Assembly (NCBI RefSeq): GCF_004365355.1
Contig: NZ_SODP01000002.1
Coordinates: forward strand, 1,049,838-1,113,837
DNA from: Kribbella pratensis
GTDB lineage: Bacteria > Actinomycetota > Actinomycetes > Propionibacteriales > Kribbellaceae
DNA: 64,000 nt
Reading direction: 5' to 3'
The number at the start of each line of letters is the position of its first letter. The stretch's first letter is position 1. A program made the translations under genes and the position numbers. Shown here in pieces: positions 1-64,000 of the stretch. The notes under the pieces are model-generated. The model was not told the origin of the DNA. It saw nothing but the letters and a program-made list of their open reading frames with translations, and did not search any database.

Positions 1-2
1 CG

Positions 3-785
3 GTGTCCGACGCCGGGTACACGTTCGCCCCGGCGTCGACGTTCTTCACCGCCGGCACGAAGACCGCACTGCGTTTCACCATCAAAGGGCCTGACGGCAA
101 GCCGGTCACGCAGTACACGAAGACGCATGAGAAGGACCTGCATCTGATCGTCGTACGCCGCGATCTGTCCGGCTTCCACCACGTGCACCCGACCTTGGCG
201 GCAGACGGGACGTGGAGCATCCCGTTCACGTTCACCGCCGGCGGGACGTGGCGGCTGTACGCCGACTTCCAGCCGGCCGGCCTCGACAAGAACATCACGC
301 TCGGCACGGACGTCAACGTCACCGGGCTGTATGTCCCGGTCCCGCTGAATGATCCGGCCGCCGTCACCAGCGTCCAGGGGTACAACGTGACACTCGCCGG
401 CACGCCGGTTGCGGGCAAGGAATCGCAACTGACGTTCAAGATCAGCAAGAACGGCAAACCGGTCACCGACCTGCAGCCGTACTTGGGCGCTTTCGGGCAC
501 CTGGTCTCACTGCGCAGCGGCGACCTGGCCTATCTGCACAACCACCCGGCGCAGCACGCCGAGCCGGGGATGAAGGGCGGCCCGTCGATCGACTTCATGA
601 CGACGTTCCCGACCGCCGGCACGTACAGCCTGTTCCTGGACTTCCAGCACGCCGGCGCCGTACACACCGCGGAGTTCACGGTGCACGTCGACTCGAACGG
701 CACCACGATCGCCCCGCCGACCGCCGTACCGACATCCGCCGCACATGAAGAGGAGGCACACGAACATGAGCAACCAGTCCGTTGA
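3..785 (+). CDS. Secreted histidine-rich protein, probable copper binding (5' end missing)
   Basis: The reading frame is open from the first bases of the window, so the true start and any signal peptide probably lie upstream. The visible 260 residues form two similar beta-rich repeats of about 110 residues. Each has histidine clusters (FHHVHP near residue 60, LHNHP near residue 180) and a GTWRLYADF or GTYSLFLDF strand. The tail is rich in His and Glu (HEEEAHEHE). The gene overlaps the next one, a copper-type P1B ATPase, by 20 bases, so the two are probably co-expressed. Extracellular copper or other soft-metal binding is inferred from the histidines and the neighbour. I do not recognise a named family. 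Confidence 0.7.
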
Positions 786-2982
786 GCTCATCATCGGCGG
801 GATGACGTGCGCCTCCTGCGCGGCCCGCGTCGAGAAGAAGCTGAACCGGATGGACGGCGTCACGGCGACCGTCAACTACGCCACTGAGAAGGCAAAGGTG
901 ACGTACCCCGACGGCGTCTCGACCGACGACCTGGTCGCCACCGTCGAGAAGACCGGCTACACCGCGGCCCTGCCGACTCCGGCCGTCTCGACCGAGGTCG
1001 AGGAGCCGGACGAGCTGAAACCCCTGCGGGAGCGGCTGATCGCGAGCATCGCGCTCACGGTGCCGGTGGTCGCGTTCGGGATGATCCCAGCGCTGCAGTT
1101 CAACTCGTGGCAGTGGGCGTCGCTGACGCTGGCGTTCCCGGTGGTCACGTGGGCGGCCTGGCCGTTCCACAAGGCCGCCTGGACGAACCTGCGGCATGCC
1201 GCGACGACGATGGACACGCTGATCTCGCTGGGCGTGGTGAGCTCGTTCCTCTGGTCGCTGTACGCGTTGTTCCTCGGCTCGGCGGGCGAACCCGGCATGA
1301 AGATGCCGTTCACGCTGATCCCGTCCCGCGGCAGCGGCGCCGAGGAGATCTACCTCGAGGTGGCGACCGCCGTCACCACGTTCATCCTGGCCGGCCGGTA
1401 CTTCGAGGCGCGGGCCAAGCGTCGCTCCGGTGCCGCCTTGCGCGCTCTGCTGGAGCTCGGGGCGAAGGACGTCGCAGTATTGCGTAACGGTACGGAGATC
1501 CGGATCCCCGCCGACCAACTGGTCGTGGGCGACGAGTTCGTCGTCCGGCCCGGCGAGAAGATCGCGACCGATGGCGTGATCGTGACCGGCAGCAGTGCGG
1601 TCGACGCATCGATGCTGACCGGCGAATCCGTGCCGGTCGAGGTCGGCGCGGGTGACGCGGTCGTTGGTGCGACCGTCAATGCGGGCGGACGGCTCGTCGT
1701 ACGGGCCGTGCGAGTCGGCGCGGATACTCAGCTGGCGCAGATGGCGCGGCTGGTCGAGGACGCGCAGAACGGGAAGGCCGCCGTACAACGCCTTGCCGAC
1801 AAGGTGTCCGGGATCTTCGTGCCGATCGTGATCGGGCTTGCGCTGGCGACGCTCGGCTTCTGGCTGGGCAATGGTTCGCCGGTGGAAGTCGCGTTCACGG
1901 CGGCAGTCGCCGTACTGATCATCGCCTGCCCGTGTGCGTTGGGGCTGGCCACGCCGACCGCGTTGATGGTCGGGACCGGTCGGGGCGCGCAGTTGGGCAT
2001 CCTGATCAAGGGTCCGGAGGTGCTCGAGTCCACGCGGCGCGTCGACACCGTCGTGCTGGACAAGACGGGCACCGTTACCACGGGCCGGATGGAGCTGGTC
2101 GACGTACTGCTGGCTCCGGGTCAGGAGCGGGCCGAGGTACTGCGGTTGGCCGGCGCGCTGGAGCACTCGTCGGAGCACCCGATCGCGCAGGCGGTCGCCC
2201 GGGCTGCATCAGCCGCCGGGAAGCTGCCGGAAGTCGAGGACTTCGGGAACGTCGAAGGCCTTGGCGTGCAGGGGATCGTCGACGGGCATGCCGTGCTGGT
2301 CGGGCGGACGCGGTTGCTGGAGGAGTGGAGCCAGCACCTGCCTGACGACCTCGCGCACGCGAAGGAGCATGCCGAGGCCGAGGGCAGTACGGCGGTTGCG
2401 GTCGGGTGGGACGGGGTTGCGCGGGCCGTGCTGGTTGTTGCGGACACTGTGAAACCCACGTCGGTGCAGGCGATCTCTCAGTTGCGCGAGCTGGGTCTGC
2501 GGCCGGTGCTGCTGACTGGCGACAACGAAGCAGTTGCGTTGAAGGTTGCCGGTGAGGTCGGGATCGACGACGTGATCGCCGACGTACTGCCGGCCGGCAA
2601 GGTCGACGCGGTGAAGAAGCTGCAGGACGAGGGGCGCGTGGTCGCGATGATCGGTGACGGCGTCAACGACGCGGCCGCCCTCGCCCAGGCCGACCTCGGC
2701 CTGAGCATGGGCACCGGCACCGACGTGGCGATCGAAGCAAGCGATCTGACGCTGGTGCGCGGCGATTTGCGCGCGGCTGTGGACGCCATTCGGCTGTCCC
2801 GCAGTACGTTGCGCACGATCAAGGGCAACTTGTTCTGGGCGTTCGCCTACAACGTGCTGGCGCTGCCGCTCGCCGCCGCCGGTCTGTTGAACCCCATGCT
2901 GGCCGGGGCCGCGATGGCCTTCAGCTCGGTGTTCGTCGTGTCCAACAGCCTGCGGTTGCGCCGGTTCCGTTCGCTCACCTGA
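766..2982 (+). CDS. copA: Copper-translocating P1B-type ATPase
   Basis: 738-residue heavy-metal efflux ATPase of the inner membrane, probably exporting Cu(I). An N-terminal heavy-metal-associated domain carries GMTCASC (Cys15 and Cys18). TGES marks the actuator domain, CPC the transmembrane metal site (Cys388, Cys390), DKTGT the phosphorylated aspartate (Asp432), SEHP the nucleotide domain and GDGVND the hinge. The ATG at 766 is chosen because AGGAGG at 751-756 lies nine bases upstream; an in-frame ATG at 745 precedes that site and is unlikely. The 3' end overlaps the convergent GH13 gene by eight bases. CPC and the histidine-rich neighbour favour copper over zinc or cadmium. Confidence 0.93.
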
Positions 2983-4516
2983 TCCAGGCGGTCGCGTCGG
3001 CCGGAAGCTTGCCGTCGTCGAGGGGGATGCTGCTCAACAGCACCTCCTCGTGCGGCGGCAGCTCGATCGGGTCGGCGCTGAGGTTGGTTACGCAGGTCAG
3101 GTTCTCCCGCCGGAACACCAGTACGTCGGCAGCAGATTCGACCCAGGACAAGGTGCCGTCCCCGAGCAGTTCGCGTCGGATCCGTAGTCCGGTGCGATAC
3201 AGGGCCAGCATCGAGTTCTGGTCATCGTGCTGGGATTCGACCGTGAGGTTCTTCCAGTCCGCCGGCTGCGGAAGCCACGGCGTACCGGCTCCGAAGCCGA
3301 ACGGCGGTTCTTTGCCGGACCAAGGTAGGGGCACTCGGCAACCATCCCGGCCGCGGTCGGCGCCTCCCGAGCGCGCGAAGATCGGATCCTGCAGGAGCTC
3401 GTCCGGCAGATCCTCCACCTCGGGCAACCCCAGCTCTTCGCCCTGGTAGACGTAGAGGCTCCCGGGCAGCGCCATGGCGAGCAGGGCGGCCGCGCGGGCC
3501 CGGCGTTCCCCCAGCAGCAGATCGGTCGGCATCCCATGCTTGCGATCCTGGTGCGAGAACGATGTATCCGGCCGCCCGTACTTCGTTACCGGGCGCGTCA
3601 CGTCGTGGTTCGAGAGGACCCAGGTCGGAGGTGCCCCGATCGGCACGTGCGTCGACAGTGTCAGGTCGATGGACGCGCGTAGCTCGTCGGCTTCCCACGG
3701 ACGCGACAAGAAGTCGAAGTTGAACGCGGTCTGCATCTCGTCCGGCCGCAGGTACAGCGCGAACCGTTCCTGGTCGGGCATCCACATCTCCCCGACGAGG
3801 AAGCGCCCGTCGTACTGATCGGTGAGGTGCCGCCAGCCGCGATAGATCTCGTGTACTTCGTCGTGGTCGGTGTAGGACTCCTCGACGCTGTCCAGGTCCT
3901 TGAACAGTACGGCGGCGCTGTCGATCCGGATCCCGTCGACGCCGCGATCGAGCCAGAACCGAAGGATGTCGTGAAATTCCTCGACAACCTCCGGGTTGCG
4001 CCAGTTGAAGTCGGGCTGTTCGGGCGCAAACAGGTGCAAGTACCACTCACCGTCGTCGACCTGTGTCCATGCCGGTCCGTTGAAGATCGACTGCCAATCG
4101 TTGGGCGGACCATCGTTCCGGCCGGGGCGGAACAGGAACCGCTCACGCTCGGGCGACCCCGGTCCGGCGCGGAGGGCCTCGACGAACCAGTCCTGCTGGT
4201 CGGAGCCGTGGTTCGGCACGATGTCGATGATCGTCCGGATGTTCAGCGCATGCGCCTCGGCGATGTACGCCTCGGCCTCCTCCAGCGTGCCGAACGCCGG
4301 GTCGATCGCCCGGTAGTCGGCAACGTCGTACCCACCGTCGGCCATCGGCGACGGATACCACGGGTTCAACCAGATCGCATCCACACCGAGCTCAGCCAGA
4401 TACGGCAACTTGGCCCGCAGGCCGGCCAGATCCCCGACCCCGTCACTGTTCCCATCCGCAAAGCTCCGCAAATACACCTGATAAATCGCAGCCCCACGCC
4501 ACCACTCGTCACCCAC
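2975..4516 (-). CDS. GH13 family alpha-glucosidase
   Basis: 513-residue cytoplasmic glycoside hydrolase of the alpha-amylase superfamily, with no signal peptide. The family's catalytic triad is visible: nucleophile Asp199 in GIRIDS, acid/base Glu243 in GEMW, and Asp305 in SNHD. The early DIVPNH motif is present too. It probably hydrolyses alpha-linked oligosaccharides brought in by the adjacent ABC transporter. The GTG at 4516 is chosen because AGAGGAG lies five bases upstream; a TTG 15 bases earlier would remove that ribosome site. It is the last gene of a minus-strand sugar-uptake unit, separated from the permease gene by a repeat-filled 349-base gap. Confidence 0.9.
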
Positions 4517-4569
4517 AAGATCTCCTCTCAAACCGACCCTCGCTCCGCTCGGCCCGGTGATGTTTGTTC

Positions 4570-4853
4570 ACGCCCGCCCCGAGCGCAGGTCAGGTATCCG
4601 TTTCCACCCCGCCCCACCCCGAGACAGGGCCCAACCCGCCCCCCGCAGAGCCGGCCCCCTCCTCCCCGCCCGACCCGGCGCGGGGTCCAAACCGCTCCCC
4701 AGGTCCGGCTCCTCTCCCACCGCCCGACCTGGGCCGAGTCCGACCCCGCGGGGGTCGGCCTCTGCCTCTCCCACCGCCCGACCCGGGACGGGTCCAACCC
4801 GACCCCCGCAGGGGCCGGCTTCTTTCCTCTCCCCGCGCCGAGCGGAGCGAGGG
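4570..4853. repeat. Imperfect ~54-bp tandem repeats bracketed by an inverted repeat
   Basis: The gap between the GH13 and permease genes holds about four degenerate copies (roughly 4610-4666, 4667-4719, 4720-4773 and 4774-4831) of a C-rich unit with the pattern cgcccgacc, gggtcc, ccccgc, ccggct. A 17-bp sequence near 4537-4553 is repeated in perfect inverted orientation at 4837-4853 (GCCGAGCGGAGCGAGGG). No ribosome site or convincing gene is seen. On the minus-strand transcript the outer arms could form a long stem between permease and glucosidase cistrons. Confidence 0.7.
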
Positions 4854-4865
4854 GCGGGTTTTCTT

Positions 4866-5735
4866 TCATCCTTTGAGGCTTCCGGCTGTTAGGCCTGCCA
4901 TGATGCTTCGCTGGAAGATGAAGAACACGATGATTGTGGGCAGGCTGGCGATGACCAGTGAGGCTATGAGGACGTTCTGGGGCATCTGGGCCGAGAGGGA
5001 CGCGATGCCTACGCTGATCGACATCTTGTCGGTTTCCGGGAGGACCAGGAGCGGCCAGACGAAGTCCTTCCAGACCGTGACCACGGACAGGATCGACACG
5101 ACTCCGATGATCGGGCGGGAGACCGGCAGCACGATCGACCACAGGATCCTCGCGGGTGAAGCGCCGTCGATCTCCGCCGCCTCCAGCAGCTCCCGCGGGA
5201 TCGAGTCGAAGAACCGCTTCAGCAGGAACACGAAGAACCCATTCGCTGCCGCCGGCAACCAAATCGCCCACGGGGTGTTCAGCAGGTCGGCGTGGAAGAT
5301 GGGCAGGTCCTTCGCCACCAGGTACGTCGGAAGCAGCAAAACCATCGGCGGGATCATCAGCGTCGCCAGCATCGCGCCGAGCACCAGCTTCCCGAAGATC
5401 GGTCGCAGCTTCGACAACGCGTACGCCGCACTGACGTCGACCGCGAGCGTGAACAGCCACGCGCCACCGGCGTACAGCACGGTGTTCTTCAGGAAGACTC
5501 CGAGCTGGAGCTGTTCCCACGCGTCGACGTACACGTGCAGGTCGAAGTGTTTCGGGAAGAAGCTGGGCGGGATCTGCGCGAGCTCGTCAGGTGACTTGAG
5601 CGCGCCCGTCACCATCCAGTAGAGCGGGAACACGAACGCGCCGGTGAACCCGACGACCGTCACCGTGAGGATCGTCCAGTAGATAACCCTGCCGCGCGGC
5701 GTGCGGAGTGCGAGCGGTGAGACCAAGGTCCTCAT
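4866..5735 (-). CDS. ABC sugar transporter permease, MalG/UgpE type
   Basis: 289-residue inner-membrane permease with about six hydrophobic segments. The binding-protein-dependent EAA loop reads EAAEIDGASPARILWSIVLP near residue 190 and contacts the ATPase. The start overlaps the upstream permease stop as ATGA, with AGGAGG seven bases upstream. It pairs with the preceding permease and the binding lipoprotein to import a sugar, probably an oligosaccharide given the GH13 gene downstream. No ATPase gene lies in the cluster, as is usual for actinobacterial CUT1 systems that share one MsiK-type ATPase encoded elsewhere. The substrate cannot be read from sequence. Confidence 0.92.
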   Translation of the reverse strand: MRTLVSPLALRTPRGRVIYWTILTVTVVGFTGAFVFPLYWMVTGALKSPDELAQIPPSFFPKHFDLHVYVDAWEQLQLGVFLKNTVLYAGGAWLFTLAVDVSAAYALSKLRPIFGKLVLGAMLATLMIPPMVLLLPTYLVAKDLPIFHADLLNTPWAIWLPAAANGFFVFLLKRFFDSIPRELLEAAEIDGASPARILWSIVLPVSRPIIGVVSILSVVTVWKDFVWPLLVLPETDKMSISVGIASLSAQMPQNVLIASLVIASLPTIIVFFIFQRSIMAGLTAGSLKG

Positions 5736-6763
5736 CGGGCATCCTCCTCGCGCGACACACGCAGGTAGACCGTGGAGAAGATCAGCAGCGCGATCATCAA
5801 CATCAGGCCGAGCGCGGAGCCGCCGCCGAAGTCGCCGAAGTTGAACGCGTACTGGTACATCAGGTAGGCGACCGTCACGGTCGCGTTCTCCGGGCCGCCG
5901 CCGGTCAGCAGGTACGGCTCGATGAAGACCTGCATCGTCGCGACGATCTGCAGCAGCAGCATCACCAGCAGGATCAGCTTGGTCTGCGGGATCGTCACAT
6001 GCCAGACGCGGCGGAACAGCCCGGCGCCGTCGAGCTCCGCGGACTCGTAGAGCTCGCCAGGGATGCTCTGCAGCGCGGCAAGGTAGATGAGCGTGCCGGT
6101 GCCGAGGTTCATCCAGGTCGACACGATCACGAGGCTGATGAGCGCCGTACTCGTCGAGTCCAGCCAGCTCAGCGGCGGGATGTGGACGACGCCTAGCACC
6201 TGGTTGAAGAGGCCCGCGCCCGGGTCGTAGAACCACTTGAACAGCAGTACGGCGACAGCCGGCGGAAGCATCACCGGCAGGTACACGACGAAGCGCAGGT
6301 ACGCCTTGGCGTGCTTCAGCTCATTGAGCACCACGGCGAGCACGAACGGGACGGCGTACCCGATCACCAACGCCAGCCCGCTGAAAGCCGCCGTGTTCAA
6401 CCACGCAGACCGGAACGCCGGGTCCGCAATCACCGTACGAAAGTTGTCGAACCCGACCCAGATCCCCGGATCCACAAAGTTGTTCTGCTGAAAACTCAGC
6501 ACAACTTCCCGAAACATCGGATACCAGGAGAACAAGGCGAAACAGATCAAGGCCGCACAGAGAAACCCGTACGCGGTCAGGTTCCGGCCGACCGCTCTCC
6601 GCAGAGCTCCGGCACCGTGAGGGGTTGGAGGTTCGTGCCGTTCGGCCAGCCGGCTCTCGGGCCCCCAACCCACCTGCAGATCCTCCACGGCCTCGGCTGT
6701 TCCCACACCACCCGCCGTCCCCGCGGAGCGGGGACGGCGGGTGCTTGTGGTTTTGTCATCCAT
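5732..6763 (-). CDS. ABC sugar transporter permease, MalF/UgpA type
   Basis: 343-residue permease with a long cytoplasmic N-terminus (about 60 residues, Pro and Arg rich) and about six membrane segments. The EAA-type loop is ESAELDGAGLFRRVWHVTIP. The ATG at 6763 shares a base with the binding-protein stop (TGATG); a GTG at 6766 is an equally coupled alternative. It would form a heterodimer with the downstream permease. Tight spacing on both sides shows one polycistronic unit. Confidence 0.92.
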   Translation of the reverse strand: MDDKTTSTRRPRSAGTAGGVGTAEAVEDLQVGWGPESRLAERHEPPTPHGAGALRRAVGRNLTAYGFLCAALICFALFSWYPMFREVVLSFQQNNFVDPGIWVGFDNFRTVIADPAFRSAWLNTAAFSGLALVIGYAVPFVLAVVLNELKHAKAYLRFVVYLPVMLPPAVAVLLFKWFYDPGAGLFNQVLGVVHIPPLSWLDSTSTALISLVIVSTWMNLGTGTLIYLAALQSIPGELYESAELDGAGLFRRVWHVTIPQTKLILLVMLLLQIVATMQVFIEPYLLTGGGPENATVTVAYLMYQYAFNFGDFGGGSALGLMLMIALLIFSTVYLRVSREEDAR

Positions 6764-8133
6764 CACGTGTTCTTCGCGAGGATCTTGTTGGCCTTGCCTT
6801 CGGCGTCAGAGAGGAGCTTGTTGATGTCGGCGTCCTTGCGGGTGAGGACGGCGGACATCGCTACGTCGAGGACGGCGTAGAGTTCCTGCGCCTTGGGGGG
6901 CTCGAGCTTGTTGGTGATGTTGCCCTGGGCAGCGACGTACGGCGCGAAGTTGTCGACCGGGACCGTTGCGTACTGCTTGCGCAACGCGGTGATCTCGTTG
7001 CCGGGGGCACTCGTTCCGTAGAGGTCCGGGATCGGCAGACCGACCGGGCGACCCTGCTGCTTCGACCGCGCGTAGTCGAACTGGCCCTTGCCCGGCGTCA
7101 GCTCGTGGAACTCGAGCCACTGCAGACCAGCCTTGATCTTCTCCGGCGAAGCCTTCGGGTTGAACATGTACCCGTCGCCACCACTCAGCGACGACTTCCC
7201 GTCCGACTCCGGTACGGCGGTGACGCCGTAGTCCTCGAACTTGCCCTTGAAGTCGTTGTTGACCGACTGCACGACGTCCGGCGCGCCGACCATCATGCCG
7301 AGCTTGCCGCCGCCCATCATCCGCATCAGGTCCTCCCACTGGAGCAGCTGCTTCGTGCCCATGGAGTTGTCGTCCCAACGCATCTTCTTCAGGTTCTCGA
7401 GGACCGCCTTACCCTCGTCGCTGTTGAACGCGGCGGTCTTCCCGTCGTCGCTCACCATCGACCCGCCGCGCGCGTACAGCTCGGCCGCGAAGTGCCACCC
7501 GCCCGTGTTGCCGGCGGAGTACTCGCCGTACCCGACGTAGCCCGGGCCGAGCGCCGCGATCTTCTTCGCCGCGTCGCGGACCTCTTCCCACGTCTTCGGC
7601 GGGTTGGCCGGGTCGAGACCGGCCTGGGTGAACAGCTTCCGGTTGTAGACCAGGCCCATGTTGTAGTTGTTGCGCGGCAGCCCGTACGTCTTGTCGCCGT
7701 CCTTGAACACGCCCATCACGTCCGGACGCAGATCCTTGACCGCGCCGACGCTGCCGACGTACTGGCTGATATCGGCGGCCTGCTTCTTCTCGATGATCTT
7801 CCGGACATCGGTGTAGTAGACGTAGAAGAGATCCTCCTGCGTGCCGCCGGCCAGCTTCGCCTGGAACGTGTCGGGGTTGATGCAGGGGAACGCGTCCTTG
7901 CCCTGGACGGTGATGTTCGGGTGCGCTTTCTGGAACGTGGCGACATCCGCCTCCCAGGCCTCGCGCTCCTTCGGATTGCTCTTCGGCGGCTCGCAGCCGA
8001 CCGTGATCGTCACCGGTCCGTCCGACGCTCCCCCAGCGGCCGGCTTGTTCCCGTCGTCCGACCCGCAGGACGCGGCCACCAGCCCGAGTCCCGCAACCAG
8101 CAGCAGGCTGAGCCCGCGGCGCGTTGTCGTCAT
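6763..8133 (-). CDS. Extracellular sugar-binding lipoprotein of ABC transporter
   Basis: 456-residue family 1 (CUT1) solute-binding protein. The signal peptide starts MTTTRRGL and ends in lipobox LVAASC, predicting a lipid-anchored extracellular receptor. Features of the family include the CINPDTFQAKLAGG segment and a Trp/Gly-rich C-terminal half. The ATG at 8133 is chosen; a GTG six bases earlier is possible, and the purine-rich GAGAGGG sits just upstream of either. It is the first gene of the minus-strand sugar uptake unit and would deliver the ligand to the two permeases. Confidence 0.9.
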   Translation of the reverse strand: MTTTRRGLSLLLVAGLGLVAASCGSDDGNKPAAGGASDGPVTITVGCEPPKSNPKEREAWEADVATFQKAHPNITVQGKDAFPCINPDTFQAKLAGGTQEDLFYVYYTDVRKIIEKKQAADISQYVGSVGAVKDLRPDVMGVFKDGDKTYGLPRNNYNMGLVYNRKLFTQAGLDPANPPKTWEEVRDAAKKIAALGPGYVGYGEYSAGNTGGWHFAAELYARGGSMVSDDGKTAAFNSDEGKAVLENLKKMRWDDNSMGTKQLLQWEDLMRMMGGGKLGMMVGAPDVVQSVNNDFKGKFEDYGVTAVPESDGKSSLSGGDGYMFNPKASPEKIKAGLQWLEFHELTPGKGQFDYARSKQQGRPVGLPIPDLYGTSAPGNEITALRKQYATVPVDNFAPYVAAQGNITNKLEPPKAQELYAVLDVAMSAVLTRKDADINKLLSDAEGKANKILAKNT

Positions 8134-8183
8134 TTCCACCCTCTCCCTCGGATCGTGTGGACACCGTAGGGAACTGGACGCAT

Positions 8184-8214
8184 GATCGCAATACTTCGAT
8201 CTGAGATTGCAAAA
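8184..8214. promoter_or_regulatory. Direct-repeat candidate operator upstream of the sugar ABC operon
   Basis: GATCGCAATA (8184-8193) and GATTGCAAAA (8205-8214) are two similar ten-base elements with starts 21 bp apart, two helical turns. They lie 50-80 bases upstream of the binding-protein start. The TTGCAA core resembles the TTGC/GCAA half-sites in front of the adjacent LacI gene, so the same regulator may bind here. This is inference from pattern only. Confidence 0.4.
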
Positions 8215-8306
8215 ACGTGACTTCCCATGGGAGATTACCCAGCAGAGGACAAACGGCAGCAGCCGCCGCCAGAGCGGTCAGCGGCTGCCGGGGTACTGCG
8301 TGACGT

Positions 8307-9299
8307 CTAGATCCGGGCCCGGGCGGTCGAGGCGCGGACGACGAGTTCCGGCTCGAAGAGCAGCTCGTCGGCGGGTACGACGGCGCGCTCGATCAGGGCG
8401 ACCAGCATGTCGACCGCGGCGCGGCCCATCGCGTCGATCGGCTGACGGACGGTGGTGAGCGGCGGGTCGGTGCAGTTCATCATCGCGGAGTCGTCGTACC
8501 CGATCACCGAAACGTCGCCCGGCACACTCAGGCCGGCCCGGCGGACGGCGCGGATCGCGCCGAGCGCGAGGATGTCGCTGGCGCAGACGATGCCGGTGAC
8601 GCCGGAGTTCACCAGCCGGGTCGCCGCCGCGTGCCCGCCTTCGAGGGAGAACATCGTGTGCTCGACGAGCTTCGGATCGGCCTCGTCCGCGGCGAGGTAC
8701 GCCTCCAGCTTCCGCCGTGAGGGGATGTGGTCGCGCGGGCCGAGGACCATCCCGATCCGCAGGTGACCGAGCGCTCGCAGGTGCCCGATCGCCATCTCGG
8801 CGGCGACATAGTCGTCCGACGAGACCTGCGGGAACCCGAGGTGGTCGACCGCCGCGTTGACCAGCACGGTCGGCAGCTTGCGCTCCTGGATGAGCTCGTA
8901 GTGCTGGTGCGGCGCGTCCGCCTGCGCGTAGAAACCACCGGCGAACACCACCCCGGACACCTGCTGCTGGAGGAGCAGATCCACGTAGTCGGCCTCGGAC
9001 ACGCCACCGACCGTCCGGGTGCACAGCAAGGAGGTGAAACCTTGCTGCGCGAGCGCGCCGCCGACGACCTCGGCGAACGCCGGGAAGATCGGGTTCTGCA
9101 ACTCCGGCAGGACCAGACCGACCAGCCGGGCCCGATCGCCGCGCAGCTGCGTGGGACGCTCGTACCCCAGGACATCGAGCGCGGTGAGCACCGCTTCACG
9201 GGTCGCCTCGGACACCCCTGGTTTCCCGTTCAGGACGCGGCTCACGGTGGCTTCGCTGACGCCGACCTTCTTGGCCACCTCTGCAAGTCGTCGTGTCAT
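8307..9299 (-). CDS. LacI family transcriptional regulator
   Basis: 330-residue repressor. The N-terminal LacI helix-turn-helix reads LAEVAKKVGVSEATVSRVLN, followed by the hinge around residues 48-60 and a periplasmic-binding-like sensor domain ending in VVRAST. It lies downstream of and in the same direction as the sugar ABC genes but has its own upstream region with palindromic LacI-type sites. By context it probably controls the transporter and the GH13 gene in response to an imported sugar. Confidence 0.92.
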   Translation of the reverse strand: MTRRLAEVAKKVGVSEATVSRVLNGKPGVSEATREAVLTALDVLGYERPTQLRGDRARLVGLVLPELQNPIFPAFAEVVGGALAQQGFTSLLCTRTVGGVSEADYVDLLLQQQVSGVVFAGGFYAQADAPHQHYELIQERKLPTVLVNAAVDHLGFPQVSSDDYVAAEMAIGHLRALGHLRIGMVLGPRDHIPSRRKLEAYLAADEADPKLVEHTMFSLEGGHAAATRLVNSGVTGIVCASDILALGAIRAVRRAGLSVPGDVSVIGYDDSAMMNCTDPPLTTVRQPIDAMGRAAVDMLVALIERAVVPADELLFEPELVVRASTARARI

Positions 9300-9323
9300 G
9301 GCGCAAACTCTACGCCTAATCAC

Positions 9324-9345
9324 GCAAGAATTTGCAAGCACTTGC
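9324..9345. promoter_or_regulatory. Overlapping LacI-type operators
   Basis: GCAAGAATTTGC (9324-9335) and GCAAG-CA-CTTGC (9334-9345) are two overlapping palindromes about 25 bases upstream of the lacI-type start. The GCAAG/CTTGC arms match the classic LacI-family operator style. Autoregulation is inferred; the site also lies 43 bases upstream of the divergent DUF4032 gene. Confidence 0.6.
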
Positions 9346-9387
9346 GTACCTCGCTGAACCCTCAGGATTCCTGACAGACTGGGAGCC

Positions 9388-10614
9388 GTGCCCCGCTTCG
9401 TCGCCACCCGCCCGGATACCGGCCTGCTGTCGCTCCCCTGGGACGTCCCGCTGGAGGACTGGCCCGAGGACCAGTTGGTCGCGCTGCCGCGCGGTATCTC
9501 ACGGCACGTCGTGCGCTTCGTCCGGGTCAACGGCACGGTGTACGCGATCAAGGAGGTCCTCGAGCATCTGGCGATGCACGAGTACCGGCTGCTCCGCGAC
9601 CTCGAACGCCTCGAGGCCCCGTCCGTCGAGCCCGTCGGCGTGATCACCGACCGGATCGACCGCGACGGCGAGCCGATCGACTCGATCCTGATCACCCGGC
9701 ACCTGCAGTTCTCGCTGCCGTACCGCGCACTGTTCTCCAGCACGCTCCGGCCGGACACGGTCAACCGGCTGATCGACGCGCTGGTCGCGTTGATCGTCCG
9801 GCTGCACCTGCTCGGGTTCTTCTGGGGCGACTGCTCGCTGTCCAACACCCTGTTCCGACGGGACGCCGGCGCGTTCGCGGCGTACCTGGTGGATGCCGAG
9901 ACCGGTGAGCTGCACCAGGACATCTCCGACGGGCAGCGGGCGCACGATCTGTACACCGCCGAGATCAACCTCTTCGGCGAGCTGCTCGACCTGCAGGAGG
10001 GCGGTCTGCTCGACGAGTCGATCGACCCGCAGGAAACCGTCGAGTCGATCCAGAAGCGGTACGAAGCGCTCTGGGCCGAGCTGACCGCACCGGAGGAGTT
10101 CGCCACCGACGAGATGCACCGGTTGGACTCGCGGATCCGGCGGCTGAACGAGCTCGGCTTCGACGTCGCCGAGATCGACATCATCACCGACTGGGACGGC
10201 AGCCAGGTCCGCATCCAGCCGAAGGTCGTCGACGCGGGCCACCATTCCCGCCGCCTGCTCCGCCTCACCGGACTGGACGTCGAGGAGAACCAGGCGCGCC
10301 GGCTCCTCAACGACCTGGACGCGTTCGCCGCCGCGACCGACCAGCAGAACGAGGACGAGGAGATCGTCGCCCACCAGTGGCTGACCGATGTCTTCGAGCC
10401 CGTCGTCCGCTCGGTCCCCCGCAACCTGAACCGCAAGCTCGAACCCGCCGAGGTCTTTCACGAGGTCCTCGAACACCGCTGGTTCTTGTCCGAACAGGCC
10501 GGCCACGAGGTCGACACGATGGAAGCGGCCCGCTCGTACGTGAACGACGTACTGGCGGCCAAGCCGGACGAGAAACTCGCGCTGCCGACACCGTCTCTGC
10601 CCGAGCCCGACTGA
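9388..10614 (+). CDS. DUF4032 protein with kinase-like N-terminal half
   Basis: 408-residue cytoplasmic protein. The N-terminal half looks like a lipopolysaccharide-kinase-type fold: a beta strand lysine in YAIKEV (near residue 55), a catalytic-loop aspartate in FFWGDCSLSNTLF (near 150), and DAETG in the metal-binding position. The C-terminal part matches what I know as DUF4032 (residues about 215-380). It is widespread in actinobacteria without an assigned function. The start is the GTG at 9388, eight bases after GGGAG. It stands alone, divergent from the LacI gene. Confidence 0.85.
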   Translation: MPRFVATRPDTGLLSLPWDVPLEDWPEDQLVALPRGISRHVVRFVRVNGTVYAIKEVLEHLAMHEYRLLRDLERLEAPSVEPVGVITDRIDRDGEPIDSILITRHLQFSLPYRALFSSTLRPDTVNRLIDALVALIVRLHLLGFFWGDCSLSNTLFRRDAGAFAAYLVDAETGELHQDISDGQRAHDLYTAEINLFGELLDLQEGGLLDESIDPQETVESIQKRYEALWAELTAPEEFATDEMHRLDSRIRRLNELGFDVAEIDIITDWDGSQVRIQPKVVDAGHHSRRLLRLTGLDVEENQARRLLNDLDAFAAATDQQNEDEEIVAHQWLTDVFEPVVRSVPRNLNRKLEPAEVFHEVLEHRWFLSEQAGHEVDTMEAARSYVNDVLAAKPDEKLALPTPSLPEPD

Positions 10615-10665
10615 GGTTTGCAACGTTCCGGTCCTCCGTGACGTGATCAGGGTGGGAGGTGCCGG

Positions 10666-11172
10666 ATGGAGACACCCGACTTCGACGACTGGGTCACTCA
10701 GCGCGGCGGCGCGCTGCTGCGGTTCGCGTACCTGGTCACGCGCGACCACAACCGCGCGGAGGAAGCGGTCCAGGACGCGCTGATCGCGGCGTACTCACGC
10801 TGGACGAAGATCTGCCGCGCCCAGGATCCGGAAGCCTACGTACGCCGCTGCATCGTCAACGCCGACATCTCCCGCTGGCGCCGCTTCTTCCGCCGCGAAT
10901 CCCCCACCGAGAACCCCGGTACGTCGGCCTCAACGTCGGACGCAACGCCGGATCACGCCGTCACACAGGCAGAACACGACGCCGTGTGGGCGCTGTGCGC
11001 GACGCTGCCCGCGAAACAACGGGCAGCCGTCGTACTGCGCTACTACGAGGATCTCCCGGACGCGGAGATCGCCGTGATCCTGGACTGTTCCCCAAGCACC
11101 GTGCGCTCGCAGATCCATCGTGCGCTGGCAAGCCTCCGCACCACCATCGAAACCGAGGAGGTCCAGCGCTGA
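10666..11172 (+). CDS. SigE-family ECF RNA polymerase sigma factor
   Basis: 168-residue extracytoplasmic-function sigma factor. The sigma-2 domain includes RAEEAVQDALIAAYSRW (residues about 30-47), and sigma-4 includes LRYYEDLPDAEIAVIL and a SPSTVRSQIHRAL helix-turn-helix. The N-terminus RGGALLRFAYLVT is typical of the actinobacterial SigE-like group. A GGTGGGAGG ribosome site precedes the ATG. The stop overlaps the next start (TGATG), coupling it to a single-pass membrane protein that probably acts as its regulator. Confidence 0.93.
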   Translation: METPDFDDWVTQRGGALLRFAYLVTRDHNRAEEAVQDALIAAYSRWTKICRAQDPEAYVRRCIVNADISRWRRFFRRESPTENPGTSASTSDATPDHAVTQAEHDAVWALCATLPAKQRAAVVLRYYEDLPDAEIAVILDCSPSTVRSQIHRALASLRTTIETEEVQR

Positions 11173-12212
11173 TGGACCGCTCCGAGCAACTCATCGCCGA
11201 CAGCCTGTCGAAGCACGCCGCGGACGCTCCCACGGACGACCACCTCCTGGCCGGCGTACACGCCCGTCTGCGCCGTCGCCGCACCAGCCGCGCGGTCGGC
11301 GCGGTCGTCGTAGCTGCCGCTGCGGTCGCCACTGCGATCGTCGCGACGCACACCCTGACGTCGGGGCTGCGGACCGATCCGCAGATCAGCCGGCCGGGCC
11401 CGCCCGCTGCCGGATGGCGCTGGGAGTCGTACAAGACGGTGCAGGTGCAGGTGCCGACGAGGTGGACGCAGTACATCTCCGGGCCGGCACCGTGTACGAC
11501 GTTCGCCAACTCGGCCGTCCCCTCCATCGGACGGTTGAGCGGCTGGCTCAGCAAAAGCTGGTACACGTGCCAGTACGCCGTACTGCCACTGAACAAACGG
11601 CAGCCGTATCTCTGGTTCGACGACGTGCAAGCGCCCGGAATCAAGCACTACGACGGGGGCTGGACCGAAGAGACCCGGCTCGTCGGCGGGACGAAGATCA
11701 GCGTGCTGACGAACGACGACACGCTCCGCCGCCGCATCGTCGACTCCGCCCGCCCGATCACCGGCACCGACTACTACGGCTGCACGCCGACCCTCCCCGA
11801 GCCGCACGGCGCCGGGTTCAAGGCGAACGAACGGTTCACCTCTGCCGGCGTGTGCGAGTACTGGCGAGGCACGCTGGTCGCGGGAACCGACCTCGCCGCC
11901 GGACCGGCTTCCGCCTTCGCACGACGAGTGAACGATTCGCCCGAAGGCCCGCCGCCGGCTCGCGCCACGGGTTGCGGCAACATCAACCAACGCACCTTCG
12001 TCGTCACCTTGCACACCGGCGCCGCCTCGTACCCGGTCTGGATCACCTCCGACTACTGCTCGGTCGACGGAACCTTCGCCACCGACGACGGAACAACCCA
12101 GCGGCGTGCCGACGGGATCACGGTCGACCTCGTCCAGCGGGGCGTCCACAAACCTCACCAACCCAGCGACATGTTCGACCCGCCGCGCGCCATCACCCCA
12201 CCCGCCCGCTGA
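11172..12212 (+). CDS. Single-pass membrane protein, possible anti-sigma partner
   Basis: 346 residues. A short cytoplasmic N-terminus with LLAGVHARLRRRR is followed by one membrane segment (residues about 38-60, AVGAVVVAAAAVATAIVATH) and a large extracytoplasmic domain with eight or so cysteines, suggesting disulfides. Translation is coupled to the ECF sigma gene. This layout is typical of SigE-family partners, but no zinc-binding anti-sigma motif is seen. The role as sigma regulator is inferred from position. Confidence 0.75.
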   Translation: MDRSEQLIADSLSKHAADAPTDDHLLAGVHARLRRRRTSRAVGAVVVAAAAVATAIVATHTLTSGLRTDPQISRPGPPAAGWRWESYKTVQVQVPTRWTQYISGPAPCTTFANSAVPSIGRLSGWLSKSWYTCQYAVLPLNKRQPYLWFDDVQAPGIKHYDGGWTEETRLVGGTKISVLTNDDTLRRRIVDSARPITGTDYYGCTPTLPEPHGAGFKANERFTSAGVCEYWRGTLVAGTDLAAGPASAFARRVNDSPEGPPPARATGCGNINQRTFVVTLHTGAASYPVWITSDYCSVDGTFATDDGTTQRRADGITVDLVQRGVHKPHQPSDMFDPPRAITPPAR

Positions 12213-12253
12213 AATCAGAGGCGGTCCGGCGGTTGCCCACCGCAGATGGTGAC

Positions 12254-12265
12254 TAGGGTTGAAAC
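12254..12265 (+). promoter_or_regulatory. Leaderless-type -10 element for dgoD
   Basis: TAGGGT at 12254-12259 is followed by six bases and then the GTG start at 12266, leaving no room for a ribosome site. Confidence 0.6.
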
Positions 12266-13411
12266 GTGAAAATTGTGGGCTACGAGACGTTTCTGGTCGC
12301 GCCGCGGTGGCAGTTCCTGCGGATCGATACCGATGAGGGGATCAGCGGTTGGGGTGAACCGATCGTCGAGGGGCGGGCCGAGGCGGTGCAGGGAGCGGTT
12401 GCGGCCTGTATGGAGTACCTGGTCGGCACGGATCCGTTGCGGATCGAGGAGCACTGGCAGGTGCTGGCCAAGGGCGGGTTCTACCGCGGCGGTGCAGTGC
12501 TGTCGAGTGCACTGGCGGGTATCGACCAGGCGTTGTGGGACATCAAGGGGCGGCATCACGGCGTACCGGTGCATGAGCTGCTTGGCGGGCCGGTCCGTGA
12601 GCGGGTCCGGATGTACACGTGGGCGCACGGAGTCGACAACGCTGCTCTTGTCGACGATGCGCAGGCCAAGGTCGCCAGCGGTTTCACCGCCGTGAAGATC
12701 AACGTGTCCGAGGCACTGCCGCCGATTCCGGGTGCCGCCGATGTCCGGCGGATGGCTGCGCGGGTCGAGGCGCTACGGACTGCGCTCGGCGATGGCGTCG
12801 ACATTGCCCTCGACTTCCACGGGCGGCTGAGTACGGCGGCCACTCGGCAACTGCTGCCATTGCTCGAGCCGTTGCTTCCGTTGTTCGTCGAGGAGCCGGT
12901 GACGCCGGAGTACTCGCGCGATCTTCGCCGGATCACAGAGTCGACCAGTATTCCGATCGCGACTGGCGAGCGGTTGTTCTCGCGCTGGGACTTCCGGGAC
13001 GTGTTGACGACGGGGATCGCGGTCGCGCAGCCGGACATCTCGCATGCCGGCGGCGTCTCCGAAGTACGACGGATCGCCGCGATGGCCGAGGCGTACGACG
13101 TGAATGTCGCGCCGCACTGCCCGCTCGGGCCGATCACGCTCGCCGCGAGCCTGCAGATCGACTTCGCCACACCGAACTTCCTGATCCAGGAACAGAGCCT
13201 GGGCATCGAGTACGGCGGTGGGAACGAGCTACTCGACTACCTGGTGGATCCTGCAGTGTTCGCCTTCACGGACGGGCACGTGGAGCGCCCGACAGGACCC
13301 GGGCTGGGGATCGAGATCAACGAAGAGGTAGTCCGCGAGGCCGCCGCAAATCCGCATCGCTGGCGCTCACCGATCCTCCGCCACGAAGACGGTTCCTTCG
13401 CCGAGTGGTGA
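12266..13411 (+). CDS. dgoD: D-galactonate dehydratase
   Basis: 381-residue enolase-superfamily enzyme that dehydrates D-galactonate to 2-keto-3-deoxygalactonate. It tracks E. coli DgoD closely from memory: the PPRW.FL.I.TDEG start, GFYRGG, AGIDQALWDIKG, LDFHGR with a metal-binding Asp, FIEEPV-like FVEEPV, TGERLFSRWDF, QPDISHAGG, APHCPLGPI and the terminal RHEDGSFAEW. The GTG start is preceded by a leaderless-type -10. The rest of the De Ley-Doudoroff branch is not nearby, so it stands as a single gene before the Nudix gene on the opposite strand. Confidence 0.93.
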   Translation: MKIVGYETFLVAPRWQFLRIDTDEGISGWGEPIVEGRAEAVQGAVAACMEYLVGTDPLRIEEHWQVLAKGGFYRGGAVLSSALAGIDQALWDIKGRHHGVPVHELLGGPVRERVRMYTWAHGVDNAALVDDAQAKVASGFTAVKINVSEALPPIPGAADVRRMAARVEALRTALGDGVDIALDFHGRLSTAATRQLLPLLEPLLPLFVEEPVTPEYSRDLRRITESTSIPIATGERLFSRWDFRDVLTTGIAVAQPDISHAGGVSEVRRIAAMAEAYDVNVAPHCPLGPITLAASLQIDFATPNFLIQEQSLGIEYGGGNELLDYLVDPAVFAFTDGHVERPTGPGLGIEINEEVVREAAANPHRWRSPILRHEDGSFAEW

Positions 13412-13436
13412 CCCGGCACGGTGTGAGGCGGCAGCT

Positions 13437-13898
13437 TCAGTTCGCTCGGGCCAGCGCTCTCAGCAGCCACTGGGAGAGCGGCGCGTCACCCAGCTCGTCC
13501 AGGCTCGTCAGCCACCGGGCCTCAGCGAGCTCTGGTGAGAGGGTGAAAGCGTCGGACGTGGCTAACGCGGTCAGGATGGTGAGGGTGTCGTGTTTGCCTT
13601 CCAATGTGGTCACCGTGGTGTCCAGGACCGTGAAGGATTCCGGCGCGAGCACGAGGCCCAGTTCCTCGTGGAGCTCGCGAGCAGCCGCCTCCGCGGGCGT
13701 CTCGCGCGCGGGCTTGTAGCCGCCGCCGGGTAAAGCCCAGCGGCGGGTGTCGGCGTAGGAGTGGCGGACGACGAGGAACCGGCCGTCCGCCTGCCGTACA
13801 AGGGCTTTCACGCCGAACGTGGTCGGTCTCCGGATCCGCCACCACACTTGGGCGAACGGCGATCCCGCACGCAGCAGGATCGCGGGCACGCGGATCAA
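13437..13898 (-). CDS. Nudix hydrolase
   Basis: 153-residue hydrolase of nucleoside-diphosphate-linked compounds. The Nudix box is intact ([20 protein letters not shown] then EELGL). The start is TTG at 13898, overlapping the upstream SDR stop as TTGA, so it is the last gene of the acyl-CoA dehydrogenase/SDR operon. A GTG three codons later is possible. The substrate cannot be inferred. Confidence 0.9.
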
Positions 13899-14662
13899 CG
13901 CGGCGGCATCCGCAGCGCGCCGTCCAGGCGGATGACCTCGCCGTTCAGCAGCTGGTTGTCGAGGATGTGCCGCACCAGCGCGGCGTACTCCGACGGCTTG
14001 CCGAGCCGCGACGGGTGCGGGACCTGCTGCTCGAGCACCGCCCGCGTCTCCTCCGGGAGCCCGGCGAGCATCGGCGTCTCCATCGTGCCTGGCGCGATCG
14101 TCACGACCCGGATCCCCTTGTCCGCAAGGTCTCTCGCCGCCGTCAACGTGAGCGCGACGATCCCGCCCTTGCTCGACGCGTACGCCGCTTGCCCGATCTG
14201 GCCGTCGTACGCCGCGATCGACGCGGTCATCACGACGACGCCGCGGTCACCGTCTTCGCCGGGCTGCAACGCCATCATCCGCTCGGCCGCCAGCCGGAGC
14301 ACGTTGAACGTGCCGATCAGGTTCACTTCGATCACCTGCCGGAACGTTGCCAGCGGCAACGGGCCCTTACGGCCGACGACGCGGCCCGGCGTCGCGATGC
14401 CGGCACAGTTCACGACCACCCGCAGGTCACCCAGGCCGGCCGCCGCGTCGAGCGCTGCCGTCACCCCGGCTTCGTCGGTGACGTCGGTCGGCGCGAACAC
14501 CACCCGATCGCCCAGCTCGTCCGCGACCGCCTTGCCCGCGGACGATGGCAGGTCGACGATCACGACACCCAGTCCGTCGGCGGCAAGCCGTCGTACCGTC
14601 GCCTCTCCGAGCCCCGAACCACCACCGGTCACCAGGGCGACGTCGGACGGGCTGAACTTCAT
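13895..14662 (-). CDS. Short-chain dehydrogenase, 3-hydroxyacyl-CoA dehydrogenase type
   Basis: 255-residue NAD-dependent SDR. It has [11 protein letters not shown] for the cofactor, NCAG, a catalytic Ser followed by Tyr-x3-Lys in YASSKGG, and a C-terminal [12 protein letters not shown]. This C-terminus and overall pattern resemble HSD17B10-like 3-hydroxyacyl-CoA dehydrogenases. The ATG directly follows the acyl-CoA dehydrogenase stop with no gap. Together the two would perform oxidation steps of fatty-acyl or branched acyl-CoA breakdown. Confidence 0.9.
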
Positions 14663-15811
14663 CTACACGCTCCTGAGAACTTCGCGGCTGATCACGAGCC
14701 GCTGGATCTGGTTGGTGCCTTCGAAGATCTGGGTCACCTTGGCCTCGCGCATGTACCGCTCGGCCGGGAACTCCCGGGTGTAACCGTACCCACCGAGCAC
14801 CTGCACCGCGTCGGTGGTGACCTTCATCGCCGTGTCCGTGCAGACCAGCTTGGCGATCGCCGCCTCGCGGGTGAACGTCCGGCCGAGATCCCGCCGGCGC
14901 GCGGCGTGCAGGTACGTCGCCCGCGCGGATTCGACCGCGGCCGCCATGTCCGCGATTAGGAACTGCATCCCCTGGAAATCCGCGATCGCGTGCCCGAACT
15001 GCCGGCGCTCCTTCGCGTACGCCGCGGCGACGTCCAGCGCCGCCTGCGCCAGACCGACCGCACACGCCGCGATCCCGAGCCGACCGGAGTCCAGCGCGGA
15101 CAACGCGATCCGCATGCCGTCGCCCTCCGCACCGATCAGATTGGCGGCCGGGATCCGGACGTTGTCGTAGTTGACCAGCGTCGTGGTCGAGCCGGTCAGG
15201 CCCATCTTCCGCTCCGGCGCGCCGAAGCTCAGCCCCTCGGCCGAACCGGGCACGTGGAACGCCGAGATGCCGCGCTTCGGGTCCTCCGACGTCCGGGCGA
15301 ACGTCGTGTAGAAGTCCGCGTGCGAGCCGTGGCTGATCCACGCCTTCGTGCCGTTCAGGACGTACTCGGCGCCGTCCCGGACCGCTCGGGTCGTGAGCGA
15401 GCTGATGTCGGAGCCGGCCTGCGGCTCGGACAGCGCATAGGCCCCCAGCAGCTCGCCGCCGACCATGTCCGGCAGCAGCCGGTCCTTCTGCTCCTGGGTC
15501 CCGAACGTCGCCACGGCGTAGCTCGTCATCGTGTGCACCGAGACGCCGACACCGACCGACATCCAGGCGGACGCGATCTCCTCGAGCATCTGCAGGTACA
15601 CCTCGTACGGCTGCTCGGCGCCGCCGTACTGCTCCGGGTACGGCAGGCCGAGCAGGCCGGCCTTGCCGAGGGTGCGGAACGCGTCCCTCGGGAAGGTCTC
15701 GCTCTCCTCCGCACGGGCGGCGTGCGGGGCGAGCTCGTGCTCACACAGGTCCCGGACCAGGGCGAGCAGGTCAATGGATTCGTCAGAAGGCAGGAGTCGG
15801 TCGACAGCCAT
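14663..15811 (-). CDS. Acyl-CoA dehydrogenase
   Basis: 382-residue FAD flavoenzyme with the family's three-domain order. It contains YALSEPQAGSD in the middle domain, GTKAWISHG, and the catalytic-base glutamate in IFEGTNQIQR near residue 370. The ATG at 15811 is chosen because GAGAGGGGG lies just upstream; an upstream in-frame extension has no support. It heads an operon with the SDR and Nudix genes. The divergent TetR gene 86 bases away is the likely regulator. Confidence 0.93.
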   Translation of the reverse strand: MAVDRLLPSDESIDLLALVRDLCEHELAPHAARAEESETFPRDAFRTLGKAGLLGLPYPEQYGGAEQPYEVYLQMLEEIASAWMSVGVGVSVHTMTSYAVATFGTQEQKDRLLPDMVGGELLGAYALSEPQAGSDISSLTTRAVRDGAEYVLNGTKAWISHGSHADFYTTFARTSEDPKRGISAFHVPGSAEGLSFGAPERKMGLTGSTTTLVNYDNVRIPAANLIGAEGDGMRIALSALDSGRLGIAACAVGLAQAALDVAAAYAKERRQFGHAIADFQGMQFLIADMAAAVESARATYLHAARRRDLGRTFTREAAIAKLVCTDTAMKVTTDAVQVLGGYGYTREFPAERYMREAKVTQIFEGTNQIQRLVISREVLRSV

Positions 15812-15883
15812 CAGGAACCCCCTCTCCACAGCTGACGAAATGATACTCCTGATGATACTGACGAACATAGTTGCGTATCGTTC

Positions 15884-15897
15884 TATGCTGTCTCGAT
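15884..15897 (+). promoter_or_regulatory. -10 element and short leader of the tetR-type gene
   Basis: TATGCT at 15884-15889 lies eight bases before the ATG and no ribosome site is present. Just upstream, CATAG (15866-15870) and CTATG (15883-15887) form inverted half-sites, and two TGATACT repeats lie further out. These are candidate operator elements shared with the divergent operon. Confidence 0.4.
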
Positions 15898-16482
15898 ATG
15901 ACAACAGTCGTTCCGGGGCGGCGGACCCGCCGTCAGTCCGAGCTCCTCGACCGGCTCCTGTCCCTGTTCCTCGAGCAGGGGTTCAGCCGCTTCACCCTGG
16001 ACGATCTGGCCGCCGAGCTGCGCTGCAGCAAGACGACCCTCTACGCGCTGGCGCCGAGCAAGGAACAGCTCGCCGTCGAGGTGGTCAAGCACTACTTCAA
16101 GAACGCGACCGCACAGGTGGAGTCCGCGGTCGCCCGCCAGACCCGGCACGACCGCAGGATCGCGGCGTACCTGAACGCCGTCGCGGACGCGCTGCGGCCG
16201 GCCAGCCGGACCTTCCTGGACGACGTGGCGACGTTCGCGCCGGCCCGGTCCGTGTACGAGCGGAACACCCGGATCGCCGCCGAGCGGGTCCGGCAGCTGA
16301 TCGAGGACGGGATCAACCACAAGACGTTCCGGCAGGTCGACATCGCGTTCGCGGCCGAGATGATCGCGCACACCATGCAGGCGATCCAGCGCGGCGACAT
16401 TGCCCGGCGTACCGGCCTGAACGACGCCGAGGCGTACCGCGAACTCGCCTCGTTCGTCCTGCACTCCCTGCGCCTGGACTGA
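15898..16482 (+). CDS. TetR family transcriptional regulator
   Basis: 194 residues. The N-terminal helix-turn-helix includes FTLDDLAAELRCSKTTLYALAPSKEQL (split: FTLDDLAAELRC, then SKTTLYA), followed by an all-helical sensor domain. The gene is divergent from the acyl-CoA dehydrogenase operon, suggesting control by an acyl-CoA or related ligand. The ATG at 15898 is chosen over an in-frame ATG 27 bases earlier because the -10 element lies between them. Confidence 0.9.
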   Translation: MTTVVPGRRTRRQSELLDRLLSLFLEQGFSRFTLDDLAAELRCSKTTLYALAPSKEQLAVEVVKHYFKNATAQVESAVARQTRHDRRIAAYLNAVADALRPASRTFLDDVATFAPARSVYERNTRIAAERVRQLIEDGINHKTFRQVDIAFAAEMIAHTMQAIQRGDIARRTGLNDAEAYRELASFVLHSLRLD

Positions 16483-16561
16483 ACCACCCGCACCTCTAAG
16501 GTTGGGGATTCGTCCTCTTGCTGCCATCTTGCGCATCAGAGCCGTACGCCCCGGAAGGCTG

Positions 16562-17446
16562 ATGACTATGAAAACCCTGCGACGAACCGCGGCCGTGGTG
16601 GCGGCCGCCGCGCTCGCCCTGGCCGCCGCCGTACCGGCCAAGGCGGACCCGGTGAAGCCGCCGCGACTGTCCGCCAAAGCAATCACCGAGACGCTGAACG
16701 ACCAGATCAACACCCCCGGTACGGCGTGGATGACCAAGCCGGACGGAACCGTCGTGGTGTCGTACGACTCCACGGTCACCGGCACGAAGCTGACCAAGCT
16801 GACCGGCCTGACCAAGCAGCTCGCCTCCAACATCACGATGGAGAAACTGCCCGGCAAGCTGCAGAAGTACATCAGCGGCGGGATGGCGACGTTCGGCGGC
16901 GAGTACAAGTGCTCCGTCGGCTTCAACGTGCAGCGGCGCGGTAAGTACTACTTCCTCACTGCCGGTCACTGCGGCGTCGCTGCGGCCCGCTGGTACCAGG
17001 ACCAGAACCACGCTGTGTACACCGGCGCAGTCGTCGGCGCCAGCTACCCGTGGAACGACTACTCGCTCGTCGTCTACCGCACCGACATCAAGATGAAGCC
17101 GCCGGGCGGCAGCGTCTACCTGTACAACGGGCACTCGCAGGACATCACCACCGCGATGAACCCGGGCCTCAACCAGCTGGTGTACCGCTCCGGCGCCACC
17201 AGCGGCCTGCACAGCGGCCGGGTGACCGGGCTGAACGCGACCGTGAACTACGGCGACGGACGCGTGGCAGGCCTGATTCGCACCAGCGTGTGCGCGGAGC
17301 CGGGCGACTCGGGCGGTCCGCTGTTCTACCGCCAGTGGGCGTTCGGCCTGACCTCCGGTGGCTCCGGCGACTGCAAGACGGGTGGAGTGACCTACTTCCA
17401 GCCGGTGGTCGAGGCCCTCAACGTGTACGGCGTCTCGATCTACTGA
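16562..17446 (+). CDS. Streptogrisin-type secreted serine protease (copy 1)
   Basis: 294-residue S1E family chymotrypsin-like protease. A Sec signal peptide (residues about 1-30, ending AKA) is followed by a prodomain of the alpha-lytic type and the mature domain from about residue 105 (FGGEYKCS). The triad is visible: His in TAGHC, Asp in WNDYSLVV and Ser in GDSGGP. Cysteine pairs match the family. The ATG at 16562 has GGAAGG upstream. It is a tandem paralog of the next gene; the two align without gaps over much of their length. Confidence 0.92.
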
Positions 17447-17536
17447 GACAGCTCTGGGTGCAGGTTTCCCCTACTCTCCGGAACCTCTTGAATACTCAGG
17501 GACATCCGGGGTAGGACTGGAGACGGTTGAAGTCAA

Positions 17537-17560
17537 GGACGCCCCGCCCCGAAGGCGTCC
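17537..17560 (+). terminator. GC hairpin between the protease genes
   Basis: GGACGCC (17537-17543) pairs with GGCGTCC (17554-17560) around a ten-base loop. It lies eight bases before the AGGAGG of the second protease, so it may end the first transcript or structure the second leader. There is no U tract. Confidence 0.45.
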
Positions 17561-17582
17561 TCATCGTGAGGAGGCTGAAACC

Positions 17583-18467
17583 GTGAACATGTCCCCATTC
17601 CGCCGTACCACCGCTCTCCTGGCCGCGGCCGGGCTTGCTGCCGCCGGACTTCTGGCGTCACAGGCCTCGGCCGCGCCGGTCAATCCCGCCGCACTGTCCG
17701 CATCCGCGATCACGTCGACGTTGAGCAAGGACGCGACGATCCCGGGTACGGCGTGGCAGACCGACCCGAACGGCCGGATCATCGTGTCGTACGACGACAC
17801 GGTCACCGGCGCGAAGCTGTCGAAGCTGACCAGTGTGACCAAGCAGTTCGGCAACCGGATCACGCTGGAGAAGATGTCCGGCAAGCTGACGAAGTACATC
17901 GCCGGCGGCGACGCCATCTACGGCGGGCAATACCGCTGCTCGCTCGGCTTCAACGTGCGCAGCGGCAGCACGTACTACTTCCTGACCGCGGGTCACTGCG
18001 GCAACATCGCGTCGAGCTGGTACTCGAACTCCAGCAAGACCACCCTGCTCGGTACGACGTACGGATCGAGCTTCCCGGGTAACGACTACGCGATCGTCAA
18101 GTACAGCACGTCATACACGAACCACCCCGGCACGGTGGACCTGTACAACGGCACCTCGCAGGACATCACGTCCGCCGGCAACGCAACTGTCGGCCAGGCG
18201 GTCAAGCGCAGCGGTAGCACCACCGGTGTGCACAGCGGCACGGTCCAGGCAGTGAACGCCACGGTGAACTACGCCGAGGGCACCGTCACCGGCCTGATCC
18301 GCACCAACGTCTGCGCAGAGGGCGGCGACTCCGGCGGCGCGCTGTTCGCCGGCACGGTAGCCCTCGGCCTCACCTCCGGCGGCTCCGGCAACTGCTCCTC
18401 CGGCGGCACCACCTACTTCCAGCCCGTCACCGAAGCCCTCTCCCGCTACGGCGTCAGCGTCTACTGA
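17583..18467 (+). CDS. Streptogrisin-type secreted serine protease (copy 2)
   Basis: 294-residue S1E protease, the same length as copy 1. Signal peptide to about residue 31 (SQASA), prodomain with [20 protein letters not shown], then the mature domain (YGGQYRCS). The triad is His in TAGHC, Asp in GNDYAIV and Ser in GGDSGGALF. It starts at GTG 17583, eight bases after AGGAGG; an ATG six bases in is the alternative. The difference GGP to GGA after the serine may alter specificity. Confidence 0.92.
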
Positions 18468-18477
18468 CGCTGACATA

Positions 18478-18509
18478 GCTGTGGGCCCGGAGCTCTCCGG
18501 GCCCACAGC
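18478..18509. terminator. Bidirectional hairpin terminator
   Basis: Perfect 15-bp arms (18478-18492 and 18495-18509, core GTGGGCCCGGAG) lie between the convergent protease and vapC-type genes. Confidence 0.75.
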
Positions 18510-18514
18510 GCTTG

Positions 18515-18919
18515 TCAGGCAGGCGACAAGACCGGGAAGCCCAGCTCCTCGGCTGCGCTGGTCAGCTCCTTGTCATAGGTGACGAACTCCGAAAGCTCCG
18601 ACCGAAATGGCTCTGCACTAGCCAGATGGATCGCATCAAGCGAACCCAACCTGGCCGTCCGGTAAGCCATCGCCCGGCCGAGGACCGTCGACGTCAGGTC
18701 GACCAAATAGACGCCGCGGACCGCCTGCCCGGCGAAATACGGCACCTGCTGGTGATCGACTCCTGCCCGGAGCAGCGTGCGGGTAATCTCGAGGCCGGCC
18801 AACTCGCTGGTTACCAACTCGGTGTCCGCGCTCAGCCCTTCACGCCACGCACGGAGAGCAGCAGACTCCGCCTCCGGCTTGATGAACTTGAGCAGCGCGC
18901 AGGAATCCAGGTAGATCAC
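18515..18919 (-). CDS. PIN-domain toxin of VapC type
   Basis: 134-residue PIN-fold ribonuclease. The acidic metal site is Asp5 (MIYLD), a Glu near residue 44 (GLEI), Asp near 95 (LDAIHLA) and Asp near 116 (VTYDKEL), all expected for an active Mg-dependent RNase. The start overlaps the antitoxin stop by four bases. VapC toxins usually cleave tRNA or rRNA; the target is not predictable here. The palindrome ahead of the antitoxin suggests autoregulation. Confidence 0.9.
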   Translation of the reverse strand: MIYLDSCALLKFIKPEAESAALRAWREGLSADTELVTSELAGLEITRTLLRAGVDHQQVPYFAGQAVRGVYLVDLTSTVLGRAMAYRTARLGSLDAIHLASAEPFRSELSEFVTYDKELTSAAEELGFPVLSPA

Positions 18920-19197
18920 CTGCGCCGATCCTTGTCCCGATCAGCGATCAGCAGATCGGAAAGGCTGTCGAGCCCCGGCGCAAGGTCCAGCATCAAATCC
19001 GGCATTCCGAGCTCGGCCGGCGGCGTCGCCTCGCCCGATTCGATCATGTGCCGCAGAACTCCGGGCTGATCATCCTCTGGCACAAGACGGAGCACCGGCC
19101 GACCCCGATCGGTCACCAGGATCGTCTCGCCGGCCCGCACGCGAGCCACCGCCTTCGAGGGATTCTGGTTCAGCTCCCGCAATCCGATCGTTCTCAT
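18916..19197 (-). CDS. Phd/YefM-type antitoxin
   Basis: 93 residues. The N-terminal Phd/YefM fold reads TIGLRELNQNPSKAVARV then GETILVTDRGRPV, which binds DNA. The C-terminal part (residues about 55-93), acidic then basic, would wrap the PIN toxin. It is translated just upstream of and overlapping the toxin. A perfect 23-base palindrome sits eight bases before the ATG. Confidence 0.9.
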   Translation of the reverse strand: MRTIGLRELNQNPSKAVARVRAGETILVTDRGRPVLRLVPEDDQPGVLRHMIESGEATPPAELGMPDLMLDLAPGLDSLSDLLIADRDKDRRR

Positions 19198-19205
19198 ACC
19201 ACCAA

Positions 19206-19228
19206 TGTAACTACATCATGTAGTTACA
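19206..19228. promoter_or_regulatory. Perfect palindromic operator of the toxin-antitoxin pair
   Basis: TGTAACTACAT and ATGTAGTTACA are perfect 11-base arms around a single C. The site fills almost the whole gap between the rlmB stop (19229) and the antitoxin ATG (19197) and includes TAGTTA at a -10 distance. Binding by the antitoxin would block initiation. Confidence 0.8.
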
Positions 19229-20194
19229 TCAAGAGGCGCGGCGGCGGGAGATTTCGTAGAGGGTTACGCCGGCGGCGATGCCGGCGTTCAGGGACTCGGT
19301 GGCGCTGGTCATCGGGATGGAGACGATCAGGTCGCAGTTCTCGCGGACCAGGCGGGCCAGGCCCTTGCCTTCGGAGCCGATGACCAGGACCACGGGCTCG
19401 GTGGCGGCCTCGAACTCCGGGAGCTCGACGGCGCCGTCCATGTCCAGGCCGATGATCAGCAGGCCGGCGTCCTTGTAGGACTTGAGCGCCCGGTTGAGGT
19501 TGCCGGCCCGGGCGACGGGGATGCGGGCCGCGGCGCCGGCGGAGGTCTTCCACGCGGACGCGGACATCGACGCCGTACGACGCTCCGGTACGACGACACC
19601 GTGGGCGCCGAACGCGGCCGCCGAACGGGTGATCGCGCCGAGGTTGCGCGGATCCGTCACACCGTCGAGCGCGACGATCAGCGGCACCTCGCCCAAGTCG
19701 TGCGCCCTAGCGACGAGGTCGTCCGGGTGCGCATACTCGTACGGCGGGATCTGCAGCGCGACGCCCTGGTGCGAACCACCCGCGGTGACCCGGTCGAGCT
19801 CCGTCCGCGGCACTTCGAGCACCGAGACACCGGTCTCGACCGCGACCAGCAGCGCCTCGCGCAGCCGGGCGTCCCGCTCCGTGCCTTCGGCGACATGCAG
19901 AGCCGATGCCGGCACGCCGGCCCGCAGCGCCTCGACAACCGGGTTGCGCCCGTACACCCACTCGACGCTCGCGTCGCCGTCCTTACGGGCCTGACGCCGC
20001 GGGGCGCGCTCGCGCTCCTTGGCGCGCTCGGCCGCCTTCGCCCGCTTGTGTGCCGGGTGCTTGACCCGGTCCACCGCCTTCGGCGTCGGGCCCCGGCCCT
20101 CAAGACCACGGCGAACCCGCCCACCGGACCCGGCCGTGGGGTTACCCTTCGGCTTCTTCCGGATGGCGCCCTTGCGCTGACTACTGCCTGGCAC
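19229..20194 (-). CDS. rlmB: 23S rRNA 2'-O-methyltransferase RlmB-type (SpoU family)
   Basis: 321 residues. A basic disordered N-terminal tail of about 75 residues is followed by a substrate-binding domain ([11 protein letters not shown]) and the knotted SPOUT catalytic domain. Motif 1 is [16 protein letters not shown], motif 2 [10 protein letters not shown], and motif 3 [18 protein letters not shown], matching the Gm2251 methyltransferases. It begins one base after cysS ends. Actinobacteria commonly carry cysS-rlmB together. Confidence 0.92.
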
Positions 20195-20195
20195 T

Positions 20196-21623
<1,428 letters not shown>

Positions 21624-21756
21624 CGGTCAAGGGTAACGGGAGGTTACGTAGGTAAATAATCACCTGCACCACAGCTTCAAAGGTTGATTCTTTCCGGAGC
21701 CGGGGAAGAATGAGTTCCGAGCGCTCTGTCCGCCCCTCATCGCTCTGGAGGAAACC

Positions 21757-22602
21757 GTGAAGTCCGCCCTTTTCACGGGTGCCGCCGTGACTCTTGGCCT
21801 GTTGCTGGCCTCGATCGGCTCCGCCCAAGCAAGCACCATCGCCACCGATGGCAGCACCTCGTCCCACCAGCCCACCGCCCAGGCCCGTCAGCACGGCATC
21901 GAGAAGGCCGGCGACGCTTACATGGGCTGGGTGCAGAACACCACCACTACCGCCGCCGCGGCTCCCGCCGTAATGGCGCCCGATGCCACGGTCGAAGGCA
22001 TCGACGTGTCCAGCCATCAGGGCAATGTCGACTGGACCGCGCAGTGGAACGCCGGCAAGCGGTTCGCCTACACGAAGGCGACCGAAGGCAACTACTACAC
22101 GAACCCGTACTTCGCCCAGCAGTACAACGGTTCCTACAACGTCGGGATGATCCGCGGCGCGTACCACTTCGCCACACCGAACGACTCCAGCGGCGCGAAC
22201 CAGGCCACGTACTTCCTGGCCCACGGCGGCGGCTGGTCCAGGGACGGCAAGACGCTGCCGGGTGCACTCGACATCGAGTACAACCCGTACGGCGCGACCT
22301 GCTACGGGCTGAGCGCGGCCTCCATGGTCAGCTGGATCCGCGACTTCGCCAACACCTACAAGGCCAAGACCGGGCGGGACGTGCCGATCTACACGAACCT
22401 GGACTGGTGGACGCGCTGCACCGGCAACAGCACCGCGTTCAACACCACCAACCCGCTATGGGTCGCGAAGTACGCCTCCTCGCCCGGGACGCTGCCGGGT
22501 GGCTGGCCCTTCCACACCATCTGGCAGTACAGCTCGACGCCGATCGACCAGGACCGCTTCAACGGCGACATGTCCCGGTTGCAGGCGCTCGCCAACGGCT
22601 AA
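21757..22602 (+). CDS. Secreted GH25 muramidase
   Basis: 281 residues. A Sec signal (to about residue 25) and a Thr/Ala linker lead to the GH25 domain from about residue 78. Catalytic acids appear in GIDVSSHQG (Asp) and ALDIEYNP (Asp and Glu), and YHFATP and IWQYSS are family strands. It would cleave peptidoglycan between N-acetylmuramic acid and N-acetylglucosamine. The GTG start follows GGAGG by about five bases. No riboswitch-like structure was recognised in the 133-base upstream gap. Confidence 0.93.
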   Translation: MKSALFTGAAVTLGLLLASIGSAQASTIATDGSTSSHQPTAQARQHGIEKAGDAYMGWVQNTTTTAAAAPAVMAPDATVEGIDVSSHQGNVDWTAQWNAGKRFAYTKATEGNYYTNPYFAQQYNGSYNVGMIRGAYHFATPNDSSGANQATYFLAHGGGWSRDGKTLPGALDIEYNPYGATCYGLSAASMVSWIRDFANTYKAKTGRDVPIYTNLDWWTRCTGNSTAFNTTNPLWVAKYASSPGTLPGGWPFHTIWQYSSTPIDQDRFNGDMSRLQALANG

Positions 22603-22621
22603 ACAGGTTGCGGTGGTCGCA

Positions 22622-22633
22622 TAGTCTCGATCG
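22622..22633 (+). promoter_or_regulatory. Leaderless-type -10 element for the GNAT gene
   Basis: TAGTCT (22622-22627), six bases, then GTG at 22634. Confidence 0.6.
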
Positions 22634-23191
22634 GTGAGCTACACGCTGCCGATCGAGACCGATCGCCTGACACTGCGCCGCTATGTCGAGACCGATTACG
22701 ACGACCTGCTGAAACTGCAGTCGAACCCGGACGTCACCCGTTACCTGCTGTACGACGTACGGACGCCCGAGCAGGTCAAGGAGGCTCTCGCCGGCCGGAT
22801 GGCCGACGTTGCGATGGACCGCGACGGTCAAGCGCTCACCGCCGCGGTCATCCTCCGGGACACCGGCCGGCACCTCGGCGAGGTCACGCTGTTCATGAAC
22901 AGCGTCGAGCAGCAGACCGGCGAGCTCGGGTACGTCTTCCACCCGGAGTCGGTCGGGCACGGGTACGCCAGTGAAGCTGCGGTCGAGCTGCTCCGCATCG
23001 GGTTCGACGAGCTCGGCATGCACCGGATCATCGCCCGGCTGGACGCTCGCAACGACGGGTCGGTCAATCTGCTCAAGCGCCTCGGCCTGCGCCAGGAGGC
23101 GCATTTCATGCAGAACGAATACCTCAAGGGCGAGTGGACCGACGAACTGGTCTTCGCCATGCTCAAAGCCGAATGGGACAAGCGTTCGTAA
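22634..23191 (+). CDS. GNAT acetyltransferase, RimJ/RimL-like
   Basis: 185-residue acetyl-CoA-dependent N-acetyltransferase. LETDRLTLR-like IETDRLTLRRY opens the fold, GYVFHPESVGHGYASEA holds the pyrophosphate loop region, and LDARNDGSVNLLKRLG is the C-terminal signature. These resemble enzymes acting on ribosomal proteins, small amines or antibiotics; no substrate can be named. The gene is single with its own -10. Confidence 0.9.
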   Translation: MSYTLPIETDRLTLRRYVETDYDDLLKLQSNPDVTRYLLYDVRTPEQVKEALAGRMADVAMDRDGQALTAAVILRDTGRHLGEVTLFMNSVEQQTGELGYVFHPESVGHGYASEAAVELLRIGFDELGMHRIIARLDARNDGSVNLLKRLGLRQEAHFMQNEYLKGEWTDELVFAMLKAEWDKRS

Positions 23192-23240
23192 GTTTTTTGC
23201 TACGGCACGCATTCGCATGGCAGCGAGTGCCAACGAGGTC

Positions 23241-23252
23241 TAACGTCGGACT
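23241..23252 (+). promoter_or_regulatory. Leaderless-type -10 element for the C39-like gene
   Basis: TAACGT (23241-23246), six bases, then ATG at 23253. Confidence 0.6.
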
Positions 23253-24545
23253 ATGACTTCCGCCCGTTCTGTCACCGCCCTGATCGTCGGGGCGGTTGTG
23301 CTCAGCGCCGGCACTCTGCCGAGCGAAGCCGTCAAGGTCGCGCCGGCCCGGGAGGTCGCCTACCGCACCTGGACGTCGACCACCGACTTCCTGTCCGGCG
23401 ACCAGTTCGGCACCACCGTCACCGACGGCGCCCTCACCTTCGGTACGTCGACCGGCACCACGTCGTACGTCGACCCGTTCGGCGACGGCACCGCCAAGAA
23501 CTACGACCAGACCAGCTGGATCTCACCGCACGTCAGCACCGGCTTCGGGCTGACCGAGCTGGTCGCCTCCTGGAACGCCACCACCCCGCCCGGGACCTGG
23601 ATCGAAGTCTCGATGGCCGGCGTCACGGACACCGGCGCCACGACCAAGTGGTACGTCATGGGTCGCTGGAACAGCGGCGACGACACTGCGGCCGGTGACA
23701 TCCACCGGACGTCGGTGCCGAGCCAGGGTGACGCGAACGGATCTGTTGCCGTCGACACCTTCCAGGCAGCCACCGGCCACTGGCTGGATCGCTGGCAGCT
23801 GAAGGTCACGCTCTACCGGCTCAGTGGTACGACGCAGTCGCCGGTGGTCCGGTCCGTCGGCGCGATGGCCTCCCGGCTGCCGTCCGACAAGACCGTTGCC
23901 GTGAGCCCCCTCGGCGGCGCGGAAGGCATGGTGCTCGACGTGCCGACGTACTCGCAGGAGACGCACATCGGCCACTACCCGCAGTGGGACGGCGGCGGCG
24001 AGGCCTGGTGCTCGGCGACGTCGACCGCGATGGTGCTGGACTACTGGGGCGCCGGCCCGACCGCGGCCGAGACCGTCTGGGTCGATCCGTCCGATCCGGA
24101 TCCGCAGGTGGATCACTCGGCCCGGTCCGTCTTCGACTACTCGTACGACGGTGCGGGCAACTGGCCGTTCAACACGGCGTACGCCGGGAGTCGTGGCGTG
24201 GACGCCTTCGTCACCCGGCTGCGGTCGCTGACCGAGGCGGAACAGTTCATCAAGGCGGGGATCCCGCTGGTGGCCTCGCTGTCGTTCAAGAAGAGCGATC
24301 TGCCCGGCGCGGGGTACGGCACCAACGGCCACCTGATGGTGATCGTCGGGTTCGATGCCGCCGGCAACGTGGTGGTGAACGACCCGGCGTCGCATCTGAT
24401 CGCGAGTGACGACCAGGTGCGGACGACGTACGACCGGGCCGCCTTCGAGAACGCATGGGTGCCGCACTCCGGTGGGCTGGTCTATGTGATCCACCCGGAG
24501 GGTGTGGCGCTTCCGCCGAGCCCTGCTCCTCAACACAACTGGTGA
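23253..24545 (+). CDS. Secreted C39-like cysteine peptidase
   Basis: 430 residues. A signal peptide is followed by an N-terminal beta domain (about 35-205, with SPHVSTGFGLTELVASWNA) and a C39-type peptidase domain from about residue 225 (VPTYSQETH). Catalytic candidates are Cys in EAWCSATSTAMVL, His in NGHLMVIVGF and Asp in VNDPAS. Such proteins are frequent in actinobacteria and may act on cell wall peptides or proteins. It ends at a strong shared terminator. Confidence 0.88.
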   Translation: MTSARSVTALIVGAVVLSAGTLPSEAVKVAPAREVAYRTWTSTTDFLSGDQFGTTVTDGALTFGTSTGTTSYVDPFGDGTAKNYDQTSWISPHVSTGFGLTELVASWNATTPPGTWIEVSMAGVTDTGATTKWYVMGRWNSGDDTAAGDIHRTSVPSQGDANGSVAVDTFQAATGHWLDRWQLKVTLYRLSGTTQSPVVRSVGAMASRLPSDKTVAVSPLGGAEGMVLDVPTYSQETHIGHYPQWDGGGEAWCSATSTAMVLDYWGAGPTAAETVWVDPSDPDPQVDHSARSVFDYSYDGAGNWPFNTAYAGSRGVDAFVTRLRSLTEAEQFIKAGIPLVASLSFKKSDLPGAGYGTNGHLMVIVGFDAAGNVVVNDPASHLIASDDQVRTTYDRAAFENAWVPHSGGLVYVIHPEGVALPPSPAPQHNW

Positions 24546-24551
24546 GAGACG

Positions 24552-24589
24552 ACAGAGCCCGCCACGCCGGGCGGCGTGGCGGGCTCTGT
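24552..24589. terminator. Strong bidirectional hairpin terminator
   Basis: 17-bp perfect stem (24552-24568 with 24573-24589, core GAGCCCGCCACGCC) with loop GGGC and TTCTTTG following. It separates convergent genes. Confidence 0.88.
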
Positions 24590-24609
24590 TCTTTGTGGAC
24601 CTTTAGCGA

Positions 24610-26304
24610 TTAGCGGGCGAACAGTGCGCCCGTGAGGTTCGTGGTGAGGTTGCGGAGCGAGTCCGGCAGGTACTGCAGATGCCAGCCGCGCGGACCGCGA
24701 TACCAGGTGAAGCCTTCGTCCTCTTCGTCCGGCGTGGTGTCGGTGGCAACCAGTGCGTCGATCCAGCGCTCCGATCCGCCCAGTACGACGGCGTACGGCA
24801 GAGCGCGTGAGCAGAGCTCGGCGTGCTGGTCGGTCGGCAGTTCGCTGACGTCCATCTCCAGCAGCTCGCCGCGGATCGCGGCGACCTGACCCAGGACGCG
24901 GCCTGCCGCCGGAGCCTTGGCCGGCATGTAGCGACCGACGACGAGCAGTCCGATGCCGACCAGTGTGATCGCGATGCCGAGCAGACCCCAGGTCGACAGC
25001 AGGGCCAGCAGAACAGTCGCAACTGCGCCGATCACAGTGGTGGCGATGCCGATCGTTGCCCACAGCGACCGAGTCCGGTCCGGGCGCTCGCTGAACCAGC
25101 CGCGCTTGACCACACCGTCGTACAGCGCGTCCTGCACCTGCTCGAGGTTCGCACGGACCTGGCGGCCGAGCTCGGAGACCAGCACCGAGTCGGCGTCGCC
25201 GAAGATCGCGCGGATCAGCACGTTCTCGTAGCGCTGCAGCTCTTCCGACGGAGCGTTCGAGACCCGGCGCAGCTCCCAGTCCGGACGCGAGTACTCCGTG
25301 CTGTGCTCCTGCTCGATGATCGTGATGTGCCCGCGGACGGCCAGGTCGATGATCGTCGCGGTCACGTCGACCGGATCGATCCGCTCGTCGATCAGCGTGC
25401 CCACCTCGCCGGGCCGCAGGTCCGAGGGCGGCGAGAAGTTGATCCGGGCATCGGTCCCGAGGCTGAACAGCGAGGCCGGTACGACGCGACGCGGGTCGAC
25501 CTGGTCACGGCCACGCAGCCGGTACAGGGCGAACAGTGCGATCGCACCGAGCAGCAGCACGGCCAGTGCGGTGATCAACTGCGCCGCGTCGGTGGAGAAA
25601 GCGCGCTTGAAGGTGTGGCGGTACTCGACGATCGAGTTGGCCGCGATCTGGCCCTTCGGGAAGCCGACCGCCATCCGGACCGTGTTGCCCGGCGGCAGGT
25701 TGGCCTGCTGGAAGGTCGGACCGGACGTCTCGCCGATCTGCGCCAGCGTGCACGGGATATTGCTGTCGATCGGGCCCGCGAAACACGAGACGTGCGAAAC
25801 CTCAGGGACGCTGTAGACCACGTTCGCCTGCTGGATCGGGATGCTGATCCCGGTCAGCGGCGCGAACCGCACCTCGGTGCCGTCCAGGACCGTCGCCACC
25901 GCGCCCTTGACCGTGTACGAGAAGTCGAGCTCCGTCGTACCGCTGTCGATGCCGGGGACCGCGATCGACGTGACGTCACCGTCGGTCTTGACGTCCGCCT
26001 TCTTGTCCTGGCCGCCGGCCTTGACCTGCACATCGCCGATCTCCTGGACGTGGTCGATGTCGTCGGGCAGGTGGTCCCGCGTGAGGATGAACCGGGTGAA
26101 GGTCCCGTTCACGTTGCTGAGCTTCCAGGTCTCCGCGACCCGGAGCAGGCCGTCACGTTCGACCCGGACCTGGCTGTCGTAGTTGGTCACCACCGGGTCG
26201 GCGGCAGCGCCGGTCCCGGAGGTCCCGGTCGCGCCTGCCGGGACAGTGGACAGGCCGAGCAGGCCGAGGGCACACAGGGAGAGCCCGAGGAGACGTAGAC
26301 GCAT
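24610..26304 (-). CDS. DUF2207 membrane protein (copy A)
   Basis: 564 residues. A signal peptide (to about 30), a large extracytoplasmic beta domain typical of DUF2207 (residues about 35-230), a membrane segment (about 240-262), a cytoplasmic region, two further membrane segments (about 430-475) and a C-terminal cytoplasmic domain with WYRGPRGWH. I know this family only as a predicted membrane protein. ATG 26304 is chosen because the signal peptide starts there. The gene is divergent from the first zinc peptidase and similar in plan to copy B at 31230-32939. Confidence 0.85.
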   Translation of the reverse strand: MRLRLLGLSLCALGLLGLSTVPAGATGTSGTGAAADPVVTNYDSQVRVERDGLLRVAETWKLSNVNGTFTRFILTRDHLPDDIDHVQEIGDVQVKAGGQDKKADVKTDGDVTSIAVPGIDSGTTELDFSYTVKGAVATVLDGTEVRFAPLTGISIPIQQANVVYSVPEVSHVSCFAGPIDSNIPCTLAQIGETSGPTFQQANLPPGNTVRMAVGFPKGQIAANSIVEYRHTFKRAFSTDAAQLITALAVLLLGAIALFALYRLRGRDQVDPRRVVPASLFSLGTDARINFSPPSDLRPGEVGTLIDERIDPVDVTATIIDLAVRGHITIIEQEHSTEYSRPDWELRRVSNAPSEELQRYENVLIRAIFGDADSVLVSELGRQVRANLEQVQDALYDGVVKRGWFSERPDRTRSLWATIGIATTVIGAVATVLLALLSTWGLLGIAITLVGIGLLVVGRYMPAKAPAAGRVLGQVAAIRGELLEMDVSELPTDQHAELCSRALPYAVVLGGSERWIDALVATDTTPDEEDEGFTWYRGPRGWHLQYLPDSLRNLTTNLTGALFAR

Positions 26305-26351
26305 CGCCCAATCACACCGTAGAAAGAGGGTCAGGTTGACACCGGGCACGA

Positions 26352-26364
26352 TAGCGTCTGCGGA
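26352..26364 (+). promoter_or_regulatory. Leaderless-type -10 for zinc peptidase 1
   Basis: TAGCGT (26352-26357), seven bases, GTG at 26365. The layout is identical to that of the next paralog. Confidence 0.65.
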
Positions 26365-27447
26365 GTGTCAGGCAACCAATGGGGACCGCCTCCCGGGCAA
26401 TTCGTCCCGCCACCGCAGGGTTACCCGGCTCCTCCCCGGCCGCCGCAGTACTACGCAGCGCCGCCACCGCCCGGACCGCAGTTCGGGTGGGGTCCGTTGC
26501 CGCCGCAACCGCCGCGGAAGAAGTCAGGTGGCGCGGCGCTACTGATTGTTGCCTTGGTCGCCGTAGTTGCCGCCGGTGGCGTGTTCCTGTTCGTCAAACG
26601 CGCGCAGAGCGGCGGTGCGGAGCCGACTGTCGCCGCACCACCGACTGTCACCACGTCAGTGCGCCCGACCGCGGCTGTGTCGACACGGCCCGCGCCTACC
26701 AAGACGACGACCACAGCCCCGCCGAAGCCCGTGCAGGTCAACCCGGCGACGTACAACGCGACGCATCGGCTGTACAAGACCGGTGCGATGCGGACGGTGA
26801 ACTGCAAGCAGGCGAGGACCGGTCCGGGTAATGGTGCGCAGGCATTGGCGTACTTCAAGACGATCAAGGCCTGTCTGGACCGCGCGTGGCCGCGACAGGT
26901 CGCTGCGGCCGGTGGGCGGTTCCGTTCGCCCGGTCTGGTCGTTTGGGGCGGCACGTTCAACACACCGTGCGGCAGCGGGCCGGGGCGGTCGTTCTACTGC
27001 CCGACGACCCACACCATTTATATGGAGTCGCCGTCGGTCATCTCGTTCTACAAGCAGAACCCGACGTTCGGCCGGATGGTCGGCAGCTTCACGGTGGCGC
27101 ACGAGTACGCGCACTCGGTCCAGTGGATGACAGGGCTCGGCGAGGCCTACGAGAAGCTCCGGTACGACGCAACCACCGACGGGCAACTGGTGCTGAGCAG
27201 ACGACTCGAACTCCAGGCCTCCTGTCTGGGCAACGTGTTCCTCGGCTCCAACCGGGCCAGCTACGGCATCACCGGGTACGCGTACCAGATGTGGCTGTAC
27301 GACGTGAACAACAGCGGCGACCGGCCGCCGTACCCGAGGGATCACGGGAGCACCACCAGCCACGGCGCCTGGAGCCGCGCGGCCTTTGCGAGCCGTAACC
27401 CGTCGAGTTGCAACACCTGGTCGGCATCGCCCGCCCGGGTAAGTTGA
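26365..27447 (+). CDS. Membrane-anchored neutral zinc metallopeptidase 1
   Basis: 360 residues: a Pro/Gly/Gln-rich cytoplasmic tail (1-50), one membrane segment (about 55-75), a Thr/Pro linker and an extracytoplasmic peptidase domain of the neutral zinc (YpfJ-like) family. The zinc site is HEYAH (in VAHEYAHSVQW), followed by LELQASCLGN as the downstream ligand region. Four cysteines probably form disulfides. The GTG start opens with SGNQWGPPPGQ, the same as paralog 2. First member of an array of four. Confidence 0.88.
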   Translation: MSGNQWGPPPGQFVPPPQGYPAPPRPPQYYAAPPPPGPQFGWGPLPPQPPRKKSGGAALLIVALVAVVAAGGVFLFVKRAQSGGAEPTVAAPPTVTTSVRPTAAVSTRPAPTKTTTTAPPKPVQVNPATYNATHRLYKTGAMRTVNCKQARTGPGNGAQALAYFKTIKACLDRAWPRQVAAAGGRFRSPGLVVWGGTFNTPCGSGPGRSFYCPTTHTIYMESPSVISFYKQNPTFGRMVGSFTVAHEYAHSVQWMTGLGEAYEKLRYDATTDGQLVLSRRLELQASCLGNVFLGSNRASYGITGYAYQMWLYDVNNSGDRPPYPRDHGSTTSHGAWSRAAFASRNPSSCNTWSASPARVS

Positions 27448-27460
27448 GCCTGGGCTCCGG

Positions 27461-27473
27461 TAGCGTCACCGCT
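27461..27473 (+). promoter_or_regulatory. Leaderless-type -10 for zinc peptidase 2
   Basis: TAGCGT (27461-27466), seven bases, GTG at 27474. The same hexamer, spacing and start context as paralog 1 indicate that the promoter was duplicated with the gene. Confidence 0.65.
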
Positions 27474-28817
27474 GTGTCAGGCAACCAATGGGGTCCACCG
27501 CCCGGGCAGCAGTACCCGCCGCAGCAGCCACCGCCGTGGCAGCCGGGACCGGGTCAGCAAGCGCCCGGGTACGGCGGACAGCCTGGCCGTCCGCCGCAAG
27601 GACCGCAAGGACCGCCGCCGGGCCCGCCGGGACCGCCGTACCAAGGTCCTCCTGGTCCGCCGTATCAAGGCCAACCGTTCCCAGGGCAGCCGTTCCAAGG
27701 CCAACCGTTCCAGGGGCAGCCGTTCCACGGTCAGCCGCAGTTCGGCTGGGGCGCGGGTGCGCCGCCCGGCGGACCGCGTCCGCCGAAGAAAGGCCGTGGC
27801 GGAGTGATCGCGCTGTTCGTGGTCCTGGGCGTGGTGGTAGTCGGAGTGATCGGGCTGAAGATCGCCTCGTCGATCCTGAAATCCAACGACGACCCGTCGT
27901 ACGCCGAGCCGACCACCACGTCGTCGTACAGCCCGACGACCGAACCGACGACCGAACCATCGACCGAGCCGTCCGGCCAGCCGACCACCAAGCCCACCGT
28001 GAGGCCGACCACGACCCGGCCGACCACGCAGGCGCCGCTGCCGACCACGTCCCGCTCGACAGCCAGCAGCACGCCGACGACCAACCCCGGGCCGAGCGAC
28101 ACCGACCTGGTGGTGCGGAACAAGCTGTACAAGGTCGGCGCGATGAGGTCGGTGAACTGCAAGGAGTCCAAGTCGCGGCAGAGCACCGCGGCCGGCGCAC
28201 GGGCCAACTACAAGAACCTGCTGGCCTGCCTGAACAAGGCGTGGGCGCCGATGATCACCAAGGCCGGCGGGCGGTTCCGGTCCCCGAACGTGATCACGTT
28301 CAGCGGCACCGTGCAGTCGCCGTGCGGGGCCCACAGCGACACCGGGCCGCCGTTCTTCTGCGGCACCAACGACACGATCTACATGAACCTCACCCAGGAC
28401 GTCGGGAACTACAACAGCTACCCCCAGTCGTACAGCAAGGTCTGGGCGCGGATGTGGATGCTGCACCAGTTCGCCCACGAGTACGGGCACCACGTGCAGA
28501 ACCAGACCGGGATCCTGCAGGCGTACGCGCGGATCCGGTACGAGCGGGCGACGTACACACAGGAGTTGCAGGACAGCCGACGGCTGGAGTTGCAGGCGTC
28601 GTGCTTCTCGGACATCTTCATCGGCTCGAACCGGCGCAGCTACCCGATCACCGGGCAGTCCCTGGTCCAGTGGCGGTGGCTGATCGCCAACACGATCGAC
28701 AACGGGAACGACCACGGAGCCCCGCCGATCCACAACTACTGGGCACTGCGCGGGTGGAACGGGCGCAACCCGAACGCGTGCAACACCTGGGCCGCATCGG
28801 CGGCGCAGGTGAAGTAG
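27474..28817 (+). CDS. Membrane-anchored neutral zinc metallopeptidase 2
   Basis: 447 residues with the plan of paralog 1. The N-terminal cytoplasmic tail is longer (about 105 residues, with repeats of GPPYQ and GQPFQ). One membrane segment (about 113-133) and a Thr/Ser/Pro linker lead to the peptidase domain with HEYGHHVQ and LELQASC. GTG 27474 is chosen over an upstream in-frame ATG because of the -10 and the shared SGNQWGPPPGQ start. The tail may be phosphorylated or bind partners; this is not known. Confidence 0.88.
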   Translation: MSGNQWGPPPGQQYPPQQPPPWQPGPGQQAPGYGGQPGRPPQGPQGPPPGPPGPPYQGPPGPPYQGQPFPGQPFQGQPFQGQPFHGQPQFGWGAGAPPGGPRPPKKGRGGVIALFVVLGVVVVGVIGLKIASSILKSNDDPSYAEPTTTSSYSPTTEPTTEPSTEPSGQPTTKPTVRPTTTRPTTQAPLPTTSRSTASSTPTTNPGPSDTDLVVRNKLYKVGAMRSVNCKESKSRQSTAAGARANYKNLLACLNKAWAPMITKAGGRFRSPNVITFSGTVQSPCGAHSDTGPPFFCGTNDTIYMNLTQDVGNYNSYPQSYSKVWARMWMLHQFAHEYGHHVQNQTGILQAYARIRYERATYTQELQDSRRLELQASCFSDIFIGSNRRSYPITGQSLVQWRWLIANTIDNGNDHGAPPIHNYWALRGWNGRNPNACNTWAASAAQVK

Positions 28818-28937
28818 GTGAAACCAGTTCGAGACGACTGGCCGGGGTAGCTAGCCTGGTGCGTCCGGATCGCGCAAAGTATGTCCGGGGGAATCGGCAT
28901 CCGGCACCCCCACCCAGCAAGGTCGTGAGGAGTATCG

Positions 28938-31205
28938 ATGTCGGACAACTGGAACCAGCCCCCGGGGAGCGACCCGGCTGACGATCAGCCGAACCGCCCA
29001 CCGGAGCACGGTCCCGGGCAGAACCCCCACCGCCCCAGCGCAGACGACCAAGGCCCCGGACAGGGCCAAGGCGCTCCTGGGGAGAGCCGGCGCGGCCCCG
29101 CCACGAGCGGTCCTCGGCAGGCGAAGGGTGGTCCTGGGAACGGCCAGGGTGGGCAGTCGTGGTGGATCGGTGACACCGACGCCAAGCGCGAGTTCCAGAA
29201 CCCGTCGCAGGCCGAGCCTCCCGCCAACAACTGGTTCGCCGGCGGCTGGAACCCCACCCGCCGCGAACACCCCGACCAGCCCGCCGACCCGAACCAACCG
29301 GTCCAGGGTTCAGCTCCGGGCCGCCCCGGCCCAGGCCAGCGCAGTCCGCAACAGTCCGGCCCCCAGCAGTCGGGCCCGCAGCAATCCCGTCCGCAGCAGT
29401 CCGGTCCTGCCCGCCCGGGCCCGAACCAGCCAGGCCCGAACCAGCCAGGCCCGAACCAGCCAGGCCCGAACCAGCCAGGCCCGAACCAGTCAGGCCCGAA
29501 CCAGTCAGGCCCGAACCAGCCGGGTCCGAACCGACCAGGTCCGAACCAGCCCGGCCGTCAGCACCGCGGACCACAACAGTCTGGGCCGAACCAGTCGGGT
29601 CCCAACCAGCCCGGCCCGAGGCAGTCGGGTCGCAATCGGCCTCGCCCTAACCAAGGGGGTTCCGGCCGGCCCGGCCCGAGCCAGCCGAGTCCGTGGCAGT
29701 CCGGCCCGCCCCAGGTTGACCCGTGGCAGACCAGCCCGACGGCGTCCACTCCGCAGTCGGACTCGTTCTGGTCGCAGTCCGCCCCAACCCCGCAGAGCCC
29801 CAAGCAGTCCGGACCCGACGGCCCGTCCCAGCCGAGCTCGCCGCAGTCCGGAGCGTCACAAGCAGGGGCCTCCTGGTCCGCGCAGTCGTGGACGTTGCGG
29901 GACGACTCTGCAGGCGACAGCGAGTCGCAGCATGAGTCCTCCGAAGCTGGTTCCCGTCAGTCCGGCCAGGGCTGGTCCGCGACAGCGCAGTCCGGGTCGA
30001 GTGCTTGGCAGGCGGCGCCGTCGCAGCCGCCGCAGCGGGATCAGAGTGGTCCGCGCTCCGAAGACTCCTACTTGTGGGGCCCGGCCAACCAGAGTCAGCA
30101 GCCCACGTCCCCATGGAGCAACGCGCTCTCACCACAGCAGCAGGCCGGTCCCCGCCACGCCGCATCCCAGGGCGGTCCGGGCCAGATCGGGCCGATGGGT
30201 CAGCCCGTCCAGCAAGGACCGAACTGGCAGTACCCGCCGATCCCGATCCCGCAGCCACCGGGCGGCCGGCGTCGTCGTAAGAAGAAGGTCTCGCGCAATC
30301 TGCTGATCCTTCTGGTCGCGCTCGCTGTACTAGTGGTCGGCTCGGGCATCACCCTGCTCATCCGCAGTGTCGGTGGCGGTGACGACCCGCAGGCCAAGGA
30401 CAGTCCGACGGCGCCCGTGTCAGAGTCGTCCTCGTCGCCGTCCGAGAGCCCGTCGACCTCACCGAGCCCGTCCACGCCCCGCGGCCCGACGGCCGACGAG
30501 GTGGTGAAGGGCAGCGCGCTCTACAAAGTCGGCCCGGTCGCCGCGTCGAAATGCGCGGAGCCGCCGTTCGCACCGGTCACGGTCCCGGCAGCGCAGCAGT
30601 ACTACAACCGCCTGCTGCCTTGCCTCAACCGCACCTGGTGGCTGGCGATGAAGAAGGCCAACCTGCCGTTCCGCAACCCGAAGGCGGTCGTGTACGTCGG
30701 CAAGACGCCGTCCCCGTGCGGGATCCAGCGCAGCGTGCGCGCGGCGTACTGCGGCGCGAACGAGACGATCTACCTGCCGTTCAGCGTGGACAACGGGTAC
30801 TACCGGACCAACCCGGTCTACGCGCGTGCGGTCATGCTGAACACGTTCGCCCACGAGTACGGGCACCACGTGCAGAAGCTGAGCGGGATCCTCGCCTCGT
30901 CGATGTCCCGGCAGCAGTCGATGACGCCGAACCAGAAGCTCCTCGAGAGCCGCCGGCGCGAACTGCAGGCGACCTGCCTCGGCGCCGTCTACCTCGGCGC
31001 CAACGCGGCGTTCACGCCGATGAACGGCCCGCTGCTCGCCAACTGGAAGTTCCTGATCTCCCACTCCGGTGACGACTACGCCCGGCCGCGCGTGCACGAC
31101 CACGGCAACCGGGTGAGCAACTACCAGTGGTCGATCAGCGGTTTCAACAGCAAGAAGCCGGACGCCTGCAACACGTTCACCGCAGCAGACGTCCGGGTCA
31201 ACTAG
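28938..31205 (+). CDS. Membrane-anchored neutral zinc metallopeptidase 3, giant Q/P/G/S tail
   Basis: 755 residues. About 440 residues of cytoplasmic low-complexity sequence rich in Gln, Pro, Gly, Ser and Asn, including a PGPNQ repeat block (about 160-205), come before a basic stop (RRRKKK) and one membrane segment (about 453-475). A Ser/Pro linker and the peptidase domain follow with HEYGHHVQ and LQATCLG. GAGGAG precedes the ATG, unlike paralogs 1 and 2. The repeats are encoded by 15-bp DNA units, so tail length may vary between strains. Confidence 0.85.
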   Translation: MSDNWNQPPGSDPADDQPNRPPEHGPGQNPHRPSADDQGPGQGQGAPGESRRGPATSGPRQAKGGPGNGQGGQSWWIGDTDAKREFQNPSQAEPPANNWFAGGWNPTRREHPDQPADPNQPVQGSAPGRPGPGQRSPQQSGPQQSGPQQSRPQQSGPARPGPNQPGPNQPGPNQPGPNQPGPNQSGPNQSGPNQPGPNRPGPNQPGRQHRGPQQSGPNQSGPNQPGPRQSGRNRPRPNQGGSGRPGPSQPSPWQSGPPQVDPWQTSPTASTPQSDSFWSQSAPTPQSPKQSGPDGPSQPSSPQSGASQAGASWSAQSWTLRDDSAGDSESQHESSEAGSRQSGQGWSATAQSGSSAWQAAPSQPPQRDQSGPRSEDSYLWGPANQSQQPTSPWSNALSPQQQAGPRHAASQGGPGQIGPMGQPVQQGPNWQYPPIPIPQPPGGRRRRKKKVSRNLLILLVALAVLVVGSGITLLIRSVGGGDDPQAKDSPTAPVSESSSSPSESPSTSPSPSTPRGPTADEVVKGSALYKVGPVAASKCAEPPFAPVTVPAAQQYYNRLLPCLNRTWWLAMKKANLPFRNPKAVVYVGKTPSPCGIQRSVRAAYCGANETIYLPFSVDNGYYRTNPVYARAVMLNTFAHEYGHHVQKLSGILASSMSRQQSMTPNQKLLESRRRELQATCLGAVYLGANAAFTPMNGPLLANWKFLISHSGDDYARPRVHDHGNRVSNYQWSISGFNSKKPDACNTFTAADVRVN
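29418..29552 (+). repeat. 15-bp tandem repeat array inside zinc peptidase 3
   Basis: Nine consecutive 15-base units (GGCCCGAACCAGCCA and variants), the first four identical, encode Pro-Gly-Pro-Asn-Gln. Perfect copies suggest recent slippage. Confidence 0.9.
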
Positions 31206-31229
31206 CCGCAACAGCGCAGCCGCCGCCCG

Positions 31230-32939
31230 TCAGCCGAACAGCCGGCGGGCGGTGGTCAGCGAGCCGCCGAACGCGGTCACGAAGTTGCTGAGCGACTCCC
31301 CGATGTCCGACAGGTGCCAGTTCTCCGGTCCGGAGTACCAGCCGATGCCGGCGTCGGGGTCGTCGTCGTCATCGGTCGCTGCGATCTCCAGCGCCCACTT
31401 CTCGGTCAGCCCGAGCACAGCGGCGTACGGCAGACAGCGGGACGCGAACTCGAGCCGGTGGCTCTGCGGCAGCGTCGACGAGGACTCGTTGGCCAGGTAG
31501 TGCTGCAGACCGGCTACGCGACCCAATACGGCGGCACCGCGCGCGGTCCGGGCCGGTGCGGCCTGACCGACCAGTGCGAGCACCAGACCGGCCGCCATGA
31601 CGGCGAAGCCGACCAGACCGAACTTGGTGACGATCGCGAGCACGATCGTCAGTACGACGCCCGCACCGAGCAGCACCACGCCTGCTGTGGTCCACCGGTT
31701 CCGCACGGCGTCCGGGCGGTTGTTGAACCAGCCCTGCGTCACGACGTCGGCGTACAGCTGCTCGCGGACCAGGTTGAGCCGCGGCCGCAGTGACGGGCCG
31801 AGCGCGGACACCAGCACGGTGTCGCCGTCCGCGAACACTGCGTCCAGCAAGGCCTTCTCGTACGGCAGGAGCTCCGGCCCGCCCGCGTGCAGCCGCTGCA
31901 ACTCCCAGTCCAGCTTGCCGAAGTGCGACTCGCGCGGCTGCTCGACGATCGTCAGGTAGTTGCGCACGGCAAGGTCCAGCAGCGTGGCGGTGATGTCGAC
32001 GACGTCGGCCGTCTCGTCCACCACCGTGCCGACCTGACCGGGCCGGATGCCGTCCGGCGCGGCGAACTGCGGCCCGTCGGCACTGTCGAGCACCGGACGT
32101 TCCGGCGCGCCTTCACCGACCTTCGCCGCGTCGCGGCCACGGAAGAACCACAGGCCAACCGCACCGAGCAGTCCGATGCCGAACACGATCACGGCCAGGC
32201 CGATCGTGCTCGAGTCCACGGTGAACGCCCGGCCGAGCGACCAGCGGGTCGAGTACTGCGCGTTCGCCTGCACCGTCGCCTGATCGCTCAGCCCGGTCAG
32301 GAAGGTCACCCGGCCACCCGCCGGTACGCCGTTCTGCTGGATCTGCAGGTCCGCCGACTCGCCCAGCTGGGACGACGTACACGGCATGCTCGAACCGGTC
32401 CGGCCGGCGAAACAGGTCACCCAGGTCGCGAACGGCACGCTGACGCTCAGGTTGGCCGTCGGGACCGGGACAGCGAAGCCCTGCACGATCGGCCAGCTCA
32501 CCTCGCGGCCCTCGGTCGAATCGGCGACCACGTTGTCCACGGTGTAGCTGTAGACGATCTTCGACTGACCGGACACGTTCACCGTGAGCTTGCGGCCGTC
32601 GTCGGTGCTCTGGTTCTGGAAGCCCTGCGCGGGCTCGCCGTTCACCGTCGCCGACACGTCCTTCAGGTCGTACGTGCGGTCGCGCTCGGAGTCGGACCGG
32701 ACCCGGGTCGTCAGCGTCCGGCTGAACGTCGTACCGCCGGCGGTCAGGTCGACCGTCTCCTTCACCTGGAGCTGCCCGTCCTTGGTGAGCGTCGCATCCG
32801 CGGTGTACGCCGTGATCCGGTCGTCGGCCCGGCCGGCTGCCTGGGCAGATACCGGGCTCAGGGCAACGAACAGGCCCGCTACCGGCGCGGTCAGACAGAT
32901 CAGCAGGGCAGCCGGAAGGAGGCGGCGCTTCGGTGACAT
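31230..32939 (-). CDS. DUF2207 membrane protein (copy B)
   Basis: 569 residues, same architecture as copy A: signal peptide (to about 35, SAQAAG), extracytoplasmic DUF2207 domain, membrane segment (about 240-260), cytoplasmic part, two membrane segments (about 430-475) and a C-terminal domain with WYSGPENWH. It lies between zinc peptidases 3 and 4, divergent from the latter, repeating the DUF2207/peptidase divergent pair seen at 26.3 kb. Function unknown; membrane-associated partnership with the peptidases is inferred. Confidence 0.85.
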   Translation of the reverse strand: MSPKRRLLPAALLICLTAPVAGLFVALSPVSAQAAGRADDRITAYTADATLTKDGQLQVKETVDLTAGGTTFSRTLTTRVRSDSERDRTYDLKDVSATVNGEPAQGFQNQSTDDGRKLTVNVSGQSKIVYSYTVDNVVADSTEGREVSWPIVQGFAVPVPTANLSVSVPFATWVTCFAGRTGSSMPCTSSQLGESADLQIQQNGVPAGGRVTFLTGLSDQATVQANAQYSTRWSLGRAFTVDSSTIGLAVIVFGIGLLGAVGLWFFRGRDAAKVGEGAPERPVLDSADGPQFAAPDGIRPGQVGTVVDETADVVDITATLLDLAVRNYLTIVEQPRESHFGKLDWELQRLHAGGPELLPYEKALLDAVFADGDTVLVSALGPSLRPRLNLVREQLYADVVTQGWFNNRPDAVRNRWTTAGVVLLGAGVVLTIVLAIVTKFGLVGFAVMAAGLVLALVGQAAPARTARGAAVLGRVAGLQHYLANESSSTLPQSHRLEFASRCLPYAAVLGLTEKWALEIAATDDDDDPDAGIGWYSGPENWHLSDIGESLSNFVTAFGGSLTTARRLFG

Positions 32940-32951
32940 GGGTCGAGAGTA
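32940..32951 (-). promoter_or_regulatory. Leaderless-type -10 for DUF2207 copy B
   Basis: On the minus strand TACTCT (32951-32946), six bases, then ATG at 32939. Confidence 0.6.
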
Positions 32952-33005
32952 GTCTCGTGCCGGTTCGTGCAGCGAACTCGACCGACCAGCCTGGAGGCCA
33001 CAGTA

Positions 33006-34118
33006 GTGAGCAGCCCGTACGGGTACGGCGGCCCGCCGCAGGGCCGGCCACCCGGCCCGCCGCCCGGCATCCTGCCACCGCCGCAGGCAGCACCGTGGCC
33101 TCCGCAGCAGGGCCAGTACGCGCCTGGCCCGATGCAAGGCGGGCCGCCGCAGCAGTACCCCGGTCAATGGGCGCAGCCGTACTACGGACCTCCGGGCCAC
33201 TTCAACGGATTCCAGCCACCGCGGAAGCGCGGCGGTCCACTCCGGCTCATCCTCTTCGGCTTCGTCCTGCTGATCTTCCTCGGCGTCTCGTTCGCCATCG
33301 CGTCCGCCCTGCTGGGGAAAGGCACCGACGACACCGCGGACCCCGGGGTGACCGGTCCGTCGATCGTGCCGACACCGACCACGAACCCGCAGAAGGGGTC
33401 CGCCGAGGACTACCTGCTGAACGCCGACGTCTACCGCACCGGTCCGCTCCCGGAGCAGAACTGTCCGGCAGCGAACCTCGGCAGCGGCAGCCTGGCCGCG
33501 CAGAAGGTCTACTACCAGCGACTCTTCAAGTGCCTGAACGACGCGTGGCGTCCGGTCTTCCACGAGCTCGGGCAGGACAAGCCGGACCCTGGCCTGGTCG
33601 TGTTCGACCAGCCGGTCCAGACCGCGTGCGGCAACTTCCAGCCGCTGTCCGGACGCGTGCTGGCGTTCTACTGCTACGGCAACCAGGTCATGTACGTCGA
33701 CGTGAAGCAGATGAACAAGGCGTTCGGACCGCAGGAGGACCTCGCGTATCTGATGACGATCGCGCACGAGTACGGGCACCACGTGCAAGGCGTCACCGGA
33801 CTGTTCTACGCGCGTGCCGTCTACCTGCAGGACCACCCGGACCAGAAGCTCGAGAGCTCGCGGCGGAACGAGTTGCAGGCGTCCTGTTTCGGCGGTGTGT
33901 TCAGCAAGGCCGTTGAGAAGTCCTACCCGTTGACGAACCGGCTGGACGAGTTCAAGGAGCAGTCCAGCAACAGCTTCGGTGAGTCCCCGGACACGCCGGA
34001 GGACGAGCGGACGCACGGTCTGGCCACCAGCCAGGGCTTCTGGATCCAGAACGGCTTCAACATCGGCGCCAACAAGGCGTGCGACACCTTCGCGGTATCG
34101 GCGGACCTGGTGAAGTGA
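33006..34118 (+). CDS. Membrane-anchored neutral zinc metallopeptidase 4
   Basis: 370 residues: Pro/Gly/Gln tail (1-75), one membrane segment (about 80-100), a short linker and the peptidase domain with HEYGHHVQ and NELQASCFGG. It has a more diverged C-terminal region (an insertion with FKEQSSNSFGESPD). GTG 33006 is chosen, nine bases after GGAGG. It is the fourth paralog in under 8 kb. Confidence 0.88.
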   Translation: MSSPYGYGGPPQGRPPGPPPGILPPPQAAPWPPQQGQYAPGPMQGGPPQQYPGQWAQPYYGPPGHFNGFQPPRKRGGPLRLILFGFVLLIFLGVSFAIASALLGKGTDDTADPGVTGPSIVPTPTTNPQKGSAEDYLLNADVYRTGPLPEQNCPAANLGSGSLAAQKVYYQRLFKCLNDAWRPVFHELGQDKPDPGLVVFDQPVQTACGNFQPLSGRVLAFYCYGNQVMYVDVKQMNKAFGPQEDLAYLMTIAHEYGHHVQGVTGLFYARAVYLQDHPDQKLESSRRNELQASCFGGVFSKAVEKSYPLTNRLDEFKEQSSNSFGESPDTPEDERTHGLATSQGFWIQNGFNIGANKACDTFAVSADLVK

Positions 34119-34124
34119 ACACCG

Positions 34125-35057
34125 TCAATCTGCCGCCGCTCTGCGCCAGGTCGTCGGTGACTCGTTGTACGTGCGTTTGAAGGCGACGCTGAAGGCGAAG
34201 GGGTCCTCGTAGCCGACCTGGTGGGCCACAGTCGCGATGGTGGCGGTTGTGGTGCGGAGGAGGTCGGCTGCGAGCGTCATCCGCCAGGCGGTGAGGTACG
34301 TGAGCGGCGGCTGACCGACGAGCTTGGTGAAGCGAGCGGCGAAGGTGGCGCGGGAGAGCCCGACCTTGGAGGCCAGCTCGGCGACCGACCAGCGGTGCGC
34401 GGGGTCCTCGTGGAGGTGGCGGAGCGCATCGCCAACGCCAGGTGCGGTGAGGGCCTGGTACCAGGACGGGAGCCTCGACTCGGCGCACCATGCGCGGAGA
34501 GCGAGCACCAGCACGAAGTCGAGCAGCCTCCGCAGTACGGCGTCCTGTCCTGGCTCCTCACGGGCGATCTCAGTGGTGAGGAGGTCCAGCGCCGGCCCGG
34601 TCTGCGGCGTAGCGGACACCACCGCGAGCGGAGGCAGTAGATCGAGTACCCGCCGGCCGACGTCACCGCGCAGGTCGTAGGCGCCACGCACCATCGTCGT
34701 CGCGCCGGGCAGCCCATCGCCGTAGGTGCGCGGCGCCAGGTACTCGCCACGCCACTCCACCGGATCGCCGTCGATCGTGTACTTCTGCCCGCCGCGGATC
34801 ACGTAGTACGCCGGCGTCGCCGGATCGTCCGCGATCGTGTAGCTGCCGACTCCTGTGATCAGCGCGATGTCGCCGGCCGCCAGCATCGTCGGTACGCCGT
34901 CGTCGAGCCGCAGCCAGGCGCTGCCGCCGAGCGTCGCGACAACCGACAGCGACGGCACGTCGGCGTAGGTCACGGACCACGGCCCGCGCGCGATGATCTG
35001 CCGGACCAGCGCATCGGTCGCCTGCGCGCGTTGCAGCAGGTCGCTGAGGACATCCAC
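34125..35057 (-). CDS. AraC family transcriptional regulator with cupin domain
   Basis: 310 residues. An N-terminal cupin ligand domain (about 1-190, with AAGDIALI) is followed by an AraC C-terminal double helix-turn-helix (WSVAELASKVGLSRATFAAR, then IATVAHQVGYEDPFAFSVAF). It is divergent from an NmrA-type oxidoreductase with 80 bases between starts, an arrangement in which such regulators often control the neighbour. It starts at GTG 35057 with a leaderless-type -10. Confidence 0.9.
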   Translation of the reverse strand: MDVLSDLLQRAQATDALVRQIIARGPWSVTYADVPSLSVVATLGGSAWLRLDDGVPTMLAAGDIALITGVGSYTIADDPATPAYYVIRGGQKYTIDGDPVEWRGEYLAPRTYGDGLPGATTMVRGAYDLRGDVGRRVLDLLPPLAVVSATPQTGPALDLLTTEIAREEPGQDAVLRRLLDFVLVLALRAWCAESRLPSWYQALTAPGVGDALRHLHEDPAHRWSVAELASKVGLSRATFAARFTKLVGQPPLTYLTAWRMTLAADLLRTTTATIATVAHQVGYEDPFAFSVAFKRTYNESPTTWRRAAAD

Positions 35058-35069
35058 CAGTCTAAGCTA
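35058..35069 (-). promoter_or_regulatory. Leaderless-type -10 for the araC-type gene
   Basis: Minus strand TAGCTT (35069-35064), six bases, then GTG at 35057. Confidence 0.55.
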
Positions 35070-35137
35070 GACGATCACAAATGGATCGGCGACGCTCTCC
35101 CATGGATCGTCTGCACCGACTCCCGTTGGCTTGTCCT

Positions 35138-35947
35138 ATGAACAAGTTCCTCGTCCTTGGCGGCACGGGCACCACCGGCCGCCGCATCGCAGACCGCCTT
35201 CGCTCCACCGGCCACGAGGTCCGTACGGCGTCGCGCACAGGAAGCGACGTACGACTCGACCTCGACGACCCGTCCACGTGGACGCCCGCGCTCGACGGCG
35301 TCGCTGCCGCGTATCTCATGGAACCCACGGTCCGTCCGGGAGACCGCTTGGCCCGGTTCGCGGAGGCGGCGCTCGCTTCCGGCGTACGACGGCTTGTCCT
35401 GCTGTCGGCGTCCCTCGCATCCGACCCCAGCCATCCCCTGCACGCCGTCCAACAGGCCGTCCGCGGCTCCGATGCCGAGTGGACGATCCTGCACCCCAAC
35501 TGGTTCGCGCAGAACTTCACCGAAGGCCCGTGGAAGAACGCGGTCCGCACCGGCACCCTCGCCCTACCAGCCGGCGACGGCCGTACGCCGTTCATCGACG
35601 CCAACGACATCGCGGACGTAGCCACCGCCGCCCTGACGACCGCCGATCACAACGGCCGCACCTACGAATTGACCGGCCCCGAAGCCATCACCTTCACCGA
35701 AGCCGCCAACCACTTGACCGAGGCCGGCCGGCCCGTCGAGTACGTCGCTCTGTCTCCGGCCGAGTACATCGAACAGCAAGTAGCCCAAGGCGTTCCGCGG
35801 GCCGGCGCCGAACTTCTCACCCGCATCCTGGCCTCGATCGCCGACGGGCACGGCGGCGAACCGACGACCGATGTGGAGCAAGCGCTCGGTCGCGCAGCCC
35901 GTACTTTCAAGGCATTCGCGCACGATCGGGAGAAAACAAGCAGTTGA
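35138..35947 (+). CDS. NmrA-like NAD(P)-binding oxidoreductase
   Basis: 269 residues of the atypical SDR/NmrA type. The Rossmann motif is at the start (VLGGTGTTGRRIA). The Ser-Tyr-Lys triad of classical SDRs is not evident, as in NmrA sensors and NAD(P)H:quinone reductase-like proteins. ATG 35138 is chosen because the Rossmann strand begins there; an in-frame ATG at 35081 would add 19 Arg-rich residues. Divergent from the AraC gene, which probably regulates it. Confidence 0.85.
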   Translation: MNKFLVLGGTGTTGRRIADRLRSTGHEVRTASRTGSDVRLDLDDPSTWTPALDGVAAAYLMEPTVRPGDRLARFAEAALASGVRRLVLLSASLASDPSHPLHAVQQAVRGSDAEWTILHPNWFAQNFTEGPWKNAVRTGTLALPAGDGRTPFIDANDIADVATAALTTADHNGRTYELTGPEAITFTEAANHLTEAGRPVEYVALSPAEYIEQQVAQGVPRAGAELLTRILASIADGHGGEPTTDVEQALGRAARTFKAFAHDREKTSS

Positions 35948-35960
35948 GGTGTTCGCTTCG

Positions 35961-35979
35961 GGTTATCCAGCAGATAACC
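35961..35979. promoter_or_regulatory. Perfect inverted repeat at the pls-type promoter
   Basis: GGTTATC-cagca-GATAACC has 7-bp perfect arms and a five-base spacer. Its right edge is eight bases before the TATTAT -10, so it covers the -35 region. A repressor bound here would block the promoter. Confidence 0.75.
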
Positions 35980-35987
35980 ATGCGGCG

Positions 35988-35999
35988 TATTATCCGGCC
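35988..35999 (+). promoter_or_regulatory. Leaderless -10 of the pls-type operon
   Basis: TATTAT (35988-35993) is one base from the TATAAT consensus and is followed by six bases and the GTG start at 36000. This is among the strongest -10 hexamers I see in the window. Confidence 0.75.
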
Positions 36000-38900
36000 G
36001 TGACGTTGCGACGCGGGGAGTTGGCGACGGCCGCGCGGACGCTTGTGGATGTGCTTGAGGAGACGGCCAACAGGTTTGCCGACGAGCCGGCGCTCGACGA
36101 CGGCAGCGTCAGCCTCAGTTATCGCGAACTGCTGGAGCAGACCACCAAGTTCGCCAACCGCCTGACGGCCGCGGGGATCGGTCCCGGCGACCGCGTCGGC
36201 ATCCGGATCTCGTCCGGCCACAACGACCTGTACGTCGCGATTCTCGGCACCCTCCAAGCCGGCGCGGCGTACGTTCCCGTCGACGCGGACGACCCCGAGG
36301 AGCGCGCCGAGCTGGTGTTCGGTGAAGCAGCGGTCGCGGCCACCGTCGGCGACGAGCTCAAGCTGACGGTGACCCGTCCCCAGCAACAACCGATCGTCGA
36401 CAACGACGCGGCCAACGGCGCCTTCGACTACCCGTACTCGGCGCGCATGGACGCCCCGACGGTGACCGACGTCCCCCGCAGCAAGCAGGGCCCGGAGACC
36501 ACCGACGACGCATGGATCATCTTCACCTCGGGCTCCACCGGCGTACCGAAGGGTGTCGCGGTCACACACCGGTCGGCCGCCGCGTTCGTCGACGCCGAGG
36601 CCCGCCTCTTCCTGCAGGACGAGCCGATCGGGCCGGACGACCGCGTCCTGGCCGGCCTGTCGGTCGCGTTCGACGCGTCCTGCGAGGAGATGTGGCTGGC
36701 CTGGCGGCACGGCGCCTGTCTCGTACCGGCGCCGCGCTCGCTGGTGCGGACCGGTATGGACCTCGGCCCGTGGTTAGTTGCCCAAGGCATCACTATCGTC
36801 TCTACCGTGCCGACCCTGGCCGCGCTCTGGCCGCCGGACGCGCTGGACCAGGTGCGGCTGCTGATCTTCGGCGGCGAGGCGTGCCCGCCCGAGCTCGCCG
36901 AGCGGCTCGCGGTCGACGGCCGCGAGGTCTGGAACACGTACGGCCCGACCGAGGCGACCGTGGTGGCCTGCGCCGCCCAGCTCACCGGCGTTGGCCCGGT
37001 CCGGATCGGTTTACCCTTGGACGGTTGGGATCTCGCCGTAGTAGATGCTGCAGGCAACGAAGTTGCCGACGGTGAGATCGGCGAGCTGATCATCGGCGGT
37101 GTCGGCCTGGCCCGGTACCTCGACCCGGTCAAGGACGCGGAGAAGTTCGCCCCGATGCCGACGCTCGGCTGGGAGCGGGCGTACCGCAGCGGCGACCTGG
37201 TCAGATCCGATCCGTTGGGCCTGCTGTTCCAGGGTCGCGCCGACGAACAGGTCAAACTCGGCGGTCGCCGCATCGAGCTCGGCGAGGTCGATGCCGCCCT
37301 GCAGGCCCTCCCCGGCATTACCGGCGCCGCGGCCGCCGTCCGCAACAGTGCGGCCGGAAATCAGCTCCTCGTGGGGTACGTCGTACCGGACGACCCGACA
37401 TCGTTCGACAACGCCAAAGCCACCGCGCGGCTGCGTGAAGAACTCCCCGCGGCGCTCGTGCCGTTGCTCGCCGTCGTCGACACCCTGCCGACCAGGACCT
37501 CGGGCAAGGTCGACCGCAACGCGCTCCCCTGGCCGCTGCCGGGGATGGACAGCGACGGCCCGCCTGCCGAGCTGTCCGGCACTGCGGGCTGGCTCGCCGA
37601 GCGCTGGACCAAGGTCCTCGGCGCCAAGGTGACCAGCGCCGACAACGATTTCTTCCTGCACGGCGGCGGCAGTCTCGCCGCTGCGCAGCTGGTCTCCGCA
37701 CTCCGGGAGAAGTTCCCGGACGTCACCGTCGGCGACATCTACGAGTACCCGCGCCTCGGCGCGCTGGCCGAGCGGCTCGACGAGTTCCAGCCGGCCGCGC
37801 TCGAGCCGGTCGAGCTGCGCGATATCCGGCCGACGCCGAAGGGCACCCAGCTCCTGCAGACGGCGTTGACCCTGATCCTCCAGACCGTCGTCGGCGTCCG
37901 CTGGCTGGTCTACCTCTTCACGCTGAACAACTTGCTCGCGGAGCTGATCGGGCCACTGCCGTGGGTGCGGACCGTGTCCTGGTGGTGGATCCTTGCGGGC
38001 TGGCTGATCCTCATCAGCCCGGCCGGCCGGATGGGCATTGCAGTGCTCGGTGCCCGGATCCTCCTGCGCGGCCTCAAACCCGGCACCTACCCCCGCGGCG
38101 GCACCGTCCACGTCCGCCTCTGGGCCGCCGAGAACCTGTCCGACGCGGCCGGTGCGGCCAACCTCGCAGGCGCGCCATGGATCGCGTACTACGCCCGCGC
38201 ACTCGGCGCCAAGGTCGGCCGCGGCGTCGACCTGCACACGCTTCCGCCGGTGACCGGCATGCTCACGATGGGTCGGGGCGCGTCCGTCGAGCCCGAGGTC
38301 GACCTGGCCGGCTACTGGATCGACGGCGACCAACTGCACGTCGGCCCGGTGACCGTCGGTGCGGAGGCCGTGGTCGGTTCCCGCAGCACACTGCTTCCGG
38401 GCGCGGAGATCGGCCGGAACGCCGAGATCGTGGCCGGCTCGGCTGTCTCCGGCAAGGTGCCCGCGAACGAGCGCTGGTCCGGTTCGCCCGCGGCCCGGAT
38501 CGGTCGCGCCCGGCACCCGTGGCCGGATCATCGGCCCGCTCGCGCGCCCTGGTGGGTCGCGGCGTACGGCGCCCAGTCCGCGATCATGTCGCTGATCCCA
38601 GTCGCGGCTGCCGCGGCGGCGTTCGTCGTCCTCGGACAGTACGTGAAGGGCACGCAGACCCTCGGCGACGCGGCACTCAAGGCGCTGGAAGCGATCCCGT
38701 TGATGACGCTGGTCGGCTTCGTGACGATGGCGGTCCTCACGCTGATCGGCGTCCGGTTGCTCGGTATCGGGATCAAGCCCGGTCACTTCCCGGTCCGCAG
38801 CCGGATCGGGTGGCAGGTCTGGGCGACCGAGCGGCTGCTCGACTCGGCCCGCACCCTGCTCTTCCCGATGTACGCGAGCCTGCTGACGCCGTGGTGGCTG

Positions 38901-39950
38901 CGGGCGCTCGGCGCCAAGATCGGCCGCGATGTCGAGGCCTCGACCGTGCTGCTGCTCCCGAAGATGACCACCGTCGGCGAAGGGGCGTTCCTCGCCGACG
39001 ACACGATGATCGCGTCGTACGAGCTCGGTGGCGGCTGGCTGCACGTGGCCGGCGCGAAGGTCGGCAAACGCGCGTTCCTCGGCAACTCGGGCATGACCGC
39101 ACCCGGCCGCAGCGTGCCGAAGAACGGGCTCGTCGCCGTACTGTCCGCCGCCCCGAAGAAGTCCAAGGCCGGTACGTCGTGGCTCGGGTCGCCGCCGGTG
39201 AAGCTCCGCCGTCAGGCCGTCACGGGCGATCAGAGCCGGACGTTCAACCCGCCGTACAAGCTGAAGGTCGCGCGGGCGCTGGTCGAGCTGTGCCGCTTCG
39301 TCCCGATGATGTGCACGGTGCTGATCGCGCTCGGCGTGCTGTTCGCGCTGCAGGCGCTCGACATCTGGCTCGGTCCGCTGGCTGCACTGCTGCTCTCCGG
39401 CGCGGTGATCCTGGCCGCCGGCGCGGTCGCGGGAGGGATGGCGACGGTCGCGAAGTGGCTGATCGTGGGCCGCACGCGCGCGGTCGAGTACCCGTTGTGG
39501 AGCTCGTTCGTCTGGCGCAACGAGGTGGTCGACAGCTTCGTCGAGCTGGTCGCCGCGCCGTGGTTCGCGAACGCGGCAGCCGGTACGCCGGTACTCAACC
39601 TGTGGCTGAGGTCACTCGGAGCCAAGATCGGCAAGGGCGTCTGGTGCGAGACGTACTGGTTACCCGAGGCAGATCTGGTCACCCTGGGCGACGGTGCCAC
39701 GGTGAATCGCGGTTGTGTGCTGCAGACGCACCTTTTTCATGATCGAGTTCTCTCCATGAGCACAGTCACCTTCGGGCCGGGAGCAACCCTCGGGCCCCAC
39801 GGCATCGTCCTCCCGGCCGCCTCGGTAGGAGCAGGAGCTACCATCGGGCCGGTGTCTCTCGTGATGCGCGGTGAAGGCGTCCCGGCGGGTACGCGCTGGG
39901 CGGGGAACCCCATTGCACCGTGGCAGCACCGTGCTCCGTGGCAGGGCTGA
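36000..39950 (+). CDS. Pls/PosA-family single-module NRPS (poly-basic amino acid synthetase type)
   Basis: 1316 residues, almost the length recalled for S. albulus epsilon-poly-lysine synthetase (about 1319). Order: adenylation domain (about 20-510) with FTSGSTGVPKG, FDASCEEMW (Asp225, Glu229), NTYGPTE and SGKVDR; thiolation domain with phosphopantetheine serine Ser558 in HGGGSL; then six membrane segments in three pairs alternating with three left-handed-helix/acyltransferase-like domains (each with a LGAK(I/V)G motif). No condensation or thioesterase domain of the usual kind is present, as expected for Pls. Aligning by hand to GrsA gives the code D-A-E-S-I-G-T-V-V-K, suggesting lysine or a related diamino acid. 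GTG 36000 follows the leaderless promoter. The product is inferred, not shown. Confidence 0.9.
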   Translation: MTLRRGELATAARTLVDVLEETANRFADEPALDDGSVSLSYRELLEQTTKFANRLTAAGIGPGDRVGIRISSGHNDLYVAILGTLQAGAAYVPVDADDPEERAELVFGEAAVAATVGDELKLTVTRPQQQPIVDNDAANGAFDYPYSARMDAPTVTDVPRSKQGPETTDDAWIIFTSGSTGVPKGVAVTHRSAAAFVDAEARLFLQDEPIGPDDRVLAGLSVAFDASCEEMWLAWRHGACLVPAPRSLVRTGMDLGPWLVAQGITIVSTVPTLAALWPPDALDQVRLLIFGGEACPPELAERLAVDGREVWNTYGPTEATVVACAAQLTGVGPVRIGLPLDGWDLAVVDAAGNEVADGEIGELIIGGVGLARYLDPVKDAEKFAPMPTLGWERAYRSGDLVRSDPLGLLFQGRADEQVKLGGRRIELGEVDAALQALPGITGAAAAVRNSAAGNQLLVGYVVPDDPTSFDNAKATARLREELPAALVPLLAVVDTLPTRTSGKVDRNALPWPLPGMDSDGPPAELSGTAGWLAERWTKVLGAKVTSADNDFFLHGGGSLAAAQLVSALREKFPDVTVGDIYEYPRLGALAERLDEFQPAALEPVELRDIRPTPKGTQLLQTALTLILQTVVGVRWLVYLFTLNNLLAELIGPLPWVRTVSWWWILAGWLILISPAGRMGIAVLGARILLRGLKPGTYPRGGTVHVRLWAAENLSDAAGAANLAGAPWIAYYARALGAKVGRGVDLHTLPPVTGMLTMGRGASVEPEVDLAGYWIDGDQLHVGPVTVGAEAVVGSRSTLLPGAEIGRNAEIVAGSAVSGKVPANERWSGSPAARIGRARHPWPDHRPARAPWWVAAYGAQSAIMSLIPVAAAAAAFVVLGQYVKGTQTLGDAALKALEAIPLMTLVGFVTMAVLTLIGVRLLGIGIKPGHFPVRSRIGWQVWATERLLDSARTLLFPMYASLLTPWWLRALGAKIGRDVEASTVLLLPKMTTVGEGAFLADDTMIASYELGGGWLHVAGAKVGKRAFLGNSGMTAPGRSVPKNGLVAVLSAAPKKSKAGTSWLGSPPVKLRRQAVTGDQSRTFNPPYKLKVARALVELCRFVPMMCTVLIALGVLFALQALDIWLGPLAALLLSGAVILAAGAVAGGMATVAKWLIVGRTRAVEYPLWSSFVWRNEVVDSFVELVAAPWFANAAAGTPVLNLWLRSLGAKIGKGVWCETYWLPEADLVTLGDGATVNRGCVLQTHLFHDRVLSMSTVTFGPGATLGPHGIVLPAASVGAGATIGPVSLVMRGEGVPAGTRWAGNPIAPWQHRAPWQG

Positions 39951-41248
39951 TGGTTGACCCCTATGTGCCCACCCATGGAAACGCCGGCTACAAGGTCGAA
40001 TCCTACGACCTCGAGCTCGATTATCGGGTCAACAGCAACAGGCTGAGCGGCAAGGCGACGATCACGGCGTTGGCCACCCAGGCGTTGTCCCGGTTCAGCT
40101 TCGACCTGTCCGGACTGCGCGCGTCCAAGGTGCTGGTCAACGGCCGTCGCCCGCAGCGCTTCACCCAGCGCGCGGGCAAGCTCTACATCACCGCGAACCT
40201 GCCCGACGGCGCCGAGTTCACGGTCGACATCCAGTACGGCGGCAACCCGAAACCCGAGGACAGCCCGTGGGGCGAGCTCGGCTGGGAGGAACTCACCGAG
40301 GGCGTGATCGTCGCGAGCCAGCCGAGCGGCGCGGCCACCTGGTTCCCGTGCAACGACCACCCCGGCGACAAGGCTCACTACCGGATGTCGATCACCACGG
40401 ATTCGCCGTACCAGGTCGTCGCCAACGGCCGGCTGGTGTCGCGGCGGGTGAAGGCAAGTCGTACGACGTGGGTGTTCGACCAGGCCGCGCCGATGGCGAC
40501 GTACCTCGCGACCGTGCAGATCGGGTCGTACGACGAGGTGGGTCTGGCCACGACACCGGTGACGACGAAGGGTGCGGTCCCGGGACGGTTGACCCGCGAG
40601 TTCCGGCACGACTTCGGGCGGCAGCAGGACATGATGAAGCTGTTCAGCCGGCAGTTCGGGCCGTATCCGTTCGGCGGGTACACGGTCGTCGTGACCGACG
40701 ATCCGCTGGAGATCCCCCTCGAGGCGCAAGGCATCTCGGTGTTCGGCAGCAACCACGTCGACGGCCGGCGGGGGTCGGAGCGGCTGGTCGCGCACGAACT
40801 GGCGCACCAGTGGTTCGGCAACAGCCTGACCCCGGCGAGCTGGCAGCACATCTGGCTGAACGAAGGCTTCGCCTGCTACGCCGAGTGGCTGTGGTCGGAG
40901 GAGTCGCGCGGCCTCACCGCCGACCAGCAGGTCTCGAAGGCACACTCGCGGTTGAAGGGCCTGCCTCAGGACCTGATGCTGTCGGACCCCGGACCGGAGC
41001 TGATGTTCGACGACCGGCTCTACAAGCGCGGCGCGATCACCCTGCACGTGCTGCGGAAGCACCTGGGCGACGCCGCGTTCTTCGAACTCCTGCAGACCTG
41101 GACCAAGGTGCATCGGCACGGCTCCGTCACCACCGCCGAGTTCATCGCCCTGGCGACCACGTTCAGCACGGACGAGGAAGCCCTCCGGCACCTGTTCGCC
41201 GCCTGGCTGGACTCCTACGAGCTGCCGCCGCTGCCGCGGAGACGCTAG
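39950..41248 (+). CDS. M1 family zinc aminopeptidase
   Basis: 432-residue metallopeptidase. The zinc site is HELAH (His282, Glu283, His286) with the third ligand Glu305 in NEGFA at the canonical 18-residue spacing. The GxMEN exopeptidase motif is replaced by PLEAQ, keeping the glutamate. It lacks the long C-terminal domain of PepN, and no signal peptide is visible. The ATG overlaps the synthetase stop (TGATG), so production is coupled. Epsilon-poly-lysine producers are reported to have a zinc aminopeptidase that degrades the polymer; a similar processing or self-protection role here is inferred from the coupling. Confidence 0.9.
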   Translation: MVDPYVPTHGNAGYKVESYDLELDYRVNSNRLSGKATITALATQALSRFSFDLSGLRASKVLVNGRRPQRFTQRAGKLYITANLPDGAEFTVDIQYGGNPKPEDSPWGELGWEELTEGVIVASQPSGAATWFPCNDHPGDKAHYRMSITTDSPYQVVANGRLVSRRVKASRTTWVFDQAAPMATYLATVQIGSYDEVGLATTPVTTKGAVPGRLTREFRHDFGRQQDMMKLFSRQFGPYPFGGYTVVVTDDPLEIPLEAQGISVFGSNHVDGRRGSERLVAHELAHQWFGNSLTPASWQHIWLNEGFACYAEWLWSEESRGLTADQQVSKAHSRLKGLPQDLMLSDPGPELMFDDRLYKRGAITLHVLRKHLGDAAFFELLQTWTKVHRHGSVTTAEFIALATTFSTDEEALRHLFAAWLDSYELPPLPRRR

Positions 41249-41251
41249 TCG

Positions 41252-41917
41252 ATGCGGATCGGGATCGAGTTCTTCGGGGGCATGGCGGCGATCATCGCCA
41301 TCGTGATCGTCGCCGGGCGTCACCTCCGGCGGCCGGGCTCGCCGAAGGGGCCGACCTGGCATCACATCGTCCTGGGCTGGGTGCTGCTGGTCGCGGCCGG
41401 CGCGCTGTACACGTTCCCGCCGCACGACATCGTGCTGTCGGTGCTGGTGCTGGTTCTCGGCGTCGGCTTCCTGGTGATGGGCGTTGCGACTCTGGGCGGC
41501 GGCAACTTCGGGTACTTCGGTGCGTTGGCCGGCGGACTCGCGGCGGTGCCGTTCGTGATGACGCCGACGCCGGTCGCCCTCTCCCAGGTCGGTACGACGA
41601 TCACCTGCCATGTCCGCGGGTATCACGGCCACCCGGTGTACGAGTTCACCGCCGACTGCCCGAACGGCCACAGCTACGACTTCACCAAACACGGCTCGCA
41701 CGACTTCCCCGGCGGCAACGTGCCGGTGATCGTCGACAAGCACGGCGTACTGCAACCCGAGTTCGTCGGCGAGGAGAACGTGACCGCGGACCTCGTCGGC
41801 GGCATCCTCTGCCTGCTCGTTGCCGCCGGCATCATCGCGGCCGCGGCCGTCCACAACCGCCGCCTGCACGGCGATGTCCGGCACGTCGTGAAGCCAGGCT
41901 TCAGCTCCGGCCCCTAG
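41252..41917 (+). CDS. Multi-pass membrane protein of the pls-type operon
   Basis: 221 residues starting three bases after the aminopeptidase stop. Four membrane segments in the N-terminal half (about 5-22, 38-56, 60-80, 84-104), an extracytoplasmic domain with two cysteines and several histidines (CHVRGYHGHPVYEF), and a fifth segment (about 178-200). I do not recognise the family. Location suggests export, immunity or assembly for the synthetase product. Confidence 0.75.
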   Translation: MRIGIEFFGGMAAIIAIVIVAGRHLRRPGSPKGPTWHHIVLGWVLLVAAGALYTFPPHDIVLSVLVLVLGVGFLVMGVATLGGGNFGYFGALAGGLAAVPFVMTPTPVALSQVGTTITCHVRGYHGHPVYEFTADCPNGHSYDFTKHGSHDFPGGNVPVIVDKHGVLQPEFVGEENVTADLVGGILCLLVAAGIIAAAAVHNRRLHGDVRHVVKPGFSSGP

Positions 41918-41942
41918 GCAGCGTCAGCAAGAACACGCACCG

Positions 41943-42815
41943 TCACGCCGCGCCCTGCCGCGCCACCTCGGCGGCAGCCTTCACGAAACGTTCGGTGAGT
42001 GGCGTCCTCGTCGCCCAGGCGGTCCCGATCCACCAGGTCGCCGCGCGTCCCGGCAGCGGCACCAGCCGGACCTCCGGCGGCGCGATCCGCTCGGCAGACT
42101 GCGGTACGACGGAAGGCCCGGCGCCGGCCGCGGTCAGGGCGAGCACGGTCTGTAGATCACCGGCTTCCTGAAGTACTTGCGGATGGCAACCAAGCTCGGC
42201 GTACAGGCTGTTGATCTGCGACGCCAGTCCGGGTCCCCGCGAGGGTGTGAGCCGGATCAGCGGCCGGGAGTCGATCCAGTGGACCAGGTCGCGGGGGAGG
42301 TCCTGCTCCGCCTGGACCGCGAGCGTGAGCCGATCCCGTCGTAACCGAAGGTGTTCGAGACCCGCCGGCACCGGCAGCCGCACGAACCCGATCTGCAAGC
42401 TCCCCGCCAGCAGCCGCTCACACTGCACCGACGACGGCATGTCCTCGAGCGAGATCGTCACTCCCGGCCACCGACTCCGGAACAACGCAACGGCCTTCGG
42501 AGCCAGCTCGATGCCGGACAGTCCGAACCCGATCGCCAGCGATCCCTCAGTCCCGGACGCGACCTGGGCAGCCCGTCGTTCGAACGCCTCGGACCGGTCG
42601 AGCAACTCCAGAGCGTCAGGAAGCAACAGCTCCCCGGCCGGGGTCAGCCGGGCGCCGTGCCGACCCCGGCTGAACAGCACCGAACCGACCCGACGCTCCA
42701 GCACCTGGATCTGCTTGGTCAGCGCCGGCTGACTCGTCGACAACTCCTCGGCCGCGGCGCCGAAGTTCCGCAGCCTGGCTACCGTGACGAACGCCCGGAG
42801 CAGACGGAGATCCAT
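41943..42815 (-). CDS. LysR family transcriptional regulator
   Basis: 290 residues. N-terminal winged helix (LRAFVTVARLRNFGAAAEEL, STSQPALTKQI) and a two-lobed effector domain. It is divergent from a nitrilase-superfamily gene 71 bases away and is the likely regulator of it. It ends 26 bases after the convergent pls-operon membrane gene. Confidence 0.92.
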   Translation of the reverse strand: MDLRLLRAFVTVARLRNFGAAAEELSTSQPALTKQIQVLERRVGSVLFSRGRHGARLTPAGELLLPDALELLDRSEAFERRAAQVASGTEGSLAIGFGLSGIELAPKAVALFRSRWPGVTISLEDMPSSVQCERLLAGSLQIGFVRLPVPAGLEHLRLRRDRLTLAVQAEQDLPRDLVHWIDSRPLIRLTPSRGPGLASQINSLYAELGCHPQVLQEAGDLQTVLALTAAGAGPSVVPQSAERIAPPEVRLVPLPGRAATWWIGTAWATRTPLTERFVKAAAEVARQGAA

Positions 42816-42827
42816 AACTCCAGGATA
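42816..42827 (-). promoter_or_regulatory. Leaderless-type -10 of the lysR-type gene
   Basis: Minus strand TATCCT (42827-42822), six bases, ATG at 42815. Adjacent GGAATCGTTCC (42829-42839) is a small palindrome with GGAA/TTCC arms that could bind the LysR protein. Confidence 0.5.
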
Positions 42828-42885
42828 TGGAATCGTTCCGAACGGCTATTGGACGTCATGGACCGATCGGCGTTTCGATGGTCGT

Positions 42886-43872
42886 ATGACGCCCTTCCGC
42901 GCTGCCGTCGTCCAGTTCGAGCCGACTCCCGACCAGCCCGCGACCAACCTCGCCACCGTCGAGCGACTCGCCCGTACGGCGGTCGCCGACGGCGCCCGGC
43001 TCGTCGTACTTCCGGAGATGTGTCTGCTCGGCTACTGGCATCTGCGCCGGCACACCCCCGAACGACTCCACGAGCTGGCCGAGCTGGCCGACGGGCCGTT
43101 GATCAGCCAGGTCGTTGCCCTGGCCAAGGACCTGGACGCCGGTATCGGGGTCGGGTTCCTGGAGGACGCCGACGGCGCGCTGTTCAACGCGTACGCCGTG
43201 TGCCTGCCGGACGGCACCGTCCACGTGCACCGGAAGCTGCATGCGTTCGAGCACGAGGAGATCGCGAGCGGGTCGTCGTACACGGTGTTCGACACGCCGT
43301 GGGGCTTCCGCGCCGGCGTGCTGATCTGCTGGGACAACAACCTGGTCGAGAATGTCCGGATCACGGCGTTGCTCGGTGCAACGGTCCTGATCGCGCCGCA
43401 CCAGACCGGAGGGACGAACTCGCGCAGCCCGCACGGGATGAAGCCGATCCCGCTCGAGGTCTGGGAGAGCGGCGACCGCGCGCGGATCGAGGAGGCGTTC
43501 AACGGGCCGAGCGGGCGGGGCTGGCTGATGCGGTGGCTGCCGGCGCGGGCGCACGACAACGGGATGTTCGTCCTGTTCAGCAACGGCGTCGGCCGGGACG
43601 ACGACGAGCTGCGGACCGGGAACGCGATGATCCTGGACCCATACGGTCGCATCGTCGCCGAGACGCCCGTACCCGCCGAGGCCGTCGTGGTGGCCGATCT
43701 CGACCTGGATCTGGTGCCCTTGGCAACCGGCCGCCGCTGGCTCCGCGGCCGACGCCCCGAGCTCTACGGCCTACTCACCGAACGCCAAGGCAACGAGCTC
43801 GATCCCCGGGCGGCCCGCTTCTCCCCGGAACCGGTCGACTTTGGGAACCCACCAACCAAGGACAGCGCCTGA
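42886..43872 (+). CDS. Carbon-nitrogen hydrolase (nitrilase superfamily)
   Basis: 328 residues. The Glu-Lys-Cys triad is visible: Glu in LPEMCLLGY, Lys in HRKLHAFE and Cys in LICWDNN. A glutamate in FEHEE marks the second active-site acid. It would hydrolyse an amide, carbamoyl or nitrile bond; the substrate is unknown. ATG 42886 is used because the first strand (FRAAVVQFEP) starts there. Divergent from the LysR gene. Confidence 0.9.
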   Translation: MTPFRAAVVQFEPTPDQPATNLATVERLARTAVADGARLVVLPEMCLLGYWHLRRHTPERLHELAELADGPLISQVVALAKDLDAGIGVGFLEDADGALFNAYAVCLPDGTVHVHRKLHAFEHEEIASGSSYTVFDTPWGFRAGVLICWDNNLVENVRITALLGATVLIAPHQTGGTNSRSPHGMKPIPLEVWESGDRARIEEAFNGPSGRGWLMRWLPARAHDNGMFVLFSNGVGRDDDELRTGNAMILDPYGRIVAETPVPAEAVVVADLDLDLVPLATGRRWLRGRRPELYGLLTERQGNELDPRAARFSPEPVDFGNPPTKDSA

Positions 43873-43896
43873 AAACGGTTGGTCGGTGCTCAAGGA

Positions 43897-44367
43897 TCAG
43901 TAGATGAGGGCGGTCGCGAGGGCGACGATGCCTTCGGCGCGGCCGGGGAAGCCCAGGCCGTCGGTCGTTGCCGCGCTGACCGAAACCTCGGCGTCACAAG
44001 CGGCGGAGAGGACCTTCTCGGCCTCCTCGCGGCGGGCGCCGATCCGAGGGCGGTTGCAGACGATCTGCACCGTGACGTTGCCGATCTCGAACCCGGCCGC
44101 TCGCACCCGGCGCGCGGCCTCCGCCACCAGCGCGACGCCGGCCGCACCGGCCCACTCGGGCTCGGCGGTGCCGAAGTTCGATCCCAGGTCGCCCAGCTTC
44201 GCTGCCGTGAGCAACGCAGTGCAGATGGCATGGGCGGCCGCATCGCCGTCGGAATGACCTGACAGCCCAGCCGGCTCGTCCGGCCAGTGCAGTCCGGCCA
44301 GCCACATCGGGCGACCGGCCTCCAACGGATGTACGTCGATACCGTTGCCGACCCGCGGGATCTTCAC
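43897..44367 (-). CDS. ispF: 2-C-methyl-D-erythritol 2,4-cyclodiphosphate synthase
   Basis: 156 residues, normal length for IspF, the fifth step of the MEP isoprenoid pathway. Zinc ligands are in GIDVHP (Asp, His) and [11 protein letters not shown]; the C-terminal half has [10 protein letters not shown]. The GTG at 44367 overlaps the ispD stop as GTGA, so the pair is translationally coupled. Confidence 0.95.
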
Positions 44368-45062
44368 GCGGACCGCCTCTCCGCCAGCAAGGCCTCGGCC
44401 AGCAGCAGGTCCTGCGGGCGGGTCACCTTGAACGCGTCCGGCGACCCTTCGACCGTCTGCACGGTCACCCCGAGCCGCTCGCACATCATCGCGTCGTCCG
44501 TCACGCCGGCATCAGCGCCCGCGGCGTGCGCGCGACGCAGCACCTCAGGGGCGAACCCCTGAGGCGTCTGGACGGCAACCAGCGTCGAACGGTCGGGCGT
44601 GTCGACGACCTCGCCACTCGGCCCGATCCGCTTGATCGTGTCGGTCACCGGAACCACCGGTACGACGGCCTCGGCGCCGGCTCGCACCGCCGCGACCACC
44701 CGCTCGATCGCATCGGCCGGGACGAAGGCCCGCGCCGCGTCATGCACCAGGATGCAGTCGATCCCGTCGACCGGGACCACGTCCAGCGCGGCCCGGACCG
44801 AATCGGCTCGCTCGGCGCCACCGGCGACGACGAGCAGCTCCGCGCCCCCGACGTACGGCTCGAGCTCCTTGAAGACCGCTTCCTCGGCACCCGGCGGCAC
44901 GGCGACCACGAAACAGCTGAGGTCGGCGGCGGTCGCTGCCTTCAGTCCACGGACCGCGTGGACCAGCAGCGAATCGCCACCGACCTCTCGAAATGCCTTC
45001 GGTGTCTCTCCACCGAGCCGCAGCCCTAAACCGGCCGCGGGAATCACGACCGCGCTAGTCAT
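44364..45062 (-). CDS. ispD: 2-C-methyl-D-erythritol 4-phosphate cytidylyltransferase
   Basis: 232 residues. The nucleotide loop is [19 protein letters not shown], and the metal-site motif is VHDAARAF. Together with ispF it covers two MEP pathway steps. It lies 32 bases after carD in the same orientation, the standard actinobacterial carD-ispD-ispF arrangement. Confidence 0.95.
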
Positions 45063-45094
45063 TCAGAACTGCAGCTCAGACTGTGTCAACAGTC

Positions 45095-45580
45095 TTAGGA
45101 GGCGAGGACCTCGTCGAGGATGGCCTCGGCCTTGTCCTCGTTGGTGTGCTCGGCCAGCGCCAGCTCGGAGACCAGGATCTGGCGAGCCTTCGCCAGCATC
45201 CGCTTCTCACCGGCGGACAGACCGCGGTCACGCTCACGGCGCCACAGGTCGCGGACGACCTCTGCCACCTTCAGCACGTCACCGGAGTGCAGCTTCTCCA
45301 GGTTCGCCTTGTAACGACGCGACCAGTTGGTCGGCTCCTCCGTGTGCGGTGCACGCAGCACGTCGAAGACGCGCTCCAGGCCGGCCTGATCCACGACGTC
45401 ACGCACGCCGACAAGATCGAGGTTGCACGCGGGGACCCGGACGACCAGGTCGTTCTGAGCGACGATCCTCAAGACCAGATAGGTCTTGTCCTCACCTTTG
45501 ATCTGACGGGTCTCGATGTCCTCGATGACGGCCGCTCCGTGATTGGGGTATACAACCGTCTCGCCGACTGTGAAAGTCAT
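45095..45580 (-). CDS. carD: CarD-type RNA polymerase-binding regulator
   Basis: 161 residues. An N-terminal Tudor-like RNAP interaction domain ([19 protein letters not shown]) and a helical C-terminal DNA-binding domain with a conserved Trp (NWSRRYKAN). Known in actinobacteria to stabilise open complexes at rRNA and many other promoters. ATG 45580 has GGAAAGGGG upstream. TAGGAT at 45612-45607 (minus strand) is a candidate -10. Confidence 0.95.
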
Positions 45581-45855
45581 GTGTGAAATGCCCCTTTCCA
45601 AGATCCATCCTACCACGCGGCCGGTGGTCCGGTTCTGGCGTTTGCGCTGGTCAGGGGCCACTTCTCGCCTTGACAAACGTTCTCTTGCGTGCCTCGTACG
45701 CGCGCGACCCGTTGCCTACCGCCCCCTCCAGGGGCATCCCGCCGTCGGCCCCGGGGAGCCCGAGGGCTACGCTTTGGGGCGCCGGAGGCGGCCGCCTGAC
45801 GGCGTCACGAACTGTCCTAGACAGTGTCGAATCAGCTTGCACGAGAGGGATTCCA

Positions 45856-46512
45856 GTGCCGATCACGTTGTCCTCGCGGTTCGCCCGGCGTACTGCGCTG
45901 GCGAGTGCCGCCGCCACTCTCAGTATCGCGCTGGCGGCGTGCAGCGCGAGCTTCAATGCGCCGACCCTGCAGCCGTACCAGGCCGCCGAGGGCACGAACT
46001 TCGAGTCCGGCCAGCTCAAGATCCGCAACATGCTGGTGCTGGCCGATGCCGAGGGCAAGGGCGAACTGCACAGCGTGATCGTCAACGACAGTGACGAGCC
46101 GGACACGCTGGTCGGCATCGCGCAGGCGGCACCCGGCACGCAGGACGGCCAGGCAGGCGCCGACCAGGCGACCGACGTCAAGTTCGAGGGCCTGACGCAG
46201 CCGATCGACCTGGAGCCGCACACCGCGCTCCGCCTGCCGGGCACCGACTCACCGCCGATCGCCGAGGCCGGGGCCACGCCGAGCGCGACCCCGTCCGAGA
46301 CCCCCTCCGAGACCCCGTCGGCGGCGCCGACCGACACCCCGTCGGCCCCGGAACCGGGCGCGGAGGCCGCCGGTCCGGCGATCATCGTCACCGGCGCGAA
46401 GCCGGGTCAGATGGTCAACGTGACCGTCACGTTCGGCACCGCCGCGCCGGTCTCGGCGTACATCCCGGTCCTCACCGACGACCACTACTCCCCGTCCCCA
46501 GCGGCCCAGTAA
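45856..46512 (+). CDS. Secreted lipoprotein of unknown function
   Basis: 218 residues. The signal peptide ends in lipobox ALAACS, predicting a lipid anchor. The N-terminal domain (about 35-135) has LKIRNMLVLADAEGKGEL and is beta-rich, resembling copper-chaperone-like or DUF461-like domains without their Met/His metal sites. A Thr/Pro/Ser linker with repeats of PSETPSE follows (about 135-170). GTG 45856 is chosen for its lipobox distance and GAGAGG upstream. It is divergent from carD. Confidence 0.8.
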   Translation: MPITLSSRFARRTALASAAATLSIALAACSASFNAPTLQPYQAAEGTNFESGQLKIRNMLVLADAEGKGELHSVIVNDSDEPDTLVGIAQAAPGTQDGQAGADQATDVKFEGLTQPIDLEPHTALRLPGTDSPPIAEAGATPSATPSETPSETPSAAPTDTPSAPEPGAEAAGPAIIVTGAKPGQMVNVTVTFGTAAPVSAYIPVLTDDHYSPSPAAQ

Positions 46513-46527
46513 CCCAACCGCGCACCC

Positions 46528-46680
46528 CCGGAACGTCTGAGCGGTCAACCCCGCCCCCCCGGAACGTCTGAGCGGTCAACCCCGCCCCCCCGGAACGTCT
46601 GAGCGGTCAACCCCGCCCCCCCCCGGAACGTCTGAGGGGTCAATCCCGCACCCCCGGAACGTCTGAGGGGTCAACCCCGC
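46528..46680. repeat. Five tandem ~31-bp repeats
   Basis: GAACGTCTGAGCGGTCAACC or close variants begin at 46531, 46562, 46593, 46626 and 46657, separated by C-rich tracts of varying length (periods 31, 31, 33, 31). Later copies change AGCGG to AGGGG. The tract fills the space between convergent genes; no coding potential is seen. Confidence 0.88.
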
Positions 46681-46687
46681 AACCTGC

Positions 46688-46719
46688 CGGTTGCCCCCGA
46701 GATTCTCGGGGGGCAACCG
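46688..46719. terminator. Bidirectional hairpin terminator
   Basis: CGGTTGCCCCCGA pairs with TCGGGGGGCAACCG (one bulged G), loop GATTC, between the convergent lipoprotein and iron-binding-protein genes. Confidence 0.7.
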
Positions 46720-46754
46720 TCCGGATCAGGGGTCAACCCCTCGCTTGGTCGTGC

Positions 46755-47783
46755 TTAGTTCTTGCCGGCCGAGGCTGCCTTCGACAGGCCCGGCAGCATC
46801 TTGTCCAGCACCCACGGGACGCTGAGCACGCTGACCGCGCTCATCCCGGAGATCACCTGCTGGTCCTGCAGCGCGTATGCCCCGCCGCTCTTGACCGCCT
46901 GCAACGACGAGTAGACCGGGTCGGACAGGAACTTCTGCGTCCCGATCCCGTCGACGTACGCGATCAGCACGTCGGCATCGACGTCGGCGACCTTCTCCTT
47001 GCTGATCGCGAGCGAGAACTCCTTCTTCGTGTTGGTCTTCTCCAGCGCCTCGACACCCGGCGCGTTCTTGAAGCCCATCTCGTTCAGGATCTGCACCCGC
47101 GGGTCGCCCGGCATGTAGACGTAGTTGTCCGCGCCGAACGAGCCGACCGTGATCGTCTTGTCCTTGAACTCCGGGTGCGCGGCGGCGACCTGCTTGATCT
47201 TGTCCTCGATGCCGGAGATCAGCTTCTCCGCGTCGGCCTTCCGGCCGAGCGCCTCACCGACCAGCAGCGTCTGGTCCTGCCAGGTGGTCTGCCACGGCGC
47301 CCCCGGGTACGCGACGGTCGGCGCGATCCCGCTGAGAGTCTTGTACGTCGCCTCGTCGAAGCCCTCGTACGGCGCCAGGATGACGTCGGGCTTGAGCGCC
47401 GCGATCTTCTCGAACGGGTACTTGTCCCCGGTGTCGAGCAACGTCGTCCTGGACTTGTCGAACTTGTCCGCGTCCCACGCGGTGACGCCGTCGGCGGTCG
47501 GGCCGTAGGTGACCTTCGGCATCCCGACCGGGGTCTCACCGAGCGCATAGACGACGTCCTGGGCGTTCCAGCCGAGCGTGACGATCCGCTCCGGCTTCTT
47601 GGTGATCGTCGTATCACCGAACGTGTTCTTCAGCGTGACCGGGAACCCGGACTGTGACGAATCGGCCGAACCGGCCGATGTGCCGGCCTGTTTGTCGCCG
47701 TCGCTGCCGCAGGCGGCCAGCGTGGTCGTGGCGAGCAGCACGGTGGTGACCGCACTGACGACCTTGGTACGGGACCAGGACAT
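46755..47783 (-). CDS. Iron-siderophore ABC transporter substrate-binding lipoprotein
   Basis: 342 residues of the FecB/FepB-like type. A lipobox TLAACG after the signal peptide anchors it outside the membrane. The PERIVTLGWNAQDVVYALGE segment and the long-helix two-lobed pattern are typical. An IdeR/DtxR-type iron box lies 31 bases upstream of the start, indicating induction by iron starvation. No permease or ATPase gene is adjacent, so it may feed a transporter encoded elsewhere. Confidence 0.92.
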   Translation of the reverse strand: MSWSRTKVVSAVTTVLLATTTLAACGSDGDKQAGTSAGSADSSQSGFPVTLKNTFGDTTITKKPERIVTLGWNAQDVVYALGETPVGMPKVTYGPTADGVTAWDADKFDKSRTTLLDTGDKYPFEKIAALKPDVILAPYEGFDEATYKTLSGIAPTVAYPGAPWQTTWQDQTLLVGEALGRKADAEKLISGIEDKIKQVAAAHPEFKDKTITVGSFGADNYVYMPGDPRVQILNEMGFKNAPGVEALEKTNTKKEFSLAISKEKVADVDADVLIAYVDGIGTQKFLSDPVYSSLQAVKSGGAYALQDQQVISGMSAVSVLSVPWVLDKMLPGLSKAASAGKN

Positions 47784-47813
47784 GGTGACTCTCCTTAGAC
47801 CAGTTGCCTCAAC

Positions 47814-47832
47814 TAAGGAGAGCCTAAGCTAA
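47814..47832 (-). promoter_or_regulatory. IdeR/DtxR iron box
   Basis: The minus-strand sequence TTAGCTTAGGCTCTCCTTA matches 15 of 19 positions of the IdeR consensus as I recall it. Iron-dependent repression of the siderophore binding protein is inferred. Confidence 0.8.
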
Positions 47833-47866
47833 CCCCATCGGCCGTTGCGACCTCCGGAGGTGTGAC

Positions 47867-48544
47867 TCAGGACTCGAACTTGTAGCCCAGGCCACGCACA
47901 GTGACCAGGTGTTGCGGGTTCGACGGGTCCTTCTCGAGCTTGGAACGCAACCGCTTCACGTGCACGTCGAGGGTCTTGGTGTCACCCACGTAGTCGGCGC
48001 CCCAGATCCGGTCGATCAGCTGACCGCGGGTGAGCACCCGGCCGGTGTTCCGCAACAGCATCTCGAGCAGCTCGAACTCCTTCAGCGGCAGCCGGATCTC
48101 GGTCCCGGACACCGTCACCACGTGCCGCTCGACGTCCATCCGGACCGGGCCCGCCTCGAGGGTGTCCGGCAACAGCTCGACGTCCTGCCCACGACGCAGT
48201 ACGGCGCGCACCCGGGCGAGCAGCTCGCGCGGGCTGTAGGGCTTGGTCACGTAGTCGTCCGCGCCCAGCTCGAGCCCGACGACCTTGTCGACCTCGGTGT
48301 CCTTGGCGCTCACGATGATCACCGGGACATTGCCCCGGCTGCGCAGCGCCCGGCAGACCTCCGTGCCGGACAGACCCGGCAGCATCAGGTCGAGCAGGAC
48401 GATGTCCGCACCGGCGCGGTCGTACTCGTCCAGCGCATCCGGGCCGGTCTCCGCGACGGCGACCTCGAACCCTTCCTTGCGCAGTACGTACGACAGCGCG
48501 TCGCTGTAGCTCTCTTCGTCTTCGACGACCAGCACTCGGGTCAC
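47867..48544 (-). CDS. regX3: Response regulator RegX3/PhoP-type
   Basis: 225 residues of the OmpR/PhoB class. The receiver domain has the acidic pair EDEES, phospho-Asp in LLDLMLPG and Lys in VTKPYSP; the winged-helix output domain ends TVRGLGYKFES. The GTG start at 48544 overlaps the sensor kinase stop as GTGA. With SenX3 and PhoU it forms the phosphate-starvation control unit known from mycobacteria. Confidence 0.93.
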   Translation of the reverse strand: MTRVLVVEDEESYSDALSYVLRKEGFEVAVAETGPDALDEYDRAGADIVLLDLMLPGLSGTEVCRALRSRGNVPVIIVSAKDTEVDKVVGLELGADDYVTKPYSPRELLARVRAVLRRGQDVELLPDTLEAGPVRMDVERHVVTVSGTEIRLPLKEFELLEMLLRNTGRVLTRGQLIDRIWGADYVGDTKTLDVHVKRLRSKLEKDPSNPQHLVTVRGLGYKFES

Positions 48545-49758
48545 GAAGCTGTCTCCTTTGCGATCTGACCTGACGGGGTAGGCGTCAGGGGAACGGCCTG
48601 CTCTTCCTGGCTGGAGGAGCCGGTCTGGCCCGGCGCGGGTTCGAGCCGCAGCGGGAGTCTCACGGTGAAGGTGGAGCCCTGGCCCTCGACGCTCCACACC
48701 CGGACGTCGCCCCCGTGGATGGAGGCGATGTGCTTGACGATCGACAGGCCGAGCCCGGTGCCGCCTGTCTCGCGGCTGCGAGCCCGGTCGACCCGGTAGA
48801 ACCGCTCGAAGACCCGCTCCAGGTCACTGCTCGGGATGCCGACGCCCTGGTCGGACACGGTCAGCTCGACCAGGTCGCCGATCGGGTGCGCGGCGACCGC
48901 GACCCGGGTACCGTCCGGGCTGTAGTTGATGGCGTTCTCGACCAGGTTGCCGATCGCCATCGCGAGCTGGTCCTCGCTGCCCATCACCTCGAGGTCGGGC
49001 TCGGTCTTCACCACGATCTTGATGTCGCGGTCCTCGGCGTCGATCCGGCACCGGTCCACCGCGGTCTCGATGATCGAGTTGACGTCGACCGGGCCGGGGT
49101 TCTCCAGCGGGTCGTCGCCCTGCAACCGGGACAGCTCGATGATCTCCTTGACCAGGCGGCTCAGCCGCGAGGCCTCGATCCGCATCCGGTCCGAGAACCG
49201 CTGCACCGCGTCCGGGTCGTCGGAGGCCTCCGAGACCGCGTCGGCGAGCAGGATCAGCGCGCCGACCGGGGTCTTGAGCTCGTGGCTGACATTGACGGTG
49301 AAGTCCCGCCGGATCGCGTCCAGCCGGCGCTCGCGGGTCCGGTCCTCGACCAGCACCAGGACCAACTGGCTGCCCAGCGGCGCGACGCGGGCACTGACGT
49401 ACTGCGTGGCGCCGAGCCGGCCGCGGACGATCTCGAGATCCTGCTGCCGGATCTCGCCGTCGCGCCGGACCTGGCGGACCATCGTCAGGATGTCGTCGAC
49501 CACCAGCCGCTCACCGCGGACGATGCCGAGCACGTGCGCCGGGGCACTGGCCTGCAGGACCTGGTCCTCCGGGCCCATCACGACCGCCGACGAACGCAGT
49601 ACCGACAGAACCGTGGCGACGCCGGCCGGGACGATCGGATCCGAGGTCTCGGGAATCTTGCGCTGGGCCCGCTCGGAAAGCATCATCGCACCGAGTGAAA
49701 GCAGAGCCAGGGCCGCGCCGATGACGCCGCCCAGCACCGCAGCCAGCGTGGGGTCCAC
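48541..49758 (-). CDS. senX3: Sensor histidine kinase SenX3-type
   Basis: 405 residues. One clear N-terminal membrane segment (about 5-27), a PAS-like domain (about 55-150), the HisKA domain with VSHELKTP and an HATPase domain with N box ENAINYSPDG and GGTGLGLS. GTG 49758 is selected because TAGCAT lies seven bases upstream, the leaderless layout; the longer in-frame extension lacks support. A PHO-type box lies in the divergent region shared with phoU. Confidence 0.93.
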   Translation of the reverse strand: MDPTLAAVLGGVIGAALALLSLGAMMLSERAQRKIPETSDPIVPAGVATVLSVLRSSAVVMGPEDQVLQASAPAHVLGIVRGERLVVDDILTMVRQVRRDGEIRQQDLEIVRGRLGATQYVSARVAPLGSQLVLVLVEDRTRERRLDAIRRDFTVNVSHELKTPVGALILLADAVSEASDDPDAVQRFSDRMRIEASRLSRLVKEIIELSRLQGDDPLENPGPVDVNSIIETAVDRCRIDAEDRDIKIVVKTEPDLEVMGSEDQLAMAIGNLVENAINYSPDGTRVAVAAHPIGDLVELTVSDQGVGIPSSDLERVFERFYRVDRARSRETGGTGLGLSIVKHIASIHGGDVRVWSVEGQGSTFTVRLPLRLEPAPGQTGSSSQEEQAVPLTPTPSGQIAKETAS

Positions 49759-49771
49759 GGCAACGATGCTA
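49759..49771 (-). promoter_or_regulatory. Leaderless-type -10 of senX3
   Basis: Minus strand TAGCAT (49771-49766), seven bases, then GTG at 49758. Confidence 0.6.
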
Positions 49772-49831
49772 CGCGGGCAACCAGCAGGGAAAGACCGAAT
49801 GAGCACCGGATGACCGGGACACGACCTAACT

Positions 49832-49853
49832 GTTCATCGGTCGTTCACCACTC
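49832..49853. promoter_or_regulatory. PHO-box-like direct repeat
   Basis: GTTCATCGGTC and GTTCACCACTC are two contiguous 11-base units with the GTTCA core, the direct-repeat pattern bound by PhoP/RegX3 regulators. It lies between divergent senX3 and phoU, so phosphate autoregulation of both is likely. Confidence 0.75.
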
Positions 49854-49953
49854 GTCGCCGTCCGGCAACCTCGACGGCATACGGTCACCGTGGCGGGATA
49901 CCGTGCGGGTGCACCGCCGCGGCACCGGAGACCACAGATCGGATTCGAACACC

Positions 49954-50661
49954 ATGCGTGACACCTACCACGAGCAGCTCGACGACATCCTCGCCGAGCT
50001 GGAACGGATGACCCGGACGGTGTCGACCGCCGTACGCCGATCGACCGCCGCGCTGCTGGAGGCCGACATCCGCAAGGCCGAAGAGGTCATCGCGGCCGAC
50101 ATCCAGCTCGATGCCGCCGGCGAAGGCGTGGAGGAGAAGGTCTTCGAGCTGATGGCCCGGCAGTCGCCGGTCGCCAACGAGCTCCGGATGCTCGTCGCCG
50201 CGCTGCGGATGGTCGCCGACCTGGAGCGGATGGGCGACCTGGCCGCCCACGTCTCGAAGATCGCCCGGATGCGCTACCCGGCTCCCGCGATCCCGACCGA
50301 GCTGCACGACGTGATCGAGTCGATGGGCTCGGTCGCGGGCAAGATGGTCGACGCGGCCGGTGACGTGATCGCGACCCGCGACGTCGAGGCCGCCGGCAAG
50401 CTCGAGGCCAGCGACGACGAGATGGACAAGCTCCGCTCCAACCAGTTCCGCCTGATGATGGACGACGCCTGGCCGCACGGCGTCGAGGTGGCCGTCGACA
50501 TGGCCCTGCTGAGCCGCTACTACGAGCGCATCTCCGACCACGCGGTCGCCATGGCCCGCCGGGTCGTCTACCTGGTGACCGGCGAGCTCCCGGTCGCCAT
50601 CGGCGGCACCGCCGCAGGCTCCGGCGCCGGCGCCTCCGCCCCCAACCCGAACGGCAACTGA
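49954..50661 (+). CDS. phoU: Phosphate signalling protein PhoU
   Basis: 235 residues, two PhoU helical repeats with the metal-site motif ERMGDLAAHVSKIA in the first and ERISDHAVAMAR in the second. It links phosphate transport to SenX3. The ATG at 49954 precedes the first conserved helix; no strong ribosome site is seen. The Gly/Ala/Pro C-terminal tail (about 25 residues) is probably disordered. Confidence 0.95.
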   Translation: MRDTYHEQLDDILAELERMTRTVSTAVRRSTAALLEADIRKAEEVIAADIQLDAAGEGVEEKVFELMARQSPVANELRMLVAALRMVADLERMGDLAAHVSKIARMRYPAPAIPTELHDVIESMGSVAGKMVDAAGDVIATRDVEAAGKLEASDDEMDKLRSNQFRLMMDDAWPHGVEVAVDMALLSRYYERISDHAVAMARRVVYLVTGELPVAIGGTAAGSGAGASAPNPNGN

Positions 50662-50678
50662 CCCTCCGATTTTCTGTA

Positions 50679-50707
50679 GCCCCCGGCAACCATCGGTTGC
50701 CGGGGGC
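50679..50707. terminator. Terminator of phoU
   Basis: 13-bp perfect stem (GCCCCCGGCAACC), loop ATC, then CGTTTCTTG. Confidence 0.88.
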
Positions 50708-50828
50708 CGTTTCTTGTGAAGCGATGTCTCGATCTGATCACGTCCAGTGGTCGATGTAACGCCGGGTGTTCGCGGCGCGATGGGACGGGAAGTGACCTGA
50801 AAGACTTCTCCTGAAAGAGGATCCGCCC

Positions 50829-51773
50829 ATGAGACTGCAACGACTCGCCCTCGCGATGGCAGGGATGGGCCTGCTCGCTGCGTCCGTCGTCTCTGCACCG
50901 GCCACCGCCAGTACGACCGACTCGAAGCCCTGGTCCGACCGGACCAAGCAGACGAACACGACCAAAGCCGGGACGGCCTGCTTGGTCTCGGCCGCCTTCC
51001 CGAGCGCGGCGGGCACCGTGTCGGAGGCCGACGCGATCGCCGGACGGCCGGCGCAGGGCGTGCAGTACGACCCGTTCAAGTTCGTCGGAACCCGCGCCAA
51101 CGCAACGTGGTACCTGGCGTCGAACGCCGCGCTCACGCAGTTCTACTACTACGGCCTGCTGCTGCAGGGCGGGAACCTCTACCGGCACACGACGTACATC
51201 TACGAGGACGACCGCGCCCCGCTCGCGACCTTCAAGAAGGTCGGTAGCGGCTGGACGAGCTTCAAGACGATCGCCACGTCGAACCTCAACACCTACAACG
51301 CCCGCCACGCGTTCCTGTACGGCCTGAACAGCAACGGCAGCCTGTACCGGTACTCGATCGTCGGCGCCGGCATCAAGTCGTACGGCTCGTTCCCCGGCTT
51401 CAAGGGCTTCAAGGCGATGACCGTCATCAGCGAGAACGCGGCGTACGACACCCTGCTGATGACGACCACGGCCGGCGCGCTGTGGTCGGTCCGGATCCCG
51501 ACCGCCGCCTCGACCAAGCCGATCCTCAAGCGGATCCGCAGCGGCGGCTGGCAGAACTTCGAGTCGCTGGTCGTCGAGAACTGCGGTACCCGCGGCGGTC
51601 TGCTGATCCTGGGTGTCGACAACAACACCCAGAGCGGAACGCTCTACGCGATGAGCAAGGCCAACGGCGCAGCCACCGCCCTGACCGGCTACGGCCCGAT
51701 CCAAGGCGTCGTCTTCAACGGCGTAGACACCGTCCGCGAGGCGTCGTACTACGACCAACTCGTCGGCGAGTAG
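50829..51773 (+). CDS. Secreted protein, tachylectin-like propeller
   Basis: 314 residues with a Sec signal peptide (to about 27). The mature part has repeated segments with W or Y, G and aromatic strands (for example GSGWTSFKTI, GGWQNFESL, FPGFKGFKAM), consistent with a beta-propeller of the tachylectin 2 type. Two or three cysteines. Function unknown; sugar binding is a guess from fold. The last 16 residues (VDTVREASYYDQLVGE) recur in a broken copy at 53.1 kb, showing that a paralog once followed. Confidence 0.75.
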   Translation: MRLQRLALAMAGMGLLAASVVSAPATASTTDSKPWSDRTKQTNTTKAGTACLVSAAFPSAAGTVSEADAIAGRPAQGVQYDPFKFVGTRANATWYLASNAALTQFYYYGLLLQGGNLYRHTTYIYEDDRAPLATFKKVGSGWTSFKTIATSNLNTYNARHAFLYGLNSNGSLYRYSIVGAGIKSYGSFPGFKGFKAMTVISENAAYDTLLMTTTAGALWSVRIPTAASTKPILKRIRSGGWQNFESLVVENCGTRGGLLILGVDNNTQSGTLYAMSKANGAATALTGYGPIQGVVFNGVDTVREASYYDQLVGE

Positions 51774-51786
51774 TCACCAACCGAAG

Positions 51787-51818
51787 GGCGCCCTCAGCAA
51801 CTGTCTGCTGAGGGCGCC
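51787..51818. terminator. Hairpin terminator before the RNA island
   Basis: GGCGCCCTCAGCA and TGCTGAGGGCGCC form a 13-bp stem with loop ACTGTC, just after the propeller gene. Confidence 0.8.
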
Positions 51819-51856
51819 TCGGCTATACAGTAGAAGTGAAAAGAAGTTCGCTGTAA

Positions 51857-52015
51857 CGGAGCATGGGGAGTCAGTCCCAGCGGTTCATCGCCGGATGCTC
51901 CGACTGAAGTGGACGATCCGGGTTCGAGTCCCGGCGCCCTCGTTGGAGGGACGTAGCTCAAATGGCAGAGCCCCACTTTTTCGTGAGGGGCGGGCTGCTC
52001 GGCAGTCCGCCCCTC
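51857..52015 (+). ncRNA. Permuted tRNA-like RNA (candidate bacterial Y RNA, YrlA type)
   Basis: In transcript order I see: an 8-bp leader stem CGGAGCAT/ATGCTCCG (51857-51864 with 51895-51902) enclosing two small hairpins; AGTGG (51908-51912); a five-base variable loop ACGAT; a perfect T arm CCGGG-TTCGAGT-CCCGG (51918-51934); CGCCCTC (51935-51941); a GTTG turn; GAGGG-A-CG (51946-51953), which pairs with CGCCCTC with one bulged A; T-A; a D arm GCTC-AAATGGCA-GAGC (51956-51971); C; CCACT (51973-51977), which pairs with AGTGG; then a 9-bp plus 4-bp terminator hairpin (51985-52015). All arms of a tRNA are present, with the acceptor stem closed and the ends at the anticodon. TACAGT at 51826-51831 is a possible -10. 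No CCA is encoded. Confidence 0.7.
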
Positions 52016-52016
52016 G

Positions 52017-52850
52017 TCACGTGTTGGCCAGTACGACGCGCATCGCAGCGGTGAGTTCGTAGTCGGTCAGCTTGAGGCTGGCGTAGTGGCGCCGGGCCTT
52101 TCCTGCGGCTTTCCGTTCAAGCTGGTGCCGGTTCAAGTTCCCGGGTTCCTCGGCAAGGACGTCTTCGATGACGAGCTGCGCCCACAAGGTCCGGCTGAGG
52201 GAATTGGCCTGGCGTCCAAGGGACTTGGTCACTGCCAACGTGAGGATGAGTTCGGGGTGGCCGAAGTCCACCCGATCGCCCACTGCGATCGCGGCCAGGG
52301 ACTTCTTCGCAATCCTCACCCAGCCGGCCTCCGCGGTCGGTGTCCACTGCGCAACCTTGTCTACCAGAGCCTGGTGCGCCCGGCCACCACTGTGGATGGT
52401 CGCATTGCGCATCAGCCGAATTGTGTCGATCTGGATGATGCTGTCCGCGTCGAATGTCTCACCGGTGGCCGTCTCGATCCCATCGTGCAATTGAGCGCGC
52501 ACAGCGCTGCCCGCACTCGAGGGCGCTCTCCCGTCTCGAATCAGGAGCCCGACGCAGGTCTTGAGGAAATCCTCGTGCAGTGCGAGGGCGTACGGAACGC
52601 TCATCGCACCGAGATGCGTGTCGGCAGACTGCAGGATGGACCGTGCAGCCTCGGTTCGGAGGTTGAAGCGGCGGATGTGCGGGACACGCGGGAACACCTC
52701 AGGTAGCAGAGTGTCCGAGCCCTCGGTCAACTGCAGCTGATGCGAGGCCAGTTCGGCACCGGCCAATAGGCCCATCATCGCGTTGCTAGCTTGTTGACGC
52801 TGCACCTCGAACGCGCGGTACTCCGCGAAGTGCACGATCCCGGTTCCCAC
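52017..52850 (-). CDS. HEPN-like protein convergent with the tRNA-like RNA
   Basis: 277 residues, largely helical, no signal or membrane segment. An R-N-x3-H motif (MRNATIHSGG, near residue 150) matches the catalytic motif of HEPN ribonucleases; the surrounding helices fit but overall similarity to a named HEPN family was not recognised. Base composition is lower in GC than its neighbours (34 of 60 at 52381-52440), suggesting transfer. The stop lies in the arm of the hairpin that ends the tRNA-like RNA. RNA cleavage or binding is inferred. Confidence 0.6.
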   Translation of the reverse strand: MGTGIVHFAEYRAFEVQRQQASNAMMGLLAGAELASHQLQLTEGSDTLLPEVFPRVPHIRRFNLRTEAARSILQSADTHLGAMSVPYALALHEDFLKTCVGLLIRDGRAPSSAGSAVRAQLHDGIETATGETFDADSIIQIDTIRLMRNATIHSGGRAHQALVDKVAQWTPTAEAGWVRIAKKSLAAIAVGDRVDFGHPELILTLAVTKSLGRQANSLSRTLWAQLVIEDVLAEEPGNLNRHQLERKAAGKARRHYASLKLTDYELTAAMRVVLANT

Positions 52851-53079
52851 GTGTTTCCTTCCCTCACAGCACCATGCGACGCGACCCAGAAGAGAGGAAA
52901 CAATTGAAGCAGTGTCCGCCTACATTCCGTAATCGTGGCTGTCTGCGAAGCGAAGAGGCTTGCGTCCGGCTGGGCTTCGCGCGCCGACTGTCCCCACTAA
53001 AGTGCGGATATCCCGACTATTGTGCGACGACGCCTGCCGCGACAGGGATCTCGAGCGGCGGTGCTCCAGGTGAGATGGG
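52851..53079. other. Gene-free lower-GC stretch upstream of the HEPN-like gene
   Basis: Contains the presumed promoter of the minus-strand gene. GTGGGAACC and GGAAGGAAA lie close to its start region. I see no convincing gene or repeat here. Confidence 0.5.
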
Positions 53080-53190
53080 ATGCCTCGCTGGAAGCAGATC
53101 GCGCGGATCCAGCTCCCGCCCGGCGAAGCCGGCGACAGCGTCGACTCGGTCCGCGAGGCGTCGCACTACGACCAGCTCGTCGGCCTGTAA
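53080..53190 (+). pseudogene. 3' remnant of a second tachylectin-like gene
   Basis: The frame ends VDSVREASHYDQLVGL then TAA, matching the last 16 residues of the intact gene ending at 51773 (VDTVREASYYDQLVGE). Upstream of this the similarity fades (MPRWKQIARIQLPPGEAG). A strong terminator follows, as it does after the intact gene. The piece marks the right edge of the island that holds the tRNA-like RNA and HEPN-like gene. Confidence 0.75.
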
Positions 53191-53202
53191 CTCCAACCAA
53201 GC

Positions 53203-53243
53203 AGCCCTCGGCAACCAACTGGTTGCCGAGGGCTTTTGCTTTT
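53203..53243 (+). terminator. Rho-independent terminator of the relic gene
   Basis: 14-bp perfect stem (AGCCCTCGGCAACC), loop AACT, then CTTTTGCTTTT-like U-rich tract; among the best terminators of the window. Confidence 0.9.
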
Positions 53244-53260
53244 CCAGGTGCGATCACCGA

Positions 53261-53272
53261 TATCTTCACCGC
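53261..53272 (+). promoter_or_regulatory. Leaderless-type -10 for the small coiled-coil gene
   Basis: TATCTT (53261-53266), six bases, then ATG at 53273. Confidence 0.6.
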
Positions 53273-53488
53273 ATGACAGACGCCTCCGAGACCGACCGCC
53301 TGGTCAATACCGACGTCTCCGTCTTGACCCCCACGGAGCTGAAGGCCCACTTGGCAGCGGTCGAGCAGCGGATGAAGGACCTCCTCCGCACCGAACGCGA
53401 CCTCCTCGAAGCGAACGCAGAAGCCCTGGCCGACCAGCCCGCCCTCCAGGCCCGCCTGACCCAGCTCCGCACCAAGCCCCTCGACTGA
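53273..53488 (+). CDS. Small helical protein, unknown function
   Basis: 71 residues: a short acidic N-terminus, then a helix predicted to form a coiled coil (TELKAHLAAVEQRMKDLLRT and ERDLLEANAEALADQP). No known family is recognised. A leaderless-type -10 directly upstream and the terminator just before it support a real gene rather than the long shadow frame that runs through it. Confidence 0.6.
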   Translation: MTDASETDRLVNTDVSVLTPTELKAHLAAVEQRMKDLLRTERDLLEANAEALADQPALQARLTQLRTKPLD

Positions 53489-53599
53489 CTGCACACCGAG
53501 GGCCGGATGACATGACCAAACGCTGGCGGCATGAGGCAGCTGCGTCGTAGGCGTCCCCGTTCATCCCGCCAACGCCGGTTGCCCGCACGCAGGGCAGAC

Positions 53600-53885
53600 G
53601 CCGGTGGTGCGATCCGGCACCCCGGCGAAGCCGGAAATAAGACAGCCGCGCCGAAGGCGCGTCCTTTCCCGCGAACTGCAGTAGCCCACGCCGGACGAGT
53701 GCTGGTGGAGCGGTCGCGCTCTCCGGCGGAGCCGGCAATAGAACAGCCGCGCCGCAGGCGTGTCCTTTGCCCGCGAACTGCAGTTGCGTGCGCCGGGGCA
53801 AGTGCTTGTGGTGCGATCCCGCGCCCCGGCGAAGCCGGCGATAGACTAGCCGCGCCGGAGGCGTGTCCTTTGGACCCGGCGCGGC
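53600..53885. repeat. Three tandem ~102-bp repeats
   Basis: Copies begin near 53600, 53701 and 53803. Shared blocks are GTGCGATCC, CCCCGGCGAAGCCGG, AGCCGCGCC-N2-GGCG-N-GTCCTTT and CCCGCGAACTGCAG; the third is cut short before the gpmA end. Each contains GCGCC/GGCGC-type hairpins. No gene is seen in 53489-53896. Confidence 0.85.
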
Positions 53886-53896
53886 TGACGGGCTGT

Positions 53897-54643
53897 TTAG
53901 CGGCCCTGGTTCTTGACGGCTTCGATGGAGGCCTTGGCGGCTTCGGGGTCGAGGTATTCGCCGCCGGGGGTGAGCGGGTTGAAGTCGTCGTCGAGTTCGT
54001 AGTACAGCGGGATGCCGGTCGGGATGTTGAGGCCCACGACGGTCTTCTCGTCGAGGTTGTCGAGGTGTTTGACCAGGGCGCGGAGGCTGTTGCCGTGGGC
54101 GGCTACCAGGACGGTCTTGCCGGCGCGGAGGTCGGGGACGATGGCGTCGTACCAGTAGGGCAGCATCCGCTCGACGACGTCCTTCAGGCACTCGGTCGCG
54201 GGCAGCAGCTCGGACGGGAGTCCGGCGTACCGCGGGTCGCCGGCCTGGTCGTACTCCGAGCCGCGCTCGATCGCCGGCGGCGGGGTGTCGTACGAACGGC
54301 GGAACAGCATGAACTGCTCCTCGCCGAGCTCCTCCAGGGTCTGCTTCTTGTCCTTGCCCTGCAGGCCGCCGTAGTGCCGCTCGTTCAGCCGCCAGGAGCG
54401 CCGTACGTCGATCCACTGGCGATCGGCGACCTCGAGCGCGATGTTCGCGGTGCGGATCGCCCGGGTCAGCACCGAGGTGTGGAGTACGTCGGGGAGCAGA
54501 TCGCGGTCGCGGAGCAGCTCGCCGCCGCGCTGCGCCTCCTCGACACCCTGCGCGTTCAGGTCGACATCGACCCAGCCGGTGAAGAGGTTCTTGGCGTTCC
54601 AGTCGCTGTGGCCGTGGCGGAGCAGGATCAGGCGATAGGTCAT
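53897..54643 (-). CDS. gpmA: 2,3-bisphosphoglycerate-dependent phosphoglycerate mutase
   Basis: 248 residues. The phosphohistidine motif is LRHGHSDWN, with the second histidine in [11 protein letters not shown], and ERHYGGLQG is the family loop. It interconverts 3- and 2-phosphoglycerate in glycolysis. TAGACT lies seven bases before the ATG, and GGAG lies close as well. The mshA-ybjN-gpmA order matches mycobacteria. Confidence 0.95.
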
Positions 54644-54656
54644 GCTCCGGAGTCTA
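54644..54656 (-). promoter_or_regulatory. -10-like element at the gpmA start
   Basis: Minus strand TAGACT (54656-54651), seven bases, then ATG. CCGGAGC in the spacer could act as a ribosome site, so leaderless use is uncertain. Confidence 0.4.
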
Positions 54657-55139
54657 TCGAGGCTCCAGCCAGCCCTTGAAAGCGTCCAGGTTTCGAGTCG
54701 ATTCACCGCGCGCGATCCGCCATTCGTACTCGCGCCGGATCGACGTCGCGAACCCGAGTTCGAGGATCGTGTTGAACGACGTATCGGCATATTCCAGTAC
54801 GGCGCCGAGCAGCCGGTCCACCTCGGTCGGCGTGATCGCGTGCAGCGGGACGCGCCCGTCCAGGTGGATGTCGCCGAGATGATCGACCGCGAACGCGACG
54901 CCGTACATCTTCAGGTTCCGCTCGAGCAGCCAGCGGTACACGGCCTCGTGGTTCTCGTCCGGGTGCCGGGCCACGAACGCGTGCACCTGGACGGCCTGCG
55001 GCCCGACCGTCAGCGTCACGGTCGTCTTCAGCTTGCGCTCCCCCGGCAGATCCGCGGTGAACGCCCCGTCCTTCTCGGTGAACTCGATCTCGTTCTCGGT
55101 CAGCACCTGGCGGATCACGTCCGCCGCTGCAACTCTCAC
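54654..55139 (-). CDS. YbjN domain protein
   Basis: 161 residues of the YbjN fold (type III secretion chaperone-like), with [18 protein letters not shown] and a [16 protein letters not shown] helix. The GTG at 55139 overlaps the mshA stop (GTGA), so the pair is translationally coupled. The same order is seen in mycobacteria. Molecular role not established. Confidence 0.88.
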
Positions 55140-56437
55140 CCGGCCACCTCCGCGGCGATCTCCGCCGCCATCGTGTCCGCTGCGGTCCGGTACGCCGTCA
55201 GCGTCTTGCGGGCGGTCACCTCCCAGCCGAATCCCTGTGCGTGCTTGACCGCCGCGGTGCTCATGCTCTCGCGAGTGGCCGGATCCGTCGCGATCCGGGC
55301 CAGCGCGTCGGCGAAGTCGTCGACCCGGTGCCCGCGCACGAGGTACCCGGTCCGCCCGTCCACCACCGCAGTACTCAGACCACCCACAGCCGCCGCGACA
55401 ACCGGCGTACCGCAGGCCTGAGCCTCCAACGCCACCAGCCCGAAGGACTCCGAGTACGACGGGACGCAGACGACCGAGGCCGCGCGGTACCACTCAGCCA
55501 ACCGCACGCGCTCCATCGGCTTCACGAACTGCGTCACGTCGTCGATACCGAGCGCCCGCGCCAACTCGGCGTGAGACTCGGGATGCTCCATCCCGTTCCC
55601 CGACGGCCCGCCGATGATCGCGACCACTAGCCGTGAGCGCAGCGAAGGATCCCGCTCCAGCATCCGCGCCGCCGCCCGGATCAGCAGATCAGGGGCCTTC
55701 AACGGCTGGATCCGCCCGACGAACGCCAGTACGACGGCATCCGCCGGCAGACCGACCGCGCTGCGAGCGGCGACCTGATCACCTGGGCTGAACAGCTCCA
55801 GATCCACGCCAGGGTTGACGACGCCGACCTTCGCGGGCTGCGCTCCATAGAGGTCGATCAGCTCCTGCGCCTCGTCGGACGTGTTGGCCAGCAACCGATC
55901 CGCGGACTCGACCACCTGCTCCTCGCCGAGCAGGCGCGCGGGCGGTTCCGGTACGTCGTCGTCTGCCAGGCTGGCGTTCTTTACCTTGGCCATCGTGTGC
56001 ATCGTGTGCACCAGCGGGACCGCCCACCGGTCGCGGGCGAGCAGACCGACCTGGCCGGAGAGCCAGTAGTGCGAGTGGATCACGTCGTACCAGCCGGGCT
56101 CGTGGATCGCCTCGGCGCGCAGTACGGCCCGGGCGAACGTGCACAGCTGGGAGGGCAGCTCGTTCTTCGTGAGGCCTTCGTACGGTCCGGCGGCGACGTT
56201 GCGGACCACTACGCCGGGCATCAGCTCGACCCGGGCCGGGAGTACCGACGCGGTAGCGCGGGTGAACACATCGACCTCGATCCCGAGGCCGGCGAGCTGC
56301 TTGGACAGCTCGACCACGTAGACGTTCATCCCACCGGCGTCCCCGGTCCCGGGCTGGTCGAGCGGCGACGTGTGCAGGCTGATCATCGCGACCCGCCGGA
56401 GGGGTTTGTTCACGAAGTCCCGGAGGGGTTTGTTCAC
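55136..56437 (-). CDS. mshA: D-inositol-3-phosphate glycosyltransferase
   Basis: 433-residue GT4 enzyme, first step of mycothiol synthesis (N-acetylglucosamine to inositol-3-phosphate). N-terminal DAGGMNVYV, a core HSHYWLSG, and the C-terminal donor motif [20 protein letters not shown]. It indicates that the organism makes mycothiol. GTG 56437 follows TACCCT by six bases. The first 24 bases contain a duplicated NKPLR-coding unit. Confidence 0.94.
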
Positions 56438-56449
56438 GGAGTCAGGGTA
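56438..56449 (-). promoter_or_regulatory. Leaderless-type -10 of mshA
   Basis: Minus strand TACCCT (56449-56444), six bases, GTG at 56437. The element lies across the stop of the upstream regulator gene. Confidence 0.6.
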
Positions 56450-57320
56450 ACTCCGGGCTTTCCGCCGGGAATCGGGAATCCTCCCTATCCGCGGCCGTCC
56501 AGCTGGCGAGCAGACGGAGATTCTGTTCGGACGTCGATCCCGGCTCGACGGTGTACGTGACGAGCAGCTGGTCCGGTTCGCCCGGCGGCTGCAGGGTCTC
56601 GTACTGCACAGTGATGTCGCCCACGATCGGATGGTGCTGCGTCTTGGTCCCGAAGGTCTTGTCCTTCACGTCGTGCCGGGCCCAGTGCTCGCGGAACTCC
56701 GGGCTGCGGATGGACAGTTCGCCGACCAGCTCGGCAAGCTCCGGGTCGTCCGGGTAGCGACCGGCGTACATCCGCAGGTAGCCGACGGTCTCGTCCGCGA
56801 CGGCCTCCCACTGCGGGTAGAAGTCGCGCGACGCCGGGTCGAGGAACACCATCCGCAGGATGTTGCGCTCCTTGAGGTCCAGGCTGTCGAAGTCGGCGAT
56901 CAGGGCCGAGGCCAGCCGGTTCCACCCGATGACGTCCATGCGACGGCCCAGCACGAACGCCGGTACGTCGGTCATCGAGTCCAGCAGCCGCTGCAGCCCG
57001 GGACGCATGCGCTCCGCCGTACGGCGTCGTGCCTTGCGCCGGGCCGGTTTCGCCAACAGGGCAAGGTGTTTGCGCTCGTCGTCGCTCAGACGCAGTACGT
57101 CGGCGACAGCGTCGAGGATCTCCTGCGAGACGTTCTCCGCCCGGCCCTGCTCGAACCGGACGTAGTAGTCGGCGCTGACCCCGGCCGCCTGCGCGAGCTC
57201 CTCGCGGCGCAGCCCGGGGACGCGGCGCCGGCCGGTGAACACCTTCAGCCCCAGGTCCTCGGGCTGCACCCGGGCCCTGCGCGACTTGAGGAACTCGGTC
57301 AGCTCCGCTCGACGATCCAT
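56442..57320 (-). CDS. XRE family regulator with MmyB-like ligand domain
   Basis: 292 residues. An N-terminal helix-turn-helix ([20 protein letters not shown]) is followed by a PAS-like MmyB ligand-binding domain (about 110-275, WNRLASALI and [13 protein letters not shown]). This two-domain type usually sits divergent from an SDR which it controls, as here. Confidence 0.9.
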
Positions 57321-57352
57321 GCCTCCAGTATCCAGGCCGGCCCCGATCTCAA

Positions 57353-57373
57353 CCTGGTTCTGCCAGGACCAGG
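57353..57373. promoter_or_regulatory. Candidate operator between the XRE and SDR genes
   Basis: CCTGG-ttctg-CCAGG (57353-57367) is a perfect 5+5 inverted repeat, extended to ACCAGG at 57368-57373. It lies in the divergent promoter region. Confidence 0.45.
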
Positions 57374-57446
57374 CTCAACAGACACCTGGGTAAGCCTCGG
57401 CGACCGCTCCAGGATCGGTGACATCAACCGAACCTGGAGGAACACC

Positions 57447-58190
57447 ATGACCGATCTCACCGGCCGCATTGCTGTCGTCACCGGCGCTGCCAGCGGAATC
57501 GGAGCTGCGATCGCCACCCAATTGGCGGATGCAGGCGCGTCGGTCGCACTGGTGGCGCGGCGGCAGGACCGCCTCGACGACCTGGCCGGCAAGCTCGGGC
57601 CGCGGACGATCGGTGTCAGCCTCGACGTCACGTCGCAGACCTCCGTCGATGCCGGCGTCCGGCAGATCCACGAGCGGCTGGGCCGGCCGGACCTCGTCGT
57701 GAACGCTGCCGGGGTGATGCTGGCCGCGCCGATTGAGGACGGCCGACTCGACGACTGGACGCGGATGATCGACACCAACGTGACCGGCGTACTCCGGCTC
57801 GTGCAGGCGTTCACGCCCGATCTGATCTCGGCCGCCGGCGACGGACGGACCGCCGACCTGGTCAACATCTCGTCGATCGGCGCGCATGTGGTCTTTCCTG
57901 GGTACGCCGTGTACGGGGCGACCAAGGCCGCACTGACGCAGCTGTCGACGTCACTTCGCGCGGACTTCGCGCCGTACGACGTCCGCGTCACGAACGTCGA
58001 GCCGGGGCTGACCGACACCGAACTCGCCACCCACCTGGACAGCTCCGGGCAAGACCTGATCGCCTCGATGAACGAGCAGATCGGGCCGCTCGCCGCGGAG
58101 GACATCGCAGACGTGGTGACGTTCGCCGTGAGCCGCCGTCGCGAGGTCAACCTGCGTCAGATCATCGCGCTACCGACGCGCCAGGCGTGA
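57447..58190 (+). CDS. Short-chain dehydrogenase/reductase
   Basis: 247 residues, NADP-type classical SDR. TGAASGIGAAI cofactor motif, NAAGVM, catalytic Ser in ISSIGAH and Tyr-x3-Lys in YGATKAAL. GGAGG lies six bases before the ATG. Divergent from and probably controlled by the XRE/MmyB regulator. Substrate unknown. Confidence 0.92.
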   Translation: MTDLTGRIAVVTGAASGIGAAIATQLADAGASVALVARRQDRLDDLAGKLGPRTIGVSLDVTSQTSVDAGVRQIHERLGRPDLVVNAAGVMLAAPIEDGRLDDWTRMIDTNVTGVLRLVQAFTPDLISAAGDGRTADLVNISSIGAHVVFPGYAVYGATKAALTQLSTSLRADFAPYDVRVTNVEPGLTDTELATHLDSSGQDLIASMNEQIGPLAAEDIADVVTFAVSRRREVNLRQIIALPTRQA

Positions 58191-59415
58191 CGTCTTCCCC
58201 GGCGAGGTAGACGGCCGTTGGAGTGGCCAACGTTGTGATGTCTTCGGTGGGATTACCTGGTACGACGAGGAGATCGGCGTCCGCGCCGGGTCGGATGCGA
58301 CCTTTCCGGACGCGAAGAGCGTCGGCGGCGGTCGACGTACCAGCTGTCAGGGCCGCGACGGGTGGGATGCCGGCCTCGACGTACTCGGCGAGCGTGGCGG
58401 GGAGGAGGCCGTGCGGTTTCGCGGGGCCGATCCCGCCGTCGGAGCCGGCGACCAGCCTGACTCCTGCGGCGTACAGCCGGCGGACGGCCTCCTGCAGGAT
58501 GGCCTCCCCGATCCCGGCCTTTGCGACCAACTCCAGGACTGCGGGCGGTACGACGATCGAGCGGTCCGAGCCGAGGGTGCCGCAGATGGCGATCCCGGAT
58601 GCGGCGAGCGCACGGCCGAGTTCGTCGTCGAGGGCAGCACCTGCTGGAGTGAGGCAGGTGCAGTGCTCGATGCCGTCCACACCGGCCTGCAGAGCCTGAC
58701 GGACCGCGGTCAACGCGTGCGCGTGCGCAGTGATCGGCAGGCCGTGCTCGTGCGCCGCATCGACGGCTGCCTTGAGCTCTTCGAGGGTGAACTGCGGGCT
58801 CATCGTGTCAGTGCCTGGGGTGAGTACTCCGCCGCTCGCCATGATCTTGATGACGTCTGCACCGCGGTCGGCGCGGAGGTGAACGGCCGCACGCATCTCG
58901 TCAGGCCCGGACACCTCAGCGCCGAAAGCCCAGCAATGTCCGCGAACGCTCGTCAGCGGAGCGCCCGACGCAACCACACTAGGCAGGCCCGAACCAGTGC
59001 CCGAGCCGACCGCGGTAGGAGCGCTTGGGCCGGACGTTGCGGCGCTTCGCCAGCGGAGTACGGCGTCGTGGGGGTCGCCGAGGTCGCGGACCGTGGTGAC
59101 ACCGGCAGCGAGGTGGGTCCGGAGCGACTGCTCGATCGTCGCACCGATCGCTTCGGCGTACTCACTCGTCGCCGCCTCGGCAGGCGATACGCCCAGCCGA
59201 TCCAGGGCACCGGCACCTCCGTCAGCCGTCAGGTGGACATGCGCATCGATCAGCCCAGGCAGGATCGTCCCACCAGGCACCTCGCGAACTGCCCAATCCG
59301 ACGGAACCTGCCGCCCGACACCGACCACCTTGCCGCCGTCCACCAGCACGACGTTCTCGTCGAAAACCCGTTCACCGTCGAAGATCTGCTCGGCCCGCAA
59401 CGCAAACCTGGTCAT
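58162..59415 (-). CDS. Amidohydrolase family protein
   Basis: 417 residues. The metal-binding HxH is in IDAHVHL near residue 60, with further ligands in HAHALTAV, IEHCTCL and the Asp of AGSDGG. These suggest imidazolonepropionase- or prolidase-like enzymes (Xaa-Pro or carboxypeptidase-type). It overlaps the SDR end by 29 bases (convergent). GAGACT lies six bases before the ATG. The long upstream extension in the same frame is a shadow. Confidence 0.9.
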   Translation of the reverse strand: MTRFALRAEQIFDGERVFDENVVLVDGGKVVGVGRQVPSDWAVREVPGGTILPGLIDAHVHLTADGGAGALDRLGVSPAEAATSEYAEAIGATIEQSLRTHLAAGVTTVRDLGDPHDAVLRWRSAATSGPSAPTAVGSGTGSGLPSVVASGAPLTSVRGHCWAFGAEVSGPDEMRAAVHLRADRGADVIKIMASGGVLTPGTDTMSPQFTLEELKAAVDAAHEHGLPITAHAHALTAVRQALQAGVDGIEHCTCLTPAGAALDDELGRALAASGIAICGTLGSDRSIVVPPAVLELVAKAGIGEAILQEAVRRLYAAGVRLVAGSDGGIGPAKPHGLLPATLAEYVEAGIPPVAALTAGTSTAADALRVRKGRIRPGADADLLVVPGNPTEDITTLATPTAVYLAGEDVTPGASVAR

Positions 59416-59508
59416 ACCCGGAGTCTCTCTCAGGGTGGGTTTATCCCTACCTGCGTTGGCGGATTCGCACCACTGCGCTCGGGTCTCTGCGCCGAAAGCA
59501 TTGACCCC

Positions 59509-60534
59509 ATGCGTACAGTCCTCGAGCAAGCCAAGTCCTGGCACCGTCCTCTGATGCTGATGGTGCTCGCCATGATGGGTCTCGTCGTCGCGTCGGGGAT
59601 CGGCATGGCGGTCGACCATCGGGAGATCCTCAACGAGTCCGTGTGGCTCAAGCCGTTCAAGTTCGGTATCTCGTTCGTCCTGTACGGCGCGACGCTGGCC
59701 TGGCTGCTGTCGAAGCTGCGGAAGGCGAGGCGCTTCGGCTGGTGGACCGGCACCGTGTTCGCGGTCACCGGGATCGTCGACGTCGGGTTCATCGCCGTAC
59801 AGGCAGCCCGCGGCACGTTCAGCCACTTCAACGACAACACCGACACGTTCAACCAGGTCGGGCAGAAGGTCTTCATGTCCGGCGTACTCGGGCTGTTCGG
59901 CGCCAGCCTGGTGGTCGCGATCATGCTGCTGTTCCAGCGCGTCGGCGACGCCCCGATGAACCGCGCCATCCGGATCGGTCTCGGCCTCGCCGTCGCGGGG
60001 ATGGCGATCGCGTTCTACCTGGTGGGCTCGCACAGCGGCCGCGAGCAGGTCACCGACGCCTACGGCCACCCCGTCACCCTCGCCGGCAGCCACGGCATCG
60101 GCGTCGAGCCGGGCGGTCCCGGGATGCCGCTCACGCACTGGAGCACCGTCGGCGGCGACCTGCGCATCCCACACTTCGTCGGCCTGCACGCGATCCACTT
60201 CCTGCTCATCACCCTGCTGGTCCTGCACCTCCTCGCCGGTCGCATCACCTGGCTCCGCCCCGAGCGCGTCCGCGCCCGCCTGATCGGCGTCGCCGCCTTC
60301 GCGTACGCCGGTCTGATGGCGACCGTCACCGTGCAGGCTTTCCGCGGCCAGTCCCTGATCCACCCAGACGTGAAGACGCTGGGCATGCTGGCCGGCGTTG
60401 CCGTGATCAGCCTCGCGGCCCTGACCGGCGTCCTCACCGCCGCCCGCCGCACGGCGGCACTCGAGCCGCTCGAGCCGACCCAGCCCACCCAGCCGCTAGA
60501 ACCGATCCAGCCGACCCCGGCCGCCCGCGTCTGA
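59509..60534 (+). CDS. Multi-pass membrane protein, unknown function
   Basis: 341 residues with about seven membrane segments. A short helical start is followed by LMLMVLAMMGLVVASG, several histidine-bearing loops (FSHFNDN, GSHSG) and HFVGLHAIHFLLI, which could bind haem or metal. The Pro/Thr-rich C-terminus (PLEPTQPTQP) continues in degenerate form past the stop. I do not recognise the family. Confidence 0.8.
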   Translation: MRTVLEQAKSWHRPLMLMVLAMMGLVVASGIGMAVDHREILNESVWLKPFKFGISFVLYGATLAWLLSKLRKARRFGWWTGTVFAVTGIVDVGFIAVQAARGTFSHFNDNTDTFNQVGQKVFMSGVLGLFGASLVVAIMLLFQRVGDAPMNRAIRIGLGLAVAGMAIAFYLVGSHSGREQVTDAYGHPVTLAGSHGIGVEPGGPGMPLTHWSTVGGDLRIPHFVGLHAIHFLLITLLVLHLLAGRITWLRPERVRARLIGVAAFAYAGLMATVTVQAFRGQSLIHPDVKTLGMLAGVAVISLAALTGVLTAARRTAALEPLEPTQPTQPLEPIQPTPAARV

Positions 60535-60640
60535 AAGCCGCCCCAGCCGCTCGAGTCGCCCGAGGCGACCCAGCCGACCCCAGCCGCCGACCGCCCGCGC
60601 CTGGCCGACCCCGGCCGTCGACCCACCGCGTCTGAGCGGC

Positions 60641-60665
60641 GGCATACCAAACCGTATGGTATGCC
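60641..60665. promoter_or_regulatory. Inverted repeat before the SDR
   Basis: GGCATACCA and TGGTATGCC (9-bp perfect arms, loop AACCGTA). It lies 61 bases upstream of the SDR start and could be an operator (it looks TetR-like) or a terminator. Confidence 0.4.
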
Positions 60666-60725
60666 GACAGATGCCGCGCTGAGACGGCCGACTGGCTCGA
60701 CCGGTGGGTTTGAGAGACTCGGACT

Positions 60726-61472
60726 ATGACTTCCGAGCGTCCTCTTGCCGTGGTGACCGGAGCTAGCAGCGGGATCGGAGCCGCGTCGGCGCGATACCTC
60801 GCCCGGGCAGGGTTCGAGGTCATCTGCGCCGCGCGGCGGCTCGACCGGATCGAGACGCTGGCGAAAGAGATCGACGGCCGCGCCGTGCAGTGCGACGTGA
60901 CCTCGGCCGAGGACGTCGCCACGCTGACCGCGGCCGTCGGGGACGAACTGCAGGTGCTGGTGAACAACGCCGGCGGCGCGTTCGGGTTCGAGCCGGTCGC
61001 CGAGGCCGACCTCGACGCGTGGCGGCGGATGTACGAGGTGAACGTGATCGGGGTCGCGGCCGTCACGAAGTCGTTGCTCCCGGCCCTTATCGCCGGTCGC
61101 GGCACGATCATCGTGATGGGTTCGACGGCCGGACAGGTCGCATACGAAGGCGGCGGCGGATACGTCGCCGCCAAGCACGGCGCGAAGGCCGTCGTCGACA
61201 CCCTGCGCCTCGAGCTCTGGGACCAGCCGGTCCGCGTCACCGAGATCGCCCCCGGCATGGTGCAGAGCGAAGGCTTCGCCTTGACGCGCTTCGGCGGCGA
61301 CCAGGCCAAGGCCGACGCCGTGTACGCCGGCGTCCGCGAACCCCTCACCGCCGACGACATCGCTGACATCGTCACGTACGTCGCAACCCGCCCGGCCCAC
61401 GTGAACCTCGACCGCATCACGGTCCGTCCCCGCGCCCAGGCCGCCCAGCACAAGGTCTTCCGCGAGCAGTAG
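60726..61472 (+). CDS. Short-chain dehydrogenase (YdfG-like)
   Basis: 248 residues. Cofactor motif TGASSGIGAAS, NNAGGAFG, catalytic Ser in GSTAG, Tyr in GGGYVAAKHG and PGMVQSEGF. These resemble the NADP-dependent 3-hydroxy acid dehydrogenases. GAGACT lies six bases before the ATG. Single gene, ending before a palindromic region. Confidence 0.92.
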   Translation: MTSERPLAVVTGASSGIGAASARYLARAGFEVICAARRLDRIETLAKEIDGRAVQCDVTSAEDVATLTAAVGDELQVLVNNAGGAFGFEPVAEADLDAWRRMYEVNVIGVAAVTKSLLPALIAGRGTIIVMGSTAGQVAYEGGGGYVAAKHGAKAVVDTLRLELWDQPVRVTEIAPGMVQSEGFALTRFGGDQAKADAVYAGVREPLTADDIADIVTYVATRPAHVNLDRITVRPRAQAAQHKVFREQ

Positions 61473-61501
61473 CCCTTCCGCCCCTGCCGGTCCGCCCCAG
61501 G

Positions 61502-61588
61502 GTTTGGTGGGTAGACCCACGAAACCATGGGTTGGCCAGCCTGATTCCGGTTGGCCAACCCACGTGCCGGTGGGTTTACCCACCAAAC
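61502..61588. repeat. Nested inverted repeats (cruciform-like)
   Basis: Outer arms GTTTGGTGGGTA (61502-61513) and TACCCACCAAAC (61577-61588) enclose TGGGTTGGCCA (61528-61538) and TGGCCAACCCA (61552-61562). Each outer arm also contains a small TGGGT/ACCCA hairpin. Between the SDR and XRE genes; no coding potential seen. Confidence 0.85.
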
Positions 61589-61628
61589 GCGGCGGCTGCG
61601 GAGGGAGGGTGAGCGGGGTCACGGGGTT

Positions 61629-61650
61629 GCTGCTTGCAATTGCAAGCAGC
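61629..61650. promoter_or_regulatory. Perfect 22-bp palindrome ahead of the XRE gene
   Basis: GCTGCTTGCAA and TTGCAAGCAGC are perfect 11-base arms with no spacer, 19 bases before the ATG. Most likely the autoregulatory operator of the XRE protein. Confidence 0.8.
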
Positions 61651-61669
61651 TTGCTAGCACACTGGGCGT

Positions 61670-62110
61670 ATGGCCAGGTTGAGTGATCGGGCGGCTGGGG
61701 CGGTGGGCTCCGTTGGGGAGTACCTCGCCGAGCAGCGGCGGCACGCGCAGTTGTCGTTGCGGCAGTTGTCGGACCTGGCCGGTGTGTCGAACCCGTACTT
61801 GAGCCAGATCGAGCGTGGCCTGCGGAAACCGTCGGCCGAGGTGCTGCAGCAGCTCGCGAAGGCGTTGCGGATCTCCGCGGAGACGCTGTACGTACGGGCC
61901 GGCATCCTCGATCCGGACGAGAACGAGGAGGGCCGACAGGCCTCTGGCGTGGTCGACGCCGTCCTGCTCGACCCCGCGCTGAACGAGCGGCAGAAACGCG
62001 TCCTGCTGGACGTGTACACGTCGTTCGTCCGGGAGAACGCCGTCCCGGAAGAGCCTGCGGCGAAGAAGACCTCCGCCCGCAAGCGCAGTACCGAACCCGG
62101 TACCGACTGA
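61670..62110 (+). CDS. XRE family regulator upstream of the HbhA-like gene
   Basis: 146 residues. The helix-turn-helix reads LSLRQLSDLAGVSNPYLSQI, and ERGLRKPSAEVLQQLAKAL completes it. The C-terminus is basic and disordered. The gene order XRE, HbhA-like, DUF2516 is conserved with mycobacteria (Rv0474-Rv0476). The upstream palindrome is its probable site. Confidence 0.9.
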   Translation: MARLSDRAAGAVGSVGEYLAEQRRHAQLSLRQLSDLAGVSNPYLSQIERGLRKPSAEVLQQLAKALRISAETLYVRAGILDPDENEEGRQASGVVDAVLLDPALNERQKRVLLDVYTSFVRENAVPEEPAAKKTSARKRSTEPGTD

Positions 62111-62142
62111 AACCTGCTGACGACATCCCGAGGAGAAGCCTG

Positions 62143-62664
62143 ATGGCTACCCGTACGCCTGTTACCCCGTTCTACGCGATCGCCGGCGCCGGCGACCTCG
62201 CGGTCGAGAAGTTCCGCGCGATCAGCGAGGACGTCACCGCCCGGTTCGCCAAGCTGGACCAGAAGACCCTGCAGACCGAGCTCACCAAGGCCCAGACCGA
62301 GCTGAACAAGCGCTTCGAGGCGATCGTCGCCGACGCGCGGACCGCTCCGGCCAAGCTGCGTGAGCTGCCGAAGACCGCCCAGGCCGGCTTCACCACCGTC
62401 CTCGGCCAGGCCGAGGAGACCTACGAGGACCTGGCCGGCCGCGGCAAGGAGCTGGTCGAGCGGATCCGCCACCAGCAGGCCACCGCGGACCTGGAGACCC
62501 AGGTCAAGTCCACCGTCAGCAAGGCCAAGGCGACCCGGACCACGGTGAAGAAGACCGCCCAGACCGCGACCCGCACGGTGAAGGCGACCGCGACCAGCGC
62601 CCGCAAGACCGCGAAGGCGGCCGGCAAGGCTGCCGGGTCCGCGGCCGACAAGATCGGCGACTGA
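62143..62664 (+). CDS. HbhA-like heparin-binding adhesin homologue
   Basis: 173 residues. An N-terminal helical region (about 10-110, coiled coil) is followed by a Lys/Ala/Thr-rich tail (KATRTTVKKTAQTA, then KTAKAAGKAAGSA) like that of mycobacterial HbhA, which binds polyanions. GAGGAG precedes the ATG. Placed by synteny and composition; adhesion is not implied for a soil species. It could be a lipid- or DNA-associated structural protein. Confidence 0.8.
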   Translation: MATRTPVTPFYAIAGAGDLAVEKFRAISEDVTARFAKLDQKTLQTELTKAQTELNKRFEAIVADARTAPAKLRELPKTAQAGFTTVLGQAEETYEDLAGRGKELVERIRHQQATADLETQVKSTVSKAKATRTTVKKTAQTATRTVKATATSARKTAKAAGKAAGSAADKIGD

Positions 62665-62765
62665 CGCACCACTGACGGTGACAATTCACCGATCTTTCGC
62701 GTGAATCCTCGCCCGGGCGGTCCACAGCTGCGACTCAGCAGAGGTGGACCGCCCGGTCTGTCGGT

Positions 62766-62777
62766 TAGGCTCGTAGC
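62766..62777 (+). promoter_or_regulatory. Leaderless-type -10 of the DUF2516 gene
   Basis: TAGGCT (62766-62771), six bases, ATG at 62778. Confidence 0.6.
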
Positions 62778-63122
62778 ATGATCACCTTCCAGAACCTGAT
62801 CCCCGGGTTCGGCGATCCACTGTCGGTCATCTGGTGGGTGCTGCTTGTCCTCAAGCTGGTCGCGCTGCTCGACGCGGCGTTCCGGCCGCGGGCAGTGTTC
62901 ATCGCCGCCGACAAGCTGACCAAGCCGGGCTGGGTGCTGATCCTGGTCGTGTTCACGCTGAGTCAGTTCTTCCAGGGCTGGCTGAGCTTCTTCGGCCTGA
63001 TCGGCATCGTCGCGTCCGCCGTCTACCTGGTCGACGCCCGCCCTGCTCTCCGCGCCGCCACCGGCCGCGGCCGAGGCGGATGGGGCGCCCTGCGTCGCCG
63101 CCGCGGACCCCGCCCGCTCTGA
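62778..63122 (+). CDS. DUF2516 membrane protein
   Basis: 114 residues with about three membrane segments (about 15-35, 50-70, 72-90) and a basic C-terminus. Family name assigned by size, pattern and the conserved position after the HbhA-like gene. Function unknown. Confidence 0.85.
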   Translation: MITFQNLIPGFGDPLSVIWWVLLVLKLVALLDAAFRPRAVFIAADKLTKPGWVLILVVFTLSQFFQGWLSFFGLIGIVASAVYLVDARPALRAATGRGRGGWGALRRRRGPRPL

Positions 63123-63193
63123 CGCACCCCCCGCCCGCTCTGAAGCACCCCGCGCTCGCCGTCACCTTGCGGAGGGTCAGCACACCTCGTGGT

Positions 63194-63225
63194 GGGCTTG
63201 AACAGGCAATAACCTGTTCAAGCCC
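63194..63225. terminator. Bidirectional terminator
   Basis: GGGCTTGAACAGG and CCTGTTCAAGCCC form a 13-bp stem, loop CAATAA, between convergent genes. Confidence 0.85.
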
Positions 63226-63270
63226 GCCACCAGCTGTGCAAGCCCCCGGTTCGAGGTTCAGTACGACGGA

Positions 63271-64000
63271 TTACGAGCGGTAGACGATGACCTTGTCGCC
63301 GACCTGGACCTCGTCGAAGAGCACCTTGATCTTGGCCAGGTCACGCACGTTCACGCAGCCGTGGGACGCGCCGTTGTAACCACGCGCCGCGAAGTCCGAC
63401 GAGTAGTGCACCGCCTGGCCACCGCTGAAGAACATCGCGTACGGCATCTTCGAGTCGTACAGCTTCGAGACGTGGTTCCGGCTCTTCCAGCCGACCGTGA
63501 AGCTGCCCTCGCGGGTCGCGGTCTTCACTGCGCCGAACCGGACGTCCATCTGCATCTTCACGACGCCGTCGACGACGTACCGCAGCTTGCGGGTGGTCTT
63601 GTCGATGCACAGCGCCACACCGGTCGCGCACCGCGCGTCGAGCTTCTTGCCGTTCACCACCGGCGCCGGCGGATACAGCTCGGCCTGGGTCGGCACATGG
63701 GTGACCTTGGCCAGCTGGTCCAGCGTGTTCTGGTCGACGTACCCGAGCCCGGGGATGCCCTGGGATTTCTGGAACTTCTTCACCGCGGACCGGGTCATCG
63801 TGCCGAAGTCGTCGTCGAGGTACTTCTTCTCGAGCAGCTTGAGCTGCACCAGGCGCGCCTCGACCTTGCGGACGTTCGTCCCGCTGGAGCCGTTCTTCCA
63901 CAACGCCCTCGGGTAGATCGGCAGCTCACCACTGACCTCGAACGGCACCGTCTTCACATCGGAGCCGCTCGCCGTCACGGTCGTTCCGGAACTCAGGAGT
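63271..64000 (-). CDS. L,D-transpeptidase (5' end beyond the window)
   Basis: The minus-strand frame stays open to the window edge, so the N-terminus and any signal or lipobox are missing. Visible parts: a peptidoglycan-binding domain (VRKVEARLVQLKLL, KKFQKSQGIPGLG) and a YkuD catalytic domain with VHYSSD and the active-site SHGCVNV (Cys and His). It would form 3-3 cross-links in peptidoglycan. Confidence 0.9.
   Translation of the reverse strand, partial: LLSSGTTVTASGSDVKTVPFEVSGELPIYPRALWKNGSSGTNVRKVEARLVQLKLLEKKYLDDDFGTMTRSAVKKFQKSQGIPGLGYVDQNTLDQLAKVTHVPTQAELYPPAPVVNGKKLDARCATGVALCIDKTTRKLRYVVDGVVKMQMDVRFGAVKTATREGSFTVGWKSRNHVSKLYDSKMPYAMFFSGGQAVHYSSDFAARGYNGASHGCVNVRDLAKIKVLFDEVQVGDKVIVYRS

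Follow-up and report, generated by a model that had tools for sequence, protein, structure and literature searches.

A circularly permuted tRNA-like RNA encoded convergently with a candidate HEPN ribonuclease in Kribbella and other actinobacteria

What is an RNA with every arm of a tRNA, but in rotated order, doing in a bacterial genome? Permuted tRNA mimics are known among the Y RNAs that accompany Ro60, and RNA-controlled HEPN toxins are known as well. A preliminary description of a 64,000-nucleotide stretch of Kribbella pratensis DNA (the window, numbered from its first letter) had placed such an RNA at 51857–52015, and read it as either a YrlA-type mimic or a true permuted tRNA gene. We find there a small RNA gene of ~125 nt (51857–51981) that encodes a circularly permuted tRNA-like RNA. 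Its parts run in the order variable region, T arm, loop-closed acceptor stem, D arm and open anticodon stem. Every arm named in the preliminary description is present, including T8-A9, the D arm, base 26 (a C), the T arm and acceptor halves that pair in full with one bulged A. The anticodon stem likewise pairs as proposed (AGTGG/CCACT) but is 6 bp long, one more than had been claimed. The end point at 52015 takes in a hairpin that is shared with the neighbouring gene. The preliminary description overlooked a conserved three-way junction at the 5′ end of the RNA and, as its constant neighbour, a convergent protein gene. The features are as follows.

51826..51831, + strand: probable −10 box (TACAGT) of the RNA gene, identified by eye
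51857..51902, + strand: 5′ domain, a three-way junction (P1, P2, P3), from 15 hand-parsed loci; P1, the closing helix, is CGGAGCAT/ATGCTCCG; P2 is the hairpin GGG(G)AGTCAGTCCC; P3 is a hairpin with the 7-nt loop TTCATCG
51907..51981, + strand: permuted tRNA-like module, 3′ acceptor half before the 5′ half, its ends at the anticodon stem, with a U run at the end
51907..51912, + strand: 5′ strand of the anticodon stem, AAGTGG, pairing with CCACTT at 51973–51978
51913..51917, + strand: variable region, ACGAT
51918..51934, + strand: T arm, CCGGG TTCGAGT CCCGG
51935..51953, + strand: acceptor stem, CGCCCTC GTTG GAGGGACG, with one bulged A and no CCA
51954..51971, + strand: U8-A9 and D arm, GCTC AAATGGCA GAGC (D arm 51956–51971)
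51985..52015, unstranded: near-perfect hairpin between the RNA and protein genes, inverted repeat GAGGGGCGGGCTGC / GCAGTCCGCCCCTC, possibly a bidirectional terminator
52017..52850, − strand: candidate HEPN ribonuclease, 277 aa, convergent with the RNA, from its motif, predicted fold and structural neighbours

Read through, 51907–51981 is AAGTGG-ACGAT-CCGGG-TTCGAGT-CCCGG-CGCCCTC-GTTG-GAGGGACG-TA-GCTC-AAATGGCA-GAGC-C-CCACTT-TTT. Covariance model R1 scores 134.6 bits on the window at 51857–51984. As predicted from the −10 box, transcription of the RNA gene would start near 51838–51840; TAnnnT-type boxes lie ~7–15 nt 5′ of P1 in most relatives and 25 nt 5′ of it in the window. A search for direct repeats in the RNA region (51780–52030) found none. 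Further upstream, a strong hairpin (51787–51818) follows the gene at 50829–51773, whose product looks secreted and matches Tachylectin weakly (E 0.005); this gene is missing at the same site in some relatives.

RNAfold gives the identical tRNA-like fold as the minimum-energy and centroid structures, and the folding energy of the window RNA is unexceptional (z −0.98), so the case for the fold rests on comparative data. Fifteen loci were parsed by hand for the P1, P2, P3, anticodon, T and acceptor helices, hand parsing being needed for P1 and P2 because MAFFT misaligned both. As such parsing could flatter helices, we added a swap control (2000 exchanges of strands between loci) and a model-based count over 17 loci that leaves out P1 and P2. 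In the hand-parsed set each helix exceeded all 2000 swaps, with paired cells at 97/97 for P1, 59/59 for P2 (control means for swapped strands 0.69 and 0.68, respectively), 56/60 for P3, 78/90 for the anticodon stem, 75/75 for the T stem and 88/91 for the acceptor. The model-based count, in which shuffle values are not probabilities because the loci are related, found 92.3% of 403 pair cells standard against 81.6% when shuffled, and double-sided changes in 51 cells against 16; sliding the partner by 1–3 columns reduced pairing to 35–50%. The compensatory changes that the preliminary description proposed to look for in the acceptor and anticodon stems are found in relatives at six of seven and two of six positions, respectively, and they extend to P1 (6/7), P2 (5/5) and P3. 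For example, the AAGTGG/CCACTT anticodon stem becomes AAGCG(c)G/CCGCTT and AAACG(c)G/CCGTTT. The D stem is invariant in the 17 loci. Taken as a comparison of sequences, this covariation establishes the fold of the RNA and shows that the agreement with tRNA is not due to chance.

The tertiary positions that had been picked out from the window also hold across loci. U54-A58 is invariant in all 15, and A15-U48 is replaced by G15-C48 in one locus (G373). Four loci (Lentzea, Curtobacterium, G027 and Mycolicibacterium) have G55 instead of U55, and all four lack G18; three carry A18, and Mycolicibacterium, whose loop is longer, probably carries C18. The U55 loci among the 15 all retain G at position 18. 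Because these contacts vary in step, they support a folded tRNA elbow. We searched the literature for tRNAs with A18-G55 and found nothing relevant. In 15/15 loci the loop of P3 measures 7 nt, with a consensus of about YUCRNRR, a U-turn pattern resembling an anticodon loop. It is tempting to speculate that this loop acts as a decoy anticodon.

With all the tRNA arms there in rotated order, the locus could be taken for a functional permuted tRNA gene matured via a circular intermediate. However, the acceptor ends are joined, there is neither a CCA nor an anticodon loop, a conserved domain lies upstream of the tRNA-like module, and ARAGORN calls no tRNA at the locus. The short loops that close the acceptor, and its reduction in Curtobacterium to a 3-bp stem (CGG-GAAA-CCG), exclude a tRNA product, and we give this identity practically no credence. 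Elsewhere in the window (29418–29514) ARAGORN reports an unusually long, 97-nt tRNA-Ala (GGC). The comparison with Rfam families that had also been suggested gave a divided answer. At gathering level the window RNA has no match; the best permissive match is YrlA (RF02553), which aligns to the tRNA-like half (window 51910–51975, model positions 23–85 of 114) with 28.7 bits and E 2.4e-4, below the gathering cut-off of 69 bits. TROVE-adjacent RNAs of relatives also reach only 33–53 bits, so the Rfam YrlA model probably misses many. The alignment would speak for a conventional Y RNA of the YrlA type that works with Ro60. That identity is nonetheless very improbable: the window genome has no match to a TROVE (Ro60) gene, the conserved 5′ domain is a different one, the constant partner is a HEPN-like protein, and the conserved basal-stem sequence that the rsr-linked RNAs L016–L019 carry (such as CGGTTACCACTTC) is absent from the window RNA by inspection. 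The proposal of a YrlA-type mimic thus survives for the tRNA-like half and fails for a Ro60 Y RNA.

A search for TROVE genes gave no match in G000, G007, G010, G014, G019 or G027, and in several relatives that have one (G025, G028, G036, G041 and G050) YrlA matches adjoin it. One TROVE gene in G050 has several tandem YrlA-type copies beside it, and YrlA-type RNAs beside TROVE genes at L016 (G050) and L089 (G183) score well under the 69-bit cut-off. Streptomyces-type matches of 45–61 bits that we inspected (e.g., L089, L091 and L096) have YrlA-like sequence and do not belong to the window RNA family. Many other YrlA matches (L022–L024, L074–L076, L094 and L102–L103) come from tandem tRNAs lying side by side in an order that mimics the permutation. 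No such artefact explains the window locus, because both of its stems covary.

The RNA and the protein gene are constantly paired. Among 23 protein homologues from at least nine actinobacterial genera, 21 have the RNA directly downstream in convergent orientation; the exceptions, without an adjacent RNA, are G028 (L051) and G396 (L065). Protein identity drops to ~25–35% while the RNA stays adjacent, and the distance from the D arm to the stop codon of the protein gene, measured in 12 loci, is 15–71 nt. A covariance model built from 12 RNAs detects the RNA at 8/8 loci outside model building, comprising 5/5 new chromosomal loci (74–104 bits, E 5e-25 to 2e-17) and 3/3 plasmid loci (87.8, 69.4 and 36.9 bits); the Streptomyces plasmid RNA is weak in score, with correct place and orientation. 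Control loci score at most 10 bits (ten phoU loci) and at most 31.7 bits (tandem-tRNA loci). A blast search of 58 genomes found the RNA in 5 of 37 same-genus genomes. Among 38 genomes of the genus, seven have the RNA at 54 bits or more, all within the eight that have the protein; among 395 genomes of the class, it reaches 94 bits or more only in five, the window and four others, all with the protein. In other families the protein gene is scattered. In G027 the match to the protein is broken across two frames and the RNA has a degenerate 5′ domain (L053/L073), so that the two genes look as if they had decayed together.

This distribution is patchy, and the RNA and gene move as one mobile unit. 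Four Kribbella genomes (L124, L127, L128 and L129) have the same site without the pair, between phoU or the tachylectin-like gene and gpm, and L056 and L058 match the window only by parts within the RNA and gene. The pair also occurs on plasmids of Mycolicibacterium, Rhodococcus and Streptomyces, and in the window the protein gene has a GC3 of 0.78 against 0.88–0.96 in its neighbours. Two neighbourhoods contain defence genes: the Lentzea pair adjoins GajA and GajB (Gabija) and a SAVED/HNH-like gene, and on the Mycolicibacterium plasmid the pair directly follows two Pycsar cyclases and a Pycsar effector. The other neighbourhoods examined hold mostly housekeeping genes, and most are not defence islands. 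Searches of IMG/VR and a phage collection found no relatives, and PHROGs gave chance-level matches only. Several further features lie near these loci. In Curtobacterium (L060, 5452–5976) a gene with OmdA and DUF1905 domains precedes the HEPN gene by 6 nt on the same strand. The window carries three intergenic 85-nt direct repeats at 53586–53874 (~102-nt spacing, 73–76% identity), with related 20-nt copies from 53119 and similar pieces dispersed in other Kribbella loci. A perfect 15-nt inverted repeat with a 2-nt spacer (53203–53234) also recurs near several relatives' genes.

The 277-aa partner has no match in Pfam, NCBIfam or PADLOC, and a profile search of PDB sequences gave nothing useful. 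It does contain a candidate HEPN motif, R148-N-A-T-I-H153, together with E93-D-F-L-K97 in a long helix. The published rules for HEPN proteins are Rx4-6H, with N, D or H after the R, and a conserved acidic residue in helix 2, often as Ex3[KR] (PMC3710099); the motif, the polar next residue and the acidic helix-2 element of the partner agree with these rules. Across the homologue set, H153 and E93 are kept, and L056 is alone in having lost R148. In the R148-N149-x3-H153 pattern N is replaced by S in L051, K97 is not kept in all homologues, and the E is shifted by one residue in the Streptomyces homologue. AlphaFold2, run on the homologue from K. rubisoli, whose sequence is 95% identical to that of the window protein, gave a pLDDT of 77 over the full length and 88.6 in the core, and the core model places R-x4-H at the end of a helix. 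With this core, the six best rows of a VIA search of the PDB are all HEPN proteins (Z 5.9–6.8), which include HepS of Gifsy-1 and MntA-HepT toxins; HepS is also the first-ranked Foldseek hit (E 0.75). The trimmed core was needed, as the full-length protein had no Foldseek match in the PDB at E ≤ 0.001. These fold matches are modest (Z < 7, E 0.75) and could reflect a common helical arrangement. Each score is modest by itself; together, the motif, its position and the structural neighbours make the protein, on these predictions, very likely a HEPN protein. It is probably a metal-independent RNase, toxic and tRNA-cleaving. A HEPN-domain gene of Gifsy-1 was a candidate for making tRNA fragments (PMC9879122).

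How might the two products work together? By analogy, we suggest that the HEPN nuclease is held inactive by its dedicated tRNA mimic, acting as inhibitor or decoy, a proposal that we regard as evenly balanced between right and wrong. One gene would encode an RNase of HEPN fold that works without metal, is probably toxic and has tRNA as its probable substrate; the convergent gene would encode a ~125-nt RNA in which a permuted tRNA mimic is joined to a three-way junction displaying a 7-nt U-turn-like loop. The RNA would bind the protein as a substrate look-alike and keep the nuclease inactive, much as RCd22 does for AbiF; being open on the anticodon side and closed by a loop at the acceptor, the mimic would act as a decoy that escapes cutting. 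Phage takeover would then free the nuclease, whether the RNA is degraded, no longer made, or outcompeted by phage tRNAs or damaged tRNAs, and translation would stop. AbiF is a HEPN toxin that the RNA RCd22 neutralises by binding to it directly (PMC12373285), and the idea that YrlA could competitively inhibit an anticodon nuclease has been raised as a hypothesis (PMC7790460). A tRNA mimic paired back to back with a HEPN gene fits both. Whether the pair constitutes a new anti-phage or toxin–antitoxin class, with a HEPN tRNA nuclease controlled by a permuted tRNA mimic that carries a decoy anticodon-like U-turn loop, is a tentative matter that we would place just short of an even chance. Several observations speak against a decoy. 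In L056 the RNA is intact but R148 is gone; the G028 and G396 proteins have no RNA encoded next to them, which is difficult to explain for an essential antitoxin unless the two proteins lack activity or answer to a different inhibitor; and the convergent order and lack of RNA repeats are unlike known type III toxin–antitoxin loci.

Retention of the protein in G028 and G396 would be easier to understand if the RNA were not an essential antitoxin, for instance if it activated the HEPN protein or served as a sensor, a tRNA-shaped tripwire that is cut, modified or displaced in infection. The same gene pairing and defence context would suit such an arrangement. However, the best documented HEPN–ncRNA pair that we found, AbiF/RCd22, is inhibitory (PMC12373285), and we consider activation or sensing unlikely; equally unlikely, on our estimate, is the corollary that the RNP would detect a tRNA-directed phage attack. 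The loss of R148 in L056 would instead suit a Ro-like RNP that needs no catalysis, in which the protein takes the place of Ro60, and PNPase or tRNA enzymes are brought in by the tRNA-like end to carry out RNA quality control. The match of the tRNA-like half to YrlA, and the position of YrlA-type RNAs next to rsr in TROVE relatives, point the same way. Against this, the conservation of H153 and E93, and nearly so of R148, is typical of selection for catalysis, and a housekeeping role is not suggested by the patchy distribution, the occurrence on plasmids, the defence genes nearby or the low GC3. We judge a Ro-like role rather improbable.

We return to inhibition by a tRNA mimic as the preferred account. 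The pair is a compact natural case of a tRNA mimic tied to a predicted HEPN nuclease across many genera, and this compactness makes the idea of a mimic as inhibitor of an anticodon nuclease directly testable with ~1 kb of DNA. It suggests toxin restraint through substrate mimicry and, if true, would directly exemplify a Y-RNA-like mimic of tRNA that inhibits an anticodon nuclease or acts as its tripwire. We did not find the combination of a HEPN toxin and a permuted tRNA mimic in the libraries or open-licence papers searched, nor the RNA or protein family in Rfam, Pfam, NCBIfam or PADLOC.

Each half of the pair nevertheless resembles a known system. HepS of the Gifsy-1 prophage (PDB 9oij) is the best Foldseek match of the protein core and one of its top VIA matches (Z 6.1 over 135 residues, rmsd 4.8), but the similarity is weak, with a Foldseek E of 0.75 and no sequence match. 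YrlA (RF02553), which binds Rsr/Ro60 and PNPase, is likewise a small independent RNA beside a protein gene and shares the permuted module of T arm, loop-closed acceptor stem and D arm; the window RNA differs in its 5′ domain, a three-way junction with a 7-nt U-turn-like loop, and in its HEPN-like partner. We know of no tRNA-mimic partner described for HepS. Type III toxin–antitoxin systems (ToxIN, AbiQ and CptIN) are also RNA–protein pairs, and as in them the RNA of the window pair is proposed as direct inhibitor. Their antitoxin is a tandem-repeat RNA encoded upstream in one operon; the window pair has a HEPN-like rather than a ToxN-like protein, no RNA repeats and convergent genes. The pair has no match to Abi_2 (Pfam) or, up to E 10, to the abiF RNA (RF03085). 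AbiF/RCd22 (RF03085) nonetheless shares the arrangement of a HEPN RNase-type protein encoded beside a structured non-coding RNA: the AbiF RNA lies upstream and has two motifs, whereas the window RNA is convergent, unrepeated and imitates a tRNA.
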